DNA from: Gammaproteobacteria bacterium
Lineage (GTDB): Bacteria > Pseudomonadota > Gammaproteobacteria > Steroidobacterales > Foliamicaceae
Direction: 5' to 3'
NCBI GenBank assembly: GCA_009844425.1
Contig: VYBN01000046.1
Coordinates: forward strand, 1 to 64,000
DNA length: 64,000 bases
Shown: piece after piece, positions 1-64,000 of the stretch
How the letters are laid out: the number at the start of each line of letters is the position of its first letter
Numbering within the stretch: the stretch's first letter is position 1
Position numbers and translations under genes: made by a program
Notes under the pieces: model-generated
Database searches by the model: none
Told to the model about the DNA's origin: nothing
What the model saw: the letters and a program-made list of their open reading frames with translations, nothing else

Positions 1-2
1 AT

Positions 3-191
3 GGGTGGCAGCTTTCGAATGGAATCAGGGGCAGACTTCATCTGGAATACGCAGTAATACTCGAGCCCCTGGTGTCCGATTGGGAATGGCTGGATGAAAT
101 CGCCGGGAGGTTCTCAAGCGACTTCTTCGCTACCGGACGCGTTCAACCCGAACTCCCCGAGCAGCCGGAACTTGAAGGTGCCTTCGAGTGA
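3..191 (+). pseudogene. VapB-type antitoxin, 3' part, probably damaged
   Basis: This frame ends in TGA at 189-191, overlapping the ATG of the VapC gene. It carries the typical VapB C-terminal tail (VILEPL, then WEWLDEIAG, FSSDFFATGR and PELEGAFE). VapB binds DNA through an N-terminal AbrB fold and neutralises VapC through this tail. The expected AbrB core is not intact in this frame. A GGS plus acidic/aromatic piece of it appears in frame 1 (bases 1-54), which suggests a small deletion or frameshift, although the true start lies outside the window. Moderately sure of the family, less sure of the damage. Confidence 0.6.
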
Positions 192-604
192 TGCGCTATC
201 TGCTGGACACCAACGCCTGCATCGCACTCCTCAATAACTCTTCACCACCGCTTCTCGCAAGGCTGCGCCGCCATAAACCGGAGGAAGTCGGTCTGCCGGC
301 GCCGGTCGCGTACGAGCTCTACTACGGCGCCTACAAGAGCAGGCATGCGAATCGAAACCTGGAGTTATTGGATCGAATCGGTTTCGAAGTTGTTTCCTTT
401 GACGCATCCGACGCCCGAATGGCCGGCGCCATCCGAACTGAACTTGAAGCGGCGGGGCGCCCGATCGGCCCGTATGACCTGCTGATTGCGGGACAGGCCC
501 GAGCCCGCAAAATGGTGCTGGTAACGGCCAACAGCCGAGAATTCCAGCGCGTGAAGGGACTCGAGTGCGAAGACTGGTCGATTGCGCCCCAGCCCTTGGC
601 ATGA
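191..604 (+). CDS. vapC: VapC family PIN-domain ribonuclease toxin
   Basis: Toxin of a type II toxin-antitoxin pair, a Mg-dependent endoribonuclease that usually cuts tRNA or rRNA. At 137 aa it has the usual size. PIN acidic residues are visible: the N-terminal LLDTNACI (Asp), the YELYYGA Glu, the PYDLLIAGQAR Asp and a final VTANSREF segment. The ATG overlaps the stop of the upstream antitoxin remnant (TGATG), the normal coupling for vapBC. A GTG three bases earlier is possible but less likely. If the antitoxin is really broken, the toxin must be controlled otherwise or be weak. Confidence 0.92.
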   Translation: MRYLLDTNACIALLNNSSPPLLARLRRHKPEEVGLPAPVAYELYYGAYKSRHANRNLELLDRIGFEVVSFDASDARMAGAIRTELEAAGRPIGPYDLLIAGQARARKMVLVTANSREFQRVKGLECEDWSIAPQPLA

Positions 605-622
605 CGGCTCAGCGCAACTGAT

Positions 623-1666
623 TCATTCCAGGTCCCTGGCGACGCGCAGTCCGAGATTGAAATTGCGGAATTCGCCAAGCATTTCCTGGGCGCTCTCGGG
701 CAGGAATTCGAGTGCGCCGAAAAAGCGGACCGCGGAACGGCTGAGGTAGGCGGGGGCACTCAGGCTGCCACCTCTAACCACGCGGGTCGCGCAGGGACTC
801 GACAGCCACGGCGCGCCGTCGGCGGGCGCTCCCGTGAAGCTGTCGTGATAGCAGTCTTCCGTCCATTCCCAGACGTTCCCGTGCACGTCGTACAGCCCGA
901 ACGCGTTCGGCGCATAGGAACCGACCGGCGCGGTCTGCACGCCGTACCCGTCGTCGCAGCTCACGTACTGCCAGTTGGATCCTTGCGTACCCGGTTCGGC
1001 GGACACGTCCGGAACGTTCGCGTAGCCGCAGATCCCTTCCTCGCTGTCCCCGAACGAATAGCGCGTCGTGGTTCCGGCGCGGGCCATGTATTCCCACTCC
1101 GATTCGGAAAGGAACCGGTACGGCTTGCCGGTGGTGCGGCCCAGCCAGTCGATATAGGCCCTTGCGTCGTTCCAGGAGATACAGACCACCGGATGGTCGT
1201 CGGCTTGCGGAAAGTTCGGGTCCAGCCAGTTCTTGCCCTGAACGACACTTCCCCCGTCAACGCCGGCCCAGACCACGCAGGCGTCTCCCGAATCATGCCC
1301 GCTGTCATCGACGAATCTTGCGTACTGGCCCAGCGTGATTTCGAACCGCGACACGGCTATCGCCTTCGAAATGGTTACCTGCCTTTGCGGGCCTTCGTGC
1401 TGAAGCCTGCCGGCCTCGGAGTCGGGCGACCCCATCAGAAAGCTTCCCGGCGGAACCACGACCATCTCCGGACAGTCATCGCAGTCCCTCAAGACGGAAC
1501 CCGGTTCCGTAAGGCCGGTCTGCCCGGCACCCGCCACCGACGCCATTGTGATTGTCATCAATGGCAGAAGAAGAGTGGGAAACTGCAAGAATTTTCTTGG
1601 CGCGAGCAAGGCCGATCCCAGGGGGCTTGAGCGGGGTCCGCGACTTGCGGTTGGTCTTCCGGCCAC
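623..1666 (-). CDS. SUMF1/FGE-sulfatase-domain secreted protein
   Basis: Protein of the formylglycine-generating-enzyme-like (SUMF1, C-type-lectin-like) family. It starts a mature domain at DCDDCPEMVVVPPGSFLMGS, a hallmark opening. It also contains SEWEYMARAGTTTRYSFG, APVGSYAPNAFGLYDVHGNV, WEWTEDC and RVVRGGSL, then ends GLRVARDLE. A hydrophobic stretch (about residues 28-50, ending AGAG) reads as a signal peptide only if the GTG at 1664-1666 or a nearby start is used; an internal ATG at 1558 would clip it. Many relatives are not true sulfatase activators but periplasmic binding proteins, so the role is unknown. Two paralogues lie at 5232-6164 and 9145-9768. Confidence 0.85.
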   Translation of the reverse strand: MAGRPTASRGPRSSPLGSALLAPRKFLQFPTLLLPLMTITMASVAGAGQTGLTEPGSVLRDCDDCPEMVVVPPGSFLMGSPDSEAGRLQHEGPQRQVTISKAIAVSRFEITLGQYARFVDDSGHDSGDACVVWAGVDGGSVVQGKNWLDPNFPQADDHPVVCISWNDARAYIDWLGRTTGKPYRFLSESEWEYMARAGTTTRYSFGDSEEGICGYANVPDVSAEPGTQGSNWQYVSCDDGYGVQTAPVGSYAPNAFGLYDVHGNVWEWTEDCYHDSFTGAPADGAPWLSSPCATRVVRGGSLSAPAYLSRSAVRFFGALEFLPESAQEMLGEFRNFNLGLRVARDLE

Positions 1667-1780
1667 CTGCCGATCTTACTTGCCGACGAGGACCTGACAG
1701 CGAGGACTTGCTGCCGAGGACTTGCTGTGCTCAGCCGAAAGGCGCGGTGTTTCGGCACGAATCGAGCAAGAAAAGTAGTG

Positions 1781-1816
1781 TAAGAGATTGATTCTCTTAG
1801 TGATTCATGCTATAGT
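1781..1816 (+). promoter_or_regulatory. Promoter with palindromic operator over the -35 box
   Basis: TTGATT (1788-1793) and TATAGT (1811-1816) are spaced by 17 bases, a good sigma70-type promoter for the HNH gene starting at 1852. A perfect inverted repeat, TAAGAGA (1781-1787) and TCTCTTA (1793-1799) around 5 bases, covers the -35 box, so a dimeric repressor could bind there. The arrangement is seen directly; the operator role is inferred. Confidence 0.6.
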
Positions 1817-1851
1817 TCAGGCTCATCAACGGATTGACAAGGAGCCTCGAA

Positions 1852-3495
1852 ATGGACCTTCACCGCACTCCCTCCCACGCCCCTGTTCGCGACGCCGAGC
1901 CTCTTCCCGCGGGCGCTGTTTACCCTTCTCCGGACGCCGGTGTGCGGATGGCCGATCGGCAGCGCAAGGAAAAGGCGCTTGGCGCGCTCGAGACGCAGAT
2001 CATGGAACTGTGGGGGAACATCAACGCGGCCACGGCGCATTTCCTGGCTTTGGTGGCCGAGTTCGACCGCAGGGAGGGCTGGGCCCAGCACGGCATGGCC
2101 AGTTGCGCCCACTGGCTGAACTGGCAATGCGGCATCGGCCCAGGGGCGGCGAGAGAGAAGGTGCGCACGGCCCGGGCTTTGGAATCGCTGCCGAAGATCT
2201 CGGCGGCCTTTGGCGAAGGCCGACTGTCGTATTCGAAGGTACGCGCTCTTACGCGGGTGGCGACGGTAGAGACGGAAGAGACCTTTCTGCACATAGCCCT
2301 GAACGGAACGGCGGCGCATGTCGAGCGCACGGTGCGAGGTTTTCGGCGGGTCAAGCGTTATCTCGAGCGCGACGAGGCCGAGGCGATGCACGAGCGGCGC
2401 TACCTGTCCTGGCGTCAGGACGCCGACGGCAGCGTACGGATCGAGGCCCGTTTAACGCCCGAGGCGGGCGAAATGTTGCGCAAGGCGCTGGAAGCGGCCC
2501 ACGCGCAACTGGAAGAGCGGGGTGCAGACGCGGAGAGTGCCGGGGAAGCGGAGAGCGGCGCGCCCGTGGACACGGCAAAGGATGCCGGCACGGGCGAGCC
2601 GGAGGCGGAAGCAGCGCCCGCAGGCGTTCCCGCGGGAACGTACCGGGCGCGGCCCGCGCTGCCGCCGTGCTGGAATGCGGCGCCGGAAAACGTTCCCGCG
2701 GAAACGCCTTCTCGCAGCGTCGGTCAGTTGCGCGCGGACGCGCTGGAGCTCATCGTCCAGCGGTTTCTGGCCGGGGGCGGCTCACGTTCCACGGCAGGCG
2801 CACACCAAGTTGTGGTGCATATCGCTCACGATGCGCTGTGTGACGTGCCCGAGAGCAGCGGTGCGGAATTCGACAATGGCCGTCCCGTGGCGGTGGAGAC
2901 GGCAAGGCGGCTGGGTTGCGACGGCGCCTTGGTCGGCGTGGTGGAAGGCGCCAAGGGCGAACCGCTCGCGGTAGGCCGCCGGACGCGGGCCGTGCCGCCG
3001 GCGATCCGGCGCGCGCTGCGCGTTCGCGATGGGGGCTGCCGCTTTCCGGGCTGCGATCGTTCCCGCCATGTGCACGCCCATCACATCAAGCATTGGGCCG
3101 ATGGCGGAGAGACAAACCTGGACAACCTGGTGACCTTGTGTTCATTCCATCACCGGCTGGTGCATGAGGGGGGTTATGGCGTTCATGTAGACGAGGGCGA
3201 GATCCGGTTCACGCGTCCGGATGGTGGGGTGATCCCTGCAGCGGGCAAGGCGCGTGGGGGGCGTTTCCGCGGGAACGCCTGCGCGGAATCCGGAAGCACT
3301 TGCGCCAGGTCCGAAGACACTTGCGCCAAGCCCGGAAGCGCCTGCGCAACCCGCGGCGCCGAGCAGCTTGAAGCGTTCAATACGGCGCGCGGGAATACCA
3401 TCGACGCCCAAACCGCGCGTTCCCGATGGCGGGGCGAGCGTATGGACTACGACATCGCCATTGACGGGCTGTGCCGGAAGGCGGGATATACCTGA
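1852..3495 (+). CDS. DUF222/HNH endonuclease domain protein (13E12-repeat type)
   Basis: Protein of 547 aa with an N-terminal DUF222 region (about residues 30-330) and a C-terminal HNH nuclease domain: CRFPGCDRS, then HAHHIKHWADGG, NLDNLVTLCSFHH. This is a metal-dependent nuclease fold common in repeated, possibly selfish genes. The ATG at 1852 has AAGGAG seven bases upstream, so it is preferred to the in-frame TTG at 1834. The tail carries four cysteine-led heptad repeats (3280-3363). The gene holds three near-identical 16-bp palindromes (2625, 2691, 3262). Its target and function are unknown. Confidence 0.88.
   Translation: MDLHRTPSHAPVRDAEPLPAGAVYPSPDAGVRMADRQRKEKALGALETQIMELWGNINAATAHFLALVAEFDRREGWAQHGMASCAHWLNWQCGIGPGAAREKVRTARALESLPKISAAFGEGRLSYSKVRALTRVATVETEETFLHIALNGTAAHVERTVRGFRRVKRYLERDEAEAMHERRYLSWRQDADGSVRIEARLTPEAGEMLRKALEAAHAQLEERGADAESAGEAESGAPVDTAKDAGTGEPEAEAAPAGVPAGTYRARPALPPCWNAAPENVPAETPSRSVGQLRADALELIVQRFLAGGGSRSTAGAHQVVVHIAHDALCDVPESSGAEFDNGRPVAVETARRLGCDGALVGVVEGAKGEPLAVGRRTRAVPPAIRRALRVRDGGCRFPGCDRSRHVHAHHIKHWADGGETNLDNLVTLCSFHHRLVHEGGYGVHVDEGEIRFTRPDGGVIPAAGKARGGRFRGNACAESGSTCARSEDTCAKPGSACATRGAEQLEAFNTARGNTIDAQTARSRWRGERMDYDIAIDGLCRKAGYT
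3280..3363 (+). repeat. Four tandem 21-bp units encoding Cys-led heptads
   Basis: Units at 3280-3300, 3301-3321, 3322-3342 and 3343-3363 each begin TGCGC and encode CAESGST, CARSEDT, CAKPGSA and CATRGAE. They keep frame and lie after the HNH domain. The repeat number may vary by slippage. Confidence 0.75.
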
Positions 3496-3592
3496 CGTGG
3501 GAAATTAACACGCTCGGACACGGTTCGAATCGAACCGGTTCCAGCGAACAGAGTTTTCGTTTCGACCGCCGCTTCTAGTATTCTTGCGAGCC

Positions 3593-4621
3593 ATGAGTGA
3601 TTCTTTCGTCGGGGGCGGGCAGGAGCTCTCGCAATTGGCCGGCAGGCTGTCCAAGTATTGCCGCGCGAAATTGGGCCGCGCACTCTGGGAACTCTCGGTG
3701 TCCGGATTCCTGTTCCTGAGCTGCTGGCTGGGGGCGCTGGTCGGCGTCGCTTACGTGCATTGGCTGTTTGCGCTTCTGTCCATACCGTCGGGCGTCTTCC
3801 TGGTGCGGCTGTTCATGATCCAGCACGATTGCGGCCACGGCTCCTTCTTCAGAAAACGCAAGTGGAACAACCGGGTGGGGCGTGTCATCGGGGTCCTTTG
3901 CTGGACGCCGTATGCCTACTGGCGCCGGCTGCACGACGGCCATCACGCCACGTCGGGAAACCTGGACATGCGCGGTACGGGCGATATCGCCACGCTCACG
4001 GTCGGCGAATACCAGAGCCTGACCCCGTGGCGGCGGTTCCTGTATCGCGTCTACCGCCACCCGGCCGTGCTGTTCGGGCTCGGACCCACCTATGTGTTCG
4101 TCCTCAAGCACCGCATGCCGCTTGAACTGATCCGCGACCTCAAGGACGGCTGGATAAGCGTGATGAGCACCAATGCCGCCATTGCCGGCATCGCCATCGC
4201 GGCGTCGCTGGTCGTGGGTCCCATCACCTTCGTCATCGTCCACCTCGCGACGGTGTTGTTCGCCGGCACGATCGGGGTGTGGCTGTTCTACGTGCAGCAC
4301 CAGTTCCACGAAACGGAATGGGACAGCCAGGAAGAGTGGGATTTCCGCCGGCAGGCGCTGGAGGGCAGTTCGTTCTACGACCTGCCGGCGCCGCTTCGCT
4401 GGCTCACCGCCAACATCGGCATCCACCACGTTCATCATCTGAGAAGCCGCATTCCCAGCTACCGCCTCTACGAGTGCCTCAAGGACATTCCGGAACTGCG
4501 CAAGGTCAACCGCCTGACGATGTGGGAGAGCTTCAAGTGCGTGCCTCTGGCGCTATGGGATGACAGGCAGCGAAAGCTGGTCTCGTTCCGGAGCGCGCGG
4601 GCGATGGCGGCGACGCAATAG
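3593..4621 (+). CDS. Membrane fatty acid desaturase family protein
   Basis: Integral-membrane di-iron desaturase of 342 aa. The three histidine boxes are clear: HDCGHGSFF (about residue 78), HDGHH (about 115) and HHVHHL (about 280). There is also a QHQFHETEW motif before the last box. Hydrophobic segments flank the boxes (LFLSCWLGALVGVAYVHWLF, and AAIAGIAIAASLVVGPITF). The family introduces double bonds into acyl lipids using O2 and an electron donor. The closest subtype appears to be the omega-6/delta-12-like FADS group, but regiospecificity cannot be read from sequence. ATG 3593 is chosen over an upstream TTG. Confidence 0.88.
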   Translation: MSDSFVGGGQELSQLAGRLSKYCRAKLGRALWELSVSGFLFLSCWLGALVGVAYVHWLFALLSIPSGVFLVRLFMIQHDCGHGSFFRKRKWNNRVGRVIGVLCWTPYAYWRRLHDGHHATSGNLDMRGTGDIATLTVGEYQSLTPWRRFLYRVYRHPAVLFGLGPTYVFVLKHRMPLELIRDLKDGWISVMSTNAAIAGIAIAASLVVGPITFVIVHLATVLFAGTIGVWLFYVQHQFHETEWDSQEEWDFRRQALEGSSFYDLPAPLRWLTANIGIHHVHHLRSRIPSYRLYECLKDIPELRKVNRLTMWESFKCVPLALWDDRQRKLVSFRSARAMAATQ

Positions 4622-4651
4622 TAAAAACGGGCCCGAGCGGCGCCGCCGATT

Positions 4652-5215
4652 ATGAGAACCGTAATTTTCTGCACATTGGTCTTGTTGGCGGCCGCGTGTT
4701 CGCCCGACGCCGGGGAAAATCAGGAAGAAAACGTCGCCGAGCCCGCCGGCGAGGCGGTTTATGACGGCGTCCTTTTCAGGCGCGGCAATATCGTGGTTTC
4801 GGACCTGGAAAGGGCCTACACGATCTGGATCGATCTGTTCGGGATGGAGATCGATACCGAGAACATTCCGGACGCCGATTCACTGTCTTATGACCTCTTC
4901 AATGTCCCCAACACGGCGCCCACGCGGTTCGCGACGCTGAATGCAGGGTCCGAGCAGTCGCGCACGCTCGGGATCTACGAAGTGCCCGGCCTGTTGCCGG
5001 ACGAGCACGATCGCATCCGCCGGGGCGCCGTGGTCATCAACGCCAATGGCCGGCTGGACGCGATCCGCGCCGCCTTGCCCGGCCTGGGCCTGAGCATGCT
5101 GCGCGAGAAAAGGCTCGTGACCGTCGATCAGCAGGTTGGCATCGAAACGGGATTCCACGACTGGGACGGCAACCTCATCGTCCTCTATGAACTGGAGGGC
5201 GCGCAGAGCCCCTGA
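4652..5215 (+). CDS. VOC-superfamily lipoprotein
   Basis: A 187-aa protein with a lipoprotein signal (MRTVIFCTLVLLAAACSPDAG; lipobox LAAAC) followed by a vicinal-oxygen-chelate/glyoxalase-like domain. VSDLERAYTIWIDLFGMEI is the typical first beta-alpha unit and the C-terminus ends IETGFHDWDGNLIVLYEL. VOC proteins bind metals or small molecules. A periplasmic or outer-membrane anchored VOC protein is less usual. The substrate is unknown. It lies 30 bases downstream of the desaturase on the same strand and may be co-transcribed. Confidence 0.8.
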   Translation: MRTVIFCTLVLLAAACSPDAGENQEENVAEPAGEAVYDGVLFRRGNIVVSDLERAYTIWIDLFGMEIDTENIPDADSLSYDLFNVPNTAPTRFATLNAGSEQSRTLGIYEVPGLLPDEHDRIRRGAVVINANGRLDAIRAALPGLGLSMLREKRLVTVDQQVGIETGFHDWDGNLIVLYELEGAQSP

Positions 5216-5231
5216 ACGCTGATCCCGGCGG

Positions 5232-6164
5232 CTAGTCCTCCAGCGTCAGGGCGACGCGGAAGCCGATCAGCTGGCTGTGGTAGTAGTAGTGGTCGTTGGC
5301 TTGCGCCGCGGCGCGCACCCAGTCCGTGCCGGAAACCCATGCTCCGCCCCGCGGAACGCGGAAATCGCAGCGGCCTTCGTCTTCTTCCAGCCAGGCGCGG
5401 CCATCGGTCGGCACGCCCGTCATGTCGTCATGGGTGCAGTCTTCCGTCCACTCCCAGGCGTTTCCGAGCATGTCGTACAGGCCCCAGGGATTGGGCTTGA
5501 ACGAGCCGACCGGCGCGGTCCGTTCATAGCCGTCGTCGCAGGCGAAAACCGGCGCATAGTCGTAGAGCCGGCGAAACGTGTCGTCCGCCACGTTCGCGTA
5601 TTCGCAGGCGTCGCTGTTGGTCGTGCCCCAGAACCACGGCCCGCGGGTCCCGGCGCGCGTGGCGTACTCGAACTCCGTTGAAGACAGCATCCGGTACGGT
5701 TTGCCCGTCGATTCCGCAAGCCAGGCGATATAGGCGGCTGCATCTTCGACGCTCAGGCAAATCGCCGGATGATCTTCGCGCTGGACATACCCGGGCGTGT
5801 CCCAGTCGTGTTCGAGCACGTAGCCGATCACCCGGTCATGGGTCCAGGTATTGCACCCCACGCGAGGCTCCTGGTAAGTGGTCTCATAGCCCGTCGCTTC
5901 AACGAACGTGCGGAACTGCGCCCGCGTGGTCTCGTATTTCGAAACGGCCAGCTTGTAGCTGATGCTGACCTCGCGCGTGAAGCCTTCGTTTCCCTTGCGG
6001 TCCTGTTCCCAGGGCTCGGAGCCGAGCACCGCCGTCCCTGAAGGAATGACCATCATCTCAGGACAGTGGTCGCAGTCCTGAAACGCCTCGCCGACGTCCT
6101 GGGCGCCCGCCTGAGCTGCCAGGGAAAATGCCGCTATCGCAATAAATGCGCTTACAAATCGCAT
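5232..6164 (-). CDS. SUMF1/FGE-sulfatase-domain secreted protein
   Basis: A 310-aa paralogue of the 623-1666 gene. It starts MRFVSAFIAIAAFSLAAQAGAQ, a good Sec signal peptide. The mature part opens DCDHCPEMMVIPSGTAVLGS and carries YRMLSSTEFEYATRAGTRG, PVGSFKPNPWGLYDMLGN, WEWTEDC and RVPRGGAW. GGAGGT lies four bases before ATG 6164, fixing the start and ruling out the longer frame from 6188. Periplasmic; function unknown beyond the fold. It converges with the VOC lipoprotein gene. Confidence 0.88.
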   Translation of the reverse strand: MRFVSAFIAIAAFSLAAQAGAQDVGEAFQDCDHCPEMMVIPSGTAVLGSEPWEQDRKGNEGFTREVSISYKLAVSKYETTRAQFRTFVEATGYETTYQEPRVGCNTWTHDRVIGYVLEHDWDTPGYVQREDHPAICLSVEDAAAYIAWLAESTGKPYRMLSSTEFEYATRAGTRGPWFWGTTNSDACEYANVADDTFRRLYDYAPVFACDDGYERTAPVGSFKPNPWGLYDMLGNAWEWTEDCTHDDMTGVPTDGRAWLEEDEGRCDFRVPRGGAWVSGTDWVRAAAQANDHYYYHSQLIGFRVALTLED

Positions 6165-6207
6165 ATCTACCTCCGTTGAGCGATCCAACGGCTACCGGGA
6201 TTCACCC

Positions 6208-6315
6208 TTAGAAGAATGAGGTCACCAAACCCAAGACGACAATCACGAAGAAGATGGCGCCGAACAAGAGCGTGATGAATTCGAGGTCGAACAGGAGGTC
6301 GATCAGCTTCTTCAT
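6208..6315 (-). CDS. Putative 35-aa single-span membrane protein
   Basis: An ATG at 6313-6315 opens a short frame closing with TAA at 6208-6210. It encodes MKKLIDLLFDLEF, then a hydrophobic helix (ITLLFGAIFFVIVVLGLV), then TSFF. The basic start, acidic amphipathic lead and single uninterrupted membrane span look like a real small membrane protein. No strong ribosome-binding site is visible, and a chance frame cannot be excluded. It lies between the SUMF1 gene start and the divergent DUF2235 gene. Confidence 0.45.
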   Translation of the reverse strand: MKKLIDLLFDLEFITLLFGAIFFVIVVLGLVTSFF

Positions 6316-6436
6316 GATGGACGAATTATGTCACGAACCGCCCGGCTGCCAACGGTGCCAATAACAAGATGGCGAAGTTTTGTGAAGTTGCGTATGCTTG
6401 CGCGCTGTTTTGGGATGAAGCAGTGAGGTGGGGCAA

Positions 6437-7573
6437 ATGGAGAAGGGCGGCAAGCGGCTGGTGATCTGCTGCGATGGGACCTGGAATGAGCCGGACCAGG
6501 AAGTTCATGACAATCCGGCAGACGAGACAGAGCCGACCAACGTACTGAAGATCGTGCGGGGTCTGGCGCCGGTCGACTCCGAGCAGGTCCCGCAGGTGGT
6601 CTATTACGACACCGGCGTGGGCACGCAGGGCCTGGCCGACAAGTATGTCGGCGGCGGATTGGGCGGCGGGCTGTCGGAGAACATCCAGCAGGCCTATCGC
6701 TTCATCGCGAACAACTGGCGCGAGGGCGACGAGATCTTCCTGTTCGGGTTCAGCCGTGGCGCATATACCGTGCGTTCGCTGGCGGGATTCATCGGCGTTG
6801 TGGGGTTGCTGAGAAAGGAAAACCTGAGGCTGTTGCCGGAAGCGTACGAGCTCTACCGCCTGCCTCCGGACAAACGCGACGGCTCGATGGTCCAAGAGCG
6901 GCTGGAAAAAGCCGGCGAGCCATCACGGCGCCCGGTTCCGATCCGGTTCATCGGCGTGTGGGATACGGTCGGCGCGCTCGGCGCCCCAACGCCGATTCTC
7001 GGACGGCTGACGCGCAAAAAGGTGTCATTCCACAACACGCAACTGGGCGACAACGTGGAGAACGCCTACCACGCGCTGGCGGTCGACGAGCGCCGCCGGC
7101 CGTTTCAGCCGGATCTGTGGACCGGCGCTCCCGCCGAGGGTCAGACCATCGAGCAGGTCTGGTTCGCCGGCGTGCATTCCAATATCGGCGGCGGTTATCG
7201 CGACTGCGGGCTGGCGAACATCGCCCTGGAATGGCTTGCCGGCCGGGCCGGGAGCCACGGCCTGGATTTCAGCCACTCGATCGCCGGAATGCAGTGCGAG
7301 GCCGCGGACCGCTGCAGGCTGGAAGACTCGTTTTCGTGGAGCTACCAGGCGTTGCGCGCGCTTCGCGTGCGCCCCTATCAGCGCGAAATAGGCCCGAAGC
7401 AATGCGGCGACGTTCGCCCCGACGGCGCCATCGTGTCCGGCGAAAGCGCACACCCCAGCGCCGTCGAGGCCATCGGAAAACGCTTCGCCCGCAATCCCGG
7501 CAACGCACCCTACGCACCAAAGAACCTCATCAGCGCGCTCGAGGCCGGCCTGCCGGTCTGGCAGGCGACTTAG
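6437..7573 (+). CDS. DUF2235 alpha/beta hydrolase (Tle1-like)
   Basis: A 378-aa protein that opens with the DUF2235 signature (KRLVICCDGTWNEP) and has the nucleophile elbow GFSRGAYTVRSLAGFIG near residue 105. RFIGVWDTVGALGAP and WFAGVHSNIGGGY (Asp and His candidates) are also present. DUF2235 includes type VI secretion phospholipase effectors (Tle1) and uncharacterised cytosolic hydrolases. No VgrG, PAAR or immunity gene is adjacent, so the effector role is open. ATG 6437 is preceded by GAGG at a fitting distance; a GTG at 6428 is the alternative. Confidence 0.83.
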   Translation: MEKGGKRLVICCDGTWNEPDQEVHDNPADETEPTNVLKIVRGLAPVDSEQVPQVVYYDTGVGTQGLADKYVGGGLGGGLSENIQQAYRFIANNWREGDEIFLFGFSRGAYTVRSLAGFIGVVGLLRKENLRLLPEAYELYRLPPDKRDGSMVQERLEKAGEPSRRPVPIRFIGVWDTVGALGAPTPILGRLTRKKVSFHNTQLGDNVENAYHALAVDERRRPFQPDLWTGAPAEGQTIEQVWFAGVHSNIGGGYRDCGLANIALEWLAGRAGSHGLDFSHSIAGMQCEAADRCRLEDSFSWSYQALRALRVRPYQREIGPKQCGDVRPDGAIVSGESAHPSAVEAIGKRFARNPGNAPYAPKNLISALEAGLPVWQAT

Positions 7574-7613
7574 CGGTTTGCGTCGTTGCGGGTCGGCCTA
7601 TATGATCGGCGGC

Positions 7614-8585
7614 ATGGATGAGGCGCTCCACAGCAAGGATGTGGCGCGGTCCGCGATCTCCGGCGGACCGAAGTATCCCGAGTTTCCCGGCTGTCATCCG
7701 GTGCGCATTTCGCGCGCCGAAATCAGGACCTGGGAAGGCCGCATCGAGTTCTGGGACGCAGACACCGAAATCGCCATGGTGTGCGAACCCACCACCTGGT
7801 ACCACGAAGTGCCGGGGCAGCGGCTGGCTATGCTGGCACGGATGATCGCCGCGGTGCGCGGCGCACAGATCGAGGCAGCAGGGTCATCCGACCTGCTGCT
7901 GCGCAACGCGCGCCGCGAGTGGTGGCGGATCATGCAGCCCGATCAGATGCTCTTTCTCAACCAGCAGGAAGCCGAGCCGGAGGCGCTGGCCGTGGAAGTG
8001 GGAATTGACCGGCTTCCCGACGTGGTGCTGGAGGTGGACAACACCACGGACGTTCGCCGCGGAAAGCTGGGCCTGTATGAAGCCTGGGGGTTCGGGGAGG
8101 TCTGGGTGGAAGTACCGGAGCATCCCGCACCGGGCCGTCCGGCTTCGCTTCGTCCGGGCCTCACGATTCATCTGGTCTCCGAAGGCGGCTTCCGGCAGGC
8201 GCAGGTCAGCCGCGCCTTTCCGGGCTGGTCCGCGGCGGAGATCCATACGGCGTTGAACGAGCCGGTGCTGTCCGTGGAGGCTGTGGCGGCGTTGCGCCGC
8301 GTGGGCCGGGCCATGGGCGAGGCCGAGGGCACCGGCCCCGAGGACGATCCGTTCCTGCGCGCAGAAAGGGCCGAAGGGCGAGCCGAGGGCATCGCCCGGG
8401 GGCAGATTGAAATGCTGCAGACCGTAGTGGCGCAAGTGTTTGAATCGCGCGGTCTGACCGCCACTCCCGCCATCCTGAAACATATCGAGCGACTGAACGG
8501 AGTCTCGCCCGCGGCTGTGACGCAGGCTGCCCCCACGTGCCGCGATGCGGAAGACTTTATGCGGAAGCTCGCAATCAAGGCCTGA
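7614..8585 (+). CDS. Uma2-family (DUF820) putative endonuclease
   Basis: A 323-aa protein with the Uma2 PD-(D/E)xK-like core: LPDVVLEVDNTTDVRRGKLGLYEAWGFGEVWVEV. In this family the conserved PD, E and K residues form a restriction-endonuclease-like site, though enzymatic proof is scarce. The C-terminal third is charged (RAERAEGRAEGIARGQIEML), typical of longer members with a coiled tail. Two starts are possible (7602, 7614), neither with a clear ribosome-binding site. It is often found in genomes rich in mobile elements. Confidence 0.75.
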   Translation: MDEALHSKDVARSAISGGPKYPEFPGCHPVRISRAEIRTWEGRIEFWDADTEIAMVCEPTTWYHEVPGQRLAMLARMIAAVRGAQIEAAGSSDLLLRNARREWWRIMQPDQMLFLNQQEAEPEALAVEVGIDRLPDVVLEVDNTTDVRRGKLGLYEAWGFGEVWVEVPEHPAPGRPASLRPGLTIHLVSEGGFRQAQVSRAFPGWSAAEIHTALNEPVLSVEAVAALRRVGRAMGEAEGTGPEDDPFLRAERAEGRAEGIARGQIEMLQTVVAQVFESRGLTATPAILKHIERLNGVSPAAVTQAAPTCRDAEDFMRKLAIKA

Positions 8586-8622
8586 CCGCCGGCCTCGTCA
8601 CCGCCGAAGTAATAATCCCCAG

Positions 8623-8649
8623 TTGCTGATACTGAGTTGTCGATATACT
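8623..8649 (+). promoter_or_regulatory. Possible promoter of hicBA
   Basis: TTGCTG (8623-8628) and TATACT (8644-8649) lie 15 bases apart, about 40 bases before the hicB ATG. The -10 box is good, but the spacing is short. Confidence 0.35.
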
Positions 8650-8687
8650 TTGGAACCTTGGACTTGCAGAGTGAACGGATAACTGAG

Positions 8688-8897
8688 ATGGAATACACAG
8701 CTGTGATCAAGAAGAGCGGCGAATGGTGGATTGGCTGGATTGAGGAGGTTCCTGGCGTGAACTGCCAGGAACGTACGCGCGAGGAACTGCGCCTGAGTCT
8801 TGCGGAGACGCTTTCCGAGGCACTTGAGTTCAATCGGCAAGACGCACTGGCCGCTGCAGGCGATGACTATTTCGAGGAGAAGGTTGCTATCGCATGA
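8688..8897 (+). CDS. hicB: HicB-family antitoxin
   Basis: A 69-aa protein with the partial RNase H-like HicB fold: MEYTAVIKKSGEWWIGWIEEVPGVNCQERTREE is the family's N-terminal beta hairpin, followed by an LxxALxxALE-like helix. There is no obvious C-terminal DNA-binding domain, so it is a short HicB. It sequesters the HicA mRNA interferase. The ATG at 8688 is chosen because the fold begins there. The stop overlaps the hicA start (ATGA at 8894), which implies translational coupling. Confidence 0.88.
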   Translation: MEYTAVIKKSGEWWIGWIEEVPGVNCQERTREELRLSLAETLSEALEFNRQDALAAAGDDYFEEKVAIA

Positions 8898-9082
8898 AGC
8901 GAGTTGAGCTGTTGAAGCTCCTTCGCCAACAAGGCTGCGAAAGGATTCGAGAGGGAAGACGCCATTCATGGTGGCGGGACAGCAAAGGCGAGCGCCGGTC
9001 AGCGATTCCGCGGCATAGGGAAATCGACAATTTCCTGGCAAAAAAGATATGCAAGGATCTCGGTGTCGAGCCGTTCAAGTAA
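8894..9082 (+). CDS. hicA: HicA-family mRNA interferase toxin
   Basis: A 62-aa double-stranded-RNA-binding-like toxin: MKRVELLKLLRQQGCERIRE is followed by GRRHSWWRD, which holds the catalytic histidine, and ends ICKDLGVEPF. It cleaves mRNA when free. It overlaps hicB by four bases. Antitoxin-first order is found in a subset of hic loci. Nothing seems truncated. Confidence 0.88.
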   Translation: MKRVELLKLLRQQGCERIREGRRHSWWRDSKGERRSAIPRHREIDNFLAKKICKDLGVEPFK

Positions 9083-9144
9083 ACTGATCCCAGAGCAAAA
9101 CTGACGGCCCGGGGCCTGGCACCGGCGCCGGCCGGTGCGTGCCC

Positions 9145-9768
9145 TCAGTCGACGTCGCGGGCCACGCGGAAGCCGAAACCCGAGCCTGCCGTTGTCGCGA
9201 ATATGGGCAGGCGGGTCGCGACCCTCAGCAACCCGGGGAAACCGGCCCAGGATCCGCCCTTGATCACCCAGGTTCGGCAGGAAGGCTCGAGGTAGGGCGT
9301 TTCATCGCGGGGCGCGTCCGCGTGACCCAGCGCATAGCAATCGGCCGTCAGTTCCGAAACATTGCCCGCAACGTCGTAGAGGCCGAAGGCGTTCGGCTCG
9401 AAGCTGGCGACGGGCGCCGTGAAGGCATACCCGTCGTCGCAGTCCGCGAACTGATCGTAGGGAATGTCCGCGGCCACTTCGGCGAATGACCGGTCGGCGC
9501 CGTTCTGAAATGCACAGGCCTGCGTCCGGTCTTCGCCCCAGAAGGCGGCAAACTTCGAATTCGCGCGCGCCGCATATTCCCATTCCGCCTCGCTGGGCAG
9601 GCGGTATGCGTGACCCGTCCTGACGCTCAACCAGTCCAGGTAGGCCAGTATCTCGGCGCGCCGCAGGCACGGCGCCGGATGGTCGTCGGAATCGCCGATA
9701 CTGTTATCGCGCCAGGTGAACTCCGGCTGCATCTGCCAGCCCCAATCGGTGAGGTGAGAACAGCCTTT
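9145..9768 (-). pseudogene. SUMF1-domain protein, 5' end removed by IS3 element
   Basis: C-terminal about 205 residues of a SUMF1/FGE-like protein. The family motifs are clear (LPSEAEWEYAARAN, ASFEPNAFGLYDVAGNVSE, WVIKGGSW, FGFRVARDVD). The same reading frame continues upstream of the first ATG as GCSHLTDWGWQ, as expected for the family, right up to the IS boundary at 9769. The signal peptide and N-terminal third are missing and are not found on the far side of the IS. It is therefore a remnant that probably makes no exported protein. Confidence 0.85.
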
Positions 9769-9794
9769 TGAATCGACCCGGGTTTACCGGAGGC
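9769..9794. repeat. IS3 terminal inverted repeat, left
   Basis: Exact reverse complement of 11058-11083. The match extends by one more base (9768 and 11084). Confidence 0.92.
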
Positions 9795-9807
9795 CATTTA
9801 GTTTGAG

Positions 9808-11033
<1,226 letters not shown>

Positions 11034-11057
11034 GCTCCAATCCTCTCAAGATCCGGA

Positions 11058-11083
11058 GCCTCCGGTAAACCCGGGTCGATTCA
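11058..11083. repeat. IS3 terminal inverted repeat, right
   Basis: Exact reverse complement of 9769-9794. It supplies the TGA stop (11081-11083) of the adjacent CsgG-like gene. Confidence 0.92.
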
Positions 11084-11836
11084 AGGGTCAACAAATGTCT
11101 CGCCAACTACGAATGCCGCCAATTGATCGCCTGGGCTAAATAACACATCACCGTAGTTCAACACCAATGTCCCGTTAGACTGAACCGCAATGACCTTAAC
11201 GGGGATCCGTGTCGTTACTATGGCTTCAGCTATATGGTTAGATACCACTCGTTGAACTTCTGCGAAAGGGTCGGCTCTAGTCTGAGCTTGAGTTACATCG
11301 CCAAAGGAGAAAGATGAACCCACTTGAACTGTCTCCGCAATTTCATCAGCAATCAATATAAGTCCCGTAGATACATCAGTCACTTTTAGATCAATGCCCA
11401 TAGACACGGATAGTTCTTTACTCTGAATACCTCCAAATGAGAACCCGCCTTGTAACTGACCAAATCTGGTAATGGTTCCATATACGAGGTAATCCACGCC
11501 GATCAGTCCCCCCATATCTCCACCAGCATCACTCAATCCAGTCGCGCCCAAACCTTGTTCTTGTAGCAGGAGTTCGAGGGATCGTCGTTCCATAACGTCC
11601 ATCTTTCCAGTCTTGATGATGGCGGTTTCCAGCATAACGCGGAAGCCTTCGGATAGATCGGCGTTGCAATCATAGGATGACCGATCCCACCCTTCGGATG
11701 ACCGATCCCACCCTTCGCACGATATGTTCTGAGCAGCCGTGGCGATCTGCTCTATGGCGACAGTCGGTTTACCAGCCTGTCCCCAAGAAACCAAAGGCCA
11801 CAAAACGACAATCATCGCTGCTATTCGAACATTCAT
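11081..11836 (-). pseudogene. CsgG-family secreted protein, C-terminus cut by IS3
   Basis: A 251-aa CsgG/curli-assembly-like protein with a signal peptide (MNVRIAAMIVVLWPLVSWGQA). It contains family motifs: FRVMLETAIIKTGKMDVMERRSL, GADYLVYGTITRFG-like LIGVDYLVYGTITRFG, and AAFVVGETFVDP near the end. CsgG proteins form outer-membrane or periplasmic assemblies, often with lipoprotein partners. Relatives continue past FVDP with a further segment; here the frame stops inside the IS terminal repeat, so the end is lost. ATG 11836 has AGGAGG eight bases upstream. A 21-bp tandem duplication lies near residue 40. Confidence 0.8.
11675..11716. repeat. Two tandem 21-bp units in the CsgG-like gene
   Basis: Units 11675-11695 and 11696-11716 are identical and encode a doubled EGWDRSS motif. 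Frame is preserved. Confidence 0.85.
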
Positions 11837-11886
11837 CAATCATTCCTCCTCTTGTTCACAAAACCGACACCCATAGGCGTCGGGCC

Positions 11887-12016
11887 ATTGCAAACAAATT
11901 CCAAGGAAGAATGTCCTCGCTTGTTCGTCCAAGCGAGAATAGCTAGTTCCCGCCAAACAAGACTGTTGTATTCAGCGAGTAACCCGACCAAGCGGGACTC
12001 GGAATTTGTTTGCAAT
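11887..12016. repeat. Nested inverted repeats, MITE-like or structured element
   Basis: ATTGCAAACAAATTCC (11887-11902) is the exact reverse complement of 12001-12016. Inside is a perfect hairpin, CTCGCTTG (11916-11923) and CAAGCGAG (11930-11937), and further partial pairings (TCCCGC with GCGGGA). The region lies upstream of the CsgG-like gene and has no convincing gene. It could be a non-autonomous mobile element or a regulatory structure. The repeats are seen; the role is inferred. Confidence 0.5.
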
Positions 12017-12081
12017 TGAGGATTATTGGCCCGAAAGGGAGGAATGTCAAACGACCAATGTCGGATCAATCGAAAATGAAT

Positions 12082-12243
12082 TCAACGATCAATTCTTCGC
12101 CTATCAGAATTTCTTTGTCTGGTCCTGTTATCAGCCGCCGCGAATATCGCTTTAGCTATTTGCTCGGGAGTTTCCGCCAATTTCGGAATCGGCTTCAATG
12201 GCCGACCACGGCGCCTATTTGATTTCTCTTTGTCTTTGTTCAT
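12082..12243 (-). CDS. 53-aa basic protein, likely IS1595 passenger
   Basis: ATG 12241-12243 to TGA 12082-12084. The protein begins MNKDKEKSNRRRGRPLKPIP and continues KLAETPEQIAKAIFAAADN, with a basic tail. It carries an AT-hook-like RRGRP and a conserved-looking PEQIAKAIF helix. It follows the IS1595 transposase stop by 21 bases on the same strand. Small basic ORFs are common beside IS1595-family transposases, but no function is known to me. Too short for routine gene calling. Confidence 0.6.
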   Translation of the reverse strand: MNKDKEKSNRRRGRPLKPIPKLAETPEQIAKAIFAAADNRTRQRNSDRRRIDR

Positions 12244-12264
12244 CCCTTCTATATACGTTCCTTG

Positions 12265-13242
12265 TTAAACGGTAATTGCCCGTGCTCCTGACTCCAATCC
12301 GTTGTCTGCGATCAAATCCTTGTAGCGAAGCCTTGCTCCAACCAATCCACCAGACAGAACCGCTATCTGTTCCAATGTATCGGCATCTCTGACGTTGTGC
12401 CGACCAGCAAATTCCTTTACATACCGATCCAAGTGCTTAGGCGACATCTTGTGATAGATGCCCTTGTATCCGCGTTTCATTGTGGCCCAGAAACTCTCAA
12501 TGCCGTTCGTATGGGCCTGCTCACGAACATACTCGCCTACTGAGTGACTTACTGTCTCGTGGTTCGGCAACCCCTTATAAGCCTTTGCGTCGTCGGTATA
12601 TACCATTGCGTCAGGTTCGGCATTGTCAACCACGAACCCCTGAAGCGTCTCAGCGTCGGTATTCCTGACTACTTTGGCGGTCACCGTATTACTATCGCGA
12701 TCCTTCACGCCTACAACAGCAGTCTTGCCTACTGTTCCTCGGCCCTCAAATTTCTTGCGCCTGGAAGCGTGCATATTCCCACGCTTGCCTCCAACATAGG
12801 TCTCGTCCACTTCAACAGGACCGACCATCGATTTGGTTCCTTTCATAAATCCTTCCCTGATGCGCTGAGTCAAAAACCACGCGGTCTTTTGAGTAATGCC
12901 CAGCTCTCTGTAAACCTTCATACTGGCAGCGCCTTTGAGGCTGGTGGACATCATATACATCGCAAACAACCACTTCTGTAATCCAATTTTGCTGGACTGC
13001 ATCACGGTCCCTTTCTTGACGCTGAAGTAACTGCGGCAATCACGGCACCTGTAAGGCATTGGCCGACGATTGGCGACTACCGCGTAATTCATTGATCCAC
13101 AATCCGTACAACACTTGTGTCCATCAGGCCAACGCTGGTCCTCAAACCATTTCTCGGCAGCTTCGTCATCGGGGAACATTCTGAACAAATCAATGATGGT
13201 CAGTCCTTTTCTTTCAAATTTTCCTGGTGCTTTCTTGGTCAT
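12265..13242 (-). CDS. IS1595-family transposase (ISXO2-like)
   Basis: Complete 325-aa DDE-type transposase. It has an N-terminal zinc ribbon (CTDCGSMNYAV, YRCRDCRSYFSVKKGT) and a helix-rich linker (LQKWLFAMYMMSTS). The ISXO2/DDE_Tnp_IS1595 core has VEVDETYVGGKRGN (first Asp) and MVYTDDAKAYKGL (second Asp). The last catalytic region is HTNGIESFWATMKRGYKG. AGGA lies seven bases before the ATG. No terminal inverted repeats could be fixed. The gene is clearly lower in GC than the chromosome around it. Confidence 0.93.
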   Translation of the reverse strand: MTKKAPGKFERKGLTIIDLFRMFPDDEAAEKWFEDQRWPDGHKCCTDCGSMNYAVVANRRPMPYRCRDCRSYFSVKKGTVMQSSKIGLQKWLFAMYMMSTSLKGAASMKVYRELGITQKTAWFLTQRIREGFMKGTKSMVGPVEVDETYVGGKRGNMHASRRKKFEGRGTVGKTAVVGVKDRDSNTVTAKVVRNTDAETLQGFVVDNAEPDAMVYTDDAKAYKGLPNHETVSHSVGEYVREQAHTNGIESFWATMKRGYKGIYHKMSPKHLDRYVKEFAGRHNVRDADTLEQIAVLSGGLVGARLRYKDLIADNGLESGARAITV

Positions 13243-13375
13243 TTCAGTATCCTAATTCTCTACTTGATTTATGGATACTATTATACCGTAAAATACGGAA
13301 ATATCAAGTAATATCAGTGGCTTATATAGCAGAGAAAGTGGATTTTGGGGGGTCGGTTTTGGTAAAATAGAGAAT

Positions 13376-13449
13376 GGCCCTGTAGCTCAATGGATAGAGC
13401 GCCTGAATGACTTACACGGAGGTTGCGGGTTCAAGTCCCGTCAGGGCCA
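13376..13449 (+). tRNA. tRNA-like gene with abnormal anticodon arm
   Basis: The acceptor stem GGCCCTG (13376-13382) pairs perfectly with CAGGGCC (13442-13448). The D stem GCTC/GAGC, the T stem (GCGGG with CCCGT) and the TTCAAGT T-loop are present; no CCA is encoded. The anticodon region (13401-13419) is one base too long and does not form a five-pair stem. With a bulged C, a weak stem leaves GAC (Val) as anticodon, but this is uncertain. It may be a tRNA pseudogene or a tRNA carried by a mobile element. Confidence 0.6.
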
Positions 13450-13461
13450 TTCTCCGAAAAC

Positions 13462-13537
13462 GCCCTTGTAGCTCAATGGACAGAGCACTGCTTTTACGAA
13501 GCGGAAGATGAGGATTCGAATTCCTCCAAGGGTGCCA
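13462..13537 (+). tRNA. tRNA-Val (UAC), CCA encoded
   Basis: Acceptor GCCCTTG (13462-13468) with CAAGGGT (13527-13533), D stem GCTC/GAGC, anticodon stem CTGCT/AGCGG with loop TTTACGA, and T stem GAGGA/TCCTC with loop TTCGAAT. The loop places TAC at 13495-13497, reading Val codons. The discriminator is G and CCA is encoded at 13535-13537. It lies 12 bases after the tRNA-like gene and shares its D-arm sequence. Confidence 0.8.
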
Positions 13538-13553
13538 AGGGCGATTTCTTAGG

Positions 13554-14522
13554 TCACCGTATCAGATATTTATGGACGATCTCAACATTGGTAATTCGGT
13601 GTGTTTGGGTATTTAGTCGGCATTTGGCAAGTTTTGTATATAAGTCCCAATTGAATACGCGGCCGTCGGGCAGGTTGTAGGTAGCGCCGCAGTCATTGCG
13701 CGCTACCGGCACGAGGATCAGCGGTGGCTGGTCCTCGTCGACTTCGGTGCGCGCGGCGAACAATTTCACGCTCAGGTTCTCGGAAGGGTCGAAAATGGCC
13801 GACAGGCCGTACGAGGTCCGCTCGTCGTAGCCGCCGAGCTTGTCGCCCCCGCGTGCGTTGGTGACCGTGCCATCGAACTCGCTGGTTGCGGCGAACACGC
13901 GCACTGCGGCGTTCTCGCCCAGCGGGAAGTTGACGGAACCGCCGATCTCCCAGCGGCCCTCGTTGCCGATCTCAGCGGACAGCCTGCCGCCGATGTCGTC
14001 CGTCGAAGGGCTGCGGGTGACGTAGTTGATGGCGCCGGCGAAGGTGTTGCGCCCGTAGAGCGCGCCCTGCGGCCCCTTGACTACCTCGATCCGTTCCAGG
14101 TCCAGCACGCCGAACTCCAGTGACGAACGGTTGTTGAGGAACACGCCGTCGATGAATACGCCCACGTTGCCCTGCAGGCCGATCTGGCTGGTTTGCGACA
14201 GGCCGCGAATGGTGGGGGTGTTGAACGCGCCGATGTTCTGATAGGTCAGGCCGGGCGTAATTTCGGCCAGGTCATCGAGCGCATAAACCGAAGCGCGTTC
14301 CAGGTCGACGCCGGATATCGCGGTGATGGACAGCGGGACGTCCTGGAGGTTCTCGGTGCGCTTGCGCGCGGTGACCACGATTTCTTCGAGCTGGCCGTCG
14401 TCCTGGGCGAGGGCGATGTCGCCTGCGAGGAGGGCGGCGACCGCCATCAGGGAGGGCAAGACCAGACGCGTCCGAGTTTCTGCAAGGCTCTCTATGCGAG
14501 TCCGAATTGCATGATTGGCCAT
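13554..14522 (-). pseudogene. TonB-dependent receptor, barrel deleted
   Basis: N-terminal about 320 residues of a TonB-dependent outer-membrane receptor. It has a long signal region (LVLPSLMAVAALLAGDIALAQ) and a TonB box-like LEEIVVTARKR. The plug domain has DVPLSITAISG, TIRGLSQ, NVGVFIDGVFLNNRS, IEVVKGPQGALYGRNTFAGAI. Receptors of this type are usually 700 aa or more. Here the frame becomes AT-rich and unlike a receptor from about 13640 and stops at 13554, so most of the barrel is lost. ATG 14522 has GGGAGG/AGGA upstream. The break marks the right edge of the mobile patch. Confidence 0.85.
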
Positions 14523-14648
14523 CTTGAATCCTCCCGAGCAAACCGCACCCAAAGTGTAATTCATAGTTCGGCGCGTTCTGATGCGAAATTGGCATCAGCG
14601 CATGCGCCGCACTGATGTCGGGAGGGGAGCGGGGACGTCCCGCCGGGG

Positions 14649-15506
14649 TCAGCGGGCGGCGAGGCGTTTTACGTAGTTCTCATAGGTGTTCGGCTCGCGG
14701 CCCAGGATCCAGCGCAGCACGTTGGGGTTGCCGCGAAAGCCGTATTGGTCGTAGTGCCCGTTCATCGTGAGCATCTGCGTCACGCGGTCGTCGCCGGCGC
14801 CTGCCGCGCGGGCGTTCTTCTCGACCTGGTCCAGGCTCAGGGCCTCGGCGCGGATTACCCGGCCGAGCACCCGGCTGATGACGGCGGCCATGTCACGCTG
14901 GCTCAGGGCTTCGGGGCCCGCCAGCTCGTAGGTGATGTAGAGGTGTCCGGGCTCCGTGGCCACGATGGCCGTGGCTTCGGCCAGATCGCGCAGGTCGGCG
15001 ACGTTGAACTTGACGTCGACGTTGAAGGGCATGTTGTGCACGCCCGTGTCCAGAACTTTCTTCCAGATCATCGCCAGGTGCTGCATGTAGCGGATCGGCT
15101 GCACGATCGTGTAGGGCAGACCGGACTCGATCAGCTCTTCTTCCGCATCGAGTTTGAGCCGATGGTGGCGCACCGCGCGCCGGAGCGGGTGCATGACCGA
15201 GTAATAGACGAAGCGCGCGAGATCGTGGGACTTCGCGGCGTTGATGAAGCGGCGCGTGATCTCGACTTCGTTCGGGTGCATGGGCGGGCCGATGTGGATG
15301 ATCCCGTCGCAGGATTCCATCGCGGCGTCGATCGTTGCCGCGTCCTCCATGTCGCCGACGGCGAAGGAACTTGCGCCCAGTTCGTTCAGAGCGGGCCATT
15401 GCGCCTCGTCGCGCAGGAACACCTTCACGTCGGCGCCGCGGTTGGCGAGCGCCTTGAGTACCGCGCGGCCGGTTTTGCCGTTGGCGGCGGTCAGCAGGAT
15501 GGTCAT
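14649..15506 (-). CDS. NmrA-like NAD(P)-binding protein
   Basis: A 285-aa atypical short-chain dehydrogenase-fold protein. The N-terminal TILLTAANGKTGRAVLKAL is a variant dinucleotide loop (G-x-x-G-x-x-x pattern). FVYYSVMHPLRRAVRHHRLKLDAEEELIESGLPYTIVQP is the NmrA/HSCARG-type middle. Such proteins sense the NADP(H) state or act as reductases; the catalytic Tyr-Lys pair is not clear. It lies 25 bases downstream of the LysR gene on the same strand and may be its target or partner. Confidence 0.8.
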   Translation of the reverse strand: MTILLTAANGKTGRAVLKALANRGADVKVFLRDEAQWPALNELGASSFAVGDMEDAATIDAAMESCDGIIHIGPPMHPNEVEITRRFINAAKSHDLARFVYYSVMHPLRRAVRHHRLKLDAEEELIESGLPYTIVQPIRYMQHLAMIWKKVLDTGVHNMPFNVDVKFNVADLRDLAEATAIVATEPGHLYITYELAGPEALSQRDMAAVISRVLGRVIRAEALSLDQVEKNARAAGAGDDRVTQMLTMNGHYDQYGFRGNPNVLRWILGREPNTYENYVKRLAAR

Positions 15507-15531
15507 GGTTCTGTGGTTCCTTTTTCTGGTG

Positions 15532-16446
15532 TCAGCGGTCGATCTGCCACTCGCGGCAGGACTCCTCGATGACCGGGATGACGTTCTCGACGGTCGGGCG
15601 CCGGGTTTCGGTCTGACGAAGGATCAGGCCGGCCTCGCGGACCAGGGCGGCGCCGTCCTTGCGTATGGTCTTGATTTCGCCGGTCTCAAGCTCTTTTTCG
15701 ATCCAGCGGCGCGGCAGCATGGCCACGTACTGGCCGAGCAGCACCAGCGACTTGAGCGTGTTGAGCGAGGTGGCCTCGATTGCGACCGAGACCGGGGGCA
15801 GCGATTCTTCGGCAAAGAACTTATCAAGGAAATCAATTATATGGGGCTGTTTTATGATGGCCCATTGAGCTTCTCGCAGGTCCTTTGCCGTGACGTTTTC
15901 CTGGGACGCAAGGGGATGGGAGGCGCCCACCACGAACTCCGTGCGGATCTCGAACAGCGGTTTGAGTTCCACGTCCGGCGGCACGACGCCCGGCGGGAAG
16001 TTGGACAGCAGCACGTCGATTTCGCCTTCCACCAGGCCGGCCACGAGGTCCTCGAAAAAGCCTTCCGTGATGCGCACATGAAGCCCCGGAAACCGGGCCG
16101 ACAACTGTGGGATGAGGTGGCTGATCAGCGTGGGGGCGAACAGCGCGGCGATGCCGATGTGCACGTGGCCCTGCTCACCCTGGGACACGGCGGTGACGTC
16201 CAGCAGCGCGCGTTCCGCCTGGTTGATGATGATCTTGGCGTAGCGGTAGAGGACGCGCCCGGCCTCGGTGGGCGTGATCCTGCGGGGCGAGCGGTCGAGC
16301 AGTTTGGCGCCGATGCGCTCCTCCATCTTCTTGATGCTGCGCGTGAGCGCGGGCTGCGTGATGTACTGGAGTTCGGCCGCGCGCGTGATGTTCCCCGTGT
16401 CCACTACACAGACGAAGTGCCGCAGTTGCTTGAGATCGAATTTCAT
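15532..16446 (-). CDS. LysR-family transcriptional regulator
   Basis: A 304-aa LysR protein. The N-terminal winged helix is FDLKQLRHFVCVVDTGNITRAAELQYITQPALTRSIKKMEE; the effector-binding domain begins near HVHIGIAALFAPTLISHLIPQL. It probably regulates the NmrA-like gene behind it or the divergent DUF1838 gene (16517) in front of it, as LysR members often act on divergent neighbours. MKFDLKQL at 16446 is the conventional start; the frame extends seven codons further upstream. Confidence 0.9.
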   Translation of the reverse strand: MKFDLKQLRHFVCVVDTGNITRAAELQYITQPALTRSIKKMEERIGAKLLDRSPRRITPTEAGRVLYRYAKIIINQAERALLDVTAVSQGEQGHVHIGIAALFAPTLISHLIPQLSARFPGLHVRITEGFFEDLVAGLVEGEIDVLLSNFPPGVVPPDVELKPLFEIRTEFVVGASHPLASQENVTAKDLREAQWAIIKQPHIIDFLDKFFAEESLPPVSVAIEATSLNTLKSLVLLGQYVAMLPRRWIEKELETGEIKTIRKDGAALVREAGLILRQTETRRPTVENVIPVIEESCREWQIDR

Positions 16447-16516
16447 GGCCCCTGGGAGCGAGCGCATTGCCGTCGCAGCGTCCCGCCCTCCGTTACCACC
16501 AATATAATTTGAAATT

Positions 16517-17362
16517 ATGGCCGGGTCAAAGTCGCATCTTCGAATTTATGGCACGCTGTCGCGGCGGCGCCTGCTTGGGCTCATTGGGATGGGGCTTGTG
16601 GGTGGCAGTGTGGCCGCGGCTTCCGGTGCGCTTTCCGAGGAAGAGCAGCGCTGGTACCGGCGGCTGGTGTATTCGGGGGTGGACGACGAGGTCATCTGGT
16701 CGATCCTGGGGGTCAAGTACGGGCGCGAGGGCAACTCGCTCACTCCGTTGTGGAACACCAACACGATCGGGTTTTCGCGGATCCGCTATCCGGAGCAGGG
16801 CGGCTATCGCGTGGATACGCTGGAAGTCGTCTTCTACACCGATCTGGTGAGCGGCGAACGGCTCGAATCGTGGCGCAACCCCTACACGTCGCGGGAGGTC
16901 GAGGTCATCGTGCCCGCGCCGGTCGCGGTGTCTTCGTTCCACGCCGAGGTTGGGGCGTCCGAACGCACTGCGCCGGGCGGTATTCGCATCGCCGAGTCGG
17001 TCCAGCCGCCGCGCACGATCGGGGGCGATACCTGGGTGCAGGTAGAGAAGCGCGTGGCGGTTGCGCCTGAAGGGGCGGAAGCGCCGATCTTCAGTTCAAT
17101 CGAATTCGTCGATTACCGGGGGCGGACCGGCGATCTGCGTTCAAGTGCGCCGCGCGTGGACTCCACGCTCCACCTCGAAATCGTGTCCGACTGGCTGCCC
17201 TGGATGGAAATGGGCGGGCGCGCGGGTGGCTTGTATACGCGGGCGAGGGGGACGAAGCTCTATGCGCTCAATGAAGTGCCGGCAGTTTCTCGCAAGCTGC
17301 TTGAGCGCCATTTTCCGGAAATCGAGGAGGATCCGTTCGGGTATATCGGCCGGGCGCTGTAG
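16517..17362 (+). CDS. Tat-exported DUF1838-family protein
   Basis: A 281-aa protein with a twin-arginine signal (SRRRLLGLIGMGLVGGSVAA). The domain has NPYTSREVEV and YTDLVSGERLESWRNPYTS, shared in pattern with the next two genes (DPYTFEPVETLENPYTGE in one). The reaction is unknown; DUF1838 members are exported proteins without a settled role. It is divergent from the LysR gene, with only about 70 bases between them. It converges with 17426-18373 across one REP-like repeat. Confidence 0.78.
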   Translation: MAGSKSHLRIYGTLSRRRLLGLIGMGLVGGSVAAASGALSEEEQRWYRRLVYSGVDDEVIWSILGVKYGREGNSLTPLWNTNTIGFSRIRYPEQGGYRVDTLEVVFYTDLVSGERLESWRNPYTSREVEVIVPAPVAVSSFHAEVGASERTAPGGIRIAESVQPPRTIGGDTWVQVEKRVAVAPEGAEAPIFSSIEFVDYRGRTGDLRSSAPRVDSTLHLEIVSDWLPWMEMGGRAGGLYTRARGTKLYALNEVPAVSRKLLERHFPEIEEDPFGYIGRAL

Positions 17363-17363
17363 G

Positions 17364-17424
17364 GGGAGGGCGGGACGCTGCGAGGGACATGCCCTCGCTC
17401 CCAGGGAGTCCTCGCTCCCAGGAG
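17364..17424. repeat. Twin-hairpin REP-like repeat, copy 1
   Basis: Starts one base after the stop at 17362 and ends just before the opposing stop at 17426. It includes the hairpin CGAGGGACATGCCCTCG (17381-17397) and CTCCCAGG ends. Confidence 0.75.
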
Positions 17425-17425
17425 A

Positions 17426-18373
17426 CTAGACGCGGTCGTCGTATTTGCTCAGGACGTGCTTGTGGAGGAGGTCGGGGATGCGGTCGATGGAGTGGACCTT
17501 GCGGCCCTCGACGGCCCACAGCAACTGGGTCTGGTCGGGCTTTTCGACGCCCAGCCAGGGACGTTCCCAGGCGCGCATGAGTCCGGTGAAGTTGTAGCGC
17601 GTTTCCACCAGCGGCTGATCGGGGTCGATGAGTTGCGCGTAGTTCGTGGTCCACCAAGAGGAATCGGCCCGGGGCTGGTAATCGCCCTCGCCCTGGAACA
17701 GGCCGGCCAGCACGAACGCGACCTCGTCGCCGAAGCGCACGTAGGGCGTGTCCGGCTTCTCCTCGGGGTTGTAGAACTCGGCGATGTCGATGTCGCGGCC
17801 GCCGCCCATGGGGTGCAGCAGGTAGTTCATCGCGAAGATCGAATCCTCGACGGTGATTGTCTCGCCGGTGTAGGGGTTCTCGAGCGTCTCGACCGGTTCG
17901 AAGGTGTAGGGGTCCAGGATCGTTCCGGTATATAGCGCGCGCTGGATCATCGAGCCTTCGCGGGCGTCCTCGAACTCGCCGGTGGTCGCCTTCTGAAGCT
18001 GCCAGGTCCAGATGCCGCAATGTCCGAACACCGGGTGCGACGGCTGGCCCTGGGGGCAGATGTAGGCGCGCGAGAACATCGGTACGTAGGTCTTCACGCC
18101 GGCCAGGTTGTTGGTGGCCTTGATCTTCGCGTACCAGGCGTCGCTCGGGTCGGTGAGGTCGAGCGGGCGGTCGAACTCCACGACGGCCGGCTCGGCGTCG
18201 AGGGACGACCGCGGCAGGCCGTTGGGGAGCAGGTCGCTTGCGTCGTCCTGAGCCAGCGCCATCTCCGAGCGGACCAGGCCGGCCAGCGCGGTCATGCCGG
18301 CGATTGCGCTGAGCGAACGCACGACGTCGCGCCGCTGTTCGTCGATTTCGAGGTTGTCGTCGTGGTCACTCAT
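17426..18373 (-). CDS. Exported DUF1838-family protein
   Basis: A 315-aa protein beginning MSDHDDNLEIDEQRRDVVRS with a Tat-like twin arginine, then a hydrophobic SAIAGMTALAGLV. The domain carries VKTYVPMFSRAYICP, MIQRALYTGTILDPYTFEPV and WAVEGRKVHSIDRIPDLL. ATG 18373 has GAGGA seven bases upstream, which excludes the much longer open frame. It lies in tandem with 18396-19367 (22 bases apart). Substrate unknown. Confidence 0.78.
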   Translation of the reverse strand: MSDHDDNLEIDEQRRDVVRSLSAIAGMTALAGLVRSEMALAQDDASDLLPNGLPRSSLDAEPAVVEFDRPLDLTDPSDAWYAKIKATNNLAGVKTYVPMFSRAYICPQGQPSHPVFGHCGIWTWQLQKATTGEFEDAREGSMIQRALYTGTILDPYTFEPVETLENPYTGETITVEDSIFAMNYLLHPMGGGRDIDIAEFYNPEEKPDTPYVRFGDEVAFVLAGLFQGEGDYQPRADSSWWTTNYAQLIDPDQPLVETRYNFTGLMRAWERPWLGVEKPDQTQLLWAVEGRKVHSIDRIPDLLHKHVLSKYDDRV

Positions 18374-18395
18374 GGGAAGGTCCTCATTGCGAGTG

Positions 18396-19367
18396 TCATT
18401 TCCGGGGAACGCGCTCGGGGTGCTTTTCGAGAATCCTTTCCCGCACCAGAGCGGGCAATGCGTCGATCGTGTGCACCTTGATGCCGGCCTTGCTGGTGAC
18501 GACCCGGGTGGGGTCGTGGACGCCCAGGCCGGTCCAGGCATAAAGCGCCGCGTAGGACGACGCGGTGAACGAGTAGTGGGCGTGGAGCCGCCGATGCGCG
18601 GGGTCCATCAGCTCCGCGTGATTGACCCGCCACACAGACGTGTCCATGCGGGGCGGGCGCGATTCGCTGGGCTCGAAGAGGGCGATGTTGGTGAGGTGCA
18701 CGTCCTCGCCGAAGCGGTACCAGCGGAGGTCTTCGCTGAGCGTGGGGTCGTGCGGGATCGGGGCGAGGTCCATCGGAATGCTCAGCGCAAACTGCGTGGG
18801 AGCGAGCGTGAGCTGCCGGTTCATGGCCGGCACGTCGATCGCGTCCACGGTTTGCAGCGTGGCGGCATCGAGGAAGACCCGCGTGTACGAGCCGTGCAGC
18901 ATCAGCTTGCCCTGCTCGTATTCTTCGCGGAACTCCGGGCCGCCGGTCGTGAGGAAGGACACGTTCAGTTCGAGCTCGTTGACGAGCGGGTAGGGCGTCG
19001 CGTCCGGCGGCATGACGAAATGCCGGGTCATGTAGGCGCTGTAGGCGTAGTCGGCGTTGAGGCTGAACATGGTCTTCATGCGGGCCAGCCTCAGGCCCTC
19101 CGGGGTGTCGAGGTCCAGCGCGCCGGGCTGCTCGAGCGTGGCGAGCGGCTCTTCGAGCGCTTCAGGCGGCAATGCATGTTTGAAGCCCGCCGGCGTATAG
19201 GCCTCGGAAGCGGCCGGCTGGGGAGCGTCGCCCTCGCCGCGGGCGAAAGCGGCGCCGCTCAGCAATCCGCTCATCGCGACGAGCAGGGTTCGCCGGTTGA
19301 TCTCGCTTCTCGCAGGGTGGGTCACGGGTGCTGCTTTTCGATGCTCGGGCGTGCGGTGGGCCTCCAT
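18396..19367 (-). CDS. Exported DUF1838-family protein, divergent member
   Basis: About 323 aa with NRRTLLVAMSGLLSGAAFARG as a Tat-like signal. It shares with the previous gene the general pattern GKLMLHGSYTRVFLDAATLQTVDAIDVP and the ending GIKVHTIDALPALVRERIL, comparable to GRKVHSIDRIPDLL. The start is uncertain: ATG 19367 is used, and a GTG at 19325 would also keep the signal. It is probably one transcript with 17426-18373. Confidence 0.7.
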   Translation of the reverse strand: MEAHRTPEHRKAAPVTHPARSEINRRTLLVAMSGLLSGAAFARGEGDAPQPAASEAYTPAGFKHALPPEALEEPLATLEQPGALDLDTPEGLRLARMKTMFSLNADYAYSAYMTRHFVMPPDATPYPLVNELELNVSFLTTGGPEFREEYEQGKLMLHGSYTRVFLDAATLQTVDAIDVPAMNRQLTLAPTQFALSIPMDLAPIPHDPTLSEDLRWYRFGEDVHLTNIALFEPSESRPPRMDTSVWRVNHAELMDPAHRRLHAHYSFTASSYAALYAWTGLGVHDPTRVVTSKAGIKVHTIDALPALVRERILEKHPERVPRK

Positions 19368-19488
19368 CGTATCGTGGCACGGGAATCCTGTCGCATAAAA
19401 CCTGCTTATCGGTGAATGTCGATTCGGCATTTTGCGGAGCGCGCCGGCTTGGCCGACAATGAACGCGGGCTTGAGGCTGGAGGGCGCC

Positions 19489-20400
19489 ATGCGTTACCTG
19501 CTGGGATTTCTGTTGGCGGTTTTGTCGTTCGGGGCACACGCGGATTCGCCTACGACCGGGACGATCGAGGGCGGCGGGGGGCTGCCGATCGCGGTCACGA
19601 CCAACGGTCCCGCCGACGCGCCTCGAATGGTGTTCGTGCACGGCTTTCTCGGCAGCACGCTCAACTGGAAGAAGCAACTGGAATCGGACCTCGCCGACAA
19701 GTTTCACCTGACGGCGCTGGACATGCGAGGGCACGGCGCTTCGGCCAAGCCTTGGCAGGCCGAGCACTACCTGGACATGCAGCTATGGGCCGATGACATC
19801 AAGGCGGCGCTGGAGGCCGGCGGCTCAGACGGCGGCGCCGGCGCGGGCAAGCCGCTGCTCGTCGCCTGGTCGTACGGCGGTCATTTCGTGCTCGACTACG
19901 TGCGCTACTACGGGACCGATGCGATCGGCGGCATCGTGTTCGTGAGCAGCAACGCGGGGTTCGTGCCCCGGCCGGTATCGCCGATGACGCCGGAACGCGA
20001 ACAGCAGATCGCCCGCTCGACTTCGCCGAACGCGGCGACGCTGCTGGAGTGGACGGAGGGCTACGTGGACCTGATCACGGCGGGAGGCGAGCCGTCGGCG
20101 GCCGAGAAGGAAATGCTGATGGTGTCCGCGATGATGACGCCGCATTACGTGCGCGTTTTCAATCGCGAGCACCGCTCGGACAACAGCGACCTGCTCGAAG
20201 CGGTGGACGTGCCGGTGCTGTTCGTCATCGGCGGCAACGACATTCTCGCGAACCGCGAGCAGATCGAGTCGATCGCGGCCCGCCTGCCGCAGGCTGAAGT
20301 GTCCGTTTTCGCCGACTCCGGCAACATGCCGTTCTGGTTCGACGCCGCGCAGTTCAACCGGCGCATCGCGGAGTTCGCGAAGTCGCTGAACCGCCGTTAG
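19489..20400 (+). CDS. Exported alpha/beta hydrolase with altered catalytic His
   Basis: A 303-aa protein with signal peptide MRYLLGFLLAVLSFGAHA. VFVHGFLGSTLNW is the oxyanion strand, ALDMRGHGASAKP is typical, AWSYGGHFVLDYV holds the nucleophile Ser and VIGGNDILANREQ the acid. The usual SGHMPF catalytic histidine position reads SGNMPFWF (AAC codon). The enzyme may be inactive, use another His, or be a binding protein. GGAGG lies upstream of ATG 19489. Its stop overlaps the stop of the convergent GH43-like gene by four bases. Confidence 0.85.
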   Translation: MRYLLGFLLAVLSFGAHADSPTTGTIEGGGGLPIAVTTNGPADAPRMVFVHGFLGSTLNWKKQLESDLADKFHLTALDMRGHGASAKPWQAEHYLDMQLWADDIKAALEAGGSDGGAGAGKPLLVAWSYGGHFVLDYVRYYGTDAIGGIVFVSSNAGFVPRPVSPMTPEREQQIARSTSPNAATLLEWTEGYVDLITAGGEPSAAEKEMLMVSAMMTPHYVRVFNREHRSDNSDLLEAVDVPVLFVIGGNDILANREQIESIAARLPQAEVSVFADSGNMPFWFDAAQFNRRIAEFAKSLNRR

Positions 20401-21551
20401 GTTCGCACGCGCCGGAAGTCGGTCAGCCTGCCGGTCTCGCTGATCGCGAGGCCGATCCCGCGGGTGGGCTCGATCGTGTTCAGGATGTGCGCGAAGCCGT
20501 AGTAGTAGAGGAACAGGCGGCCGTCGTCGTGCGGCACGAGCTGCGGGTAGGCGACGCCACCGCTGTCGAAGTTGTTGATCGGGCCCATGTGCAGGATGGG
20601 ATCGTCGTACTTGCGGTGCCAGAGCAGCCCGTCGTCCGATTCCGCGGCGCCGATCACGCGCGGATAGCGCGGCAGGCGTGCGTCCAGCGCGGTGTAGAGC
20701 ATCAGCCAGCGACGCCCGCCAGGATCCGGGTTCGGCAGGATGTGGCGGGTGTTCGATCCGCCCAGCTCCCAGCGCGCCGGGTCGTCGCTCCACTCGATGT
20801 TGCCGAGAACCCGCCAGTTCACGAGGTCCGTTGACTCCGCGACTTTCGTTTCCCAATAGACGATCCGCGGCGATAGCGTCGTGTAGTACATCAGGAAGCG
20901 GTCGCCGTCGTGGATGCCGTTGGGGAAGGCGCCGTAGATGTTGTCGCCGATGTCCACCGATGCGCCGCCGGTCGCGGCGCCGCGAATCCGCGTCCAGTTG
21001 ATGCCGTCCTTGCTGCGGGCGACGCCCGGGCGGCAGCGGTAGCCCTTGAACTGGTAGCCCTCCGGCACCGGGTATCCGCCCAGTTCCGTGGGCGTGGTGC
21101 TGTCGCCGCCGAAATACCAGAGCAGCCACTCGTCTTCGTGCCGCAGGATGTCGCCGCTGCCGATATGCGTGGAATCGAAATCCTCCGGGTTGCTGCTCCA
21201 GTCCATGATCGCGCCGCCCGTCAGATGGCCCTTGTAGCGTTCCCAGGAGATGCCGTCGGCGGACTTGGCCAACGCGATCCGGCCGGTGCCGAACGCGGGG
21301 GCCACGCCCTCGGGGTAGTTGTTGTCGCGGGCGTAGTACCACATCCACCAGGCCTGGTCCTCGTCGTTCCAGCGGACCGTCGCCCCACCGTTCTTGGCCT
21401 CGTCGCACCAGCCGGGCGGTCCCTTGCCGAGGATCAGCCCGGGGTCGGACTTCGTTGAGGCCTGTGCCCACGCCCCGGGCCAGCTTCCCGGCAGCACGAC
21501 GCCAGCCGCGCCGATTCCCTGAACCAATTGCCTGCGTGTTATCCGGTGCAT
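20397..21551 (-). CDS. Tat-exported GH43-like five-bladed propeller protein
   Basis: A 384-aa protein with a twin-arginine signal (ITRRQLVQGIGAAGVVLPG). It then has repeated blades of the GH32/43/68 type: WWMWYYARDN, GRIALAKSADGISWERYKG, WLLWYFGGDS, GVARSKDGINWTRI, FLMYYTTLSP, VAESTDLVNW. The DGISW and DGINW repeats are typical of glycoside hydrolase family 43-like propellers. Whether it cleaves glycans cannot be shown here. GGGAGA precedes ATG 21551. Confidence 0.72.
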   Translation of the reverse strand: MHRITRRQLVQGIGAAGVVLPGSWPGAWAQASTKSDPGLILGKGPPGWCDEAKNGGATVRWNDEDQAWWMWYYARDNNYPEGVAPAFGTGRIALAKSADGISWERYKGHLTGGAIMDWSSNPEDFDSTHIGSGDILRHEDEWLLWYFGGDSTTPTELGGYPVPEGYQFKGYRCRPGVARSKDGINWTRIRGAATGGASVDIGDNIYGAFPNGIHDGDRFLMYYTTLSPRIVYWETKVAESTDLVNWRVLGNIEWSDDPARWELGGSNTRHILPNPDPGGRRWLMLYTALDARLPRYPRVIGAAESDDGLLWHRKYDDPILHMGPINNFDSGGVAYPQLVPHDDGRLFLYYYGFAHILNTIEPTRGIGLAISETGRLTDFRRVRT

Positions 21552-21612
21552 GAATTTCTCCCACGAGTGTGCGGGCAACAATGTAGCACTAGAAGTAATC
21601 CCGGCAGGCCGA

Positions 21613-22671
21613 TCATGCGAGCGAATACCAGGTTGCACGGCCTGCGCCGTGGCGTTCGAGGTGGCCTTTGCCGGCGAGGGACCGAATATGGTCCTTTATC
21701 GTGTTCCTGCTGGCGCCGGTGGCTCTGGCCGCTTCGGCGACGGTGACCCGGCCGCGCTTCCGGGCAACTTCCAGTATCCGCAGCGATAGTTCGGGAAGGT
21801 CTCCGAGAAGTACTCGCTCACGTTCGATCTTGTGTTCCAGGCGGTCTTTGTGCCGCTTCAGCGTATCGAGAAAGTACTCGACCCAAGGCTGCCAATTCGG
21901 GCTCTCCGTTCGGATGGTTGCCTGAGTTTGACGCAATGCCAGGTAATAGGCCTCCTTGGATTGCTCGACAACGCTTTCCAGCGAAGCATAGGGGACGTAG
22001 GCGTAGCCTGCGCGCAGCAGCAAGAGCGTCGTCAGGATGCGCGAAAGTCGCCCATTGCCATCCTGAAATGGATGAATTTCAAGAAAGACAACCCCGAAGA
22101 CGGCAATCGTCAGAAGAGGGTGGGGGTTCCGGCTGTCCAGGGCGGTCCGGGTCCAGTCCACGAGTTCGGTCATCAGGCGCGGGGTATCGAACGGCGATGC
22201 CGTCCGAAATACGACGCCCAGGCTTTTGCCGGTTTCATCGAACGCCTCCACGTGATTCGGCAACTTCTTGTATTCGCCGCGATACCGCTCGTCGCGGGCG
22301 GAAAATATCAGCAGGTCGCGATGAAGCTGCTTGATATGGTTTTCCGTGAGGTCGATCGCTTTCCAGTTCGAGAATACGGTCTCCATGACCTGGGCGTAAC
22401 CGGCAACTTCCTGTTCGTCCCGATTGGCAAAGGACCTGATCCCGATACTGGACAGCAGCTTTTCGACATCGCGGTCGGTCAGGCTGGCGCCCTCTATACG
22501 GGTCGAGGAGCCAACGCTCTCGATGGTCGCCACGCGCCGCAGGCCGGTCAGCCGTTCGGGGGCGATCCGGCCGATCGCGCGCCACGCCCCCTTGAATTCG
22601 TCAATCCCGGAGATCAGTGACAGGATCTGGTTGGTGAGCTCCAGACTGGCAGTGTTGATTTTGGCATCCAT
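21613..22671 (-). CDS. Fic-domain protein with winged-helix tail
   Basis: A 352-aa protein. The Fic active-site motif HPFQDGNGRLSR (near residue 200) is complete, and the inhibitory helix motif SSTRIEG (near residue 56) is N-terminal, a class II layout. Fic enzymes transfer AMP or other phosphates from nucleotides to proteins. The C-terminus (RGRVTVAEAARATGASRNTIKDHIRSLAGKG) is a winged helix. The regulator and target are not encoded nearby. The glutamate in the inhibitory motif suggests auto-inhibition. Confidence 0.92.
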   Translation of the reverse strand: MDAKINTASLELTNQILSLISGIDEFKGAWRAIGRIAPERLTGLRRVATIESVGSSTRIEGASLTDRDVEKLLSSIGIRSFANRDEQEVAGYAQVMETVFSNWKAIDLTENHIKQLHRDLLIFSARDERYRGEYKKLPNHVEAFDETGKSLGVVFRTASPFDTPRLMTELVDWTRTALDSRNPHPLLTIAVFGVVFLEIHPFQDGNGRLSRILTTLLLLRAGYAYVPYASLESVVEQSKEAYYLALRQTQATIRTESPNWQPWVEYFLDTLKRHKDRLEHKIERERVLLGDLPELSLRILEVARKRGRVTVAEAARATGASRNTIKDHIRSLAGKGHLERHGAGRATWYSLA

Positions 22672-22755
22672 TTATCCATCCAATTTCATCCATTTTCAGG
22701 ATGCCACGTTTACATCCGTTTGTCCACCCGATTCCATCCGATTCAGCGGCTATCT

Positions 22756-22823
22756 CCGGGAGCGAGGGCACGTCCCTCGCGGCGTCTCGCCTTCGGTGAG
22801 GGCGGGACGCCCTCGCTCCCAGG
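22756..22823. repeat. Twin-hairpin REP-like repeat, copy 2
   Basis: Ends CTCCCAGG one base before the gloB stop (22825). Three stem units are readable: GAGGGCACGTCCCTC, a GGCGTCTCGCC-type unit, and GAGGGCGGGACGCCCTC. Confidence 0.8.
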
Positions 22824-22824
22824 A

Positions 22825-23595
22825 CTAGAAGCGGTCCTTGCGGCGGCGGACTTCGGCGAAAACTTCGACGTCGTCTGCGTCTTCCATGCCGAGTTGCACG
22901 CGGATGCCCTGGCTGTCCGGCCGCAGGAAGGGGTTGGTGCGCTTTTCCTGGTGCATGGTGGTGGGGACGGTCGGGCGTCCCTCGGCGCGCAGCCGTTCCA
23001 CCTTTTCCATTCGCTGGACCAGCGCCTCGTTGTCCGGGTCCACGGTGAGCGCGAAGCGGCCGTTGGTGCGCGTGTATTCGTGCGCGCAGTAGATGCGCGT
23101 GCGGCCGGGCCAGTTCATCAGCTTCTGCAGCGAGTCCCACATCTGCCCGGGCGAGCCCTCGAACAACCGGCCGCAGCCCATGGCGAACAGGGTGTCGCCG
23201 ACGAAGGCCACGTCCTCGTCGGGGAAGTAATAGACGATGTGACCGCTGGTGTGGCCGGGAGTGTCGTAAACGAGGGCTGCTGCATTGCCGAATTCGAGTG
23301 TTTCGCCGTCGCCGACCTGGAGGTCGATGCCCGGGATGCGCGCGGCGTCGGCGCTGGGGCCGACGATGATGCAGCCGGTGCGTTCCTTCAGCCACAGGTT
23401 GCCGCCGGCGTGGTCGGGATGGTGGTGGGTGTTGAGGATGTGCGTGAGGCGCCAGCCCTTGCGCTTGAGCTCGCGGTGGATGACCTTGGCGTCGGGCGTG
23501 TCGATGGTCGCGGTCAGGCCGGACAGGCGTTCGTGGATCAGGAAGCCGTAGTTGTCCGACAGGCACGGAAACTGGTGGATCTGCAGCAGCGCCAC
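22825..23595 (-). CDS. gloB: Hydroxyacylglutathione hydrolase (glyoxalase II)
   Basis: A 256-aa metallo-beta-lactamase-fold enzyme that hydrolyses S-lactoylglutathione to lactate and glutathione in methylglyoxal detoxification. The metal motif THHHPDHAGG is present, with DTPGHTSGHIVYY, FVGDTLFAMGCGRLFEG and CAHEYTRTNGRFA. Length is typical. The start is a GTG overlapping the moaB stop by one base (TAGTG), so the two are translationally coupled. The conserved glutathione-binding C-terminal region (KRTNPFLRPD) is intact. Confidence 0.95.
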   Translation of the reverse strand: MALLQIHQFPCLSDNYGFLIHERLSGLTATIDTPDAKVIHRELKRKGWRLTHILNTHHHPDHAGGNLWLKERTGCIIVGPSADAARIPGIDLQVGDGETLEFGNAAALVYDTPGHTSGHIVYYFPDEDVAFVGDTLFAMGCGRLFEGSPGQMWDSLQKLMNWPGRTRIYCAHEYTRTNGRFALTVDPDNEALVQRMEKVERLRAEGRPTVPTTMHQEKRTNPFLRPDSQGIRVQLGMEDADDVEVFAEVRRRKDRF

Positions 23596-24119
23596 TAGGT
23601 TTCTCTTAAGCGGGGCCTGAGCTCGGCCAGGTTGCAGGGGCGGGTGCGGGTGTCGAGCTGCGCCTCGATGAGCTTGTCCCAGCCGGTGGCCACGGCGTTG
23701 CGCGAGCCGGGCAGGCAGAACACGAAGGTGCCGTTGGCCAGCCCCGCCAGGCAGCGCGATTGCAGCGTGGAGGTGCCGATGTCCTCGTACGACAGCACCC
23801 GGAACATTTCGCCGAAGCCCTCGATCTGCTTGTCCAGCAGCGGTTCGACCGCCTCGGGCGTGCCGTCGCGCCCGGTCAGGCCCGTGCCGCCGGTGGTAAT
23901 GACCGCATCGACGTCTTCATCGGCGATCCACTGGGACACGACGGCTCTGATGCGGTACCGGTGGTCCTGCTCCAGCAGCCGCTCGTGCAACTTGTGCCCT
24001 GCGCTGCCGATGCGCTCCGCGAGCAGCGCGCCCGAGTCGTCCGTTTCCAGCGTCCGGCTGTCCGAAATCGTCAGCACCGCAACATTCAACGGCAAAAATG
24101 TGTCTGACTTCTCGCTCAC
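23595..24119 (-). CDS. moaB: Molybdenum cofactor biosynthesis protein MoaB/Mog type
   Basis: A 174-aa MoaB/Mog-fold protein that adenylylates molybdopterin or assists that step. Motifs: NVAVLTISDSRTLETDDSG, DAVITTGGTGLTGRDGTPEAV, EMFRVLSYEDIGTSTLQSR and FCLPGSRNAV. It probably feeds molybdenum enzymes such as the CoxL-type hydroxylase at 46835. moeA lies at 28215. The length and complete GTG-GTGL motif support a functional protein. Confidence 0.94.
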   Translation of the reverse strand: MSEKSDTFLPLNVAVLTISDSRTLETDDSGALLAERIGSAGHKLHERLLEQDHRYRIRAVVSQWIADEDVDAVITTGGTGLTGRDGTPEAVEPLLDKQIEGFGEMFRVLSYEDIGTSTLQSRCLAGLANGTFVFCLPGSRNAVATGWDKLIEAQLDTRTRPCNLAELRPRLRET

Positions 24120-24148
24120 TCGTTGTGCGCTCCGGGTTTACGGAGATT

Positions 24149-24769
24149 CTAAGTCAGGCGGGATCGCTGCGCTTGCTTCGGGTCGCTATAGGCCACCTTT
24201 GCTTCCCATGCAGCGTATGCGTCGTTCTCCATTTCCTCGGAGGTGCGCAAAAGGTCTTCCCCGATGTTCAGTTGCCTGCATAACCGGTTCATTGCCGCCT
24301 CATGCGTCTCGACTTCTCCATCGGCCAGAATGTGATTGACCTTCCTGCCCAGGGCAACCAGCTCGCGGGTGACCAATAGGGTTCGATGGCAGTTGAGCGG
24401 GTCCTTTTCCGCGCACATCAGCGCAATGCGCATCTGCTCGCTTCCGTCCAGCACGCGCTTGAGTCCGGAGCGGAAAAGGCGGGTCGCGGCCAGTTTCCGA
24501 AACTGGACGCGCCCGTTCTCATAGCAGTCCGGATCGGTGCTTCTGGCGCCCAGTTCCTTGCCGAGAAATACGTACGCAATTCCGCTTGCCTTCAGCGACT
24601 CCTTCAGCGTTTCCCGATTGAATTGCGGATGCCTGCGGCTGTAGGGCATCGACCGCACATCGGCCACGGCCTCCACGCCGTGCCGTGCAAGCAAGTCCAC
24701 GAACCGCGCCACTTCATGCGCCGAATGACCTACCGTAAAGATCCCCTTTTCCCGTTCCATTTTCGTCAC
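24149..24769 (-). CDS. DUF488-family protein
   Basis: A 206-aa protein with the DUF488 features: TVGHSAHEVARFVDLLARHGVEAVADVRSMPYSRRHPQF near the N-terminus and MCAEKDPLNCHRTLL, the paired-cysteine and CHR motif. DUF488 proteins are widespread and of unproven activity. ATG 24760 (MEREKG) is an alternative start. It faces away from the transaminase gene. Confidence 0.88.
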   Translation of the reverse strand: MTKMEREKGIFTVGHSAHEVARFVDLLARHGVEAVADVRSMPYSRRHPQFNRETLKESLKASGIAYVFLGKELGARSTDPDCYENGRVQFRKLAATRLFRSGLKRVLDGSEQMRIALMCAEKDPLNCHRTLLVTRELVALGRKVNHILADGEVETHEAAMNRLCRQLNIGEDLLRTSEEMENDAYAAWEAKVAYSDPKQAQRSRLT

Positions 24770-24825
24770 ATTGCAGGCGTAATTCGGATTGCCCGCATCC
24801 CTGCCATGCTGGTAGTGTACCCAGC

Positions 24826-26160
24826 ATGGATACGAGCAAGAGTGTGATGACGGACCTGCCGGATTTGCAGGCGTACTGGATGCCGTTTACGGCCAACCGG
24901 CAGTTCAAGAGCGACCCGCGTTTCGTGGTGGACGCCGAGGGCATGTATTACACGACGCACGAGGGCGAGCAGATGCTCGACGGCGTGTCGGGCATGTGGT
25001 GCTGCAATGCGGGTCACTGCAATCCGCACATCGTGACCGCGATCCAGGAGCAGGCCGAGAAGCTGGATTACTACACCGCGTTTCAGATGGGCTATCCGCG
25101 CACCTTCGAGCTGGCCAACCGGCTGGCCGGGATGGCGCCGGAGGGCCTGTCGAGCGTGTTCTTCACCAATTCCGGTTCCGAATCGGTCGATACGGCGCTG
25201 AAGATCGCGCTTGGCTGGCACCGGGTGCGCGGCGAAGGGCAGCGAGTGCGGCTGATCGGGCGCCAGAAGGGCTACCACGGCGTGGGTTTCGGCGGCATTT
25301 CAGTGGGCGGAATTTCGTCGAACCGCAAGCTGTTCGGCGCGATGCTGTCGGGCGTGGACCACCTTGGGCACACGCAGGACCTCGAGCAGCAGGCCTACAG
25401 CCGCGGACAGCCGGAGTGGGGCGCCCACCTGGCCGACGAACTCGAGGAGATCGTGGCGCTGCACGACGCCTCGACCATCGCCGCGGTGATCATTGAGCCG
25501 ATCGCCTGTTCGGGCGGCGTTCTGGTCCCGCCCACGGGCTACCTGGAACGGATTCGCGAGATCTGCGACGAGCACGGGCTGCTGCTGATCTTCGACGAGG
25601 TCATCACGGGCTTCGGGCGCACCGGCGAGGCGTTCGCTTCGCAGACTTTCGGCGTGACGCCCGACATCATCACGCTCGCCAAGGGCCTGACCAGCGGTGC
25701 GGTGCCGATGGGCGCGGTGCTGGTGCGGCGCGACATCTACGACGACTTCATGCAGGGCCCCGAGCAGCTCATCGAGTTCGCGCACGGCTACACGTATTCG
25801 GGCCACCCGCTGGCGGTGGCGGCAGCGCACGCGGCGCTGGACGTGTATCAGGACCAGGGACTGTTCGAGCGCGGCAAGGAGACCGGCAAGCTGCTGGGCG
25901 ACGCGCTGCAGGCGCTCAAGGGCAAACCCTACGTGATCGACATCCGCGATTTCGGGATGCTGGGCGCGGTGGAGCTCGAGCCGGTGCCGGACAAGCCCAC
26001 GGCCCGCGCGCAGGAGGCGTTCCGGCATTGCTTCGACAACGGTCTTCTGGTGCGCACCACGGGCGACACCATCGCGCTGTGTCCGGCGCTGATCGCGGAA
26101 GAGTCGCACATCGCCGAACTCGTGGACAAACTCGCCCGAGTCCTCGACTCGCTCGCATAG
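24826..26160 (+). CDS. Omega-amino acid:pyruvate-type class III aminotransferase
   Basis: A 444-aa PLP enzyme. MLDGVSGMWCCNAGHCNPHI is characteristic of the beta-alanine or omega-amino acid:pyruvate subgroup. FFTNSGSESVDTALKIA and LIFDEVITGFGRTG (PLP-ring Asp) are followed by TLAKGLTSGAVPMGAV, which holds the Schiff-base Lys. It moves an amino group from omega-amino acids or amines to pyruvate. It could serve amine release from the heterocycle pathway further right, but this is inference. Length is normal. Confidence 0.92.
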   Translation: MDTSKSVMTDLPDLQAYWMPFTANRQFKSDPRFVVDAEGMYYTTHEGEQMLDGVSGMWCCNAGHCNPHIVTAIQEQAEKLDYYTAFQMGYPRTFELANRLAGMAPEGLSSVFFTNSGSESVDTALKIALGWHRVRGEGQRVRLIGRQKGYHGVGFGGISVGGISSNRKLFGAMLSGVDHLGHTQDLEQQAYSRGQPEWGAHLADELEEIVALHDASTIAAVIIEPIACSGGVLVPPTGYLERIREICDEHGLLLIFDEVITGFGRTGEAFASQTFGVTPDIITLAKGLTSGAVPMGAVLVRRDIYDDFMQGPEQLIEFAHGYTYSGHPLAVAAAHAALDVYQDQGLFERGKETGKLLGDALQALKGKPYVIDIRDFGMLGAVELEPVPDKPTARAQEAFRHCFDNGLLVRTTGDTIALCPALIAEESHIAELVDKLARVLDSLA

Positions 26161-26161
26161 C

Positions 26162-26230
26162 CCTGGGAGTGGGGGCATGTCCCCCACGGCGTCCCGCCCT
26201 CCGAGAAGGCGAGACGCCTTCTCTCCCAGG
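26162..26230. repeat. Twin-hairpin REP-like repeat, copy 3
   Basis: Fills the space between two converging stop codons (26160 and 26231). It runs CCTGGGAG, the stem GTGGGGGCATGTCCCCCAC, a GGGCGTCCCGCCC-type half, GAAGGCGAGACGCCTTC and CTCCCAGG. Confidence 0.85.
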
Positions 26231-28186
26231 TCAGTCGGCGCGGTCGATGCGTTCTTGCTGTTCCTGGCTCGGCGGCCGCGGCTGAGTCGCTCGCAGCTCG
26301 GCGGCGCCTTCTTCGTCCACGATGCCGGCGGCCAGCGCGAAGTCGATGTACTCGTCGACGTTTTGCGCGCCCAGCGGCACCGGCCGCTCCTCGCCCAGCA
26401 CCGGGGGCGCGGGCGGTCCGTCGTAGCCGCTCAACTGGTAGCCGGCGCTGTCCTCGGAGTGATACGCGCCCAGCGTGGGGATGTCGTCCTTGTCCGGATA
26501 CAGCACCGACACGGCGCCCCCGTAGCCGGCGAACCGGCCCGCGTTGCGGTAGATGAACCAGACCGCCCCGTCGCGCGTGATCGTGGTCTTGAGCGAGTCG
26601 GAGCGCGTGGGGATGGGGTAGTGGGTGAACGCGTCGGCTTCCTGGTCGTACTTCGACAGGTAGTTGTCGTTGGCGGCCCAGATGTTGTCGTCGGGATCGG
26701 CCTCCGCGTTATAGGAGGCCGCGTACGGAACGCCCATCTTGCGGCGGAACACCTCGCCCGTTTCCGGGTTCAGGCGATAAAGGATGGAGTTGTCGAAGGC
26801 GCGGTTCCCCCAGGTGGACGTCCAGATCATGCCCCTGGAATCCACGCCCAACCGGCGTATCGACGTGGTGGCGTCGTCCTCGACCACCGGGAAGTGGCGG
26901 AACTCCTCGGTTTCCGGATCGAAGCGCGATACGCCGCCGTTGTGATAGTCGGAGAACCACACCTTGTCCTTGTGGTCCACGATGATCCCGTACGGGCGGC
27001 TGCGCATGACCGGGACTTCCCAGTAAACGATCGAGTCCGTGGCCCGGTCCCATTTCCCCAGCGCGCCGGCGGCGATCAGCGAGAGCCAGAGATTGCCCTT
27101 CGAATCGAAGATCTGGGTGTTGCTGCCCAGCATCGGATCGGGCGCCACCCAATGGTCCACCTTGCCGGTTGCGGGGTCGAGGCGGCGAACGACGTCGCCC
27201 GAATACCAGACCGTGCCGTCGGTCTGGTCCACCACAATGCCGTGGCCCCCGCCGTGCCCTTCGAAGGCTGTCCGTTCGCCGGTGCGCGGGTCGAACCTGA
27301 CGATGCAGCAGGCGGTGTAGGCGATCCAGACGTTGCCGTCGAGGTCGAAGTCCACCTGGTGCGGCCAGGGCCAGACCTCGTATTCGTCGGACTCGCGGTA
27401 GATGTACTCGACGAACATGGCTTTCTTCAGCGCCTCGTAGTCGAGTTCGGGTTCGCGCGTGAGCTGCACGACCACCGGCGGCCGGTCCGCGGGGAAGGTT
27501 TCCGCCAGGTAGTCCACCAGGATGTCGCGATCCTCCGGCGGCAGGAACTTCGGATCGAATAACGAGGCCTTGCCGGCGCGGCCGAACGCGGGCGCCTCGT
27601 ACATCCGGTCCACGACCACTTCCCATGCCTCCCGGGTCTTCGGCCCCCGCGAGCCGGGATACGCGCGCGAGGCGTCGTTGTAGGAGAACAGCTGGATCGT
27701 GTGGCAGCCGTGACAGGCGCGCTCGAGTATGTCGCGGCCGGGCCCCGGCGGATAGACCTCGTCGTAGGGCAGGATCTCGGCGTTGGGATAGTTCATGCCG
27801 CCCGCGTAATCGACCACCGGCCCGACGCCCGTCAGCGCGAAGTCGAGTTCGACCGCATCGCCGGGCCCGATTTCGATGCTGACCGTCTGGGGATCGAATC
27901 CCTCGAGCTGATCGACCGCTCGGTGTATCGTCACGTCGTAGCGGCCGGGAATCATCTTCACGGCCCGGTATTCGCCGTCCACGACGAACACGGTGTAGGC
28001 GAGGTCCTTGTCCGTGTTGTAGGCGTAGACGACCGGCAGCAGTCCTTCGACGGTCCCCTGCACCGTGCCGGACAATTGCCCGAGGCCGTCGTCTTCGGAG
28101 GAGGGAAGCGCACCTGGGCCGGTCGATTCTCCGGCACAGCCAATCATCAGCAGCAGGCTCAGCCCTGCAATCGCCGCGCTTCTCAT
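26231..28186 (-). CDS. Lipoprotein with heme c motif and Vgb-like beta-propeller
   Basis: A 651-aa protein. Lipobox MRSAAIAGLSLLLMIGCAG. Residues about 35-120 form a carboxypeptidase-regulatory-like (Cna-B-type) domain. One CHGCH heme c motif lies near residue 158. Residues 240-580 carry repeats such as DLDGNVWIAYT, DQTDGTVWYSGD, DSKGNLWLSL, DHKDKVWFSDYHNGGVSRFDPETEE, which resemble virginiamycin B lyase/NHL propellers. The fusion suggests an envelope redox or sensing protein, with streptogramin cleavage unlikely. GGAGGAGAGAG precedes the ATG. Substrate unknown. Confidence 0.82.
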   Translation of the reverse strand: MRSAAIAGLSLLLMIGCAGESTGPGALPSSEDDGLGQLSGTVQGTVEGLLPVVYAYNTDKDLAYTVFVVDGEYRAVKMIPGRYDVTIHRAVDQLEGFDPQTVSIEIGPGDAVELDFALTGVGPVVDYAGGMNYPNAEILPYDEVYPPGPGRDILERACHGCHTIQLFSYNDASRAYPGSRGPKTREAWEVVVDRMYEAPAFGRAGKASLFDPKFLPPEDRDILVDYLAETFPADRPPVVVQLTREPELDYEALKKAMFVEYIYRESDEYEVWPWPHQVDFDLDGNVWIAYTACCIVRFDPRTGERTAFEGHGGGHGIVVDQTDGTVWYSGDVVRRLDPATGKVDHWVAPDPMLGSNTQIFDSKGNLWLSLIAAGALGKWDRATDSIVYWEVPVMRSRPYGIIVDHKDKVWFSDYHNGGVSRFDPETEEFRHFPVVEDDATTSIRRLGVDSRGMIWTSTWGNRAFDNSILYRLNPETGEVFRRKMGVPYAASYNAEADPDDNIWAANDNYLSKYDQEADAFTHYPIPTRSDSLKTTITRDGAVWFIYRNAGRFAGYGGAVSVLYPDKDDIPTLGAYHSEDSAGYQLSGYDGPPAPPVLGEERPVPLGAQNVDEYIDFALAAGIVDEEGAAELRATQPRPPSQEQQERIDRAD

Positions 28187-28214
28187 CTCTCTCCTCCCTT
28201 TCCTCAGCGGGGAA

Positions 28215-29426
28215 TCAATTGTGCCAGCGGAAGATGCGGGCGACGTAGCCGGCGGGGAAGCGGCTGCGGTTGGCGGGGAGTTGGGCGAAACCGTCGGTCC
28301 GGGCGAGCGAGGCGAAGTCGCCCGAGGTGTTGGTTTGACGCGGGTGCGCGAGGAGCCGGCCGTCGCGGTCGGTGGACAGGCGAACGGGGAGGAACCAGGT
28401 GAGGCTGGGCTTGAAGCCGACTTCGTCGGTGAGCGTGGCGTGTTCGGGGGCGGGGGCCTGCGCGCCCTGCGCCATGTTGAGCGCGGGGATGACGTAGCGG
28501 CGCAGGCACACGAGGCTTGAGACGGGGTTGCCGGGCAGGCCGAATATAGGTTTCCGCGCGTGCATGCCGAACCACAGGGGGAAGCCGGGGCGCTGGCGGA
28601 TGCGGTGCAAAATCGGCCGTGCGCCGAGCCCGGTCAGCACGCCGGGGACGTAGTCCTTCGCACCTTTGGAGACGCCGCCGCTCAGGATCATCGCGTCGCT
28701 TTCGGACATCGCGTCGCGGATGCTTTGCGCGAGCACGTCCGGATCGTCGGGCGCGTGCGCGGCGGCGATCTTGCCGAAGCCGTGGCGCGTGAGCAGGGCC
28801 GACATGGCGGGTCCGTTGCTGGAGCGCACCTGCCAGCTTTCGGGGCGGGAGTCCAGGCCGACGAGTTCGTCGCCGGTGGACACCAGCGCGATGCGAGGAT
28901 CGGGGCCGACGCGCGGTTGCGCCACGCCGTTGGCGCTCAACAGCGCCATTTCGACGCCGCCGATGCGCTGGCCTTCCTTCAGCAGCAGGGCGCCGGCCCG
29001 GCGGTCCGACCCCTGTGGGTGGATGAACTGCCCGCGTTTCGGGCGGTAGTCGTCGTCGATACGGACGCCGCCGTCCGTTTCGCTGATCCTCTCGACGGGC
29101 ACGACCGTGTCTGCGCCTTGCGGGAGCGGTGCGCCGGTGGCGATACGCCATGCGACGCCTGCGTTTGACACTGCGCCGGGCGCCTGGCCCGCGCTCTGCA
29201 TTCCTTCCAGCGGAAATTCCCGTTGTCCGGAAGACCAGGAGCGCCAGACAAGCGCGATTCCGTCCATCGTGGCGCGGTCGTACGGGGGCAGGTCGCGTTC
29301 GGCGAGCACGTTCTGGCGAAGCACGCGGCCGGTTGCGGCGTCCAGCGCGACCTGCTCGGCCGGCCAGGCCGGGACCGTTTCCCGGATCAGCCGGTCAGCC
29401 TGCGCGACGGTGAGCTCGGTCTGCAT
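28215..29426 (-). CDS. moeA: Molybdopterin molybdenumtransferase MoeA
   Basis: A 403-aa enzyme that inserts molybdate into adenylylated molybdopterin. Motifs: PPYDRATMDGIAL, RIATGAPLPQGADTVVPVE, ALVSTGDELV, SGGVSKGAKDYVPGVL and FGLPGNPVSSLV. Length is typical. It and moaB supply Moco for the CoxL-like molybdenum hydroxylase. It overlaps no neighbour. The start at 29426 has no strong ribosome-binding site. Confidence 0.95.
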   Translation of the reverse strand: MQTELTVAQADRLIRETVPAWPAEQVALDAATGRVLRQNVLAERDLPPYDRATMDGIALVWRSWSSGQREFPLEGMQSAGQAPGAVSNAGVAWRIATGAPLPQGADTVVPVERISETDGGVRIDDDYRPKRGQFIHPQGSDRRAGALLLKEGQRIGGVEMALLSANGVAQPRVGPDPRIALVSTGDELVGLDSRPESWQVRSSNGPAMSALLTRHGFGKIAAAHAPDDPDVLAQSIRDAMSESDAMILSGGVSKGAKDYVPGVLTGLGARPILHRIRQRPGFPLWFGMHARKPIFGLPGNPVSSLVCLRRYVIPALNMAQGAQAPAPEHATLTDEVGFKPSLTWFLPVRLSTDRDGRLLAHPRQTNTSGDFASLARTDGFAQLPANRSRFPAGYVARIFRWHN

Positions 29427-29443
29427 GAGTGTGTAGGTTACTC

Positions 29444-29493
29444 CCTGGGAGAGAGGACGTCCCGTCCCCCGGGAGGGCGAGACGCCCTCCCAC
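29444..29493. repeat. Twin-hairpin REP-like repeat, copy 4
   Basis: CCTGGGAG start, two hairpins, ends directly before the MFS stop codon (29494). Somewhat degenerate in the first stem. Confidence 0.7.
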
Positions 29494-30756
29494 CTAAGGC
29501 AAGTTGCGGGCGGCCATGGCCTTGCGGTAGATCGGCAGCAGGCGCCACAGGAAGAACAGGCCCAGCAGGCCGCTGATCGCGCCGACGATCGCCATCGAGT
29601 AATGCAGCATCAGGTCGTTGGCGAACACGAAGTCGGTGATCAGCGCCACCGACGTGCTGCCGAAGCCCATGCTGACGAGGGACACGATAAACAGGTATAT
29701 CGCGCTGGTCTGGGCGCGCATCGACGGGGGCGTGAACAGTTGCAGCGTCATTACGGCGGGAGGGAATACCCAGCTCCCGAAGAACAGCAGCGGCGCGTAC
29801 ATGAGCAGCGAGTAATTCGGATCGGGAATGAGCGAAGTCACCGCGGCCAACGGCACCAGCGCAACGGTGGCGACTATGGAGGAGCGGACGGTGCCGCCGC
29901 GATCGCCCTGGCGGTGGAGGTAATCGGCGTATAGGCCTCCGACGACGGAGCCGACGCAGCCGAATGTTCCCACGATCAGGCCCAGCCTGAGCCCCACGGT
30001 GGCGCGGGGCATTTCGTGGATCCGGATGAAGTATTCCGCACCCCACACGAGGACCGCGTTGAACAGCAGCGAGATCATGCAGAAGGCGGTCACCAGGTTG
30101 CCGTAAACCGCGATATTTTTCTTCAGGAAATCAATCAGTACGGGGACCGGAACGCCGCCCTCCACGGCGCCTTGCTGGACCGGTTCGCGGAACGTGAGGC
30201 ACAGCAGGGCTACCACCAGGCCGGGCAGGCCGACGATGACCAGCGTCGCCCGCCACGCCGACAGTTCGCCGAGCAGCGGGAATTCCAGGGGCGGGCGCTG
30301 TTCCAGCGTTCCGACCAGCCAGCCGCCGAGTATCACGCTCAGCCCGTAGCCCAGGAATAGGCCCATCTGGTAGGCGCCGATCGCGCGGCCGACCTTGTTG
30401 CGGGGAAAGAGGTCGGTGATCAGCGAGAACGCCGCCGGCGCCAGCGCGGCCTCGCCCACGCCCACGCCCACCCTGGCCAGGAAGAGCTGTCCGAAGTTGC
30501 GGGCCAGCCCGCACAGCGCGGTCATCAGGCTCCACAGCGCGATTCCTGCGGCGACGATATTGCGCCGGTTGGAGCGGTCGGCCAGCCGTGCGATGGGGAT
30601 GCCCACGGTGCAGTAGAACAGGGCGAAGGCGATGCCCTGCAGGAGGCTGAATTGCGTATCGTTCAGGCCGAGGTCGGTCTTGATCGGACCCACCATCAGG
30701 CCGATGATCCAGCGGTCGATCAGCGCGAAGGTGTACGCGACGGTGAGCAGGGTCAC
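29494..30756 (-). CDS. Spinster-type MFS transporter
   Basis: About 420 aa, twelve hydrophobic helices. FALIDRWIIGLMVGPIKTDLGLNDTQFSLLQG and LADRSNRRNIVAAGIALWSLMTALCG (the MFS loop-2 motif) identify the spinster-like group, which often carries aromatic or lipid-like substrates. The GTG start used here clips the first helix. An AGGAGG at 30802-30807 lacks an ATG, GTG or TTG at the right distance; an ATC (30790-30792) sits nine bases away and would add an RLKKWGAWYAV lead. Substrate unknown. Confidence 0.86.
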   Translation of the reverse strand: MTLLTVAYTFALIDRWIIGLMVGPIKTDLGLNDTQFSLLQGIAFALFYCTVGIPIARLADRSNRRNIVAAGIALWSLMTALCGLARNFGQLFLARVGVGVGEAALAPAAFSLITDLFPRNKVGRAIGAYQMGLFLGYGLSVILGGWLVGTLEQRPPLEFPLLGELSAWRATLVIVGLPGLVVALLCLTFREPVQQGAVEGGVPVPVLIDFLKKNIAVYGNLVTAFCMISLLFNAVLVWGAEYFIRIHEMPRATVGLRLGLIVGTFGCVGSVVGGLYADYLHRQGDRGGTVRSSIVATVALVPLAAVTSLIPDPNYSLLMYAPLLFFGSWVFPPAVMTLQLFTPPSMRAQTSAIYLFIVSLVSMGFGSTSVALITDFVFANDLMLHYSMAIVGAISGLLGLFFLWRLLPIYRKAMAARNLP

Positions 30757-30839
30757 CGCGTACCACGCCCCCCATTTCTTCAGCCTGTCGATTTGCCTCG
30801 CCCTCCTGAAGGTTCGCGGCGTAGCTTACGCGATGGGGT

Positions 30840-30893
30840 CCTGGGAGAGAGGGCGTCCCGCCCTCCGTGAAGGCGAGACGCCTTCACACCCAG
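30840..30893. repeat. Twin-hairpin REP-like repeat, copy 5
   Basis: CTGGGAG, GAGGGCGTCCCGCCCTC, GAAGGCGAGACGCCTTC, then CACCCAG, ending next to the VOC stop codon at 30894. Confidence 0.85.
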
Positions 30894-31670
30894 CTACTCG
30901 TGAAACTCGAGGAGGACGCCGGGGGCCTGGACGCTTAGCTTGCCTGCGTCGCGTTTGAAGGGCTTGCCGGCGGCGGCGAGCGTGTCGGCGGTTCGGTCCA
31001 GGCTGCGGGTGCGGAGGTGCAGGGCGGTGAAGCCGCTTCGGCCAATTTCAGCCGGGCGGATGTCGACGTATTCCGGCGCGTCCGCCCGGCCCAGCAGCCC
31101 GTAACGGTGCTCGGCGTCGTCCGTGTCCGCGGCGTGCAGCGTCATGCCGGTCAGTTCGACCGCGCCGTTGGGGTGCGCGTTCATCTCCCGCCAGAACACC
31201 AGCTCCGGCGTCAGGTGCTGGACGTAGCCGCACAGCGCTTCCGGGAAACTCTCCGGCGGCAGCGCCAGCCACCTGAAGCGCGCTGTCGCGCCGTCGGCGT
31301 AGTGCAGCGCGCGGCTGGCCTCGCCCACCGGCGTGGGGTCCTGTCCGGCAGCCAATGCCTGCTCGCGGATGGCGTCGATGTCCGCGGCGCGAAGTATCAG
31401 GATGCGGATGGCCGGGTCGTCGCCCAGCCAGGCGCCCAGGTGGTGGTCCGGTCCGGGCCGCGTGACCTCGCTGATTTCCACGTAGGTCGAGCCGAATATG
31501 AAATGCGCGCTTTGCTGATCGAGGCTTTTCTCCTGTCCGTCAGGCCCGGTGCCCATCAGTTCGACGGGGTCGGTGACCCGAAAGCCCAGCGCCCGGAACT
31601 CATCTACGGTGCGCAGAATGTCCGGCCCCACCAGGCCGACATGGTCGATATCCAGCGCGATCCGGCTCAC
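30894..31670 (-). CDS. Glyoxalase-like/VOC-superfamily protein
   Basis: A 258-aa protein with IALDIDHVGLVGPDILRTVDEFRALGFRVTDP as the first VOC module and GRSGFTALHLRTRSLDRTADTLAAAGKPFKRDAGKLSV near the C-terminus. This is the large glyoxalase_3-like group of unknown substrate. The GTG start at 31668-31670 overlaps the upstream MFS stop by four bases (GTGA), so the pair is translationally coupled. The first domain lies just after the transporter, so it likely handles the imported compound. Confidence 0.82.
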   Translation of the reverse strand: MSRIALDIDHVGLVGPDILRTVDEFRALGFRVTDPVELMGTGPDGQEKSLDQQSAHFIFGSTYVEISEVTRPGPDHHLGAWLGDDPAIRILILRAADIDAIREQALAAGQDPTPVGEASRALHYADGATARFRWLALPPESFPEALCGYVQHLTPELVFWREMNAHPNGAVELTGMTLHAADTDDAEHRYGLLGRADAPEYVDIRPAEIGRSGFTALHLRTRSLDRTADTLAAAGKPFKRDAGKLSVQAPGVLLEFHE

Positions 31671-32965
31671 GACGCGGTTTGACCTGCCAGTTCCCGCTCG
31701 CGCGCGTCCATTCCGCGGCGATAGATTGCCAGCAGCCGCCACAGCAGGATGATGCTCACCAGACCGCTGAGCCCGGCGGTCAGGGCAATCGAGTAGTGCA
31801 GCATGTCGTCGTCGCGGAACACGAAATCGGTGATCAGCGCCACGGCGGTGCCGCCGAAACCGATCCCGGTGAGGTTGACGACGAACAGGTAGACGGCGGA
31901 GAACTGCGCCCGCATGGCCGGCGGCGTGAACAGCTGCAAGGCGGTGGTGGCCGGCGCGAAGCACCAGCTCGAGAAGAACAGCAGCGGCGCGCACAGCACC
32001 AGCGAAAGCCCGGCGTTCGGCATCAGCGTGGCGGCGGCGCCGAAGGGCAGCAGCACGACGGCCGCCAGCAGCGCCGAGCGGATCGCGCCGCCGTTGTCGC
32101 CGCGGCGCTTCAGGTAGTCGGCGTGGAGCCCTCCGCAAATAATGCCGCCGCCGCCGAAGAAGGTCACGATCAGGCCGATGTACCAGCCGGCCGCGCCCCG
32201 GTCCATGTCGTGAATGCGGATCAGGTACTCGGCGAACCACGCCATGACGGCGTTGAAGAGCAGCGTGAGCATGGAAAAGGCGATGAAGTGCAGCGCGTAG
32301 AGGCTGAAGTTGCTGCCGAAGAAGCGGCCGACATCGCCCAGCGGGACGCCGCCTTTCGCGGCCCCGAGGCGGGCCGGTTCGCGGAACGTGAAGCACAGCG
32401 CCGCGATCGCCAGACCGGGAATGCCCAGCACGATGAGCGTCAGCCGCCAGGGCGTCAGTTCGCCCACCACCGGGAGCGTCACCGTGTCCAGCGCGCCGAT
32501 CAGTTCGGCCACCAGGATGAAGCTGAGACCGATGCCGATGAACACGCCGGACGAGTAGATGCCCAACGCGCGGCCGAGCTTCTCGCGCGGGAACAGGTCG
32601 GCGATCATCGAGTAGGCGGCCGGCGACAGCGCCGCTTCTCCAACGCCCACGCCCACTCGGGCCATGAACATCGCGCCGAAGGTGCGCGCCAGGCCGCACA
32701 GCGCGGTCATCAGGCTCCACACGGCGATGCCGGCGGCGATGATATTGCGCCGGCTGGCGCGGTCCGCCAGCCAGGCGATGGGGATGCCCAGCAGCGTGTA
32801 GAAGATCGCGAAGGCGAAGCCGTGCAGCAGGCTGAACTGGGTATCGCTGATGCCCAGCTCGGAGCGGATCGGGCCCACCATCAGGCCCAGCACCGAGCGG
32901 TCGATGAACGAGCAGATGTAGGCGACCGTCAGGACGCCGACGACGTACCAGCTCCTGCGGTTCAT
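31667..32965 (-). CDS. Spinster-type MFS transporter
   Basis: A 432-aa close paralogue of the 29494-30756 transporter: SFIDRSVLGLMVGPIRSELGISDTQFSLLHGFAFAIFYTLLGIP and WLADRASRRNIIAAGIAVWSLMTALCG. Here the start is clean (MNRRSWYVVGVLTVAY), which also shows where the other gene's N-terminus should be. The two probably arose by duplication around the VOC gene. It likely takes up or exports the same class of compound. Confidence 0.9.
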   Translation of the reverse strand: MNRRSWYVVGVLTVAYICSFIDRSVLGLMVGPIRSELGISDTQFSLLHGFAFAIFYTLLGIPIAWLADRASRRNIIAAGIAVWSLMTALCGLARTFGAMFMARVGVGVGEAALSPAAYSMIADLFPREKLGRALGIYSSGVFIGIGLSFILVAELIGALDTVTLPVVGELTPWRLTLIVLGIPGLAIAALCFTFREPARLGAAKGGVPLGDVGRFFGSNFSLYALHFIAFSMLTLLFNAVMAWFAEYLIRIHDMDRGAAGWYIGLIVTFFGGGGIICGGLHADYLKRRGDNGGAIRSALLAAVVLLPFGAAATLMPNAGLSLVLCAPLLFFSSWCFAPATTALQLFTPPAMRAQFSAVYLFVVNLTGIGFGGTAVALITDFVFRDDDMLHYSIALTAGLSGLVSIILLWRLLAIYRRGMDARERELAGQTAS

Positions 32966-32973
32966 GCTACTTG

Positions 32974-33093
32974 AGGAGGGAGGGCGTCCCGCCCTCCTTT
33001 CCTGTCTGGAGGGAGGGTCGCCTTAGTTCCCGGGGGGAGGGCGAGACGCCCTCCCCCCCAGGTTGGGCGCCCTCTTTCCCGGGCGCCCTCGCT
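32974..33093. repeat. Expanded REP-like repeat, copy 6
   Basis: A longer version with three GGGCG-type stems (GAGGGCGTCCCGCCCTC, GAGGGCGAGACGCCCTC and GGGCGCCCTC units), between the TonB receptor stop (33096) and the MFS start (32965). Confidence 0.7.
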
Positions 33094-33095
33094 AC

Positions 33096-35267
33096 TCAAA
33101 AGCCCATGTGCAATTGCAGCGCCATCGAGCGGCCTTCGCCGGGGTAGCCCAGGGCCGCGCCGATGCCGGTGAGGTCCTTGCTGCGGTCGTTCAGCGACGT
33201 GAATCGCACCGAGTTCTGGTAATACTCCTCGTCCAGCAGGTTGCGCACGACGAACGAGACTTCCACGCCGTTCAGGAACGTGATCCCGGCGCGAACGTTG
33301 GCCAGCGTGACGCTGTCCTGCCCGACCTCGGTCTCGTTGAACTGGCTGTGGAAAACCTCCGAGCGGTAGGCGATCTGGGCCAGGGCCGTAAACGTTCCGG
33401 GGCCGATGTCGTTGCTGTAGCTCAACGTGGACGTGAGCGAGACTTCCGGCGCGTTGACCATTTTGTTGCCTTCCACGTCGAGCACCTGGGTGCCGTAGCG
33501 GGTCACAAACTCGTTGTATTCGGCGTTGAGCAGCATCGCGGACGTGTCCCATGTGAACTGGTCGGAGATCACCGTGGAGATGTCCAGCTCAAGGCCCACC
33601 ACCGTGGCTTCCGCGGCGTTTCTTATCCTGACCGTTCCTTCCGCGAAGGTCGAGACCTGCAGGTCGGTGTAGTCGTAGTAAAACGCTGTGGCGTTGGCGA
33701 TCGCCCTGCCGTCGGCCAATGTGGACTTGCCGCCCACCTCCAGGCTCCACAGATACTCGGGATCGAACGCCGGGTCGCCGCTCAGCGAGTTGGTGCCGCC
33801 GGACTTGAACCCGCGCGTGAGCGTGCCGTAGAGCATGATGTCGTCGCTGTAGTCGTACTTCAGCCCCAGCTTGGGCGTGAAGGCGTTCCAGTCGTCGGTG
33901 GTATTGCGCGGCGGGAAGGCGAACGAGAAAGCGCGCGGATCGCTGGCGCCGAACAGGCCGTCGAAGTTGCCGCCGGTGAGCCCGCGAAGGTTCCAGTCTT
34001 CCTTCTCCTCGTTGCTGTAGCGCACGCCCACGATGCCGTCGAGGCGGCCGCTGAAATGCCAGGTCAGCTCGCCGAAGCCGGCCCAGGCATCGGTCTTGTT
34101 GGTGGCGAAGATGTTGAATGCGCCGCCGAAGTTGATGGCCGGCAGGCCGAGGGCCTCTTCCTTGTCCTCGGTGAAGTAGTAGAGGCCGGCGATCCATTCA
34201 TAGGCCTCGCAGTCGCAGGCCAGGCGGATCTCCTCGGAGAACTGGTCCGTATCGCGCTCGAAGTGCGTCTGCGTGACGAAGATCTCGGTGCCGTCGGTGT
34301 TGAAGCGGAAGCTGTCCTCGAACTGGCGGTAGCCGGTAATGGAAGTGAGGCTCAGGCCGCCGCCCAGGTCCGCGGTCACCTCGGCCGTAATGCCGGAGAT
34401 GGTCCACTTCTGGAAGCTGTCCACTTCGTTGCGCGTCTGGTCGAAGTCCGGCAGCGCCTGGGCGCCTTCCGCCGCCGAGCGATGCAGGTCGCCGCGCGGG
34501 CGGATGGTGCGGTTGTCGCCGTCGAAGTCGGTGTAATCGCCGATGATCTTGGCGTTGATCGTGTCGGAGACCGCGAACGTCAGTGTCGCGCGGGCGGCCA
34601 TGGTCTCGCCGCCGTCCACTTCGTCGCCGCCCCGCGGATCGAGGTCCTCGGTGAAGCCGCCGTCGCTGCCGTAGCGCACTGCCAGGCGGAAGCCGGCATT
34701 CTCGCCGATCGGGCCGCCGTAGGCCGCCTCGCCGTCGTAGCGGTTGAAGTTGCCGAGCTTGAGGTTCACGTAGCCTTCGGGCTCGTCGCCAGGCGCGCGG
34801 TGAATGATGTTGATCACGCCGGCGGTGGCGTTACGGCCGTAGAGCGTGCCCTGCGGTCCGCGCAGCACCTCGACGCGCTCCACGTCGAGGAACTGGGTCA
34901 GGCCCATCTGGGCGCGACCCTGATAGACGCCGTCCTGGTGCACAGCCACGGACGAGTCCTGGCCGATGCCGAACAGGTTGGTGCCCACGCCGCGGATGTA
35001 GAGTTGCGCTTCGCCGCCGGCCCGGCTGAACACCAGCGAGGGCACGTCGAGGCTCAGGTCCTCGATTTCGTCGAGGCCGCCGTTCTCCAGCAGGTCGCCG
35101 CTGACGGCGGTGATGGCGAGCGCCGTGTCCTGGATCGACGCCTCGCGCTTCTCCGCGGTGACGATGATCTCTTCGAGGACGTTTTCCTGTGCCGTCACGT
35201 TTGCCGCAACCATCATGCAGCCGACGGTAAGTGCGGCCAGCGATAGCCGCAGTAAACGAGTTTTCAT
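33096..35267 (-). CDS. TonB-dependent outer-membrane receptor
   Basis: A full 723-aa receptor. Signal peptide MKTRLLRLSLAALTVGCMMVAANVTA, then LEEIIVTAEKREASIQD as TonB box. The plug has SLVFSRAGGEAQLYIRGVGTN, SVAVHQDGVYQGRAQ and VEVLRGPQGTLYGRNATAGVINII. The barrel ends GEGRSMALQLHMGF with terminal Phe. The type is that of iron-siderophore or large organic-substrate receptors. Next to MFS transporters and a catabolic operon, it may import the operon substrate. AGGAGA precedes ATG 35267; the longer frame from 35357 is not used. Confidence 0.93.
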   Translation of the reverse strand: MKTRLLRLSLAALTVGCMMVAANVTAQENVLEEIIVTAEKREASIQDTALAITAVSGDLLENGGLDEIEDLSLDVPSLVFSRAGGEAQLYIRGVGTNLFGIGQDSSVAVHQDGVYQGRAQMGLTQFLDVERVEVLRGPQGTLYGRNATAGVINIIHRAPGDEPEGYVNLKLGNFNRYDGEAAYGGPIGENAGFRLAVRYGSDGGFTEDLDPRGGDEVDGGETMAARATLTFAVSDTINAKIIGDYTDFDGDNRTIRPRGDLHRSAAEGAQALPDFDQTRNEVDSFQKWTISGITAEVTADLGGGLSLTSITGYRQFEDSFRFNTDGTEIFVTQTHFERDTDQFSEEIRLACDCEAYEWIAGLYYFTEDKEEALGLPAINFGGAFNIFATNKTDAWAGFGELTWHFSGRLDGIVGVRYSNEEKEDWNLRGLTGGNFDGLFGASDPRAFSFAFPPRNTTDDWNAFTPKLGLKYDYSDDIMLYGTLTRGFKSGGTNSLSGDPAFDPEYLWSLEVGGKSTLADGRAIANATAFYYDYTDLQVSTFAEGTVRIRNAAEATVVGLELDISTVISDQFTWDTSAMLLNAEYNEFVTRYGTQVLDVEGNKMVNAPEVSLTSTLSYSNDIGPGTFTALAQIAYRSEVFHSQFNETEVGQDSVTLANVRAGITFLNGVEVSFVVRNLLDEEYYQNSVRFTSLNDRSKDLTGIGAALGYPGEGRSMALQLHMGF

Positions 35268-35367
35268 GCGAACTTCTCCTGTTAAGTTGGTTCTTGGGGA
35301 ATCCGGCGGCTCCCTTAGCCGCCGGGGGGCGCGAATGATAACGGATTGCGCGTGCAATGCCTAATGC

Positions 35368-35421
35368 CCGAGGGCGAAGGCGTCTCGCCTTCGCGGAGGG
35401 CGGGACGCCCTCGCTCCCAGG
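35368..35421. repeat. Twin-hairpin REP-like repeat, copy 7
   Basis: GAAGGCGTCTCGCCTTC then GAGGGCGGGACGCCCTC, ending CTCCCAGG, directly before the YrdC-like stop at 35422. Confidence 0.85.
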
Positions 35422-36141
35422 CTACGTCTTGAGAGTGACGTTGCCGTGCTTCGCGAAGGCGGCCGCGACCTGGTCGAAAACGACGCCCACGCGGATCACG
35501 CTGAAGTCGCGGAAGTCGATGATGGTGCTGGAGTGGCCGTCCGGATTGGCGTATTTCGACAGCCCGTAGTCGAAATGCACGCTGGCCGCTTCGCGTACCG
35601 GCGCCTCGATGTCCTCGTAGCGGTATTTCGAGCCCTGCAAAGAGGTGTTGGCCGACGAGCCGAACACCGGCATGCCGCGCTCCCAGGACTGGCGCGCGAT
35701 CTCGTTGTGAAACTGCCCCGCGTTGAGCAGCATGTCCATGGTTTCGGCCTTGGTGGAGGACTGCATCACGAAGGGGTCGACGCGGGAGAAGAACTCGTGC
35801 CCGACGCGAAACGGCGCGACGATGGAGAAGGGGATGTCCTCCTCGCGCACGATGGTCTCGGCCAGGTCGTGCTTCCAGTCGTCCATGACGTGGATCGCGC
35901 GGCTCATCGTGGTGTTGGCGAACAGCCCGCCCGGTTTCTCGTAGCTGCGCTTCTTGGCGGCGTAGATGCGCCGGATGCCCGGCTCGGTGCAGGCGTTGAT
36001 CGCGTAGGCGACATCCAGCGGCGCGATCGCCACTTCGCCGGCGGCGATGGTGTCGAGCAGCAGGGCCACGTCGGCCTGCAACTGCTCCTGCGGGACCGGA
36101 TCGGCGGTCGTGCGTTCGTTGGGCATGGGCGTTGCAATCAT
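35422..36141 (-). CDS. YrdC/Sua5-domain protein
   Basis: A 239-aa protein with the YrdC fold: VAYAINACTEPGIRRIYAAKKRSYEKPGGLFANT carries the KxRxxxKP-type ATP/threonine-binding motif, and PVFGSSANTS is the other core motif. True members make threonylcarbamoyl-AMP for tRNA t6A. Accessory copies also occur in catabolic or HypF-like contexts. Its place after the PrpD gene (14 bases apart) and a second, housekeeping copy expected elsewhere suggest an accessory role. Start uncertain (36141 or 36126). Confidence 0.72.
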   Translation of the reverse strand: MIATPMPNERTTADPVPQEQLQADVALLLDTIAAGEVAIAPLDVAYAINACTEPGIRRIYAAKKRSYEKPGGLFANTTMSRAIHVMDDWKHDLAETIVREEDIPFSIVAPFRVGHEFFSRVDPFVMQSSTKAETMDMLLNAGQFHNEIARQSWERGMPVFGSSANTSLQGSKYRYEDIEAPVREAASVHFDYGLSKYANPDGHSSTIIDFRDFSVIRVGVVFDQVAAAFAKHGNVTLKT

Positions 36142-36155
36142 CCTTTTAGATGTAT

Positions 36156-37532
36156 TTACTTGCAGAAGAGTGCAAGAAGCGCGTCAATTAGACGCATTTG
36201 GGGTAGATCTTCGAGAGTGGCGGCGATTTGGGCGCCGTCGATGCCGTTGTCGCCGGCGGTCAGCGAATCGAACTTCGCGACCAGGTCGTCGCGGCGCATG
36301 GGGTTGGCGGGCGTGCCCAGACTGTCGAGCACGTCAGAGCGGCGGGTTTCGCCGTTGCGGTCCTTCAGTTCCAGCCAGCTTCCGAAGTGCGCCGGGAAGG
36401 CCGCCTGCATGTCCGGGGCCGCGACCGCATCCACCCGATCGGCGATCGCCAGCGTGCGCCGGTCCTCGAGCGCCTCGCCCATGAAGCCGGCAACCGAGGC
36501 CGGCCCGTAGTAGAGCGCCGCGCCCAGCGTGAACGGCAGGCTGTACTGTGCGGCCATCTCCGAGGTCGGCCTGCGCAGCATGTGCTGGGTGACCATGATG
36601 TCGGGGCCGCCCACGACGATCGATTCGATTTCTTCCGGGTCCATGCTGAAGCCTTCCGTGACCTCCGCAAGGGCGTCGAGGGTGGAGTGGAACAGGCGGC
36701 AGCAGGGGTAGGGCTTGTAGCTGATGCGGTGGATCTCGGGGCCGTCGGGGTGCGGTCGGTTCAGCCTTTCGGGATCCGATTCGGCGCCGAAGTTGTGGAT
36801 CAGGCCGTAGCGGCCCTCCAGCGCCTGTTCGGGGCCGGCGATGCCGAGCCCGGCGTGTTCGGCGGCCATCACGCCGTGCAGCGCCGCGTACCCGCCGTGC
36901 AGGCGCTTGACGGTCGTGCCTTCCGGCTCCTGGCTGAACTGCATCGAGCCACCGGCCATGGACAGCACCAGCCCCCAGCCGCGCGCCAGTTCCCTCGGCG
37001 AGAGGTTCAGCAGCACGGCGGCGGCGGCGGCGGCGCCGAAGCCGACGAACAGGCTGGTGGGATGAAAGCCCAGCTCGATGGTCTCGGCGGCGTTGGTGGC
37101 CGCGCCCACGCGCCCGACCGCCTCGTAGCCGGCACGGATCGCGGCGGCCAGCCGTTCGCCGCTCAATCCATGGTGGGCCGCCAGCGCCAGGCTGGAGGCG
37201 ATGACCGCCGCGCCCGGGTGGCTGACCGACTCGTCGTGCGTGTCGTCCAGTTCAAGGCCGTGGGCGGCGGTGGCGTTCACGAACGCCGCCAGGCCGGGCG
37301 CCAGGCGCGTTTGCGAAGCCAGCAGCGGCGCATTGCCCGAGCCTGCATGCGGCGCGGCCCACTCGTGCATGCGCCGGCCCCAGGCCAGCAGCGAACCAGC
37401 GTAGCAGCAGCCCAGGTGATCCAGGATCAGGTTCCGGATCTGCTTCAGGTCGCGCTCGCCGAGCGGCGCGTCGCCCACGGCCAGCAGTTCCTCGGCCAGC
37501 GCCAGGCTGCGCCCGTTCTCCGCCACGCTCAT
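36156..37532 (-). CDS. MmgE/PrpD-family protein
   Basis: A 458-aa protein of the MmgE/PrpD family (includes 2-methylcitrate dehydratase and fungal cis-aconitate decarboxylase). Motifs: ILDHLGCCYAGS, AAHGLELDDTHDESVSHPGAAVIASSLALA, GFHPTSLFVGFGAAAAAAVLL and HRISYKPYPCCRLFHSTLDAL. No citrate synthase or PrpC gene is near, so propionate use is unlikely. Many such genes stand beside hydantoinase operons. ATG 37532 is preferred over the longer frame from 37607, which would run through the hairpin element at 37553-37658. Confidence 0.87.
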   Translation of the reverse strand: MSVAENGRSLALAEELLAVGDAPLGERDLKQIRNLILDHLGCCYAGSLLAWGRRMHEWAAPHAGSGNAPLLASQTRLAPGLAAFVNATAAHGLELDDTHDESVSHPGAAVIASSLALAAHHGLSGERLAAAIRAGYEAVGRVGAATNAAETIELGFHPTSLFVGFGAAAAAAVLLNLSPRELARGWGLVLSMAGGSMQFSQEPEGTTVKRLHGGYAALHGVMAAEHAGLGIAGPEQALEGRYGLIHNFGAESDPERLNRPHPDGPEIHRISYKPYPCCRLFHSTLDALAEVTEGFSMDPEEIESIVVGGPDIMVTQHMLRRPTSEMAAQYSLPFTLGAALYYGPASVAGFMGEALEDRRTLAIADRVDAVAAPDMQAAFPAHFGSWLELKDRNGETRRSDVLDSLGTPANPMRRDDLVAKFDSLTAGDNGIDGAQIAATLEDLPQMRLIDALLALFCK

Positions 37533-37552
37533 GCCCTGTCCGCCCAGCTGGA

Positions 37553-37658
37553 GCCGTTTCCCGCCTTGTTCCTGCGGGAGTATGTGAGCCAGGGATGGCG
37601 GAACCAAGCCCCATGGATGGGTTCATGCGTCTCCCGCAGGAACAAGGCGGGAAACGGC
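37553..37658. repeat. Stem-loop element with conserved core, copy 1
   Basis: Perfect 28-bp inverted arms (37553-37580 and 37631-37658) around a 50-base core. The core matches the reverse complement of 41762-41811 at 46 of 50 positions, but the arms are unlike those at the other copy beyond the inner GGGAG. It lies in the space between hyuB and PrpD, 20 bases before the PrpD start. Confidence 0.85.
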
Positions 37659-37683
37659 GCAATCGAAGCGGGGCTGGCGCCAC

Positions 37684-39516
37684 TCATGCTGTCTCACCGG
37701 CTTGTTTGCGTCGCAGGGACTCCGTAGCTGCAAGGTCCGGCGCGCCGGTTTCCGGGTCGATCACGACGCCGTATTGTTCGCGCGCCTCATCGCTCGACAG
37801 CAGCCCGTCGAGCACGTTGTCGGCCACGAGCCGGGGATCGCGCTCAAGCGGGTCGCCGTAGCCGCCGCTGGACACCAGCGTGATCTCCAGCCGGTCGCCG
37901 GCCTCGAAACGGGCGTGCGACACCTTGGCGGGCAGTTCCTGCTCGTCGGGAGTGCCCGGATTGACCTTCACCTGGCCGGGCAGCCCGTCGCCGCCGCCGA
38001 AGATGCCGCGCGGCGGGTCGCCGGAACGGTTATCGCCGGTGGAACTGACCGCGGCGCCCTCGAGGAAGCGCCAGGTCTTGACCGCGCCCATGCCGCCGCG
38101 CCAGCGTCCGGGGGCCGGCGCTTCGTCGCGCAGCTCATAGCGCTCGCAGAGCATCGGCGCCGACAGCTCCATCTCCTCCAGCGGGTTGTTGCGGGTATTG
38201 GCCATCAGCGTGTCCACGGTGTCGAGGCCGTCGCGCCCATGACGGCCGCCGTACGAGCCCTCGTTGATCTCGACGTTGATCTGGTACTTGCCCCGGTACG
38301 ACTCGAACGAGTACACGAAGCACGAAACGTTGGCCGAGTTGCCACCGGTGACGCGCTGCGGCAGCGCCTCGCTCAGCGCCGCCAGGACCTGGTCGGGGAT
38401 CCGGTTGATCTGGGTGAAGCGCGCCTCGCAGCCGCGCGGGTAAATCGGGTTGAAGATGCTGCCCTTCGGCGCGTGGGCATAGACCGGGCGGAAAACGCCG
38501 TCGTTCTGCGGCACGCCCGCGCCCTCGGCGGTCTCGTCCAGCAGCAGGGCCCGCACCGCGAAGTTCACCGCCGGCAGCACGCTGCCCTCGAACGGGCAGT
38601 TGAAGCCGGTCGCGGTCTGCGGCGTGGAGCCGGTCAGGTCCACGCAGATGTCGCCGCCGCGCACCAGCACCTTCGTGGCGATCTTCAGCGGCTTGCCGAA
38701 ATGCTTGCCGTCGTCCTCCAGCCAGGCGTCCGGCGCCGGGTACTCGCCGTCGGGCAGTTCCTCGATCCGGGCGCGCATCCGCCGCTCGGCGTAGTTCATC
38801 CACTCCTCGGCCGCGCTCATCACGCGGTCCAGGCCGTGCTGCGCGACGAGCCCGGCGAAACGCTGCTCGCCCAGCCGGCAGCAGGCGATCATCGCCTCGA
38901 GGTCGCCGGCATTGGCCTCGGGCGTGCGCACGTTGTCCATGATCAGCGACCAGAGGCCCTCGCTCCGTTCGCCGGCGGCGTGCAGCTTTACCGCGTCGAG
39001 GATCTGGCCCTCGGCGAAGAAGTCCGGCACGTCCACCGAGAAACCGGGGTCGGCGGCGCCGATGTCCACCATGTGGCCGGTGCAGCCGGCGAAACCGACA
39101 TGCACGTCGCCCACGAACAGCGGCAGCAGCACGCCGTAGTCGGGACTGTGCGAAGCGCCGTGATACGGGTGGTTGTGAAGATATACATCGCCGGGCCGGT
39201 AGCGCCCGCGGTGCTTGCGGTCGATGCCGCGCACGTAGGCGGGCAGGGAGCCGCAGTGCATGGGCGTGGAGTCGCTCTCGCACAACTGCCGGCCGTCGAA
39301 GTCCAGCAGCGCCGCGCCGATGTCGCGCGACTCGCGCATGACGCTGGAATAGGCCATGCGCACCAGGAGTTCGGCCATTTCGTGGGCGACGGAGTGCAGC
39401 GCGCCGCCGATCACCTGCAGCGAGACGGGGTCGACGTCGACGCGGTTCCAGCGGCGGTCGGCGTGCGCTCCCAGTCCGGTGCTGCGCGCCTGGTCGAGTC
39501 CGGGCCAGAGGCTCAT
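37684..39516 (-). CDS. hyuB: Hydantoinase B/oxoprolinase-family subunit
   Basis: A 610-aa HyuB-type protein, partner of HyuA in ATP-dependent N-methylhydantoinase/5-oxoprolinase-like enzymes that open lactam or imide rings. DPVSLQVIGGALHSVAHEMAELLVRMAYSSVMRESRDIGAAL is the classical N-terminus; GDVYLHNHPYHGASHSPDYGVLLP and ERYELRDEAPAPGRWRGGMGAV are conserved. It lies 22 bases after the hyuA stop with a REP-like repeat between and overlapping. Complete length. Confidence 0.92.
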   Translation of the reverse strand: MSLWPGLDQARSTGLGAHADRRWNRVDVDPVSLQVIGGALHSVAHEMAELLVRMAYSSVMRESRDIGAALLDFDGRQLCESDSTPMHCGSLPAYVRGIDRKHRGRYRPGDVYLHNHPYHGASHSPDYGVLLPLFVGDVHVGFAGCTGHMVDIGAADPGFSVDVPDFFAEGQILDAVKLHAAGERSEGLWSLIMDNVRTPEANAGDLEAMIACCRLGEQRFAGLVAQHGLDRVMSAAEEWMNYAERRMRARIEELPDGEYPAPDAWLEDDGKHFGKPLKIATKVLVRGGDICVDLTGSTPQTATGFNCPFEGSVLPAVNFAVRALLLDETAEGAGVPQNDGVFRPVYAHAPKGSIFNPIYPRGCEARFTQINRIPDQVLAALSEALPQRVTGGNSANVSCFVYSFESYRGKYQINVEINEGSYGGRHGRDGLDTVDTLMANTRNNPLEEMELSAPMLCERYELRDEAPAPGRWRGGMGAVKTWRFLEGAAVSSTGDNRSGDPPRGIFGGGDGLPGQVKVNPGTPDEQELPAKVSHARFEAGDRLEITLVSSGGYGDPLERDPRLVADNVLDGLLSSDEAREQYGVVIDPETGAPDLAATESLRRKQAGETA

Positions 39517-39520
39517 GATC

Positions 39521-39585
39521 GGAGTGAGGGCACTGCCCTCACAGCGTCTCGCCTTCCCCGAGGGCGGGACGCCCTCGCTCCCAGG
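39521..39585. repeat. Twin-hairpin REP-like repeat, copy 8, forming the hyuA 3' end
   Basis: Stem units GTGAGGGCACTGCCCTCAC, a CGTCTCGCCTT half and GAGGGCGGGACGCCCTC, then CTCCCAGG. The hyuA frame runs through the repeat and stops in it. Confidence 0.8.
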
Positions 39586-41662
39586 AGACGCCCGTGCTCC
39601 CGGGGGTGAGGCGGAGGTTGGAGTAGCGGTCCACGCTCGCCTGCCAGCCCGGAGGGATCGCGGTGGTGGTGTCGGGCTGCTCGACGATCGCGGGGCCTTC
39701 GATGCGGTGGCCCGGACGGAGAGCGGAGCGTCGGTAGAACGACGTGGTCAGCGCCTTGCCGGCGCCGGGGAAGCGGCAGGGCGCGGTCAGCAGCGGCTCG
39801 GCGTCGCCGGCGGCCTCCTCCTCGGCCCGGGCCGAAACCAGCGGCGTGCCGGGCACATACGCGGACACGCCGAGATTGATGACCCGCACCGGCATGTCCG
39901 GGTAGGCGCGCAGATAGGCGCGCTGATGTTCGGCGTCGAAGCGCTCGCGCAGCGCCTCGGCCCACCCGGCATCGATGTCGCCGGGCGGCGCGTCCACCGC
40001 CAGTTCGTTGCCCTGGCCGGCATAGCGGCACTCGGCCCAAAGTTTCAGGCGCACTTCGTCCGCGCCGAACCCGTCGCCGGCCAGCCGCTGGGTGGCTTCC
40101 TGCGTCATCTCATCGAACCGGCCGGATACGGCCCCGTAATCCAGGTCTTCCAGATCGCCCCAAAGCGTTGCCTTGAACTCGTAGCGCACCTGCGCGCACA
40201 ACAGCCCGCCGGCCGCGCCCACGCCGGGGTGCGGCGGGATCAGCACTTCGCCGATGGCCAGCGCTTCGGCCACCGGCGCGGCGAAGGCCCCGCCCGCGCC
40301 GCCATAGGCTACCAGCGTGAATTCGCGCGGGTCAAAGCCCTTGGACACGCTGGCCAGGCGCATCGCCTCGACCATGTTGTTGACCGCGATATCGAAGATG
40401 CCTCCGGCGGCGTCCTCCAGCGTCAGCCCGAGCGGCTCCGCGACCCGCCGGCGGATGGCGTCGCGGGCCCGGTCGGGCGCCAGCGAGGGGACGGCGTCCG
40501 CGAGGTGGTCGGCGCGGTACCAGCCGCTGACCAGCAGCGCGTCGGTAACCGTGGGCCGGTCGCCGCCCTTGCCGTAGCAGGCCGGGCCGGGATCGGCGCC
40601 GGCGCTCTGCGGGCCCACGCGGAACATGCCCTCGGGGTCCAGCCAGGCGATCGAGCCGCCGCCGGCGCCCAGCGTGGCGATATCGACCATCGGCGTCATC
40701 ACGTCGTAGTCGCCGACGCGGGTGTCGAGCAGGCTGCGCATGCGCATTTCGCCGTTGGGCGCCACGCCGATGTCCGCGGAGGTCCCGCCCACGTCCAGCG
40801 TGATCACGTTCCTGCGCCCGATTTCCGCGCCCGCCTCGATGCCCGCGATCAGCGCGCCGACCGGCCCGGAAAGCAGGAGATTGACCGGCCGCCGCCACGC
40901 CTCCGCGGGGGCGACCATGCCGCCGCTGGACGTCATCAGGCGCAGTTGCGCCGGCACGCCCGCCTCGTCGAGCGCGGCGGCGAACCGGCGCACGTAGCGG
41001 CCGGTCACCGGGCCCACGTAGGCGTTCATCGCGGTGGTGGAGAAGCGCTCGTATTCGCGCACCAGGGGCGCGATCTCGTGACTTGCCGTGACGTAGGCCT
41101 CGGGGAACTCGCGCCGTGCGATATCCGCGATGCGCCTCTCGTGTTCCGGGTTGAGGAACGAGAAAAGGCAGCAGACCGCGATGGATTCGACGCCCTGTTC
41201 CCTGAGCAGCGCAACGGCTTCGAGCACGTCGTCCTCGTTGAGCGGCACTTCCACTTCGCCGTCGGGCGCGCGGACCCGCTCGCGCACCGTAATCCGCCAG
41301 CGGCGCGGCGTCAGCGGGCGGCTCTGGCGGGCGATCTCCTGGTAGTGCGAGAAGTTGTACGGACGGTCCTTGCGCCCGATGTGCAGGACGTCGCGGAAAC
41401 CGCGGGTCGTGATCAGCCCGGTCCTGGCGCCCTTGCGTTCCAGCAGCGCATTGGTGGCCACGGTCGTGCCGTGGCAGCAGAATTCGATGTCGGAGAAGTC
41501 GAGGCCGGCCTTGCGCAGCAGTTCCTCCGCGCCCTGCATGGCGGCGCGGGACGGGTCGTCCGGGGTGGAGGCGAGCTTGTGGGTGGCCAGCACCTGTCCG
41601 TCGCGGCCGGCGGCGATGAGGTCGGTGAACGTTCCGCCGATGTCGATGCCGATACGCGCCAA
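39539..41662 (-). CDS. hyuA: Hydantoinase A/oxoprolinase-family subunit
   Basis: About 707 aa ATP-binding subunit. ARIGIDIGGTFTDLI is the phosphate-binding opening, CCHGTTVATNALLERKGARTGLITTRGFRDVLHIGR is the family's second motif, and TLDVGGTSADIGV and GAGGGSIAWLDPEGMFRVGPQSAGADPGPACYG follow. It couples ATP hydrolysis to ring opening with HyuB. Start choice: TTG 41662 (MARIGID) fits relatives; a GTG at 41710 is possible. The last 16 residues (VSWERGRPALGEGETL) are encoded by the REP repeat. Confidence 0.9.
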   Translation of the reverse strand: MARIGIDIGGTFTDLIAAGRDGQVLATHKLASTPDDPSRAAMQGAEELLRKAGLDFSDIEFCCHGTTVATNALLERKGARTGLITTRGFRDVLHIGRKDRPYNFSHYQEIARQSRPLTPRRWRITVRERVRAPDGEVEVPLNEDDVLEAVALLREQGVESIAVCCLFSFLNPEHERRIADIARREFPEAYVTASHEIAPLVREYERFSTTAMNAYVGPVTGRYVRRFAAALDEAGVPAQLRLMTSSGGMVAPAEAWRRPVNLLLSGPVGALIAGIEAGAEIGRRNVITLDVGGTSADIGVAPNGEMRMRSLLDTRVGDYDVMTPMVDIATLGAGGGSIAWLDPEGMFRVGPQSAGADPGPACYGKGGDRPTVTDALLVSGWYRADHLADAVPSLAPDRARDAIRRRVAEPLGLTLEDAAGGIFDIAVNNMVEAMRLASVSKGFDPREFTLVAYGGAGGAFAAPVAEALAIGEVLIPPHPGVGAAGGLLCAQVRYEFKATLWGDLEDLDYGAVSGRFDEMTQEATQRLAGDGFGADEVRLKLWAECRYAGQGNELAVDAPPGDIDAGWAEALRERFDAEHQRAYLRAYPDMPVRVINLGVSAYVPGTPLVSARAEEEAAGDAEPLLTAPCRFPGAGKALTTSFYRRSALRPGHRIEGPAIVEQPDTTTAIPPGWQASVDRYSNLRLTPGSTGVSWERGRPALGEGETL

Positions 41663-41730
41663 GTTGCCCGCGCCCCTTCGCGCGCCGATAAAGACCGCGA
41701 ATTTTCGCACACTGACGGTTACGGCTGGCG

Positions 41731-41842
41731 CGCTGGTTCCGTTACAGGGCCCTTCCGGGAGACGCATTAATCCATCCATGGAGCTTGGTTCCGCCATCCC
41801 TGGCTCACACACTCCCGGAAGGGCCCTGTAACGGAACCAGCG
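41731..41842. repeat. Stem-loop element with conserved core, copy 2
   Basis: Perfect 31-bp arms (41731-41761 and 41812-41842) flank a 50-base core (41762-41811) that is 46/50 identical to the reverse complement of the core at 37581-37630. It sits between the divergent hyuA and MmgE/PrpD genes, so a simple terminator role is unlikely. Confidence 0.85.
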
Positions 41843-41884
41843 AAACCGCAGGTGGTTCGTGCGTCGTGTATGGTTCTTGCCGCC

Positions 41885-43255
41885 ATGGGTGCGTTGACTG
41901 AATCCGTTCTCGATTTTCTGTGCGGCGATCTTCCGGCGCGCGCGCCGGAGAATGCGCGGCGTATTGCGGTGACCGGGTTCATAGACTGTATCGGGGTGGC
42001 CCTGGCCGGTGCGGACCAGCCGGTGGTGCGCAACCTGCTGAAGTCCGATGGCGGGGGCAAGCCGGAAGCGCGGCTGCTGCTGAGCGGCGAGCGCATGCCG
42101 GCAGCAGCCGCCGCGCTGATCGGGTCCGCCGCCGCCCACGCGCTCGATCTCGACGACTACGCTTTCGGTAACCACACCAGCGCGGTACTCGTGCCGCCGA
42201 TCCTCGCGGAAGCCGAGGTGGTGCGGGCTTCCGGCGCCCGAATGATCGAAGCCTACCTGGCCGGATTCGAGGTATGGAGCGTCCTCGCGCGGCGCGAGCG
42301 GGACTACATGCAGGGAGCGGGCTGGCACCCGACCGGCGTCTACGGCCCGGTGGCGGCGGCAGCCGCGCTCAGCCGGCTGCGCGGCATGTCCAGGCGCGAG
42401 ACCCGCAACGCGCTGGGGCTCGCCGCAGCGGCCGGGGGCGGCGTGATGGACAACTTCGGGACCCAGGCCAAACCCTACCAGGCCGCGCGCGCGGCCGAGG
42501 CCGGCGTTGCCGCGGTGCGTCGGGCTCTGGCCGGCGTGGACGCGGGGCCGGATGCGCTGGACGGGGCAGGGGGCTTCCTGAAGGTAATCTCGCCGTCGGA
42601 CCGCGTGGACCGCGCGTCAGCCGCGCCGGATCTCGGAGAAGACTGGTACATGGAAGAACATGGGCTGAACATCAAGCGCTACCCGGTCGTGGGCGCGGCC
42701 CAGCGCTGCGTGGATGCGGCCCTGCAGCTGCACGCCGACCACGGTCCGGATGTCGCGGCGATCGAGCGCGTGACTGCGCGGATCAGCCGGGATCACTCGT
42801 CGGTCATGCAGTTCCGCCTGCCCGCCGATGCCATGCAGGCCAAGTTCAGCCTCGAGTTCGCGGTCGCCGCGCCGCTGATCTTCGGGCGTCTGGGCTTCGC
42901 GGAAATGCACGACGATTGCGTGCGGCGCGACGACGTGCAGGCGCTGATGCGGAAGGTGGAGCGGGAGGAAGGCCCGGACGACGATCCGATCTACCCGGTG
43001 GGCGCGCGCCATGACACGGTGGGCGTTGCGCTGGCCGACGGAACCGCACTGGAAAGCGAGCCGGTCCATCGTTACCGGGGGCATGGACAGAACCCGCTTT
43101 CGCCGGAAGAGCTGCGCGCCAAGTTCATGGATTGCGCGACGGTGACCGGCGCAGTGCCCGACGATGTGGCTGCCGATCTGTTCGAGTGCTTGTCGCGCCT
43201 GGAAGAAGTGAGCGGCGTTAGTGAGATTGATGATATACCTAATATATCAGTATGA
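41885..43255 (+). CDS. MmgE/PrpD-family protein, second copy
   Basis: A 456-aa protein of the MmgE/PrpD family and diverged paralogue of 36156-37532: FIDCIGVALAGADQPVVRNLL, AAAHALDLDDYAFGNHTSAVLVPPILAEAE, GWHPTGVYGPVAAAAALSRL and GLNIKRYPVVGAAQRCVDAAL. The start is uncertain: 41885 fits the family, 41870 is nearer to an AGGTGG. It is divergent from hyuA. The 3' end reads into an AT-rich palindrome (43232-43268) that supplies the last residues. Confidence 0.87.
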   Translation: MGALTESVLDFLCGDLPARAPENARRIAVTGFIDCIGVALAGADQPVVRNLLKSDGGGKPEARLLLSGERMPAAAAALIGSAAAHALDLDDYAFGNHTSAVLVPPILAEAEVVRASGARMIEAYLAGFEVWSVLARRERDYMQGAGWHPTGVYGPVAAAAALSRLRGMSRRETRNALGLAAAAGGGVMDNFGTQAKPYQAARAAEAGVAAVRRALAGVDAGPDALDGAGGFLKVISPSDRVDRASAAPDLGEDWYMEEHGLNIKRYPVVGAAQRCVDAALQLHADHGPDVAAIERVTARISRDHSSVMQFRLPADAMQAKFSLEFAVAAPLIFGRLGFAEMHDDCVRRDDVQALMRKVEREEGPDDDPIYPVGARHDTVGVALADGTALESEPVHRYRGHGQNPLSPEELRAKFMDCATVTGAVPDDVAADLFECLSRLEEVSGVSEIDDIPNISV

Positions 43256-43268
43256 TATTAGGTATATC
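43232..43268. terminator. AT-rich perfect inverted repeat, possible bidirectional terminator
   Basis: GATATACCTAATAT (43232-43245) is an exact reverse complement of 43255-43268, with a 9-base loop. It covers the stop of the PrpD gene and lies 23 bases before the stop of the convergent amidase. Both transcripts could end here. The base composition is unlike the surroundings, so an insertion remnant is the alternative. Confidence 0.45.
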
Positions 43269-43291
43269 TATATTGTATATCAGTTTCTGAT

Positions 43292-44593
43292 TCAATCGCC
43301 GGACAGCAGTTCTTCCAGCACGGCGGCGGCGGCCAGCACCCGCATGTCGGCGAACCGAGCGCCCACGAACTGCACGCCAACCGGGAGGCCCGACGGCCCC
43401 GCAAGGCCCGGAACCGTCACGCACGGCAGCTGCAGCGCCGTGAACAGCCGGTTGAACGTGGCCTCGCCGTTTCCGTCCCGGCGCGGGACCGCTTCGCCCG
43501 GCACCGAAGCCGTCAGCCAGGCGTCGTAGTCGGCCAGGCGCCGGTCGAACACCGGGCGCAGGCCGCCGATCCCGTCGTAGGCCTCGGCCATCGCCCGCGG
43601 CGTGATCCCGCGGTTGACCTCGACCTCCTCGATGATGTCATCGTGCAGACCCTGCTTGCCGGCGCCGTACTCGGCCAGCAGCGAGATGCGCGCCTCGCCG
43701 TGCATGATCACGTCCTGCCATTCGTTCAGATTCTCCGCGTCCGGGATTTCCTCGATCTCCCCGACGCCATGCCCCGCGGCAGCAAGCCTGTCCGCCGCGG
43801 TCTCCACGGCCGAGCGGCTGGCCGGTTCCGCGTCGGGCCAGTAGGGCGTGCGGTAAAGCCCGATACGCAGGCCGCGGCCTGCTTCGGGCGCCCGCCATTC
43901 GCCCAGGTCCAGGACTTCCCCGGTGCGCGCCAGCAGTTCCACGTCCTCGGCCATCCAGCCTACCGTGTCGAGGCTGGGCGCATGCAGCCACAGTCCCTGC
44001 ACCGGCACCCGGCCGTACGTGGGCTTGAAGCCGGCCACGCCGCAGAACGAAGCCGGCCGGATCACCGAACCGCCGGTCTGCGTTCCCAGCCCCATGGGCG
44101 CCATGCCGGTGGCCACGGCGGCGCCGGAACCCGCCGACGAGCCGCCCGGGGTGCGCCTGGGATCGTGCGGGTTGGCGGTGGGCGGGTCGCGGCCGATGCC
44201 GGCGAATTCGACGGTGTCCGCCTTGCCCAGCAGTACGCATCCCGCCTGGCGCAGCAGTCGCACGCAGGCCGCGTCCTGCTCGGCGCGCCGGCCCTCGTAG
44301 CGCAGCGAACCGCGCTGCGTGGGCAGGTCCACCGTATCGATCACGTCCTTGACCGCGAACGGCAAGCCGTGCAGCGCGCTGCGCGGTCCGCGCAGTTCGC
44401 GCTCGCGGTCCCGGGCCCGTGCTTCGCCCAGCGCCCGCTCCGCGTCGAAGGCCGCGAATGCCCGCACGTCCTTTTCGCGGGCCTCGTAGCGCGCGATGCA
44501 ACGCTCGACCGCCTGTTCGCTGGAGACCTCGCCGCGCGCCAGCCTCGCCCACAGACCCCGCGACCGGAAGCCGGAGTCCGGATTGCGCTTCAT
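43292..44593 (-). CDS. Amidase-signature family hydrolase
   Basis: A 433-aa amidase. Catalytic Ser-cisSer-Lys residues are present: LPFAVKDVIDT (Lys), PGGSSAGSGAAVATGMAPMG (the GSS motif) and GLGTQTGGSVIRPASFCGVAGFKPTYGRV (the other Ser). It would hydrolyse a linear amide, fitting a step after HyuAB ring opening. GatA is unlikely, as no GatB or GatC is near. It converges with PrpD. Confidence 0.92.
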   Translation of the reverse strand: MKRNPDSGFRSRGLWARLARGEVSSEQAVERCIARYEAREKDVRAFAAFDAERALGEARARDRERELRGPRSALHGLPFAVKDVIDTVDLPTQRGSLRYEGRRAEQDAACVRLLRQAGCVLLGKADTVEFAGIGRDPPTANPHDPRRTPGGSSAGSGAAVATGMAPMGLGTQTGGSVIRPASFCGVAGFKPTYGRVPVQGLWLHAPSLDTVGWMAEDVELLARTGEVLDLGEWRAPEAGRGLRIGLYRTPYWPDAEPASRSAVETAADRLAAAGHGVGEIEEIPDAENLNEWQDVIMHGEARISLLAEYGAGKQGLHDDIIEEVEVNRGITPRAMAEAYDGIGGLRPVFDRRLADYDAWLTASVPGEAVPRRDGNGEATFNRLFTALQLPCVTVPGLAGPSGLPVGVQFVGARFADMRVLAAAAVLEELLSGD

Positions 44594-44669
44594 GGATGTG
44601 GTCCGGCCATAGTCGGGTCCGACGCCTTGCCGCCGACCATTATGGCCGCTCCCCGGCGGCGGACTGCCG

Positions 44670-45449
44670 TCAGTGGGCTTCGTCGACGATGTGCAGATTG
44701 ACGCCCTGGTTGGCCAATTGCCGGGCGATGTCGGGGGGAATGCCCGCGTCCGTCACCAGCGTGTCGATCCGGTCGAACTTGCAGATGATGTGCGAGCAGC
44801 GCTTGCCAAATTTCGACGAGTCCGACACCAGGATGATCTCGCTGGCCATGTTGCACATCCGGCGGTTCAGGCTGGCCTCCTGCGCGAAGTGAGTGGTCAC
44901 TCCAACCCCGGTATCGATACCGTCGGCGCCGAGAACCAGCTTGTCGAAATGCATGTGCCGCAGGCCTTCCTCGGCATGCTTGCCGTAGAAGCTCAGCGAC
45001 CGGGTGCGCAGGATTCCACCCGTGACGAGAATTTCAAGGTGCTGGGCCCGGGCCAGCGCCGACGCTACGTTCAGGCCGTTGGTGACGACCGTCAGGTCGT
45101 GATGGTCCAGCAGGCAAAGAGCCACTTCCTCGGTCGTCGTGCCGGAGTCCAGGGCTATCGTGTGGGCGTCGCTGCCGATCATTCCCGCAACCGCGCGCCC
45201 GAGGCGCCGCTTGACGGACAGGTTGTCCTTGTGCCGCTCCTGCATGGAAAGCTCGCGGGTCAGCCGGTTGCTGGCGACGGCGCCGCCGCGGGCGCGCACG
45301 ACCAGCCCCTTGCTGTTCAGCGCGTTCAGATCGTTGCGTATCGTGACTTGCGAAACATTGAGCATCCGGGCCAGTTCTTCCACCCCTACCTTGCCCTTGG
45401 ACTCAGTCTGGCGCACGATTTCGGAGCGCCTTTCGATCAGGCTCAACAT
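44670..45449 (-). CDS. DeoR-family transcriptional regulator
   Basis: A 259-aa DeoR/GlpR-type protein: IERRSEIVRQTESKGKVGVEELARMLNVSQVTIRNDLNALNSKGLVVRARGGAV is the HTH plus family signature. The sugar-phosphate-sensing domain holds ALDSGTTTEEVA, VVTNGLNVASAL and LGADGIDTGVGVTTH. It likely regulates the divergent cox-type operon or the amidase. ATG 45449 gives the family's normal start (MLSLIERR). In-frame TTG codons in a tandem repeat just upstream could give longer N-termini. Confidence 0.9.
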   Translation of the reverse strand: MLSLIERRSEIVRQTESKGKVGVEELARMLNVSQVTIRNDLNALNSKGLVVRARGGAVASNRLTRELSMQERHKDNLSVKRRLGRAVAGMIGSDAHTIALDSGTTTEEVALCLLDHHDLTVVTNGLNVASALARAQHLEILVTGGILRTRSLSFYGKHAEEGLRHMHFDKLVLGADGIDTGVGVTTHFAQEASLNRRMCNMASEIILVSDSSKFGKRCSHIICKFDRIDTLVTDAGIPPDIARQLANQGVNLHIVDEAH

Positions 45450-45503
45450 GAATTCCCCCCGGCTCAATGTGAATTCCCCCCGGCTCAATGTGAATTCCCC
45501 CCG
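45441..45503. repeat. Three tandem 21-bp units over the DeoR gene start
   Basis: Units 45441-45461, 45462-45482 and 45483-45503 differ by at most two bases. On the minus strand each gives TTGAGCCGGGGGGAATTC plus three bases: a G-run that can act as ribosome-binding site and a start-like codon. The ATG used lies in the first unit. Confidence 0.85.
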
Positions 45504-45671
45504 GTTGAGGCGAAATCCTAATCACTTGCGTTTATTTTCACAACCGGCGCCCGCAGCCGCAGCGAAGGCATTGCCAGGCGCAAGCACTACGCGCGCGATG
45601 GCCCGGATCCGCGCGTTCGCCGCAACGCTTGCGGTTACGATAGCGCCCGAATCCGTTTCCGGTCCGCAACG

Positions 45672-46265
45672 ATGGAGATCAGGGGAGAACAAAGCCTGTC
45701 GCACCCGCGCGAAGACGTGTGGGCGGCGCTGATCGACCCGGACGTGCTGGGCGCCTGCGTGCCCGGCTGCAAGTCCTTCGAGCGGGTGTCCGAGGACCAC
45801 TACCGCGCCGCCATGCAGGCCGATATCGGCCCGGTGAGCGCAGGATTCGAAGTCGAGATACGGATAGCCGATCCGGATCCGCCGCACTCCTACCGCCTGG
45901 AAGGCAATGCCAAGGCGGCCGTCGGCTTCGGCCGCGGCCAGGCCGACGTTCGCCTGGAGGAAGACGGCCGGGGCGGAACGAAGCTCAGCTACGTGGCGAA
46001 ACTGCAACTGGGGGGGAAACTGGCGCAGGTCGGATCGCGCCTGTTGTCGGGCATTACGCGAAAGATCGCGGCGAACTTCTTCGAGCGCTTCGCACAGGTG
46101 CTGGAGGGCAAGCGGCCGGTCGGCGCGGCGCGGGCGAAACGGCCGGGAGTCTGGTTCCAGGTGGCCCTGGGCCGGGTCTTCCGGAACCGGGCATTGCGTT
46201 GGGCCGTTCCGGCGGTGCTGCTCGGCCTGGCGGCGCTTGCCGTTCTCCTGTTGTTGACTTCGTGA
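45672..46265 (+). CDS. coxG: CoxG-like SRPBCC protein with C-terminal anchor
   Basis: A 197-aa protein of the CO-dehydrogenase subunit G family (START-like): MEIRGEQSLSHPREDVWAALIDPDVLGACVPGCKSFERVSE is the signature, then GKLAQVGSRLLSGITRKIAANFFERFAQVLEG. A C-terminal hydrophobic helix (WAVPAVLLGLAALAVLLLLTS) anchors it. CoxG in carboxydotrophs binds the enzyme to the membrane. It heads the molybdenum-hydroxylase operon. Divergent from the DeoR gene. Confidence 0.87.
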   Translation: MEIRGEQSLSHPREDVWAALIDPDVLGACVPGCKSFERVSEDHYRAAMQADIGPVSAGFEVEIRIADPDPPHSYRLEGNAKAAVGFGRGQADVRLEEDGRGGTKLSYVAKLQLGGKLAQVGSRLLSGITRKIAANFFERFAQVLEGKRPVGAARAKRPGVWFQVALGRVFRNRALRWAVPAVLLGLAALAVLLLLTS

Positions 46266-46358
46266 TTGGCGTTATTATCGGAAGCGGTGTGGTCGGAAGG
46301 CACGCCAGGGTCCGGCGATAGCCGGATGAGGGTAATCGCAAGTTAAGGAGGGGCGGGA

Positions 46359-46834
<476 letters not shown>

Positions 46835-46838
<4 letters not shown>

Positions 46839-49231
46839 CCGGCGGCATGGGGATCGGCGTCTCGGCGCCACGCACCGAGGACCGGCGCTTCATCACCGGC
46901 CGGGGCCGGTATGTGGACGACATCAATCTGCGCTCGCAGCAGTACGCCTGGTTCGTGCGCTCGCCCCACCCGCATGCCGAGGTTCGCGGCGTGGACGCGG
47001 CGGACGCCCTGAAGATGCCCGGCGTAACGGCGGTGCTTACGGGAGCGGACATGCAGGCCGACGATATCGGACCGCTGCCCGTGGCCTGGGGCATTACCAG
47101 CCGGGACGGCTCGCCCGCCTTTGAGCCCGAGTACCCGGCGCTGGCCACCGACCGGGTGCGTTACGTGGGCAACCCGGTGGCGGTGGTGGTGGCCGAATCG
47201 CGGACCCAGGCCCGGGATGCCGCCGAGATGGTGAATGTGGACTACGAGGAACTCGAGTCCATGTCCAGCGCGACGGCCGCGATGGAGGAAGGCGCGCCGC
47301 TGATCCATGAGGGCGCCCCCGGCAATATGTGCTTCGACTGGGAGTGGCTGCCGGCGGCCATGGCGCCGGACGCCAGGAGCAACACGGACAAGGCTTTCGA
47401 GGAGGCCGCGCACGTCGTGTCGCTGGAGCTGGTGAACAACCGGCTGGCCCCGAACGCGATGGAACCGCGCGCCAGCCTGGCGGACTTCAATCCGGCCACC
47501 GGCCAGCTCACGCTCTATACGACCAGCCAGAACCCGCACGTCAACCGGCTGCTGCTGTGCACCGCCACGCTGAAGATGCCCGAGCACAAGGTGCGCGTGG
47601 TGGCGCCGGATGTCGGCGGCGGTTTCGGGTCGAAGATTTACCACTACGCCGAGGAACTGACCGTTTGCTGGGCTTCGCGGCGGCTGAGGGTCCCGGTCAA
47701 GTGGACCGCCGAACGCAGCGAGTCGTTCCTGGCCGACGCGCAGGGCCGCGACCACGTGACCCGCGTGGAACTGGCGCTGGACGCCGATGCGCACTTCACC
47801 GGCATGCGGGTGGACACCGTTGCCAACCTGGGCGGATGGCTGTCCGCTTTCGGCCCGGCCATTCCCACGGTGTTCTATGCGCCCCTGCTCGCGGGGGTCT
47901 ACCGGACTCCCAACATCTACGTGACCGTCAAGGGCGTGTTCACCAACACCACGCCCACCGACGCCTACCGGGGCGCCGGGCGCCCCGAGGCCTGTTACGC
48001 GGTGGAGCGGGCCGTGGACGAGGCCGCGGTGCAGATCGGCATGGATCCGGCCGAACTGCGCCGGCGCAATTTCATTCAGCCCGACGAGTTTCCCTATCAG
48101 TCGCCGGTGGGGCAGCTCTACGACTCGGGCGATTTCGAAGGCTGCCTGGACCTGGCCAGGGAACTGAACGGTTATGAAGAATTCGCCGAACGGCGGAGGC
48201 AGAGCCAGGCCCGGGGCAAACTGCGCGGCCGCGGCATGTGCTTCTACATCGAAGCCTGCGGAGCCGCCCCGTCGCAGGCCGCCGGGCAGCTGGGCGCGCG
48301 CGCCGGGCTCTACGAGGTCGCCACCGTCCGGGTGCATCCTTCCGGAAGCGTGCAGGTCCTGACCGGGGCCCACAGCCACGGCCAGAGCCACGAGACCACC
48401 TTCGCGCAGATCGTCGCCGAGCGGCTGGGCATCGATTTCGGCAACGTGGAAATTGTCCACGGCGATACCGGCGAGATCCCGTTCGGAATGGGCACCTACG
48501 GTTCCCGGTCGCTGGCCGTGGGCGGAACCGCCCTGTACAAGGCCCTCGACAAGGTGGAGGAAAAGGGACGCAAGATCGCCGCGCATCTGCTCGAGGCGGA
48601 GGCGGCCGATATCGAGTTCACCGACGGGCAGTTCCGGGTGGCCGGCACCGACCGCGCGGTGCCCTTCGGGGACGTCGCGCTGGCGGCCTACGTGCCGCAC
48701 AACTATCCGCTGCAGGAACTGGAGCCGGGTCTGGAGGAGACGGCGTTCTTCGATCCCGAGAATTTCACCTTCCCGTCGGGCTGCTACATCTGCGAGGTCG
48801 AAGTGGACCGGCAAACGGGCGAAGTCGAGTTGTGCGATTTCGTTGCCGCCGACGACTTCGGCAACATCATCAATCCCATGGTGGTGGAAGGACAGGTGCA
48901 CGGCGGACTGGCGCAGGGCATCGGGCAGGCGCTGCTGGAGCACTGCCGGTACACGCCCGAAGGCCAGTTGCTGAGCGGTTCGTACATGGATTACTGCATG
49001 CCGCGAGCGGACGATCTGCCGAATTTCGTCGTGGCCACGCGCTGCACGCCCACGCCCTTCAATCCGCTGGGGGTCAAGGGTTGCGGGGAAGCCGGCGCCA
49101 TCGGCGCGCCACCGGCGGTGATCAACGCCGTGCTTGATGCGCTGCGCCCGCTGGGCGTTACGCACATCGACATGCCGGCCACGCCGCAGGCCGTTTGGCA
49201 GGCGATCCAGGCCGCCCAGTCCGGTGATTGA
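46835..49231 (+). CDS. coxL: Molybdopterin subunit, form II CoxL-like
   Basis: A 798-aa catalytic subunit of the xanthine dehydrogenase family. [13 protein letters not shown] opens it; [24 protein letters not shown] and [19 protein letters not shown] (catalytic Glu) are conserved. The active-site loop reads [17 protein letters not shown], so it is form II (AYRGAGR), without the AYxCSFR motif of true CO dehydrogenase. The substrate is thus likely an N-heterocycle or aldehyde, not CO. It needs Moco, for which moaB and moeA lie in this window. Confidence 0.94.
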
Positions 49232-49258
49232 GACCGGCGAGTAGAGGAGGACAGAGCA

Positions 49259-50056
49259 ATGCGCGAATTCAATTACTACCGCGCCGGGTCGGTGCGCGAC
49301 GCGGCCAAGCGCCTCGGCGCGAGCGGGAACGCAATGCTGCTGGCCGGCGGAATGACCCTGTTGCCGGCGCTCAAGATGCGCCTGAACGAACCCGGCGAAC
49401 TGATCGACCTGGCCGGGATCGATGAACTCAGGGGCGTCAAGCTGACCCGCAAGGGGGCCCACATCGGCGCCACCACAACGCACGCGGAAGTTGCGGGCAA
49501 CGTGGAGTTGCGGGCCGCGGTTCCGGTGCTGCCGCATGCCGCCGAGTCGATCGGGGATCCGCAGGTGCGCAATCGCGGCACGCTGGGCGGTTCGCTGGCC
49601 AACAACGACCCGGCGGCCGACTATCCGGCGGTGGCCCTGGCCCTGGGTGCGACCATTTTCACCAACAAGCGCAAGATTTCCGCGGACGATTTCTTTGTCG
49701 GGATGTTCGAGACGGCCCTGGGGCGCGGAGAAGTGGTCACGCAGGTTCTGTTCCCGAAACCGCAACGGGCGGGCTACGCGAAATTCCCCAACCCGGCCAC
49801 GCGCTACGCACTCGTGGGCGTCTGCGTGGCGCAGTTCAAGACCGGCGTTCGGGTGGCCGTGACCGGCGCCGGCGCATCGGTGTACCGGCTGCCGGAATTC
49901 GAGGACGCGCTGGATGCCGACTTCTCCGAAGTTGCGCTGGACGGGCTCACGGCTTCGGCGGCGAACCTGAACGACGACATGCATGCCGGCGCCGACTATC
50001 GCGCGCACCTGGTGAGCGTCATGGCCCGCCGCGCCGTCTCGCTGGCCCTCGACTGA
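49259..50056 (+). CDS. coxM: FAD subunit of CoxSLM-type hydroxylase
   Basis: A 265-aa FAD-binding protein. [14 protein letters not shown] is the first FAD motif (AGG-S/T-L pattern) and [20 protein letters not shown] the second (TxGGxxA). It hands electrons from CoxS to an acceptor such as quinone or cytochrome. It follows coxL by 27 bases with GAGGA upstream. Length is slightly shorter than average but complete. Confidence 0.94.
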
Positions 50057-50061
50057 CAGGT

Positions 50062-50949
50062 TTGACCGCAACACCGGACTCCGTGGAGCAGGTTGGCGGC
50101 CTGCTCGAGGGGCAGGACTACATCGCCGGCGACCGCCTGAGCACGGCAGTTTTCCTGGCCCTCAGCCTCAGGCGTCCGTTGTTCCTCGAGGGCGAGGCCG
50201 GCGTCGGCAAGACCGAACTGGGCGTGGCGCTGGCCGCGGCGCTGGGACGCCGGCTCATCCGCCTGCAGTGCCACGAGGGACTGGACCTGGCCGGGGCGGC
50301 GTACGAGTGGAACCATGCGCGCCAGATTCTGGCCATTCGTCTGGCGGAGGCCGAGGAGCGCGTGGACGAGATGGCGAAGGACCTCTACTCCCGCGAATAC
50401 CTGATCGAACGTCCGCTGCTCGAGGCGCTGTCGCCTTTTCCCGAGGGACCGCCGGTGCTACTGGTGGACGAACTGGACCGCGCCGACGAGCCGTTTGAGG
50501 CTTATCTGCTTGAATTCCTGTCCGATTTCCGGATGAGCATTCCGGAACTGGGGGAGGTCCGGGCGCCCGAGGCGCCGGTCGTAGTGCTGACTTCCAATCG
50601 CACCCGCGAGGTGCACGACGCGCTCAAGCGCCGCTGCCTCTACTGCTGGGTGGACTACCCGACGCAAGCCGCCGAGGAACGCATCCTCCAGGCCCGCGTG
50701 CCGGGACTGCCCGAGGTCCTGCGCGCTAAGGTGGCCGGTTTCGTCCAGGGCCTGCGCAAGGAAGGCCTGTTCAAGTCGCCGGGCGTGTCGGAAACGCTGG
50801 ACTGGGCAGAATCGCTGATGGCCATGGGCGCCCGCGAAGTGGACACGCAAGCGGTCTCGGAGACTCTCGGCGCCCTGCTCAAGTACCAGGAGGACCTGGA
50901 GCAGGTCGACAAGTCGGTCGTGGATCGCCTCCTTGCCGCCTCTGCCTGA
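50062..50949 (+). CDS. coxD: CoxD-like MoxR AAA+ ATPase
   Basis: A 295-aa MoxR-family ATPase: PLFLEGEAGVGKTELGVALAAALG (Walker A), VLLVDELDRADEPFEAYLLEFLSDF (Walker B) and VVLTSNRTREVHDALKRRCLYCW (sensor). CoxD matures the active site of CO dehydrogenases with a VWA partner, CoxE. The start is TTG 50062, five bases after the coxM stop. In standard operons coxE follows directly. Here it lies 6.5 kb away, after the restriction-modification genes. Confidence 0.93.
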   Translation: MTATPDSVEQVGGLLEGQDYIAGDRLSTAVFLALSLRRPLFLEGEAGVGKTELGVALAAALGRRLIRLQCHEGLDLAGAAYEWNHARQILAIRLAEAEERVDEMAKDLYSREYLIERPLLEALSPFPEGPPVLLVDELDRADEPFEAYLLEFLSDFRMSIPELGEVRAPEAPVVVLTSNRTREVHDALKRRCLYCWVDYPTQAAEERILQARVPGLPEVLRAKVAGFVQGLRKEGLFKSPGVSETLDWAESLMAMGAREVDTQAVSETLGALLKYQEDLEQVDKSVVDRLLAASA

Positions 50950-50952
50950 ACA

Positions 50953-50978
50953 CGGGGGGGAGGCCGTCCCGCCCTCCA
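50953..50978. repeat. Partial REP-like repeat, copy 9
   Basis: One stem of the family (GGGGGGAGGCCGTCCCGCCC type) three bases after the coxD stop; the second half is missing where the restriction module begins. Confidence 0.55.
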
Positions 50979-51039
50979 CCCTCAAATACATACATTTAAT
51001 GACAAGCATTGCGCGGGCAGGGTTGGTATTCTTCGCGTC

Positions 51040-54000
51040 GTGACGGATTTTTTCGCACAGCCCATCCTTAACTCGCCGTATCAGGCGCCCCGCGAGTATT
51101 GGGAGCTGGACAGCGAGCGCAGGCCAACGGGGAAAAAGATCACAGGCCGCCGGCCCGCCCAATACATCACGGCAGTTCCCGCAGCAAAGATAAGTGGCCA
51201 GGCAAGGTTGACGCTGCATGAGACCATCACTTCCGACGGCGGGCAGGAATACGATCCCATGCCCGTCATCGACGAAATACGCAGCCATCTTGATAAATGG
51301 CGGCGCCTGCCTGTAGAGCAGTGCGGAGTCACGCCGGTTACGGTGCAGTTGCTGCGGCACTGGCGGGAGCACGACTTTTTGGGACGCCGTCCGTTTTTCT
51401 GTCAGATTGAGGCGGCAGAAACGATCATCTGGCTCACGGAAGTGGCAGGCTGCATTAGCGGCCGCGGCCCGTCAGCCTACAAGGGAATCCGCGAACACTT
51501 GCGGGGCGCAAACGAGCATGCCAATCCGGGGCTGTTACGAATTGCCCTGAAGCTCGCCACCGGCGCAGGGAAAACAACAGTAATGGCCATGCTGATTGCG
51601 TGGCAGACGCTGAATGCGCTGCGTTCGGCCAACAGTCCCCGATTCACGCGGGGTTTTCTCGTGGTGACGCCAGGCATCACCATTCGAGATCGCTTGCGCG
51701 TGCTGCTGCCCAACGATCCGGACAGCTATTACGTGAAGCACGATCTCGTTCCGCACGGTATGCGGCCCGACATGCAGCGTGCCAAAATCGTCATCACCAA
51801 CTATCACGCTTTTCTCCGCCGCGAACGCACCAAGCTGGCGAAGGGCAATCGGGCCCTGCTCAAGGGCCACGGACCGGAAGTTTCAACGCTGGAAACCGAG
51901 GGCCAGATGCTGCAGCGCGTTTGCCGCGAACTGATGGGCCTGAAGAACATTCTGGTGCTGAACGACGAGGCGCATCACTGCTACAGGGAGAAGCCGGGGG
52001 AGTCCGAGGAAGATGCACAGAAAGGCGACGAACGCGAGGAAGCGAAGAAAAATGTCGAAGCGGCGCGAGTGTGGATTGCCGGGATCGAAGCCGTGCAGAG
52101 CCAGATTGGCGTTCGGTCCGTTCTCGATCTGTCCGCCACGCCCTTTTTCCTCAGCGGCTCCGGCTACCGCGAAGGCACGCTGTTCCCCTGGACGGCGAGT
52201 GATTTCTCGCTGCTCGAGGCGATTGAATGCGGAATCGTCAAGCTGCCACGGGTGCCAGTGGCGGACAACGCCGGCATGGCCGAAATGCCACGCTACCGGG
52301 AGCTGTGGCGGCACATCGGCCCCAACATGCCGAAAAAGAACTCCGCCAAAACCGGCCAACTGGACCCGCTTGGCCTGCCAAAGGACCTCCGGGGCGCCAT
52401 CGATGCCCTCTACGGGCACTACGCGGCTACCTTCGAGGCTTGGCAGGAAGCGGAAATCGAAGTGCCACCGGTCTTTATCGTGGTGTGCAACAACATGGCC
52501 GCTTCCGAGCTGGTTTACCGGTTCATGGCAGGGTTTGAGCGTGCGGCGGAGAACGGCGCGCAGCTTCCTCCGCACCGGGGTTTACCGCTGTTCAGCAATT
52601 ACGACGAAGCGGGGCAACGCCTTGCCCGTCCGCGCACGCTGCTGATCAACAGCGAACAATTGGAGTCCGGCGAGGCACTGGACAAGACGTTCCGCGCCGC
52701 GCACGCGGAGGAAATCGTGCGGTTCCGCCGAGAGCGGGTGGAGCGCGAGCGGGATTCTGCCGCCGGTGAAAGCCTCACCGACGCTGACCTTCTGCGCGAA
52801 GTGATGAACACGGTGGGCAAGTCCGGGCGTTTGGGCGGGGACATTCGCTGCGTGGTGTCGGTGGCGATGCTGTCGGAAGGATGGGACGCCAATACCGTGA
52901 CCCATGTCCTGGGCGTGCGGGCTTTCGGCACCCAACTACTTTGTGAGCAGGTGGTGGGCAGGGCGTTGCGCCGGCAGTCCTATGAACTCAACGAGAAAGG
53001 CTTGTTCGATGTGGAGTACGCCGATGTGCTGGGCGTGCCGTTCGACTTTGCCGCCGAGCCCATCGTAGTGACGCCAATCAAGCCGAAACGCACCGTGCAT
53101 GTGCATGCCGTGCAACCCGAGCGTGACAAGCTGGCCATTGAGTTCCCGCGGGTGGAAGGCTACGCCTACGAGCTTCCAGAAGACCACCTTACGGCAGAGT
53201 TCAACCACGATTCCACCCTCACGCTAACCCCGGAAAAAGTCGGCCCCACGCAAACGCACACCAAAGGCATACTCGGAGAAGGCGCAATTCTCACACCCAG
53301 CGACCTTCAGGCCGCGCGTCCGGCCACCGTGGCGTTCCACCTCGCCAAACGGCTCTTGGAAAAGCATTTCCGCGGCGCCAACGGCCTGCCCAAGATGCAC
53401 CTCATGGGCGATCTTCTGCGCATCGCGCGCCAGTGGCTGGATGGCGGCCATCTGGTATGCAGAGGGGGAACGCGTCCGGCCCAACTGCTTTATGCGGTGC
53501 TTGCAGACGATGCCTGCGAGCGCATCCACGCCGGCATCGCTCGCTCGGCCGGCGAACGGCAAATCCGCGCAGTGCTCGATCCCTACAATCCCCACGGCTC
53601 CACCGCCGAGGTGGACTTTCGTACCTCAAGGCAAACGCGCTGGTCCACCAATCCCGCCTTGTGCCACGTGAACTGGGCCGTGTGCGACGGAGGCTGGGAG
53701 ATTGAGTTCTGCCGTATCCTCGAATCCCACCCCCGCGTGCGCGCCTACGTGAAGAACGAAGGCATGGGATTTTCCGTTCCTTACCGCATGGGCGGCATTG
53801 CGCGGCGCTACTTCCCGGACTTCATCGCGCGCTTGGACGACGGTGTTGATGAGCCGATGAATCTGGTAGTGGAAATCAAGGGCAAGCGCGAGGATGACGC
53901 CATTATCAAGGCGGAAACCATGCGCACGTCCTGGGTGCCCGGTGTGAACCAGCTCGCAGAGTTCGGCCGCTGGGATTTCCTGGAATTGACGAATATCGAA

Positions 54001-54141
54001 ACCATGGAGGAGGACTTTCACCGCTGGTTTGCCCAGCATGCCCGCTGCCCCGCCGTTCGGGCCACCCACCACGCCATTCTGCTGGGCGGCAGCATGCCGT
54101 ACCTGCAGGACATTCCGCGCCGCAGAAGTGAGGCCGTGTAA
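51040..54141 (+). CDS. res: Type III-like restriction endonuclease subunit
   Basis: A 1033-aa superfamily 2 helicase plus nuclease. LKLATGAGKTTVMAMLIAWQTL is motif I, LNDEAHHCYREK motif II (DEAH), VLDLSATPFFLSG motif III and MLSEGWDANTVTHVLGVRAFGTQLLCEQVVGRALRR motif VI. The C-terminus carries a PD-(D/E)xK nuclease: RRYFPDFIAR followed by LVVEIKGKR. It resembles the BPTD_3080-type restriction family. Works with the mod gene at 54538 in cutting unmodified DNA. Start GTG 51040; no clear ribosome-binding site. Confidence 0.88.
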   Translation: MTDFFAQPILNSPYQAPREYWELDSERRPTGKKITGRRPAQYITAVPAAKISGQARLTLHETITSDGGQEYDPMPVIDEIRSHLDKWRRLPVEQCGVTPVTVQLLRHWREHDFLGRRPFFCQIEAAETIIWLTEVAGCISGRGPSAYKGIREHLRGANEHANPGLLRIALKLATGAGKTTVMAMLIAWQTLNALRSANSPRFTRGFLVVTPGITIRDRLRVLLPNDPDSYYVKHDLVPHGMRPDMQRAKIVITNYHAFLRRERTKLAKGNRALLKGHGPEVSTLETEGQMLQRVCRELMGLKNILVLNDEAHHCYREKPGESEEDAQKGDEREEAKKNVEAARVWIAGIEAVQSQIGVRSVLDLSATPFFLSGSGYREGTLFPWTASDFSLLEAIECGIVKLPRVPVADNAGMAEMPRYRELWRHIGPNMPKKNSAKTGQLDPLGLPKDLRGAIDALYGHYAATFEAWQEAEIEVPPVFIVVCNNMAASELVYRFMAGFERAAENGAQLPPHRGLPLFSNYDEAGQRLARPRTLLINSEQLESGEALDKTFRAAHAEEIVRFRRERVERERDSAAGESLTDADLLREVMNTVGKSGRLGGDIRCVVSVAMLSEGWDANTVTHVLGVRAFGTQLLCEQVVGRALRRQSYELNEKGLFDVEYADVLGVPFDFAAEPIVVTPIKPKRTVHVHAVQPERDKLAIEFPRVEGYAYELPEDHLTAEFNHDSTLTLTPEKVGPTQTHTKGILGEGAILTPSDLQAARPATVAFHLAKRLLEKHFRGANGLPKMHLMGDLLRIARQWLDGGHLVCRGGTRPAQLLYAVLADDACERIHAGIARSAGERQIRAVLDPYNPHGSTAEVDFRTSRQTRWSTNPALCHVNWAVCDGGWEIEFCRILESHPRVRAYVKNEGMGFSVPYRMGGIARRYFPDFIARLDDGVDEPMNLVVEIKGKREDDAIIKAETMRTSWVPGVNQLAEFGRWDFLELTNIETMEEDFHRWFAQHARCPAVRATHHAILLGGSMPYLQDIPRRRSEAV

Positions 54142-54548
54142 TGATTCTCGTTGATACCTCGGTTTGGATCGACCACCTGCGTTCGGCCGATTCAACGCTG
54201 ATCCGACACCTGAGTTCGGGAAAGCTGGTCATGCATTCGATGGTGATGGGCGAACTGGCCTGCGGCAACCTGCGCGACAGAGCGGCGACAATGAATCTTC
54301 TGGACGCGATCCCCAAAATCGGCGAGCTCACGAATGGAGATGTCATTACCCGTATCGAGCAAGAGGCACTGGCAGGCCGCGGAATCGGATTCGTGGACGC
54401 GCATTTGCTGTGCGCGGTGAAAGCAAGGCAGGGCGCATGCCTCTGGACTCGCGACCGTGGGCTCAAGGGTATCGCCGAGGAGTTTGGCGTGGCCTATGTT
54501 GAAACCGCCAGCGGCGCGGCGGCGGGAGAAGCGGGCGATGGTGCGTAA
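54141..54548 (+). CDS. PIN-domain (VapC-like) toxin inside the R-M module
   Basis: A 135-aa VapC-like PIN protein: MILVDTSVWIDHL (first Asp), MGELACGNL (Glu), GRGIGFVDAHLLCAV (Asp) and LWTRDRGLKGIAEEFGV. It is coupled to res (TAATG) and overlaps mod by 11 bases. No antitoxin gene precedes it in frame. It could be a toxin guarding the module or a repurposed nuclease. The C-terminal tail is Ala/Gly rich. Confidence 0.87.
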   Translation: MILVDTSVWIDHLRSADSTLIRHLSSGKLVMHSMVMGELACGNLRDRAATMNLLDAIPKIGELTNGDVITRIEQEALAGRGIGFVDAHLLCAVKARQGACLWTRDRGLKGIAEEFGVAYVETASGAAAGEAGDGA

Positions 54549-57474
54549 ACGCAAGCGGGGCAAGCAAATCGAGACGCTCACACACTCCGAGGAGTCGCGG
54601 CGCAACATCCCCACGTCCGAACTGGAATCGCTGGTGCGCGACCAGGACAAGACGCCGCTGCGCATCGCCTACGAGCGCCGCAACCGCGACCTCGACCCGC
54701 AACTGGTGTGGCGCGGCAAGGACGAGCAGGACTGGTCGGACCTCGTGGTGCAGGCGCCGCCGCTTTACATCCAGGAGAAAGTGCAACCGAAGGCGCTGGT
54801 GGACGACCTTCTGCGCGAGAGCCGGGCGAGGGTCGAAGAGGAAGCACGCGACGTTCCCGACCTGTTCGTCGATTTCAACGGTCTGCCCAGTCCCGAAGCA
54901 GCAACCGAGTTCTATCAGCATGACCAGAACTGGTCAAACCGGATGATTCTGGGCGACTCGCTGCAGGTTATGGCCAGCCTCGCTGAACGCGAAGGTTTGC
55001 GCGGCAAGGTGCAGTGCATCTACATCGATCCGCCCTACGGCATCAAATTCAACTCGAACTTCCAGTGGTCAACGACCAGCCGTGACGTAAAGGACGGCAA
55101 GCGCAACCACATCACCCGCGAACCGGAGCAGGTAAAGGCGTTCCGCGATACGTGGCGCGACGGCATCCATTCGTATCTGACCTATCTGCGCGACCGCCTC
55201 ACCGTCGCACGCGACTTGCTCACAGAGAGCGGCTCGGTTTTTGTGCAGATCGGGGACGAAAACGTGCACCGGGTGCGTGCTGTTATGGATGAGGTGTTCG
55301 GAACCGAAAACTTCGTCTCCATGCTTTCGTTCCGCACCCACAGTCCATTGGGTGTCAAGTTTATTGCTAGTCCATATGACTACATCCTTTGGTTTGGTAA
55401 AGACAGAACGTGTTTGAAGTTCAGGAATCTCTGGCTAGAAAAGCCATTGGGTTCCGGCACTCAATATCAGTATGTGCAGGAGACAGATGGAACCCGGCGC
55501 TCGATGTCAGCGTCGGAGAAGTCTGGGTCTGCCCGCCCTCCGAAGAATGCGCGGGTGTACCGACTAAACCCGCTACGGTCAACAGGCTATACGGCTAGCT
55601 GTACATTCGACTTTGCCTTTGAGGGAAGTATTTATCCTCCGCCCAGCGGTAGGAGTTGGGCTACCACGGCCGATGGGATGCGACGCGTAGTCAGGGCTGG
55701 TCGCGCATACTCTTCCGGCACTTACTTGAACTTCCTGCTTTTCCACAACGACTTTTCAGCTATGCGCTTGTCCGGGGCTTGGAGTGACACTTACGCTGAA
55801 TTGGCAGGCAGCTACGTTGTTCAGACGAGTGTGCTGCCCATCCAGCGCTGTATGCTGATGACCACTGATCCCGGCGATCTAGTTCTCGATCCCACATGCG
55901 GTTCCGGCACTACGGCCTATGTCGCCGAGCAGTGGGGCCGCCGCTGGATCACGATCGATACCTCCCGAGTGGCATTGGCGCTGGCCCGCGCCCGCATCAT
56001 GGGCGCCCGCTATCCGTACTACCTGCTTGCCGACAGCCGAGCCGGGCAACTTAAGGAAGCGCAGATCACGCGCAAGGCGCCTTCGGAAGCGCCCGTTTAC
56101 GGCAGCATTCGCCAGGGCTTCGTTTACGAGCGCGTTCCGCACATCACGCTCAAGGCGATAGCGAACAACGCCGAAATCGATGTCATCTATGAGAATCGCC
56201 AGCCTGCCGTGGAGGACGCACTCGCCGAATTGAACGCCGCGCTACGCGGTCACCCCACGCCGTTTCAGGTTTCGGCGGGAGGGCGAAAGGGGGAAGAGAT
56301 CCATTTCGATGCGGACAAGGAGGCAGCTGTCGAATTGCCCAGCGGAGAGTCGGTAGCTGCCTGCGCGCTCTTGGAATGGGAAGTTCCGCGTGAAGCGCCG
56401 GAGGACTGGCCGGACGGCGTGAACGCGCCTCTTGCCCGATTCTGGGAGGCGCGTATCGAACGCCAGCGCGAAATCGACGCTTCCATTGCCGCCTCCGCCG
56501 ATTTCGAGTACCTCTACGACAAGCCTTACGAGGACAAAAGCAAGGTTCGGGTGGCAGGGCCTTTCACCGTGGAATCTCTGACGCCGCACCGGACCGCCGA
56601 GGCGTCACCTGCGCGATCTGTCGCACCCCTGGCGGATGAGGTCAGAGACCAGGAGGTGGAATACGAGGCCCGGGACACGCTGGATGCGCCAGCCTACGAC
56701 TTCACTGCCATCATTCTCGAGCAACTGCGGACCGCCGGTGTGCAGCAGGCCGACAAGCGCCACAAGATCGACTTCACGTCGCTTGAGGGTTGGCCGGGCG
56801 AACTGGTTTGCGCCGACGGGCGCTACAGCGAGGGCGACAAGGAGCGGCGCGCCGCCATTCTGGTGGGCCCGGAGCACGGCACAGTGGGCCGGGCGGACCT
56901 CACGCAAGCCGCTCGCGAAGCTGCCGAAGCCGGTTTCGATGCCTTGATCGCCTGCGCCTTCAATTACGACGCACAGTCTTCGGAAGTGACCCGGCTCGGC
57001 AAGCTTCCGGTGCTCAAGGCGAGGATGAACGCCGACCTGCATATGTCCACGGATCTGAAGAAGACCAAGGCAGGCAACCTGTTCGTGATCTTCGGCGAAC
57101 CCGATATCGAAGTGCTCGACGCGCCCGATGACCGCATCCAGGTGCGGATCAAGGGCATCGACCTGTTCGATCCGCGCACCGGCGAAGTGCGCTCCTCGGA
57201 ACCCGATGATCTTGCCTGCTGGTTCATCGACACCGATTACGACATGGCCAGCTTTTTCGTTCGCCACGCCTACTTCCTGGGTACGCGGGATCCCTACAAG
57301 GCCCTTAAGACCACGCTTAAGGCGGAGATTGACAAGGAAGCGTGGGCGAGCCTTCGCTCGGATACGTCGCGCCCCTTCAACAGGCCGGTTTCAGGCCGGA
57401 TCGCCGTCAAGGCCATCAATCATCTCGGCGACGAAGTCATGAAAGTGGTGAAGGTCGCTCCTGCCAAGCAATAA
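54538..57474 (+). CDS. mod: Type III-like DNA methyltransferase
   Basis: A 978-aa N6-adenine/N4-cytosine-type methyltransferase. Motif IV DPPYG sits in VQCIYIDPPYGIKF, and motif I in VLDPTCGSGTTAYVAEQWGRRWITID follows the recognition domain, a beta-class order. Residues about 255-415 (roughly 55300-55780), the target recognition region, have a different base composition. The C-terminal third is long and extra. It overlaps the PIN gene. It ends 6 bases before coxE. It is expected to protect the host DNA. Confidence 0.9.
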   Translation: MVRKRKRGKQIETLTHSEESRRNIPTSELESLVRDQDKTPLRIAYERRNRDLDPQLVWRGKDEQDWSDLVVQAPPLYIQEKVQPKALVDDLLRESRARVEEEARDVPDLFVDFNGLPSPEAATEFYQHDQNWSNRMILGDSLQVMASLAEREGLRGKVQCIYIDPPYGIKFNSNFQWSTTSRDVKDGKRNHITREPEQVKAFRDTWRDGIHSYLTYLRDRLTVARDLLTESGSVFVQIGDENVHRVRAVMDEVFGTENFVSMLSFRTHSPLGVKFIASPYDYILWFGKDRTCLKFRNLWLEKPLGSGTQYQYVQETDGTRRSMSASEKSGSARPPKNARVYRLNPLRSTGYTASCTFDFAFEGSIYPPPSGRSWATTADGMRRVVRAGRAYSSGTYLNFLLFHNDFSAMRLSGAWSDTYAELAGSYVVQTSVLPIQRCMLMTTDPGDLVLDPTCGSGTTAYVAEQWGRRWITIDTSRVALALARARIMGARYPYYLLADSRAGQLKEAQITRKAPSEAPVYGSIRQGFVYERVPHITLKAIANNAEIDVIYENRQPAVEDALAELNAALRGHPTPFQVSAGGRKGEEIHFDADKEAAVELPSGESVAACALLEWEVPREAPEDWPDGVNAPLARFWEARIERQREIDASIAASADFEYLYDKPYEDKSKVRVAGPFTVESLTPHRTAEASPARSVAPLADEVRDQEVEYEARDTLDAPAYDFTAIILEQLRTAGVQQADKRHKIDFTSLEGWPGELVCADGRYSEGDKERRAAILVGPEHGTVGRADLTQAAREAAEAGFDALIACAFNYDAQSSEVTRLGKLPVLKARMNADLHMSTDLKKTKAGNLFVIFGEPDIEVLDAPDDRIQVRIKGIDLFDPRTGEVRSSEPDDLACWFIDTDYDMASFFVRHAYFLGTRDPYKALKTTLKAEIDKEAWASLRSDTSRPFNRPVSGRIAVKAINHLGDEVMKVVKVAPAKQ

Positions 57475-57480
57475 GGCCGG

Positions 57481-58632
57481 ATGGCTGAGACCATTAACGG
57501 CGGGGGCCTTGCCGGACGGGTAGTGGACTTCGTGCGGACGCTTCGCTCGGCCGGAGTGCCACTGGGCGTGGGCAGGAGCGCGCTGGCGCTGAAGGCCGTG
57601 GAGCGCATTGACGTGGGCGACCGCGCGGGGTTTGCCAATGCCCTGCGCTGCGTCCTCACCGCAAGTCCGGCCGAGGGTGTGCTGTTCGACTGCGCGTTTC
57701 CGATGTTCTTCGGCAATTCTCAAGCGTTCGCGCGCTTGGGCGACTTGCGGGCGCAGGGCCTGCGCTTCCTGGGGGAAAACAAGCCGCCACCCGGCGCTCT
57801 GCGCCTGCTGCGCGCCAAGGAGAGCAGCGCGCAACTGATCGCCGCGCCGGGCGCCCAGCGGGCCGTCGCGGGGGCCGGCTATTCGCCGCAGGAATCGCTT
57901 TCGGCGAAGGATTTCGGGCAGATGTCGCCAGAGGAGCAGGCCCAGGCGCAGGAATTGCTGCGCCGCGGCGTGTTTTGCCCCACGCGCTTGGGCAGGCGTT
58001 TCAGGCCCGCCGCACATGGACCGCGCATCGATATTCAGGCCACTTTGCGTGCCGGCCTCGCATCCGGCGGCGAGTTGGTGCAGCTGAAACGCAAGACGCG
58101 CCGCCCCGAGCCCTTGGCGTTGGTCCTGCTGTTTGATGTGTCCGGCTCCATGACCTCCTATGCGCGCATGGCCCTGCATTTCGCCCATACGCTGTGCAGT
58201 ACCCGGCGCAACGTCGAGGTGTTTGTCTTCGCGACCCGGCTTACGCGCGTGACCCGCGAACTGCGAGCGCGGGACGGCGACGTGGCCACAGCCGCCGCGC
58301 TGAAGGCCGCGCCCGATTGGGAAGGCGGCACGCGCATCGCCTCCGCCCTGAGCGAGTTCAACCGGCTCTGGTCACGGCGCGTGCTAGCCCGCCCGGGGGT
58401 GGTTCTGCTGCTCAGTGATGGCCTGGAGCGGGCCCGCGTGGAGAAACTGCGCTTCGAAGCCGGGCGTCTGCGCCGATCGTGCAAGCGGCTGATGTGGCTC
58501 AACCCGCTGCTGGGCTACGAGGGCTTCGAGCCGCGCGCGCGCGGTGTGCGGGCTCTTCTGCCGGCCGTCCACGAGCACCGCTCGGCCCACAACGTAAGCA
58601 GCCTGCTCGGCCTTGCCGACGCCCTCGACTGA
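57481..58632 (+). CDS. coxE: CoxE-like VWA-domain protein
   Basis: A 383-aa protein with a C-terminal von Willebrand A domain: LVLLFDVSGSMTSYARMALHF is the MIDAS (DxSxS). N-terminal VVDFVRTLRSAGVPLGVGRSALALKAVERI matches the CoxE group. CoxE works with MoxR-type CoxD in maturation of the molybdenum enzyme. It should follow coxD, but the restriction genes lie between the two. It begins six bases after the mod stop, so it may be read from the restriction module's transcript. Confidence 0.92.
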   Translation: MAETINGGGLAGRVVDFVRTLRSAGVPLGVGRSALALKAVERIDVGDRAGFANALRCVLTASPAEGVLFDCAFPMFFGNSQAFARLGDLRAQGLRFLGENKPPPGALRLLRAKESSAQLIAAPGAQRAVAGAGYSPQESLSAKDFGQMSPEEQAQAQELLRRGVFCPTRLGRRFRPAAHGPRIDIQATLRAGLASGGELVQLKRKTRRPEPLALVLLFDVSGSMTSYARMALHFAHTLCSTRRNVEVFVFATRLTRVTRELRARDGDVATAAALKAAPDWEGGTRIASALSEFNRLWSRRVLARPGVVLLLSDGLERARVEKLRFEAGRLRRSCKRLMWLNPLLGYEGFEPRARGVRALLPAVHEHRSAHNVSSLLGLADALD

Positions 58633-58736
58633 GCGGGCGATCAACGCACAATTTTCATCAAGCCGGGGCTTCAGCGAACTAAATACCGGGAATAGGGTAG
58701 TATTGCGGAGTCGTTGATTCCATAATTGGCTATAAA

Positions 58737-59894
58737 GTGGAAGTTATCAGCCGCTTTTTTGAGATTCCTGACGGAAGCTGCTTCCTGTTCGGCCCGCGCG
58801 GCACGGGTAAATCGACATGGCTGCGCCACCAACTGCCGGATGCGCTTTACCTGGACCTTCTCGACCCGGAACTTTACCGTCGCTTGGCTGCGCGCCCGGA
58901 GCGTTTGCATGACCTGCTGGCAGGTTCGCCGGATGCCGGAACCGTGGTGGTGGATGAAATCCAGCGCGTGCCGGATTTGCTCACTGTCATTCATTCCGTG
59001 CTGGAAGGGTCGCGCCCGCGGCGCTTCATCATGACCGGCTCAAGCGCACGCAAGCTGCGGCGCGGAGGCGTGGACCTGCTTGGCGGACGCGCTTCGCACC
59101 GCACTTTGCATCCCTTCATGGCGGCGGAAATGCCAGAATTTGAATTGCCGGAAGCTTTGCAACTCGGTCTTGTACCGCTGGTGCGCGGATCATCCAGCCC
59201 CGCCGACGCGCTGGCCGGATATGCGAATCTGTACCTTGAGCAGGAAGTGCAGGCGGAGGGGCTGACCCGCAACATCGGCGCCTTCGTCCGCTTTCTGGAA
59301 GCCATAAGCCTGAGCCACGGGAGTCCGCTGAACGTCGCGGCGGTGGCGCGGGAATGCGAGGTTGAGCGCAAGGTGGTGGCGGGCTATGCCGGCATCCTGG
59401 AAGACCTGCTGCTGGCGTTCCGGGTGCCGGTGTTCCGCCGCCGCGCCCGGCGGCGGACGGTCGCGCGTGACAAGCTCTACCTGTTCGATGCCGGAGTATT
59501 CCGTTCACTTCGCCCGCGCGGCCCGCTGGACGCGCCTGCTGAAATCGACGGTCAGGCTTTGGAGGGGCTTGTTGCTCAACACCTGCGCGCCTGGGCGGCC
59601 TATTCCCAGGATGGCGCGCGATTGTTCTACTGGAGAACCCCGGCGGGGACGGAGGTGGACTTTGTGCTGTATGGCGAGGCCGGTCTTCATGCGATTGAAG
59701 TCAAGAATGCCCGGCGCATCGGTCCGGGCGACCTGCGCCCGCTGCGGGCCTTTCGCAGCGACTACCCCGAGGCGGATGCCGCGCTGCTGTATCGCGGCGA
59801 TGTCCGGGAGCGCATCGGCGGAATCTGGCTGCTGCCCGTCGCCGACTTTCTGCGCGGCTTGCGTCCGGGCGCGTCCACGCTTCCCCGGGAATAA
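58737..59894 (+). CDS. AAA ATPase with DUF4143-type C-terminus
   Basis: A 385-aa protein. CFLFGPRGTGKSTWLRHQLPD is Walker A and VVVDEIQRVPDLLTVIHSVLE with FIMTGSSARKLRRGGVDLLGGRA the AAA_14 motifs. The rest has NIGAFVRFLEAISLSHG, a small winged helix, and the nuclease-like DUF4143 end with FYWRTPAGTEVDFVL and AIEVKNARR. Common in genomes rich in mobile genes; role unproven. Start GTG 58737. The 104 bases before it hold no gene. Confidence 0.85.
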   Translation: MEVISRFFEIPDGSCFLFGPRGTGKSTWLRHQLPDALYLDLLDPELYRRLAARPERLHDLLAGSPDAGTVVVDEIQRVPDLLTVIHSVLEGSRPRRFIMTGSSARKLRRGGVDLLGGRASHRTLHPFMAAEMPEFELPEALQLGLVPLVRGSSSPADALAGYANLYLEQEVQAEGLTRNIGAFVRFLEAISLSHGSPLNVAAVARECEVERKVVAGYAGILEDLLLAFRVPVFRRRARRRTVARDKLYLFDAGVFRSLRPRGPLDAPAEIDGQALEGLVAQHLRAWAAYSQDGARLFYWRTPAGTEVDFVLYGEAGLHAIEVKNARRIGPGDLRPLRAFRSDYPEADAALLYRGDVRERIGGIWLLPVADFLRGLRPGASTLPRE

Positions 59895-59911
59895 ACGGGA
59901 GGTAACGCAAA

Positions 59912-61252
59912 GTGAAAAACTTCTCGCTCGAATCGTTCATGGCCGGCGTGGTGCGGCGGAACCCGGGCGAGACGGAGTTCCACCAGGCCGTGCGGGAAGT
60001 CGCCGCGGACATCATTCCCTTCGAGGCGAAGAACCCCCTGTTCCGCGAGGCGCGGGTATTCGAGCGGCTCGCGGAGCCGGACCGTGTCGTTTCCTTCCGC
60101 GTCTGCTGGGAAACGGACCGGCGCCGGATCCATATCAACCGCGGCTACCGCGTCCAGTGGAACAATGCGATCGGGCCCTACAAGGGCGGCCTGCGCTTCC
60201 ATCCGTCGGTCAACCAGAGCATCCTGAAGTTCCTCGCTTTCGAGCAGACCTTCAAGAACAGCCTGACCGGCCTGCCCATCGGCGGCGCCAAGGGCGGCTC
60301 CGATTTCGATCCCAAGGGCCGGTCCGACGCCGAGATCATGCGGTTCTGCCAGGCCTTCATGACCGAGCTGCACCGGCACATCGGCCCCAACACCGATGTG
60401 CCGGCCGGCGACATCGGAGTGGGCAGGCGCGAAATCGGCTACTTGTTCGGCCAGTACAAGCGTCTCCAGAACGCTTTCGAAGCCGTGCTTACCGGCAAGG
60501 CGCTGGAGTTCGGCGGTTCCTACCTGCGCCCGGAAGCCACCGGTTACGGCGTGGTTTATATGATGGAAGAGATGCTGGCGCTGAATAACGAGGACCTGGA
60601 GGGCAGGGTTTGCGTTGTATCGGGTTCCGGCAACGTGGCCCTGCATTGCTGCCAGCGGCTGATTCATATGGGCGCCAAGGTCCTTACGCTATCCGATTCC
60701 TCTGGATTCGTGCATGACCCGGCCGGGATCGACTCGGACAAGTTCGCCTGGATTTACGACCTGAAGCTGTCGCGGCGCGGCCGCATCGAGGAATATGCCA
60801 AGGAATTCGGCTGCGATTTCCATGCCGGGGAGCGTCCCTGGTCGGTGCCCTGCGACCTGGCCTTTCCCTGCGCCACGCAGAACGAGCTCGACGAGCCGGA
60901 CGCGCGCGGCCTGGTAGAAGGCGGCTGCCGGGCGGTTGCCGAGGGCGCGAACATGCCCAGCACGCCGGCGGCGATGAAGTTCCTGGCGGAGGCCCGTGTG
61001 CCCCACATGCCTGGAAAGGCCGCCAATGCAGGCGGTGTCGCCGTTTCGGGACTGGAGATGAGTCAGAACAGCCAGCGGTTCAGCTGGTCCCGCGGCGAGG
61101 TGAACATGAGGCTCCACGACATCATCCGCCACATTCACGACCAGTGTGTTGGCCACGGCGAAGAGTCCGGGTTCATCAACTATTGCCGGGGCGCCAATAT
61201 CGGCGGCTACACGAAGGTCGCCGAAGCCATGCTGGCCTACGGCGTGGTCTGA
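59912..61252 (+). CDS. gdhA: NADP-type glutamate dehydrogenase
   Basis: A 446-aa hexameric-type enzyme that joins ammonia with 2-oxoglutarate. GPYKGGLRFHPSVNQSILKFLAFEQ and LTGLPIGGAKGGSDFDPKG hold the active-site Lys; PAGDIGVGRREIGYLFGQYK and VVSGSGNVALHCCQRL give the Rossmann part. Length and motifs fit the NADP form. The GTG start has GGAGG at nine bases. It would reassimilate ammonium freed by the catabolic genes, an inference. Confidence 0.95.
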   Translation: MKNFSLESFMAGVVRRNPGETEFHQAVREVAADIIPFEAKNPLFREARVFERLAEPDRVVSFRVCWETDRRRIHINRGYRVQWNNAIGPYKGGLRFHPSVNQSILKFLAFEQTFKNSLTGLPIGGAKGGSDFDPKGRSDAEIMRFCQAFMTELHRHIGPNTDVPAGDIGVGRREIGYLFGQYKRLQNAFEAVLTGKALEFGGSYLRPEATGYGVVYMMEEMLALNNEDLEGRVCVVSGSGNVALHCCQRLIHMGAKVLTLSDSSGFVHDPAGIDSDKFAWIYDLKLSRRGRIEEYAKEFGCDFHAGERPWSVPCDLAFPCATQNELDEPDARGLVEGGCRAVAEGANMPSTPAAMKFLAEARVPHMPGKAANAGGVAVSGLEMSQNSQRFSWSRGEVNMRLHDIIRHIHDQCVGHGEESGFINYCRGANIGGYTKVAEAMLAYGVV

Positions 61253-61325
61253 CCACCGTTGCCATCATCGGGCGGCCCCTGTGACGCGGACACGGTCCTC
61301 GCAGCGGGTCCGGACCGCTGCCGGG

Positions 61326-61439
61326 TTATTCAGTTCGCCAGGGTAACTCCCGAAACTTCGAGCCCGCGAAAATCGGCTTCTCTTCCCGCGACCCTCGGAT
61401 AAGGGCCCGGATCAGGAAGCTGGTGTCCAACTGGATCAT
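61326..61439 (-). pseudogene. Truncated VapC-type toxin, N-terminal 37 residues
   Basis: ATG 61437-61439 to TAA 61326-61328 encodes MIQLDTSFLIRALIRGSREE, then 17 unrelated residues. The first part is a typical PIN-domain start (LDTSFLI with the first Asp), but a full PIN protein needs about 130 residues. The frame is lost soon after. It lies 8 bases downstream of the RHH antitoxin gene. The remaining PIN motifs are not found nearby. Confidence 0.65.
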
Positions 61440-61447
61440 GGCGCTTT

Positions 61448-61720
61448 CTAGAGCACCCGCTTTCCTGTTTCAAGGCGCTCCGCGGTCACTTTTTGCTCCC
61501 ACGCCGAAAGATCAATTCCGCGCTCCCTCACGGAAGATTGCAGCCGGTGCAGTGCCTGCAAGGGCCCCGTTTTCTCCGGGTACGCACTGGATGCAGCAAC
61601 GCGGATAGCTCTTCGCACGACTTCAGACTTGGATACCTTCCAATGCAGCGCCAGCGATTCAAGCAAACGGACTGATCCCACATCTAGGGTATAGGTTGAC
61701 TTGATAGTGGGTTTGGCCAT
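61448..61720 (-). CDS. Ribbon-helix-helix antitoxin-like protein
   Basis: A 90-aa protein whose N-terminus (KPTIKSTYTLDVGSVRLLESLALHWKVSKSEVVRRAIRVAA) is a CopG/RHH DNA-binding motif. The rest is likely the toxin-binding tail (LQSSVRERGIDLSAWEQKV). It is the antitoxin partner of the truncated PIN gene downstream. With no active toxin it may be a silent relic or an anti-addiction antitoxin. Promoter at 61727-61754. Confidence 0.78.
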   Translation of the reverse strand: MAKPTIKSTYTLDVGSVRLLESLALHWKVSKSEVVRRAIRVAASSAYPEKTGPLQALHRLQSSVRERGIDLSAWEQKVTAERLETGKRVL

Positions 61721-61726
61721 ACCCGC

Positions 61727-61754
61727 ACTATATGGGCATATGTCTGTTGGTCAA
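61727..61754 (-). promoter_or_regulatory. Promoter of the RHH antitoxin, possibly leaderless
   Basis: On the minus strand TTGACC (61749-61754) and TATAGT (61727-61732) are spaced by 16 bases, close to consensus. The -10 box ends six bases before the ATG (61720), so transcription should begin at or next to the start codon. Confidence 0.6.
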
Positions 61755-61840
61755 CTTTCGGATCATCTAGACTCTGCATTCGGGCGCGCGACATTTTCGG
61801 ATGATTCACGCGGCGGATTTTTTCGAGCGGAGAGAGAACA

Positions 61841-62692
61841 TTGGTCAAGGCGGCATTCACATTCATAGATACCAACGCTGTGCCGTGGGAAGACAACCCG
61901 GGCATTCCCGGTTTCAAGCGCCGGTTGCTGGTCTTCGACGACGCCGCCCGGTCCGAGATCCGCATGGACTATGTGCCACCCGGCGCCATACCCAGGGTGA
62001 TCGAGCTGCCGCACCGCCATTACCACAGGACCGTGTCGGAACGGGCCTACGCCCTGGCCGGCGACTTTCCGCACTGGGAGTTCTCATCGACCGGCGACCA
62101 TGTAGGCGAGATGATCTTGTTTCGCCGCCACCTGTTCATGGACCGGCCACCCAGGACCATCCACGGACTCATGCCCGAACCACTGTCCGAAACCGGGTGC
62201 GTACTGCTGTACTGGAACACGGGCCCGGGCACCGGCGTGGCGGAACCGGAAGCGCCCAGGGAATCGGTTGAACTTCCTTTCGACGACAGTGCCGATGCCG
62301 ATCACACCGATTTTTCCGACGCTCGACTGTTCGATACGGCGGAAGTCGCCTGGCAGGAGCATGTCTCGGCGCCGGGCTGGAAGCGGAAGCCTCTGGCCGA
62401 TGCCGTCGAGAACTCCGGCGCGGTCAGCCTGGTGCACGTTCCCGCGGACTGGAGCGGGTCATCCGAACCCGTGAGGGCGTCGGCAGAAGCACCGTCGCCC
62501 TGGTTGTTCGTTATTGCCGGCGACCTGCGCATTCAGCTGGCGGAGAAAGGTGCGCGGCGCGAGCTGGCGCTGCGGGAAGGGGCGTTCCTGATCTGGCGCG
62601 CCGGAGCGTCGCTAGGCGTACCGGCGGATGCCGTCAGCGATGGCGGATGCACGGTGCTCTGCGTCGGTCACGACCTCGCGACCACCGGCTGA
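61841..62692 (+). CDS. Cupin-like two-domain protein of unknown function
   Basis: About 283 aa. HRHYHRTVSERAYALAGDFPHWEF resembles the metal-binding histidine cluster and turn of a cupin. The second half ends WLFVIAGDLRIQLAEKGARRELALREGAFLIWRAG, a second cupin-like barrel. The start is TTG 61841 with GGAG upstream; less certain. It could be an oxidative or sensing protein. I do not recognise a named family. It is next to the serine-hydrolase gene in a convergent pair. Confidence 0.6.
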   Translation: MVKAAFTFIDTNAVPWEDNPGIPGFKRRLLVFDDAARSEIRMDYVPPGAIPRVIELPHRHYHRTVSERAYALAGDFPHWEFSSTGDHVGEMILFRRHLFMDRPPRTIHGLMPEPLSETGCVLLYWNTGPGTGVAEPEAPRESVELPFDDSADADHTDFSDARLFDTAEVAWQEHVSAPGWKRKPLADAVENSGAVSLVHVPADWSGSSEPVRASAEAPSPWLFVIAGDLRIQLAEKGARRELALREGAFLIWRAGASLGVPADAVSDGGCTVLCVGHDLATTG

Positions 62693-62693
62693 A

Positions 62694-62748
62694 CCTGGGG
62701 GCGAAGGCGTCTCGCCTTCGCGGAGGGCGGGACGCCCTCCCACCCAGG
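62694..62748. repeat. Twin-hairpin REP-like repeat, copy 10
   Basis: CCTGGGGG, GAAGGCGTCTCGCCTTC, GAGGGCGGGACGCCCTC and CACCCAGG, lying between converging stop codons at 62692 and 62752. Confidence 0.85.
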
Positions 62749-62751
62749 AAG

Positions 62752-63999
62752 CTATTCGGGGCCTAGGCAGGCGGCGTTCAGGTCGGCGCGCGTAGGGAGC
62801 GTTTCCGCAGCCTGGCCGCCGATCGAATCCACGGCCCGCGTGAACAGGTTGGGAAGCAGCGAGTCGTCCCACGCCGGCCCGTCCTTTCCGGTGCGCAGGA
62901 TCACGAGTTCCCGCGACGGGATCATGTAAAGCCGCTGGTCGCCCGCGCCGTCGAGGAAGAACAAGTCGTCGGCCACGAACGGCTCCGAGTGCACGTTGCC
63001 CATGAACTCGATGCTCGGGTCGTACTTGCGCAGGGGCTCATGGGACGTTCCCAGCCATAGCTGCATCCCGTAGTTCTCGTTGGCCGCCGACGGCGTGGTC
63101 ATCTCGTCCACCCAGCCGACCGGAATGACCTGGGAGCCCGCGTAGCAGCCGTTCTGCATCAGCGCCTGCCCGATCAGCGCCCAGTCCTCGATCGCGGTCC
63201 ACATGCAGCAGTCGGTGTGCACCATGCCGTCCTCGCGGTCCAGCAGCAGCCAGCCGTCGCGCAGCCCCAGCGGCGCCCAGAGCTTCTCGGAAAGATAGTC
63301 GGCGAAGCGCGTGCCGATCGCGCGCTCCACGACGATCCCGGCCACCTGGCTGTTGGGATTGGCGTGCGAGAACGCCGTTCCCGGGGGCGCGTAGATGCCG
63401 ACATCCAGGTTGGCGGTAACGATGTCGGTCCCCATCGTGCGCGCCAGCCGCGCCGATCCCGGATAGAAGGCGAACGTTTCCTCAAGTCCCCCGGCCATGT
63501 TCAGGAGGTCCCGAACGGTAATGCCGCGGCGTTCATCCGTGTCCCATTCCGGAAGAAAATCCGCTGCCGGCTGATCGACCGACTCCATGTGGCCGTCGGC
63601 GATGGCGTGGCCCACCAGTATCGAAGTCAGGACCTTGGTGAGCGAGTGGGTGCTGAACTCCGACTCGGGGGCCTGGTCGTTGAAATAACTGGCGTGCGCC
63701 AGCCGCCCCTTGTAGAGCACCACCAGCGAATCGCTTCTCTGCTGCCCGGCCCACGAGGCGGCTTCCTCGTATACGGCCGCATCGATCGGGTTTTCATCCT
63801 CCGTCCACGCCTCCAGCGGCATGAAGTCGCTGCCGGCCACCAGTTCCTGCGGGTCATACCAGGCGCGTGCGGGGCTCATGGGATTGCCGGACAGCGAGAT
63901 GACGTAACGCTTGGCGTAGATGCCGTACCAGCCGAGCCGCGAGGGCAGATAGACCAGCACGCCGATTACGGCAATGACGATCAGCGTCCACTTGCCGGT
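62752..63999 (-). CDS. Serine beta-lactamase-family hydrolase, N-terminus outside window
   Basis: At least 415 residues. The SxxK motif is in STHSLTKVLTSILVG; ITVRDLLNMAGGLEE is the typical class C region; AFSHANPNSQVAGIVVERA occupies the Tyr/Ser-x-Asn position. A hydrophobic N-terminal helix (WTLIVIAVIGVLVYLP) continues to the window edge, so the start is upstream. Members are esterases, DD-peptidases or unknown hydrolases; resistance is not implied. Confidence 0.85.
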   Translation of the reverse strand, partial: TGKWTLIVIAVIGVLVYLPSRLGWYGIYAKRYVISLSGNPMSPARAWYDPQELVAGSDFMPLEAWTEDENPIDAAVYEEAASWAGQQRSDSLVVLYKGRLAHASYFNDQAPESEFSTHSLTKVLTSILVGHAIADGHMESVDQPAADFLPEWDTDERRGITVRDLLNMAGGLEETFAFYPGSARLARTMGTDIVTANLDVGIYAPPGTAFSHANPNSQVAGIVVERAIGTRFADYLSEKLWAPLGLRDGWLLLDREDGMVHTDCCMWTAIEDWALIGQALMQNGCYAGSQVIPVGWVDEMTTPSAANENYGMQLWLGTSHEPLRKYDPSIEFMGNVHSEPFVADDLFFLDGAGDQRLYMIPSRELVILRTGKDGPAWDDSLLPNLFTRAVDSIGGQAAETLPTRADLNAACLGPE

Positions 64000-64000
64000 C

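Follow-up and report, generated by a model that had tools for sequence, protein, structure and literature searches.

What keeps the two arms of a hairpin complementary when their sequence is free to differ from copy to copy? The question arises from the first 64,000 nt of contig VYBN01000046.1 from a gammaproteobacterial assembly (hereafter the window), in which a first-pass annotation had described two stem-loops with a common core and unrelated, error-free arms. The perfect inverted arms are there as described (37553-37580 with 37631-37658, 28 bp; 41731-41761 with 41812-41842, 31 bp), and the two 50-nt loops are identical at 46 of 50 positions once copy 2 is reverse-complemented, leaving four differences (Table 1). 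That the arms are unrelated is true of the window pair, in which alignment is weak beyond GGGAG/CTCCC, but not of the whole family, as some copies of the same genome have up to 23 of 24 arm bases in common. Since these hairpins are the longest two of four inverted repeats in the entire window (at least 18 nt, within 200 nt) and all 41 copies in the own genome have inverted arms, they exceed what would be expected by chance. Against covariance model R1, element 1 scores 129.3 bits. Inverted repeats are also present at 2622-2709 (20 nt, 95%, 48-nt spacer, no match to model R1) and at 11887-12016 (19 nt, 95%, 92-nt spacer), the latter about 1.1 kb from an ALIL pseudoknot (10639-10755, RF01497, 100 bits), usually a frameshift signal in IS3-type elements. 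A second kind of dispersed repeat lies at about 39510-39605, where the alignments of three congeners (G001, G003 and G006) skip about 88 nt; this stretch has matches at other places in G006.

Table 1. Features of the two hairpins, in coordinates of the window
Feature	Position	Strand	Details and basis
Element 1, complete hairpin	37553..37658	+	28-bp perfect stem including GGGAG/CTCCC, 50-nt loop; GGA strand +
Element 1, left variable arm	37553..37575	+	arm comparison among copies
Element 1, conserved 60-nt core (GGGAG...CTCCC)	37576..37635	+	41 matches in own genome
Element 1, CsrA-type hairpin 1, GCC[AGGGAT]GGC	37588..37599	+	sequence; conserved across copies
Element 1, CsrA-type hairpin 2, CCC[ATGGAT]GGG	37610..37621	+	sequence; stem covaries CCC/GGG, TCC/GGA, TAC/GTA
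Element 1, right variable arm	37636..37658	+	arm comparison
Element 2, complete hairpin	41731..41842	-	31-bp perfect stem, 50-nt loop; GGA strand -
Element 2, conserved 60-nt core	41757..41816	-	core search, own genome
Element 2, CsrA-type hairpin 1, GCC[AGGGAT]GGC	41793..41804	-	sequence, hexaloop scan
Element 2, CsrA-type hairpin 2, TCC[ATGGAT]GGA	41771..41782	-	sequence, hexaloop scan
Element 2, variable arm, 3' arm of GGA strand	41731..41756	-	arm comparison
Element 2, variable arm, 5' arm of GGA strand	41817..41842	-	arm comparison

The two hairpins belong to a family. When the own genome (G000, 3.03 Mb in 50 contigs) was searched with the 60-nt core, 41 matches were obtained, a figure that may be a floor, with 40 of 114 first-look candidates scored; in each of the 41 copies the inverted arms, GGGAG/CTCCC included, span 27-32 bp, the left arm being pyrimidine-rich in general. 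At the DNA level, the core was found in the own genome and in all eight congeners and was absent from 30 members of the order that belong to other genera. A covariance model of the family matched all nine genomes of the genus, the own genome included. The 149 matches obtained from the best 150 of 1207 candidates are no clean count, and a palindromic stem can match the model on both strands, as element 1 does; among the matches listed, 57 rows above 113 bits (counted by eye) fall in the own genome. Outside the genus, an exact 24-base pattern retrieved 55 stretches from genome_contigs, in Marinobacter and in gammaproteobacterial metagenome assemblies, and 13 Marinobacter genomes gave 17 to at least 40 matches each (E≤0.1), although these genomes had been picked via core-bearing loci, so that 13 of 13 is no frequency. 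When the class (presumably Gammaproteobacteria) was sampled evenly, model matches occurred in 17 of 185 genomes (own included), every one in another family. Ten of 13 loci inspected individually (11 from the class, two from Marinobacter) displayed a stem of 25-45 bp enclosing a loop of 46-58 nt, eight of the ten with two GGA hexaloops and two with one; at the remaining three (L227, L228, L230), no such stem was detected with fixed centring. In total, 245 places were collected, corresponding to 195 distinct contexts, and 68 of 74 Marinobacter elements entered the comparison in which a flanking motif was noted (see below), the rest being duplicates or edges. Neither outcome by which the first-pass annotation would have been refuted was seen: cores come with arms, the arms pair while varying among copies, and no one arm sequence is common to all.

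Several members have peculiarities of their own. Close element pairs in inverted orientation occur at L041, L068, L076, L085, L089, L093 and L120 (e.g. own C43:18646 and 18779); the cores of L068 and L215 have an additional hairpin-like insertion within loop hairpin 1; L236, which is a related element from a different family of the class, has a 45-bp perfect stem; and the Marinobacter hairpins L137-L206 tend, by eye, to be bracketed by a motif near CTCCAAAGTT in direct repeat.

Judged from its sequence, the loop carries two hairpins of the CsrA/RsmE recognition shape, namely A-N-G-G-A-N hexaloops with a C-G closing pair. Two or more GGA hexaloop hairpins are present in 92 of 116 elements of the own-genus type and in 75 of 79 of the Marinobacter type, and in none of the reverse complements; 24 of the 116 own-genus-type elements are without two recognisable hexaloops. 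Wherever a hexaloop was found its first base is A while the N positions vary, and the element loops conform to the ANGGAN consensus, in which A and GGA are fixed and N is free. One study gives an ANGGAN hexaloop and RUACARGGAUGU as what CsrA/RsmE recognises (PMC7652899). The small stems of these loop hairpins covary (GCC/GGC with GGC/GCC; CCC/GGG with TCC/GGA and TAC/GTA), and the own genome has a csrA gene (86.2 bits, cut-off 27).

Besides, the elements appear, on sequence grounds, to be divergent relatives of the Rfam motif TwoAYGGAY (RF01731). This motif matched in nine of 13 genomes at E≤0.1 and in none of 14 control genomes, and two Marinobacter places (L218 and L219) lie above the curated cut-off of 43 bits, with 47.7 and 44.3 bits. 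In the own genome, the best of eight matches scores 33.5 bits, and five of the eight fall on elements listed by the covariance model; copy 1 of the window has no match at E≤10, and neither window copy is among the eight. AYGGAY-like terminal loops within one structure are present (ATGGAT, ACGGAC), as is an external stem around the two hairpins, including at L218 and L219; the Y of AYGGAY is not strict, since many loops read AGGGAT or AAGGAC. Rfam matches to eukaryotic microRNAs were below cut-off and taken as generic long-hairpin matches.

The two hairpins are enclosed by a stem of about 27-32 bp, which in these comparisons is largely free in sequence. Pairing is a property of the individual copy: over 24 arm positions in the 41 own copies, arms pair at 96.4% in cis and at 47.6% in trans. 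In the 41-copy alignment, 98.1% of cells are paired vs 71.0% after shuffling, 30 of 35 stem pairs have changes on both sides, 374 cells are double-changed, and covariation is 0.726 vs 0.175 shuffled and 0.11-0.15 slid. We then compared orthologs, defined as non-identical pairs from different loci whose flanks both match to within 60 nt, and counted arm changes over a spanning forest of 51 such pairs. Changes in both arms outnumber those in one arm by 115 to 16 (of 576 positions) at 4-10% flank divergence, by 103 to 9 (of 498) at 10-15% and by 39 to 5 at 15-20%, while the single pair below 4% (3.7%) gave 2:2. Separate second mutations would predict mostly single changes at short distance; beyond this closest pair, the opposite is seen. 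Among Watson-Crick-to-Watson-Crick double changes, 145 of 281 are transversion-type, for which there is no route through G-U, and G/T occupies only 23 of 2448 cells (about 1%). Thus, as far as sequence comparison goes, the loop is conserved, the arms vary yet pair almost perfectly, and the arms at one locus change together.

A further case comes from ten Marinobacter genomes in which an orthologous element, just after valS, is read in frame as part of a panE-like gene and separates the GAGSLG motif from the remainder of the ApbA domain (one of the ten, L141, was dropped from the ortholog cluster by the pair filter). The reading frame is open through the element in all ten genomes, and about 37 residues are added to the ApbA domain (L137-L146; e.g. 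L140:702-1724, element at about 1466-1571). Here the mean difference in the core is 0.013, and 0.000 at its 18 third codon positions, whereas the rest of the gene differs by 0.103 at positions 1 and 2 and by 0.317 at position 3, which argues that the core is held at the nucleic-acid level and not by the protein. The arms differ by about 0.20 without the gene's third-position excess and hence do not seem to be held by the protein either. Their variable positions mirror each other so that pairing is kept, and the locus-specific core variant is retained 10/10 while the arms change. In other ortholog sets, too, pairing is kept while arms change. The GGA strand is antisense to the panE-like gene.

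Could selection on an RNA stem account for all of this, with pairing restored by independent second mutations and loop inversions being rare accidents or assembly errors? Such selection has points in its favour: the core is conserved at a fixed locus down to third codon positions, the stems of the loop hairpins covary, and non-Watson-Crick events on the GGA strand comprise 44 G.T and 11 A.C (p about 9e-6; 32 vs 9 outside the inner eight pairs). As symmetric DNA copying predicts equal numbers of G.T and A.C, copying is not the whole story. Selection on the fold of the GGA strand would give this bias, as would cytosine damage of that strand, and both causes suggest that this strand at times undergoes transcription or is single-stranded. 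From the G.U excess and the unchanging core, selection on the GGA strand appears to act or to have acted. As the sole keeper of the pairing, however, it seems to us rather unlikely, because the ratio of two-arm to one-arm changes has already reached 7:1 at 4-10% flank divergence, half of the double changes are transversions that cannot pass through G-U, G/T intermediates are scarce, stems of 25-45 bp, mismatched at few positions or none, go beyond any obvious need of an RNA, and loops invert between arms that are common to both orthologs (see below).

The first-pass annotation had raised, as an alternative to selected pairing, a mobile element that copies adjacent target DNA into an inverted second arm and so makes a new palindrome at each target. 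It is true that identical cores can carry unrelated arms and that elements are present or absent at orthologous sites. Element 2 is present in congener G005, absent in G001, G002, G003, G006 and G007, and replaced by other filler in G004; element 1 is present in G006, absent in G001, G002, G003, G004 and G007 (in G003 and G004 according to alignment coordinates only), and replaced by other filler in G005. Nevertheless, in all nine tests of element-free loci (four for element 1, five for element 2), the best match to an arm was at, or in one case one base above, the shuffled range, so that neither arm is found at the sites that would have supplied it. Among dispersed own copies, the left arm is common at 20 or more of 24 positions in 20 of 820 pairs, and up to 23/24 arm bases are held in common, from which it follows that arms can travel with the element; besides, arms change at fixed orthologous loci without new insertion. 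An element building palindromes from its target is therefore unsupported, and we regard it as extremely unlikely. The junctions of element 2, inspected by eye, show no target-site duplication, and the differences in presence between congeners may reflect insertion or loss.

Further evidence comes from the orientation of the loop. In nine of 30 ortholog clusters, the loop occurs in both orientations relative to the flanks. Four of 15 flip pairs have clearly common arms, with 19-24 of 24 positions matching in both arms: L116/L013 (24 and 23), L183/L175 (23 and 21), L018/L208 (20 and 20, which lies between the 95% and 99% points of the null, 19 and 21) and L136/L088 (20 and 19). The 95% points of the null are 19 for the own-genus type and 17 for the Marinobacter type. 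L018 is element 2 of the window; its counterpart in G005 agrees with it in the outer ends and has related arms, but the loop is inverted. Between palindromic arms, a loop can be placed the wrong way round in assembly, notably from short reads, and some flips may be such artefacts; on the G005 side this is less likely, given that G005 is a single 3.1 Mb contig. In the remaining flip pairs arm similarity is weaker or absent, and the two largest clusters (nine and eight members) are without a flip.

Flips and concerted arms could also have been imported ready-made if ectopic gene conversion from copies in the same genome replaced arms and loop together. Some orthologs do differ wholesale, L122/L088 and L154/L199 being examples with 12-14 double changes, and pairs with unrelated arms occur in two mixed-orientation clusters (L010 and L119 vs L101; L159 vs L154). 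Most changes, by contrast, are single, scattered doubles, 88 of 118 runs having length 1 in pairs with up to eight doubles, and at the ten-genome locus the core variant stayed in place while the arms around it changed. We thus judge such conversion to be quite unlikely. Even less probable, indeed very unlikely, is a REPIN/RAYT or another transposase-driven MITE whose hairpin is a transposition substrate, with pairing selected in single-stranded DNA: high copy number and presence or absence between congeners would fit, whereas 15 of 16 element-bearing genomes, the own genome included, have no Y1 (RAYT) transposase (PF01797; present in one of the 16), and variable outer arms with a conserved middle are the opposite of a MITE. 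Two further candidates were set aside. A site-specific inverton would have common repeats recognised by a recombinase, and here arms differ from locus to locus; integron attC sites have conserved GTTRRRY/RYYYAAC ends, and none appeared, by eye, in the arm column frequencies.

Template switching between the arms, on the sequence record, is the best-supported process. We accordingly hold it to be likely that the hairpins are a dispersed TwoAYGGAY-like element in which arm-to-arm template switching keeps the stem paired and flips the loop, and whose GGA-strand RNA is putatively bound by CsrA. When replication meets the hairpin, the polymerase would switch template between the two arms, and a new mutation in one arm would be copied onto the other (homogenisation); an intermolecular form of the switch would invert the spacer. 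If arms are copied in this way, stem pairing would be kept mainly by DNA copying and not by separate compensatory mutations. The GGA strand would at least sometimes be transcribed and bind CsrA, selection on this RNA would keep the loop and add the bias of G-U over A-C in the stem, and dispersal to new sites could carry the arms along. CsrA binding, expression and a cellular role of the elements are what we infer. Of the two options in the first-pass annotation, each thus survives in part: a copy process is well supported, running from arm to arm within an existing element and not from the target flank into a new arm, and selection appears to act on the GGA strand, with the pairing itself kept mainly by copying.

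Certain observations speak against this explanation. The window copies lie below the reach of TwoAYGGAY, and about a fifth of the own-genus-type elements (24/116) lack two recognisable hexaloops. The wobble asymmetry (44:11), the wholesale arm differences, the unrelated arms in two mixed clusters, the 2:2 ratio in the closest pair and the absence of flips from the two largest clusters likewise count against it. Finally, there is no strand preference, and at the Marinobacter locus studied in most detail the GGA strand runs antisense to its gene, an unexpected arrangement for an mRNA element.

Gene context, taken from an approximate home-made gene finder, bears on this last point. Elements are often placed after gene ends in both groups: in the own genus (n=86), 21 are convergent, none divergent, 18 tandem sense, 20 tandem antisense, 18 inside and nine edge; in Marinobacter (n=73), the corresponding numbers are 22, 9, 12, 10, 18 and 2. 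Relative to tandem genes there is no strand preference in either group (18 vs 20; 12 vs 10), on which ground we rejected an mRNA element tied to gene orientation; flipping of the loop agrees with this result. In the window, MmgE/PrpD and hydantoinase B genes flank element 1, which is antisense to both, and element 2 lies between divergent hydantoinase A and MmgE/PrpD genes (Pfam), so that zero divergent cases in the own genus is an undercount. Ten of the 18 Marinobacter 'inside' elements are the panE-like locus and real; at the other eight, all of one locus, the open reading frame seems to have been over-extended upstream of a signal-peptide-like start. A further, doubtful idea, to which we give only a small chance, is that the loop flip constitutes a recombinase-free switch: between convergent genes, inversion would pick the 3' transcript that displays the two putative CsrA sites, and self-copied arms would maintain it indefinitely at dozens of loci. 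If true, CsrA control of neighbour genes would be reassigned by replication errors.

The pairing of long stems despite sequence change is an old puzzle. With this family comes a large collection of natural replicates, some of them in cultured Marinobacter strains, in which the fixed loop reports orientation and the free arms report copying. It suggests that DNA copying can be the source of much covariation, which is usually read as the mark of selection on an RNA stem, and TwoAYGGAY-like RNAs would, on this view, be dispersed elements of high copy number in several gammaproteobacterial families.

Among known systems, TwoAYGGAY (RF01731, clan CL00106) is close in architecture, with two A-Y-GGA-Y-type loop hairpins inside one outer stem. 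In the consulted parts of the literature it is listed for human gut, gamma-Proteobacteria and Clostridiales (PMC2864571) and proposed to bind CsrA, its external stem being 'not well conserved' (PMC4333381); those parts make no mention of high-copy dispersal, concerted arm change or loop inversion, nor did the wider literature searched, as far as its accessible text goes, describe dispersal, concerted stems or flips for TwoAYGGAY-like elements. The window copies, in turn, do not reach the cut-off of the family. Unlike the elements described here, which number dozens, are dispersed and have two putative sites within a long stem, the Csr/Rsm sequestering RNAs (CsrB/C, RsmX/Y/Z) are the products of one to a few sRNA genes. 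What both have in common are GGA hairpins with ANGGAN hexaloops, recognised by CsrA/RsmE in the former (available text of PMC7652899). The in-frame element of the panE-like gene differs from Rickettsia palindromic elements in sequence, in its CsrA-type loop hairpins and in its free arms that change in concert. Rickettsia palindromic elements likewise lie within genes, as palindromic repeats in frame inside protein genes. Small hairpin-loop inversions occur in chloroplast DNA between related species, where a loop between inverted arms inverts as it does here; to our knowledge, they do not form a dispersed family with a conserved loop and free arms.

The nearest mechanistic parallel is quasipalindrome correction by template switching, which, in the text available to us, homogenises the arms of inverted repeats and inverts spacers in place (PMC8604942) and is put forward as a way in which RNA hairpins arise and persist (PMC8794818). 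The same source describes compensatory change combined with loop inversion as the strongest possible support for template switching, and as extremely rare, its rRNA table holding six cases (PMC8794818). The elements agree with this process in that concerted arm changes exceed one-arm changes (except in the pair below 4%, 2:2) and that a spacer is inverted between the same arms. They differ from the published switches, as far as the sources at hand describe them, in scale: where the inverted spacers reported there are a few bases long, here it is a 50-nt loop, in a repeat family that provides many natural replicates.
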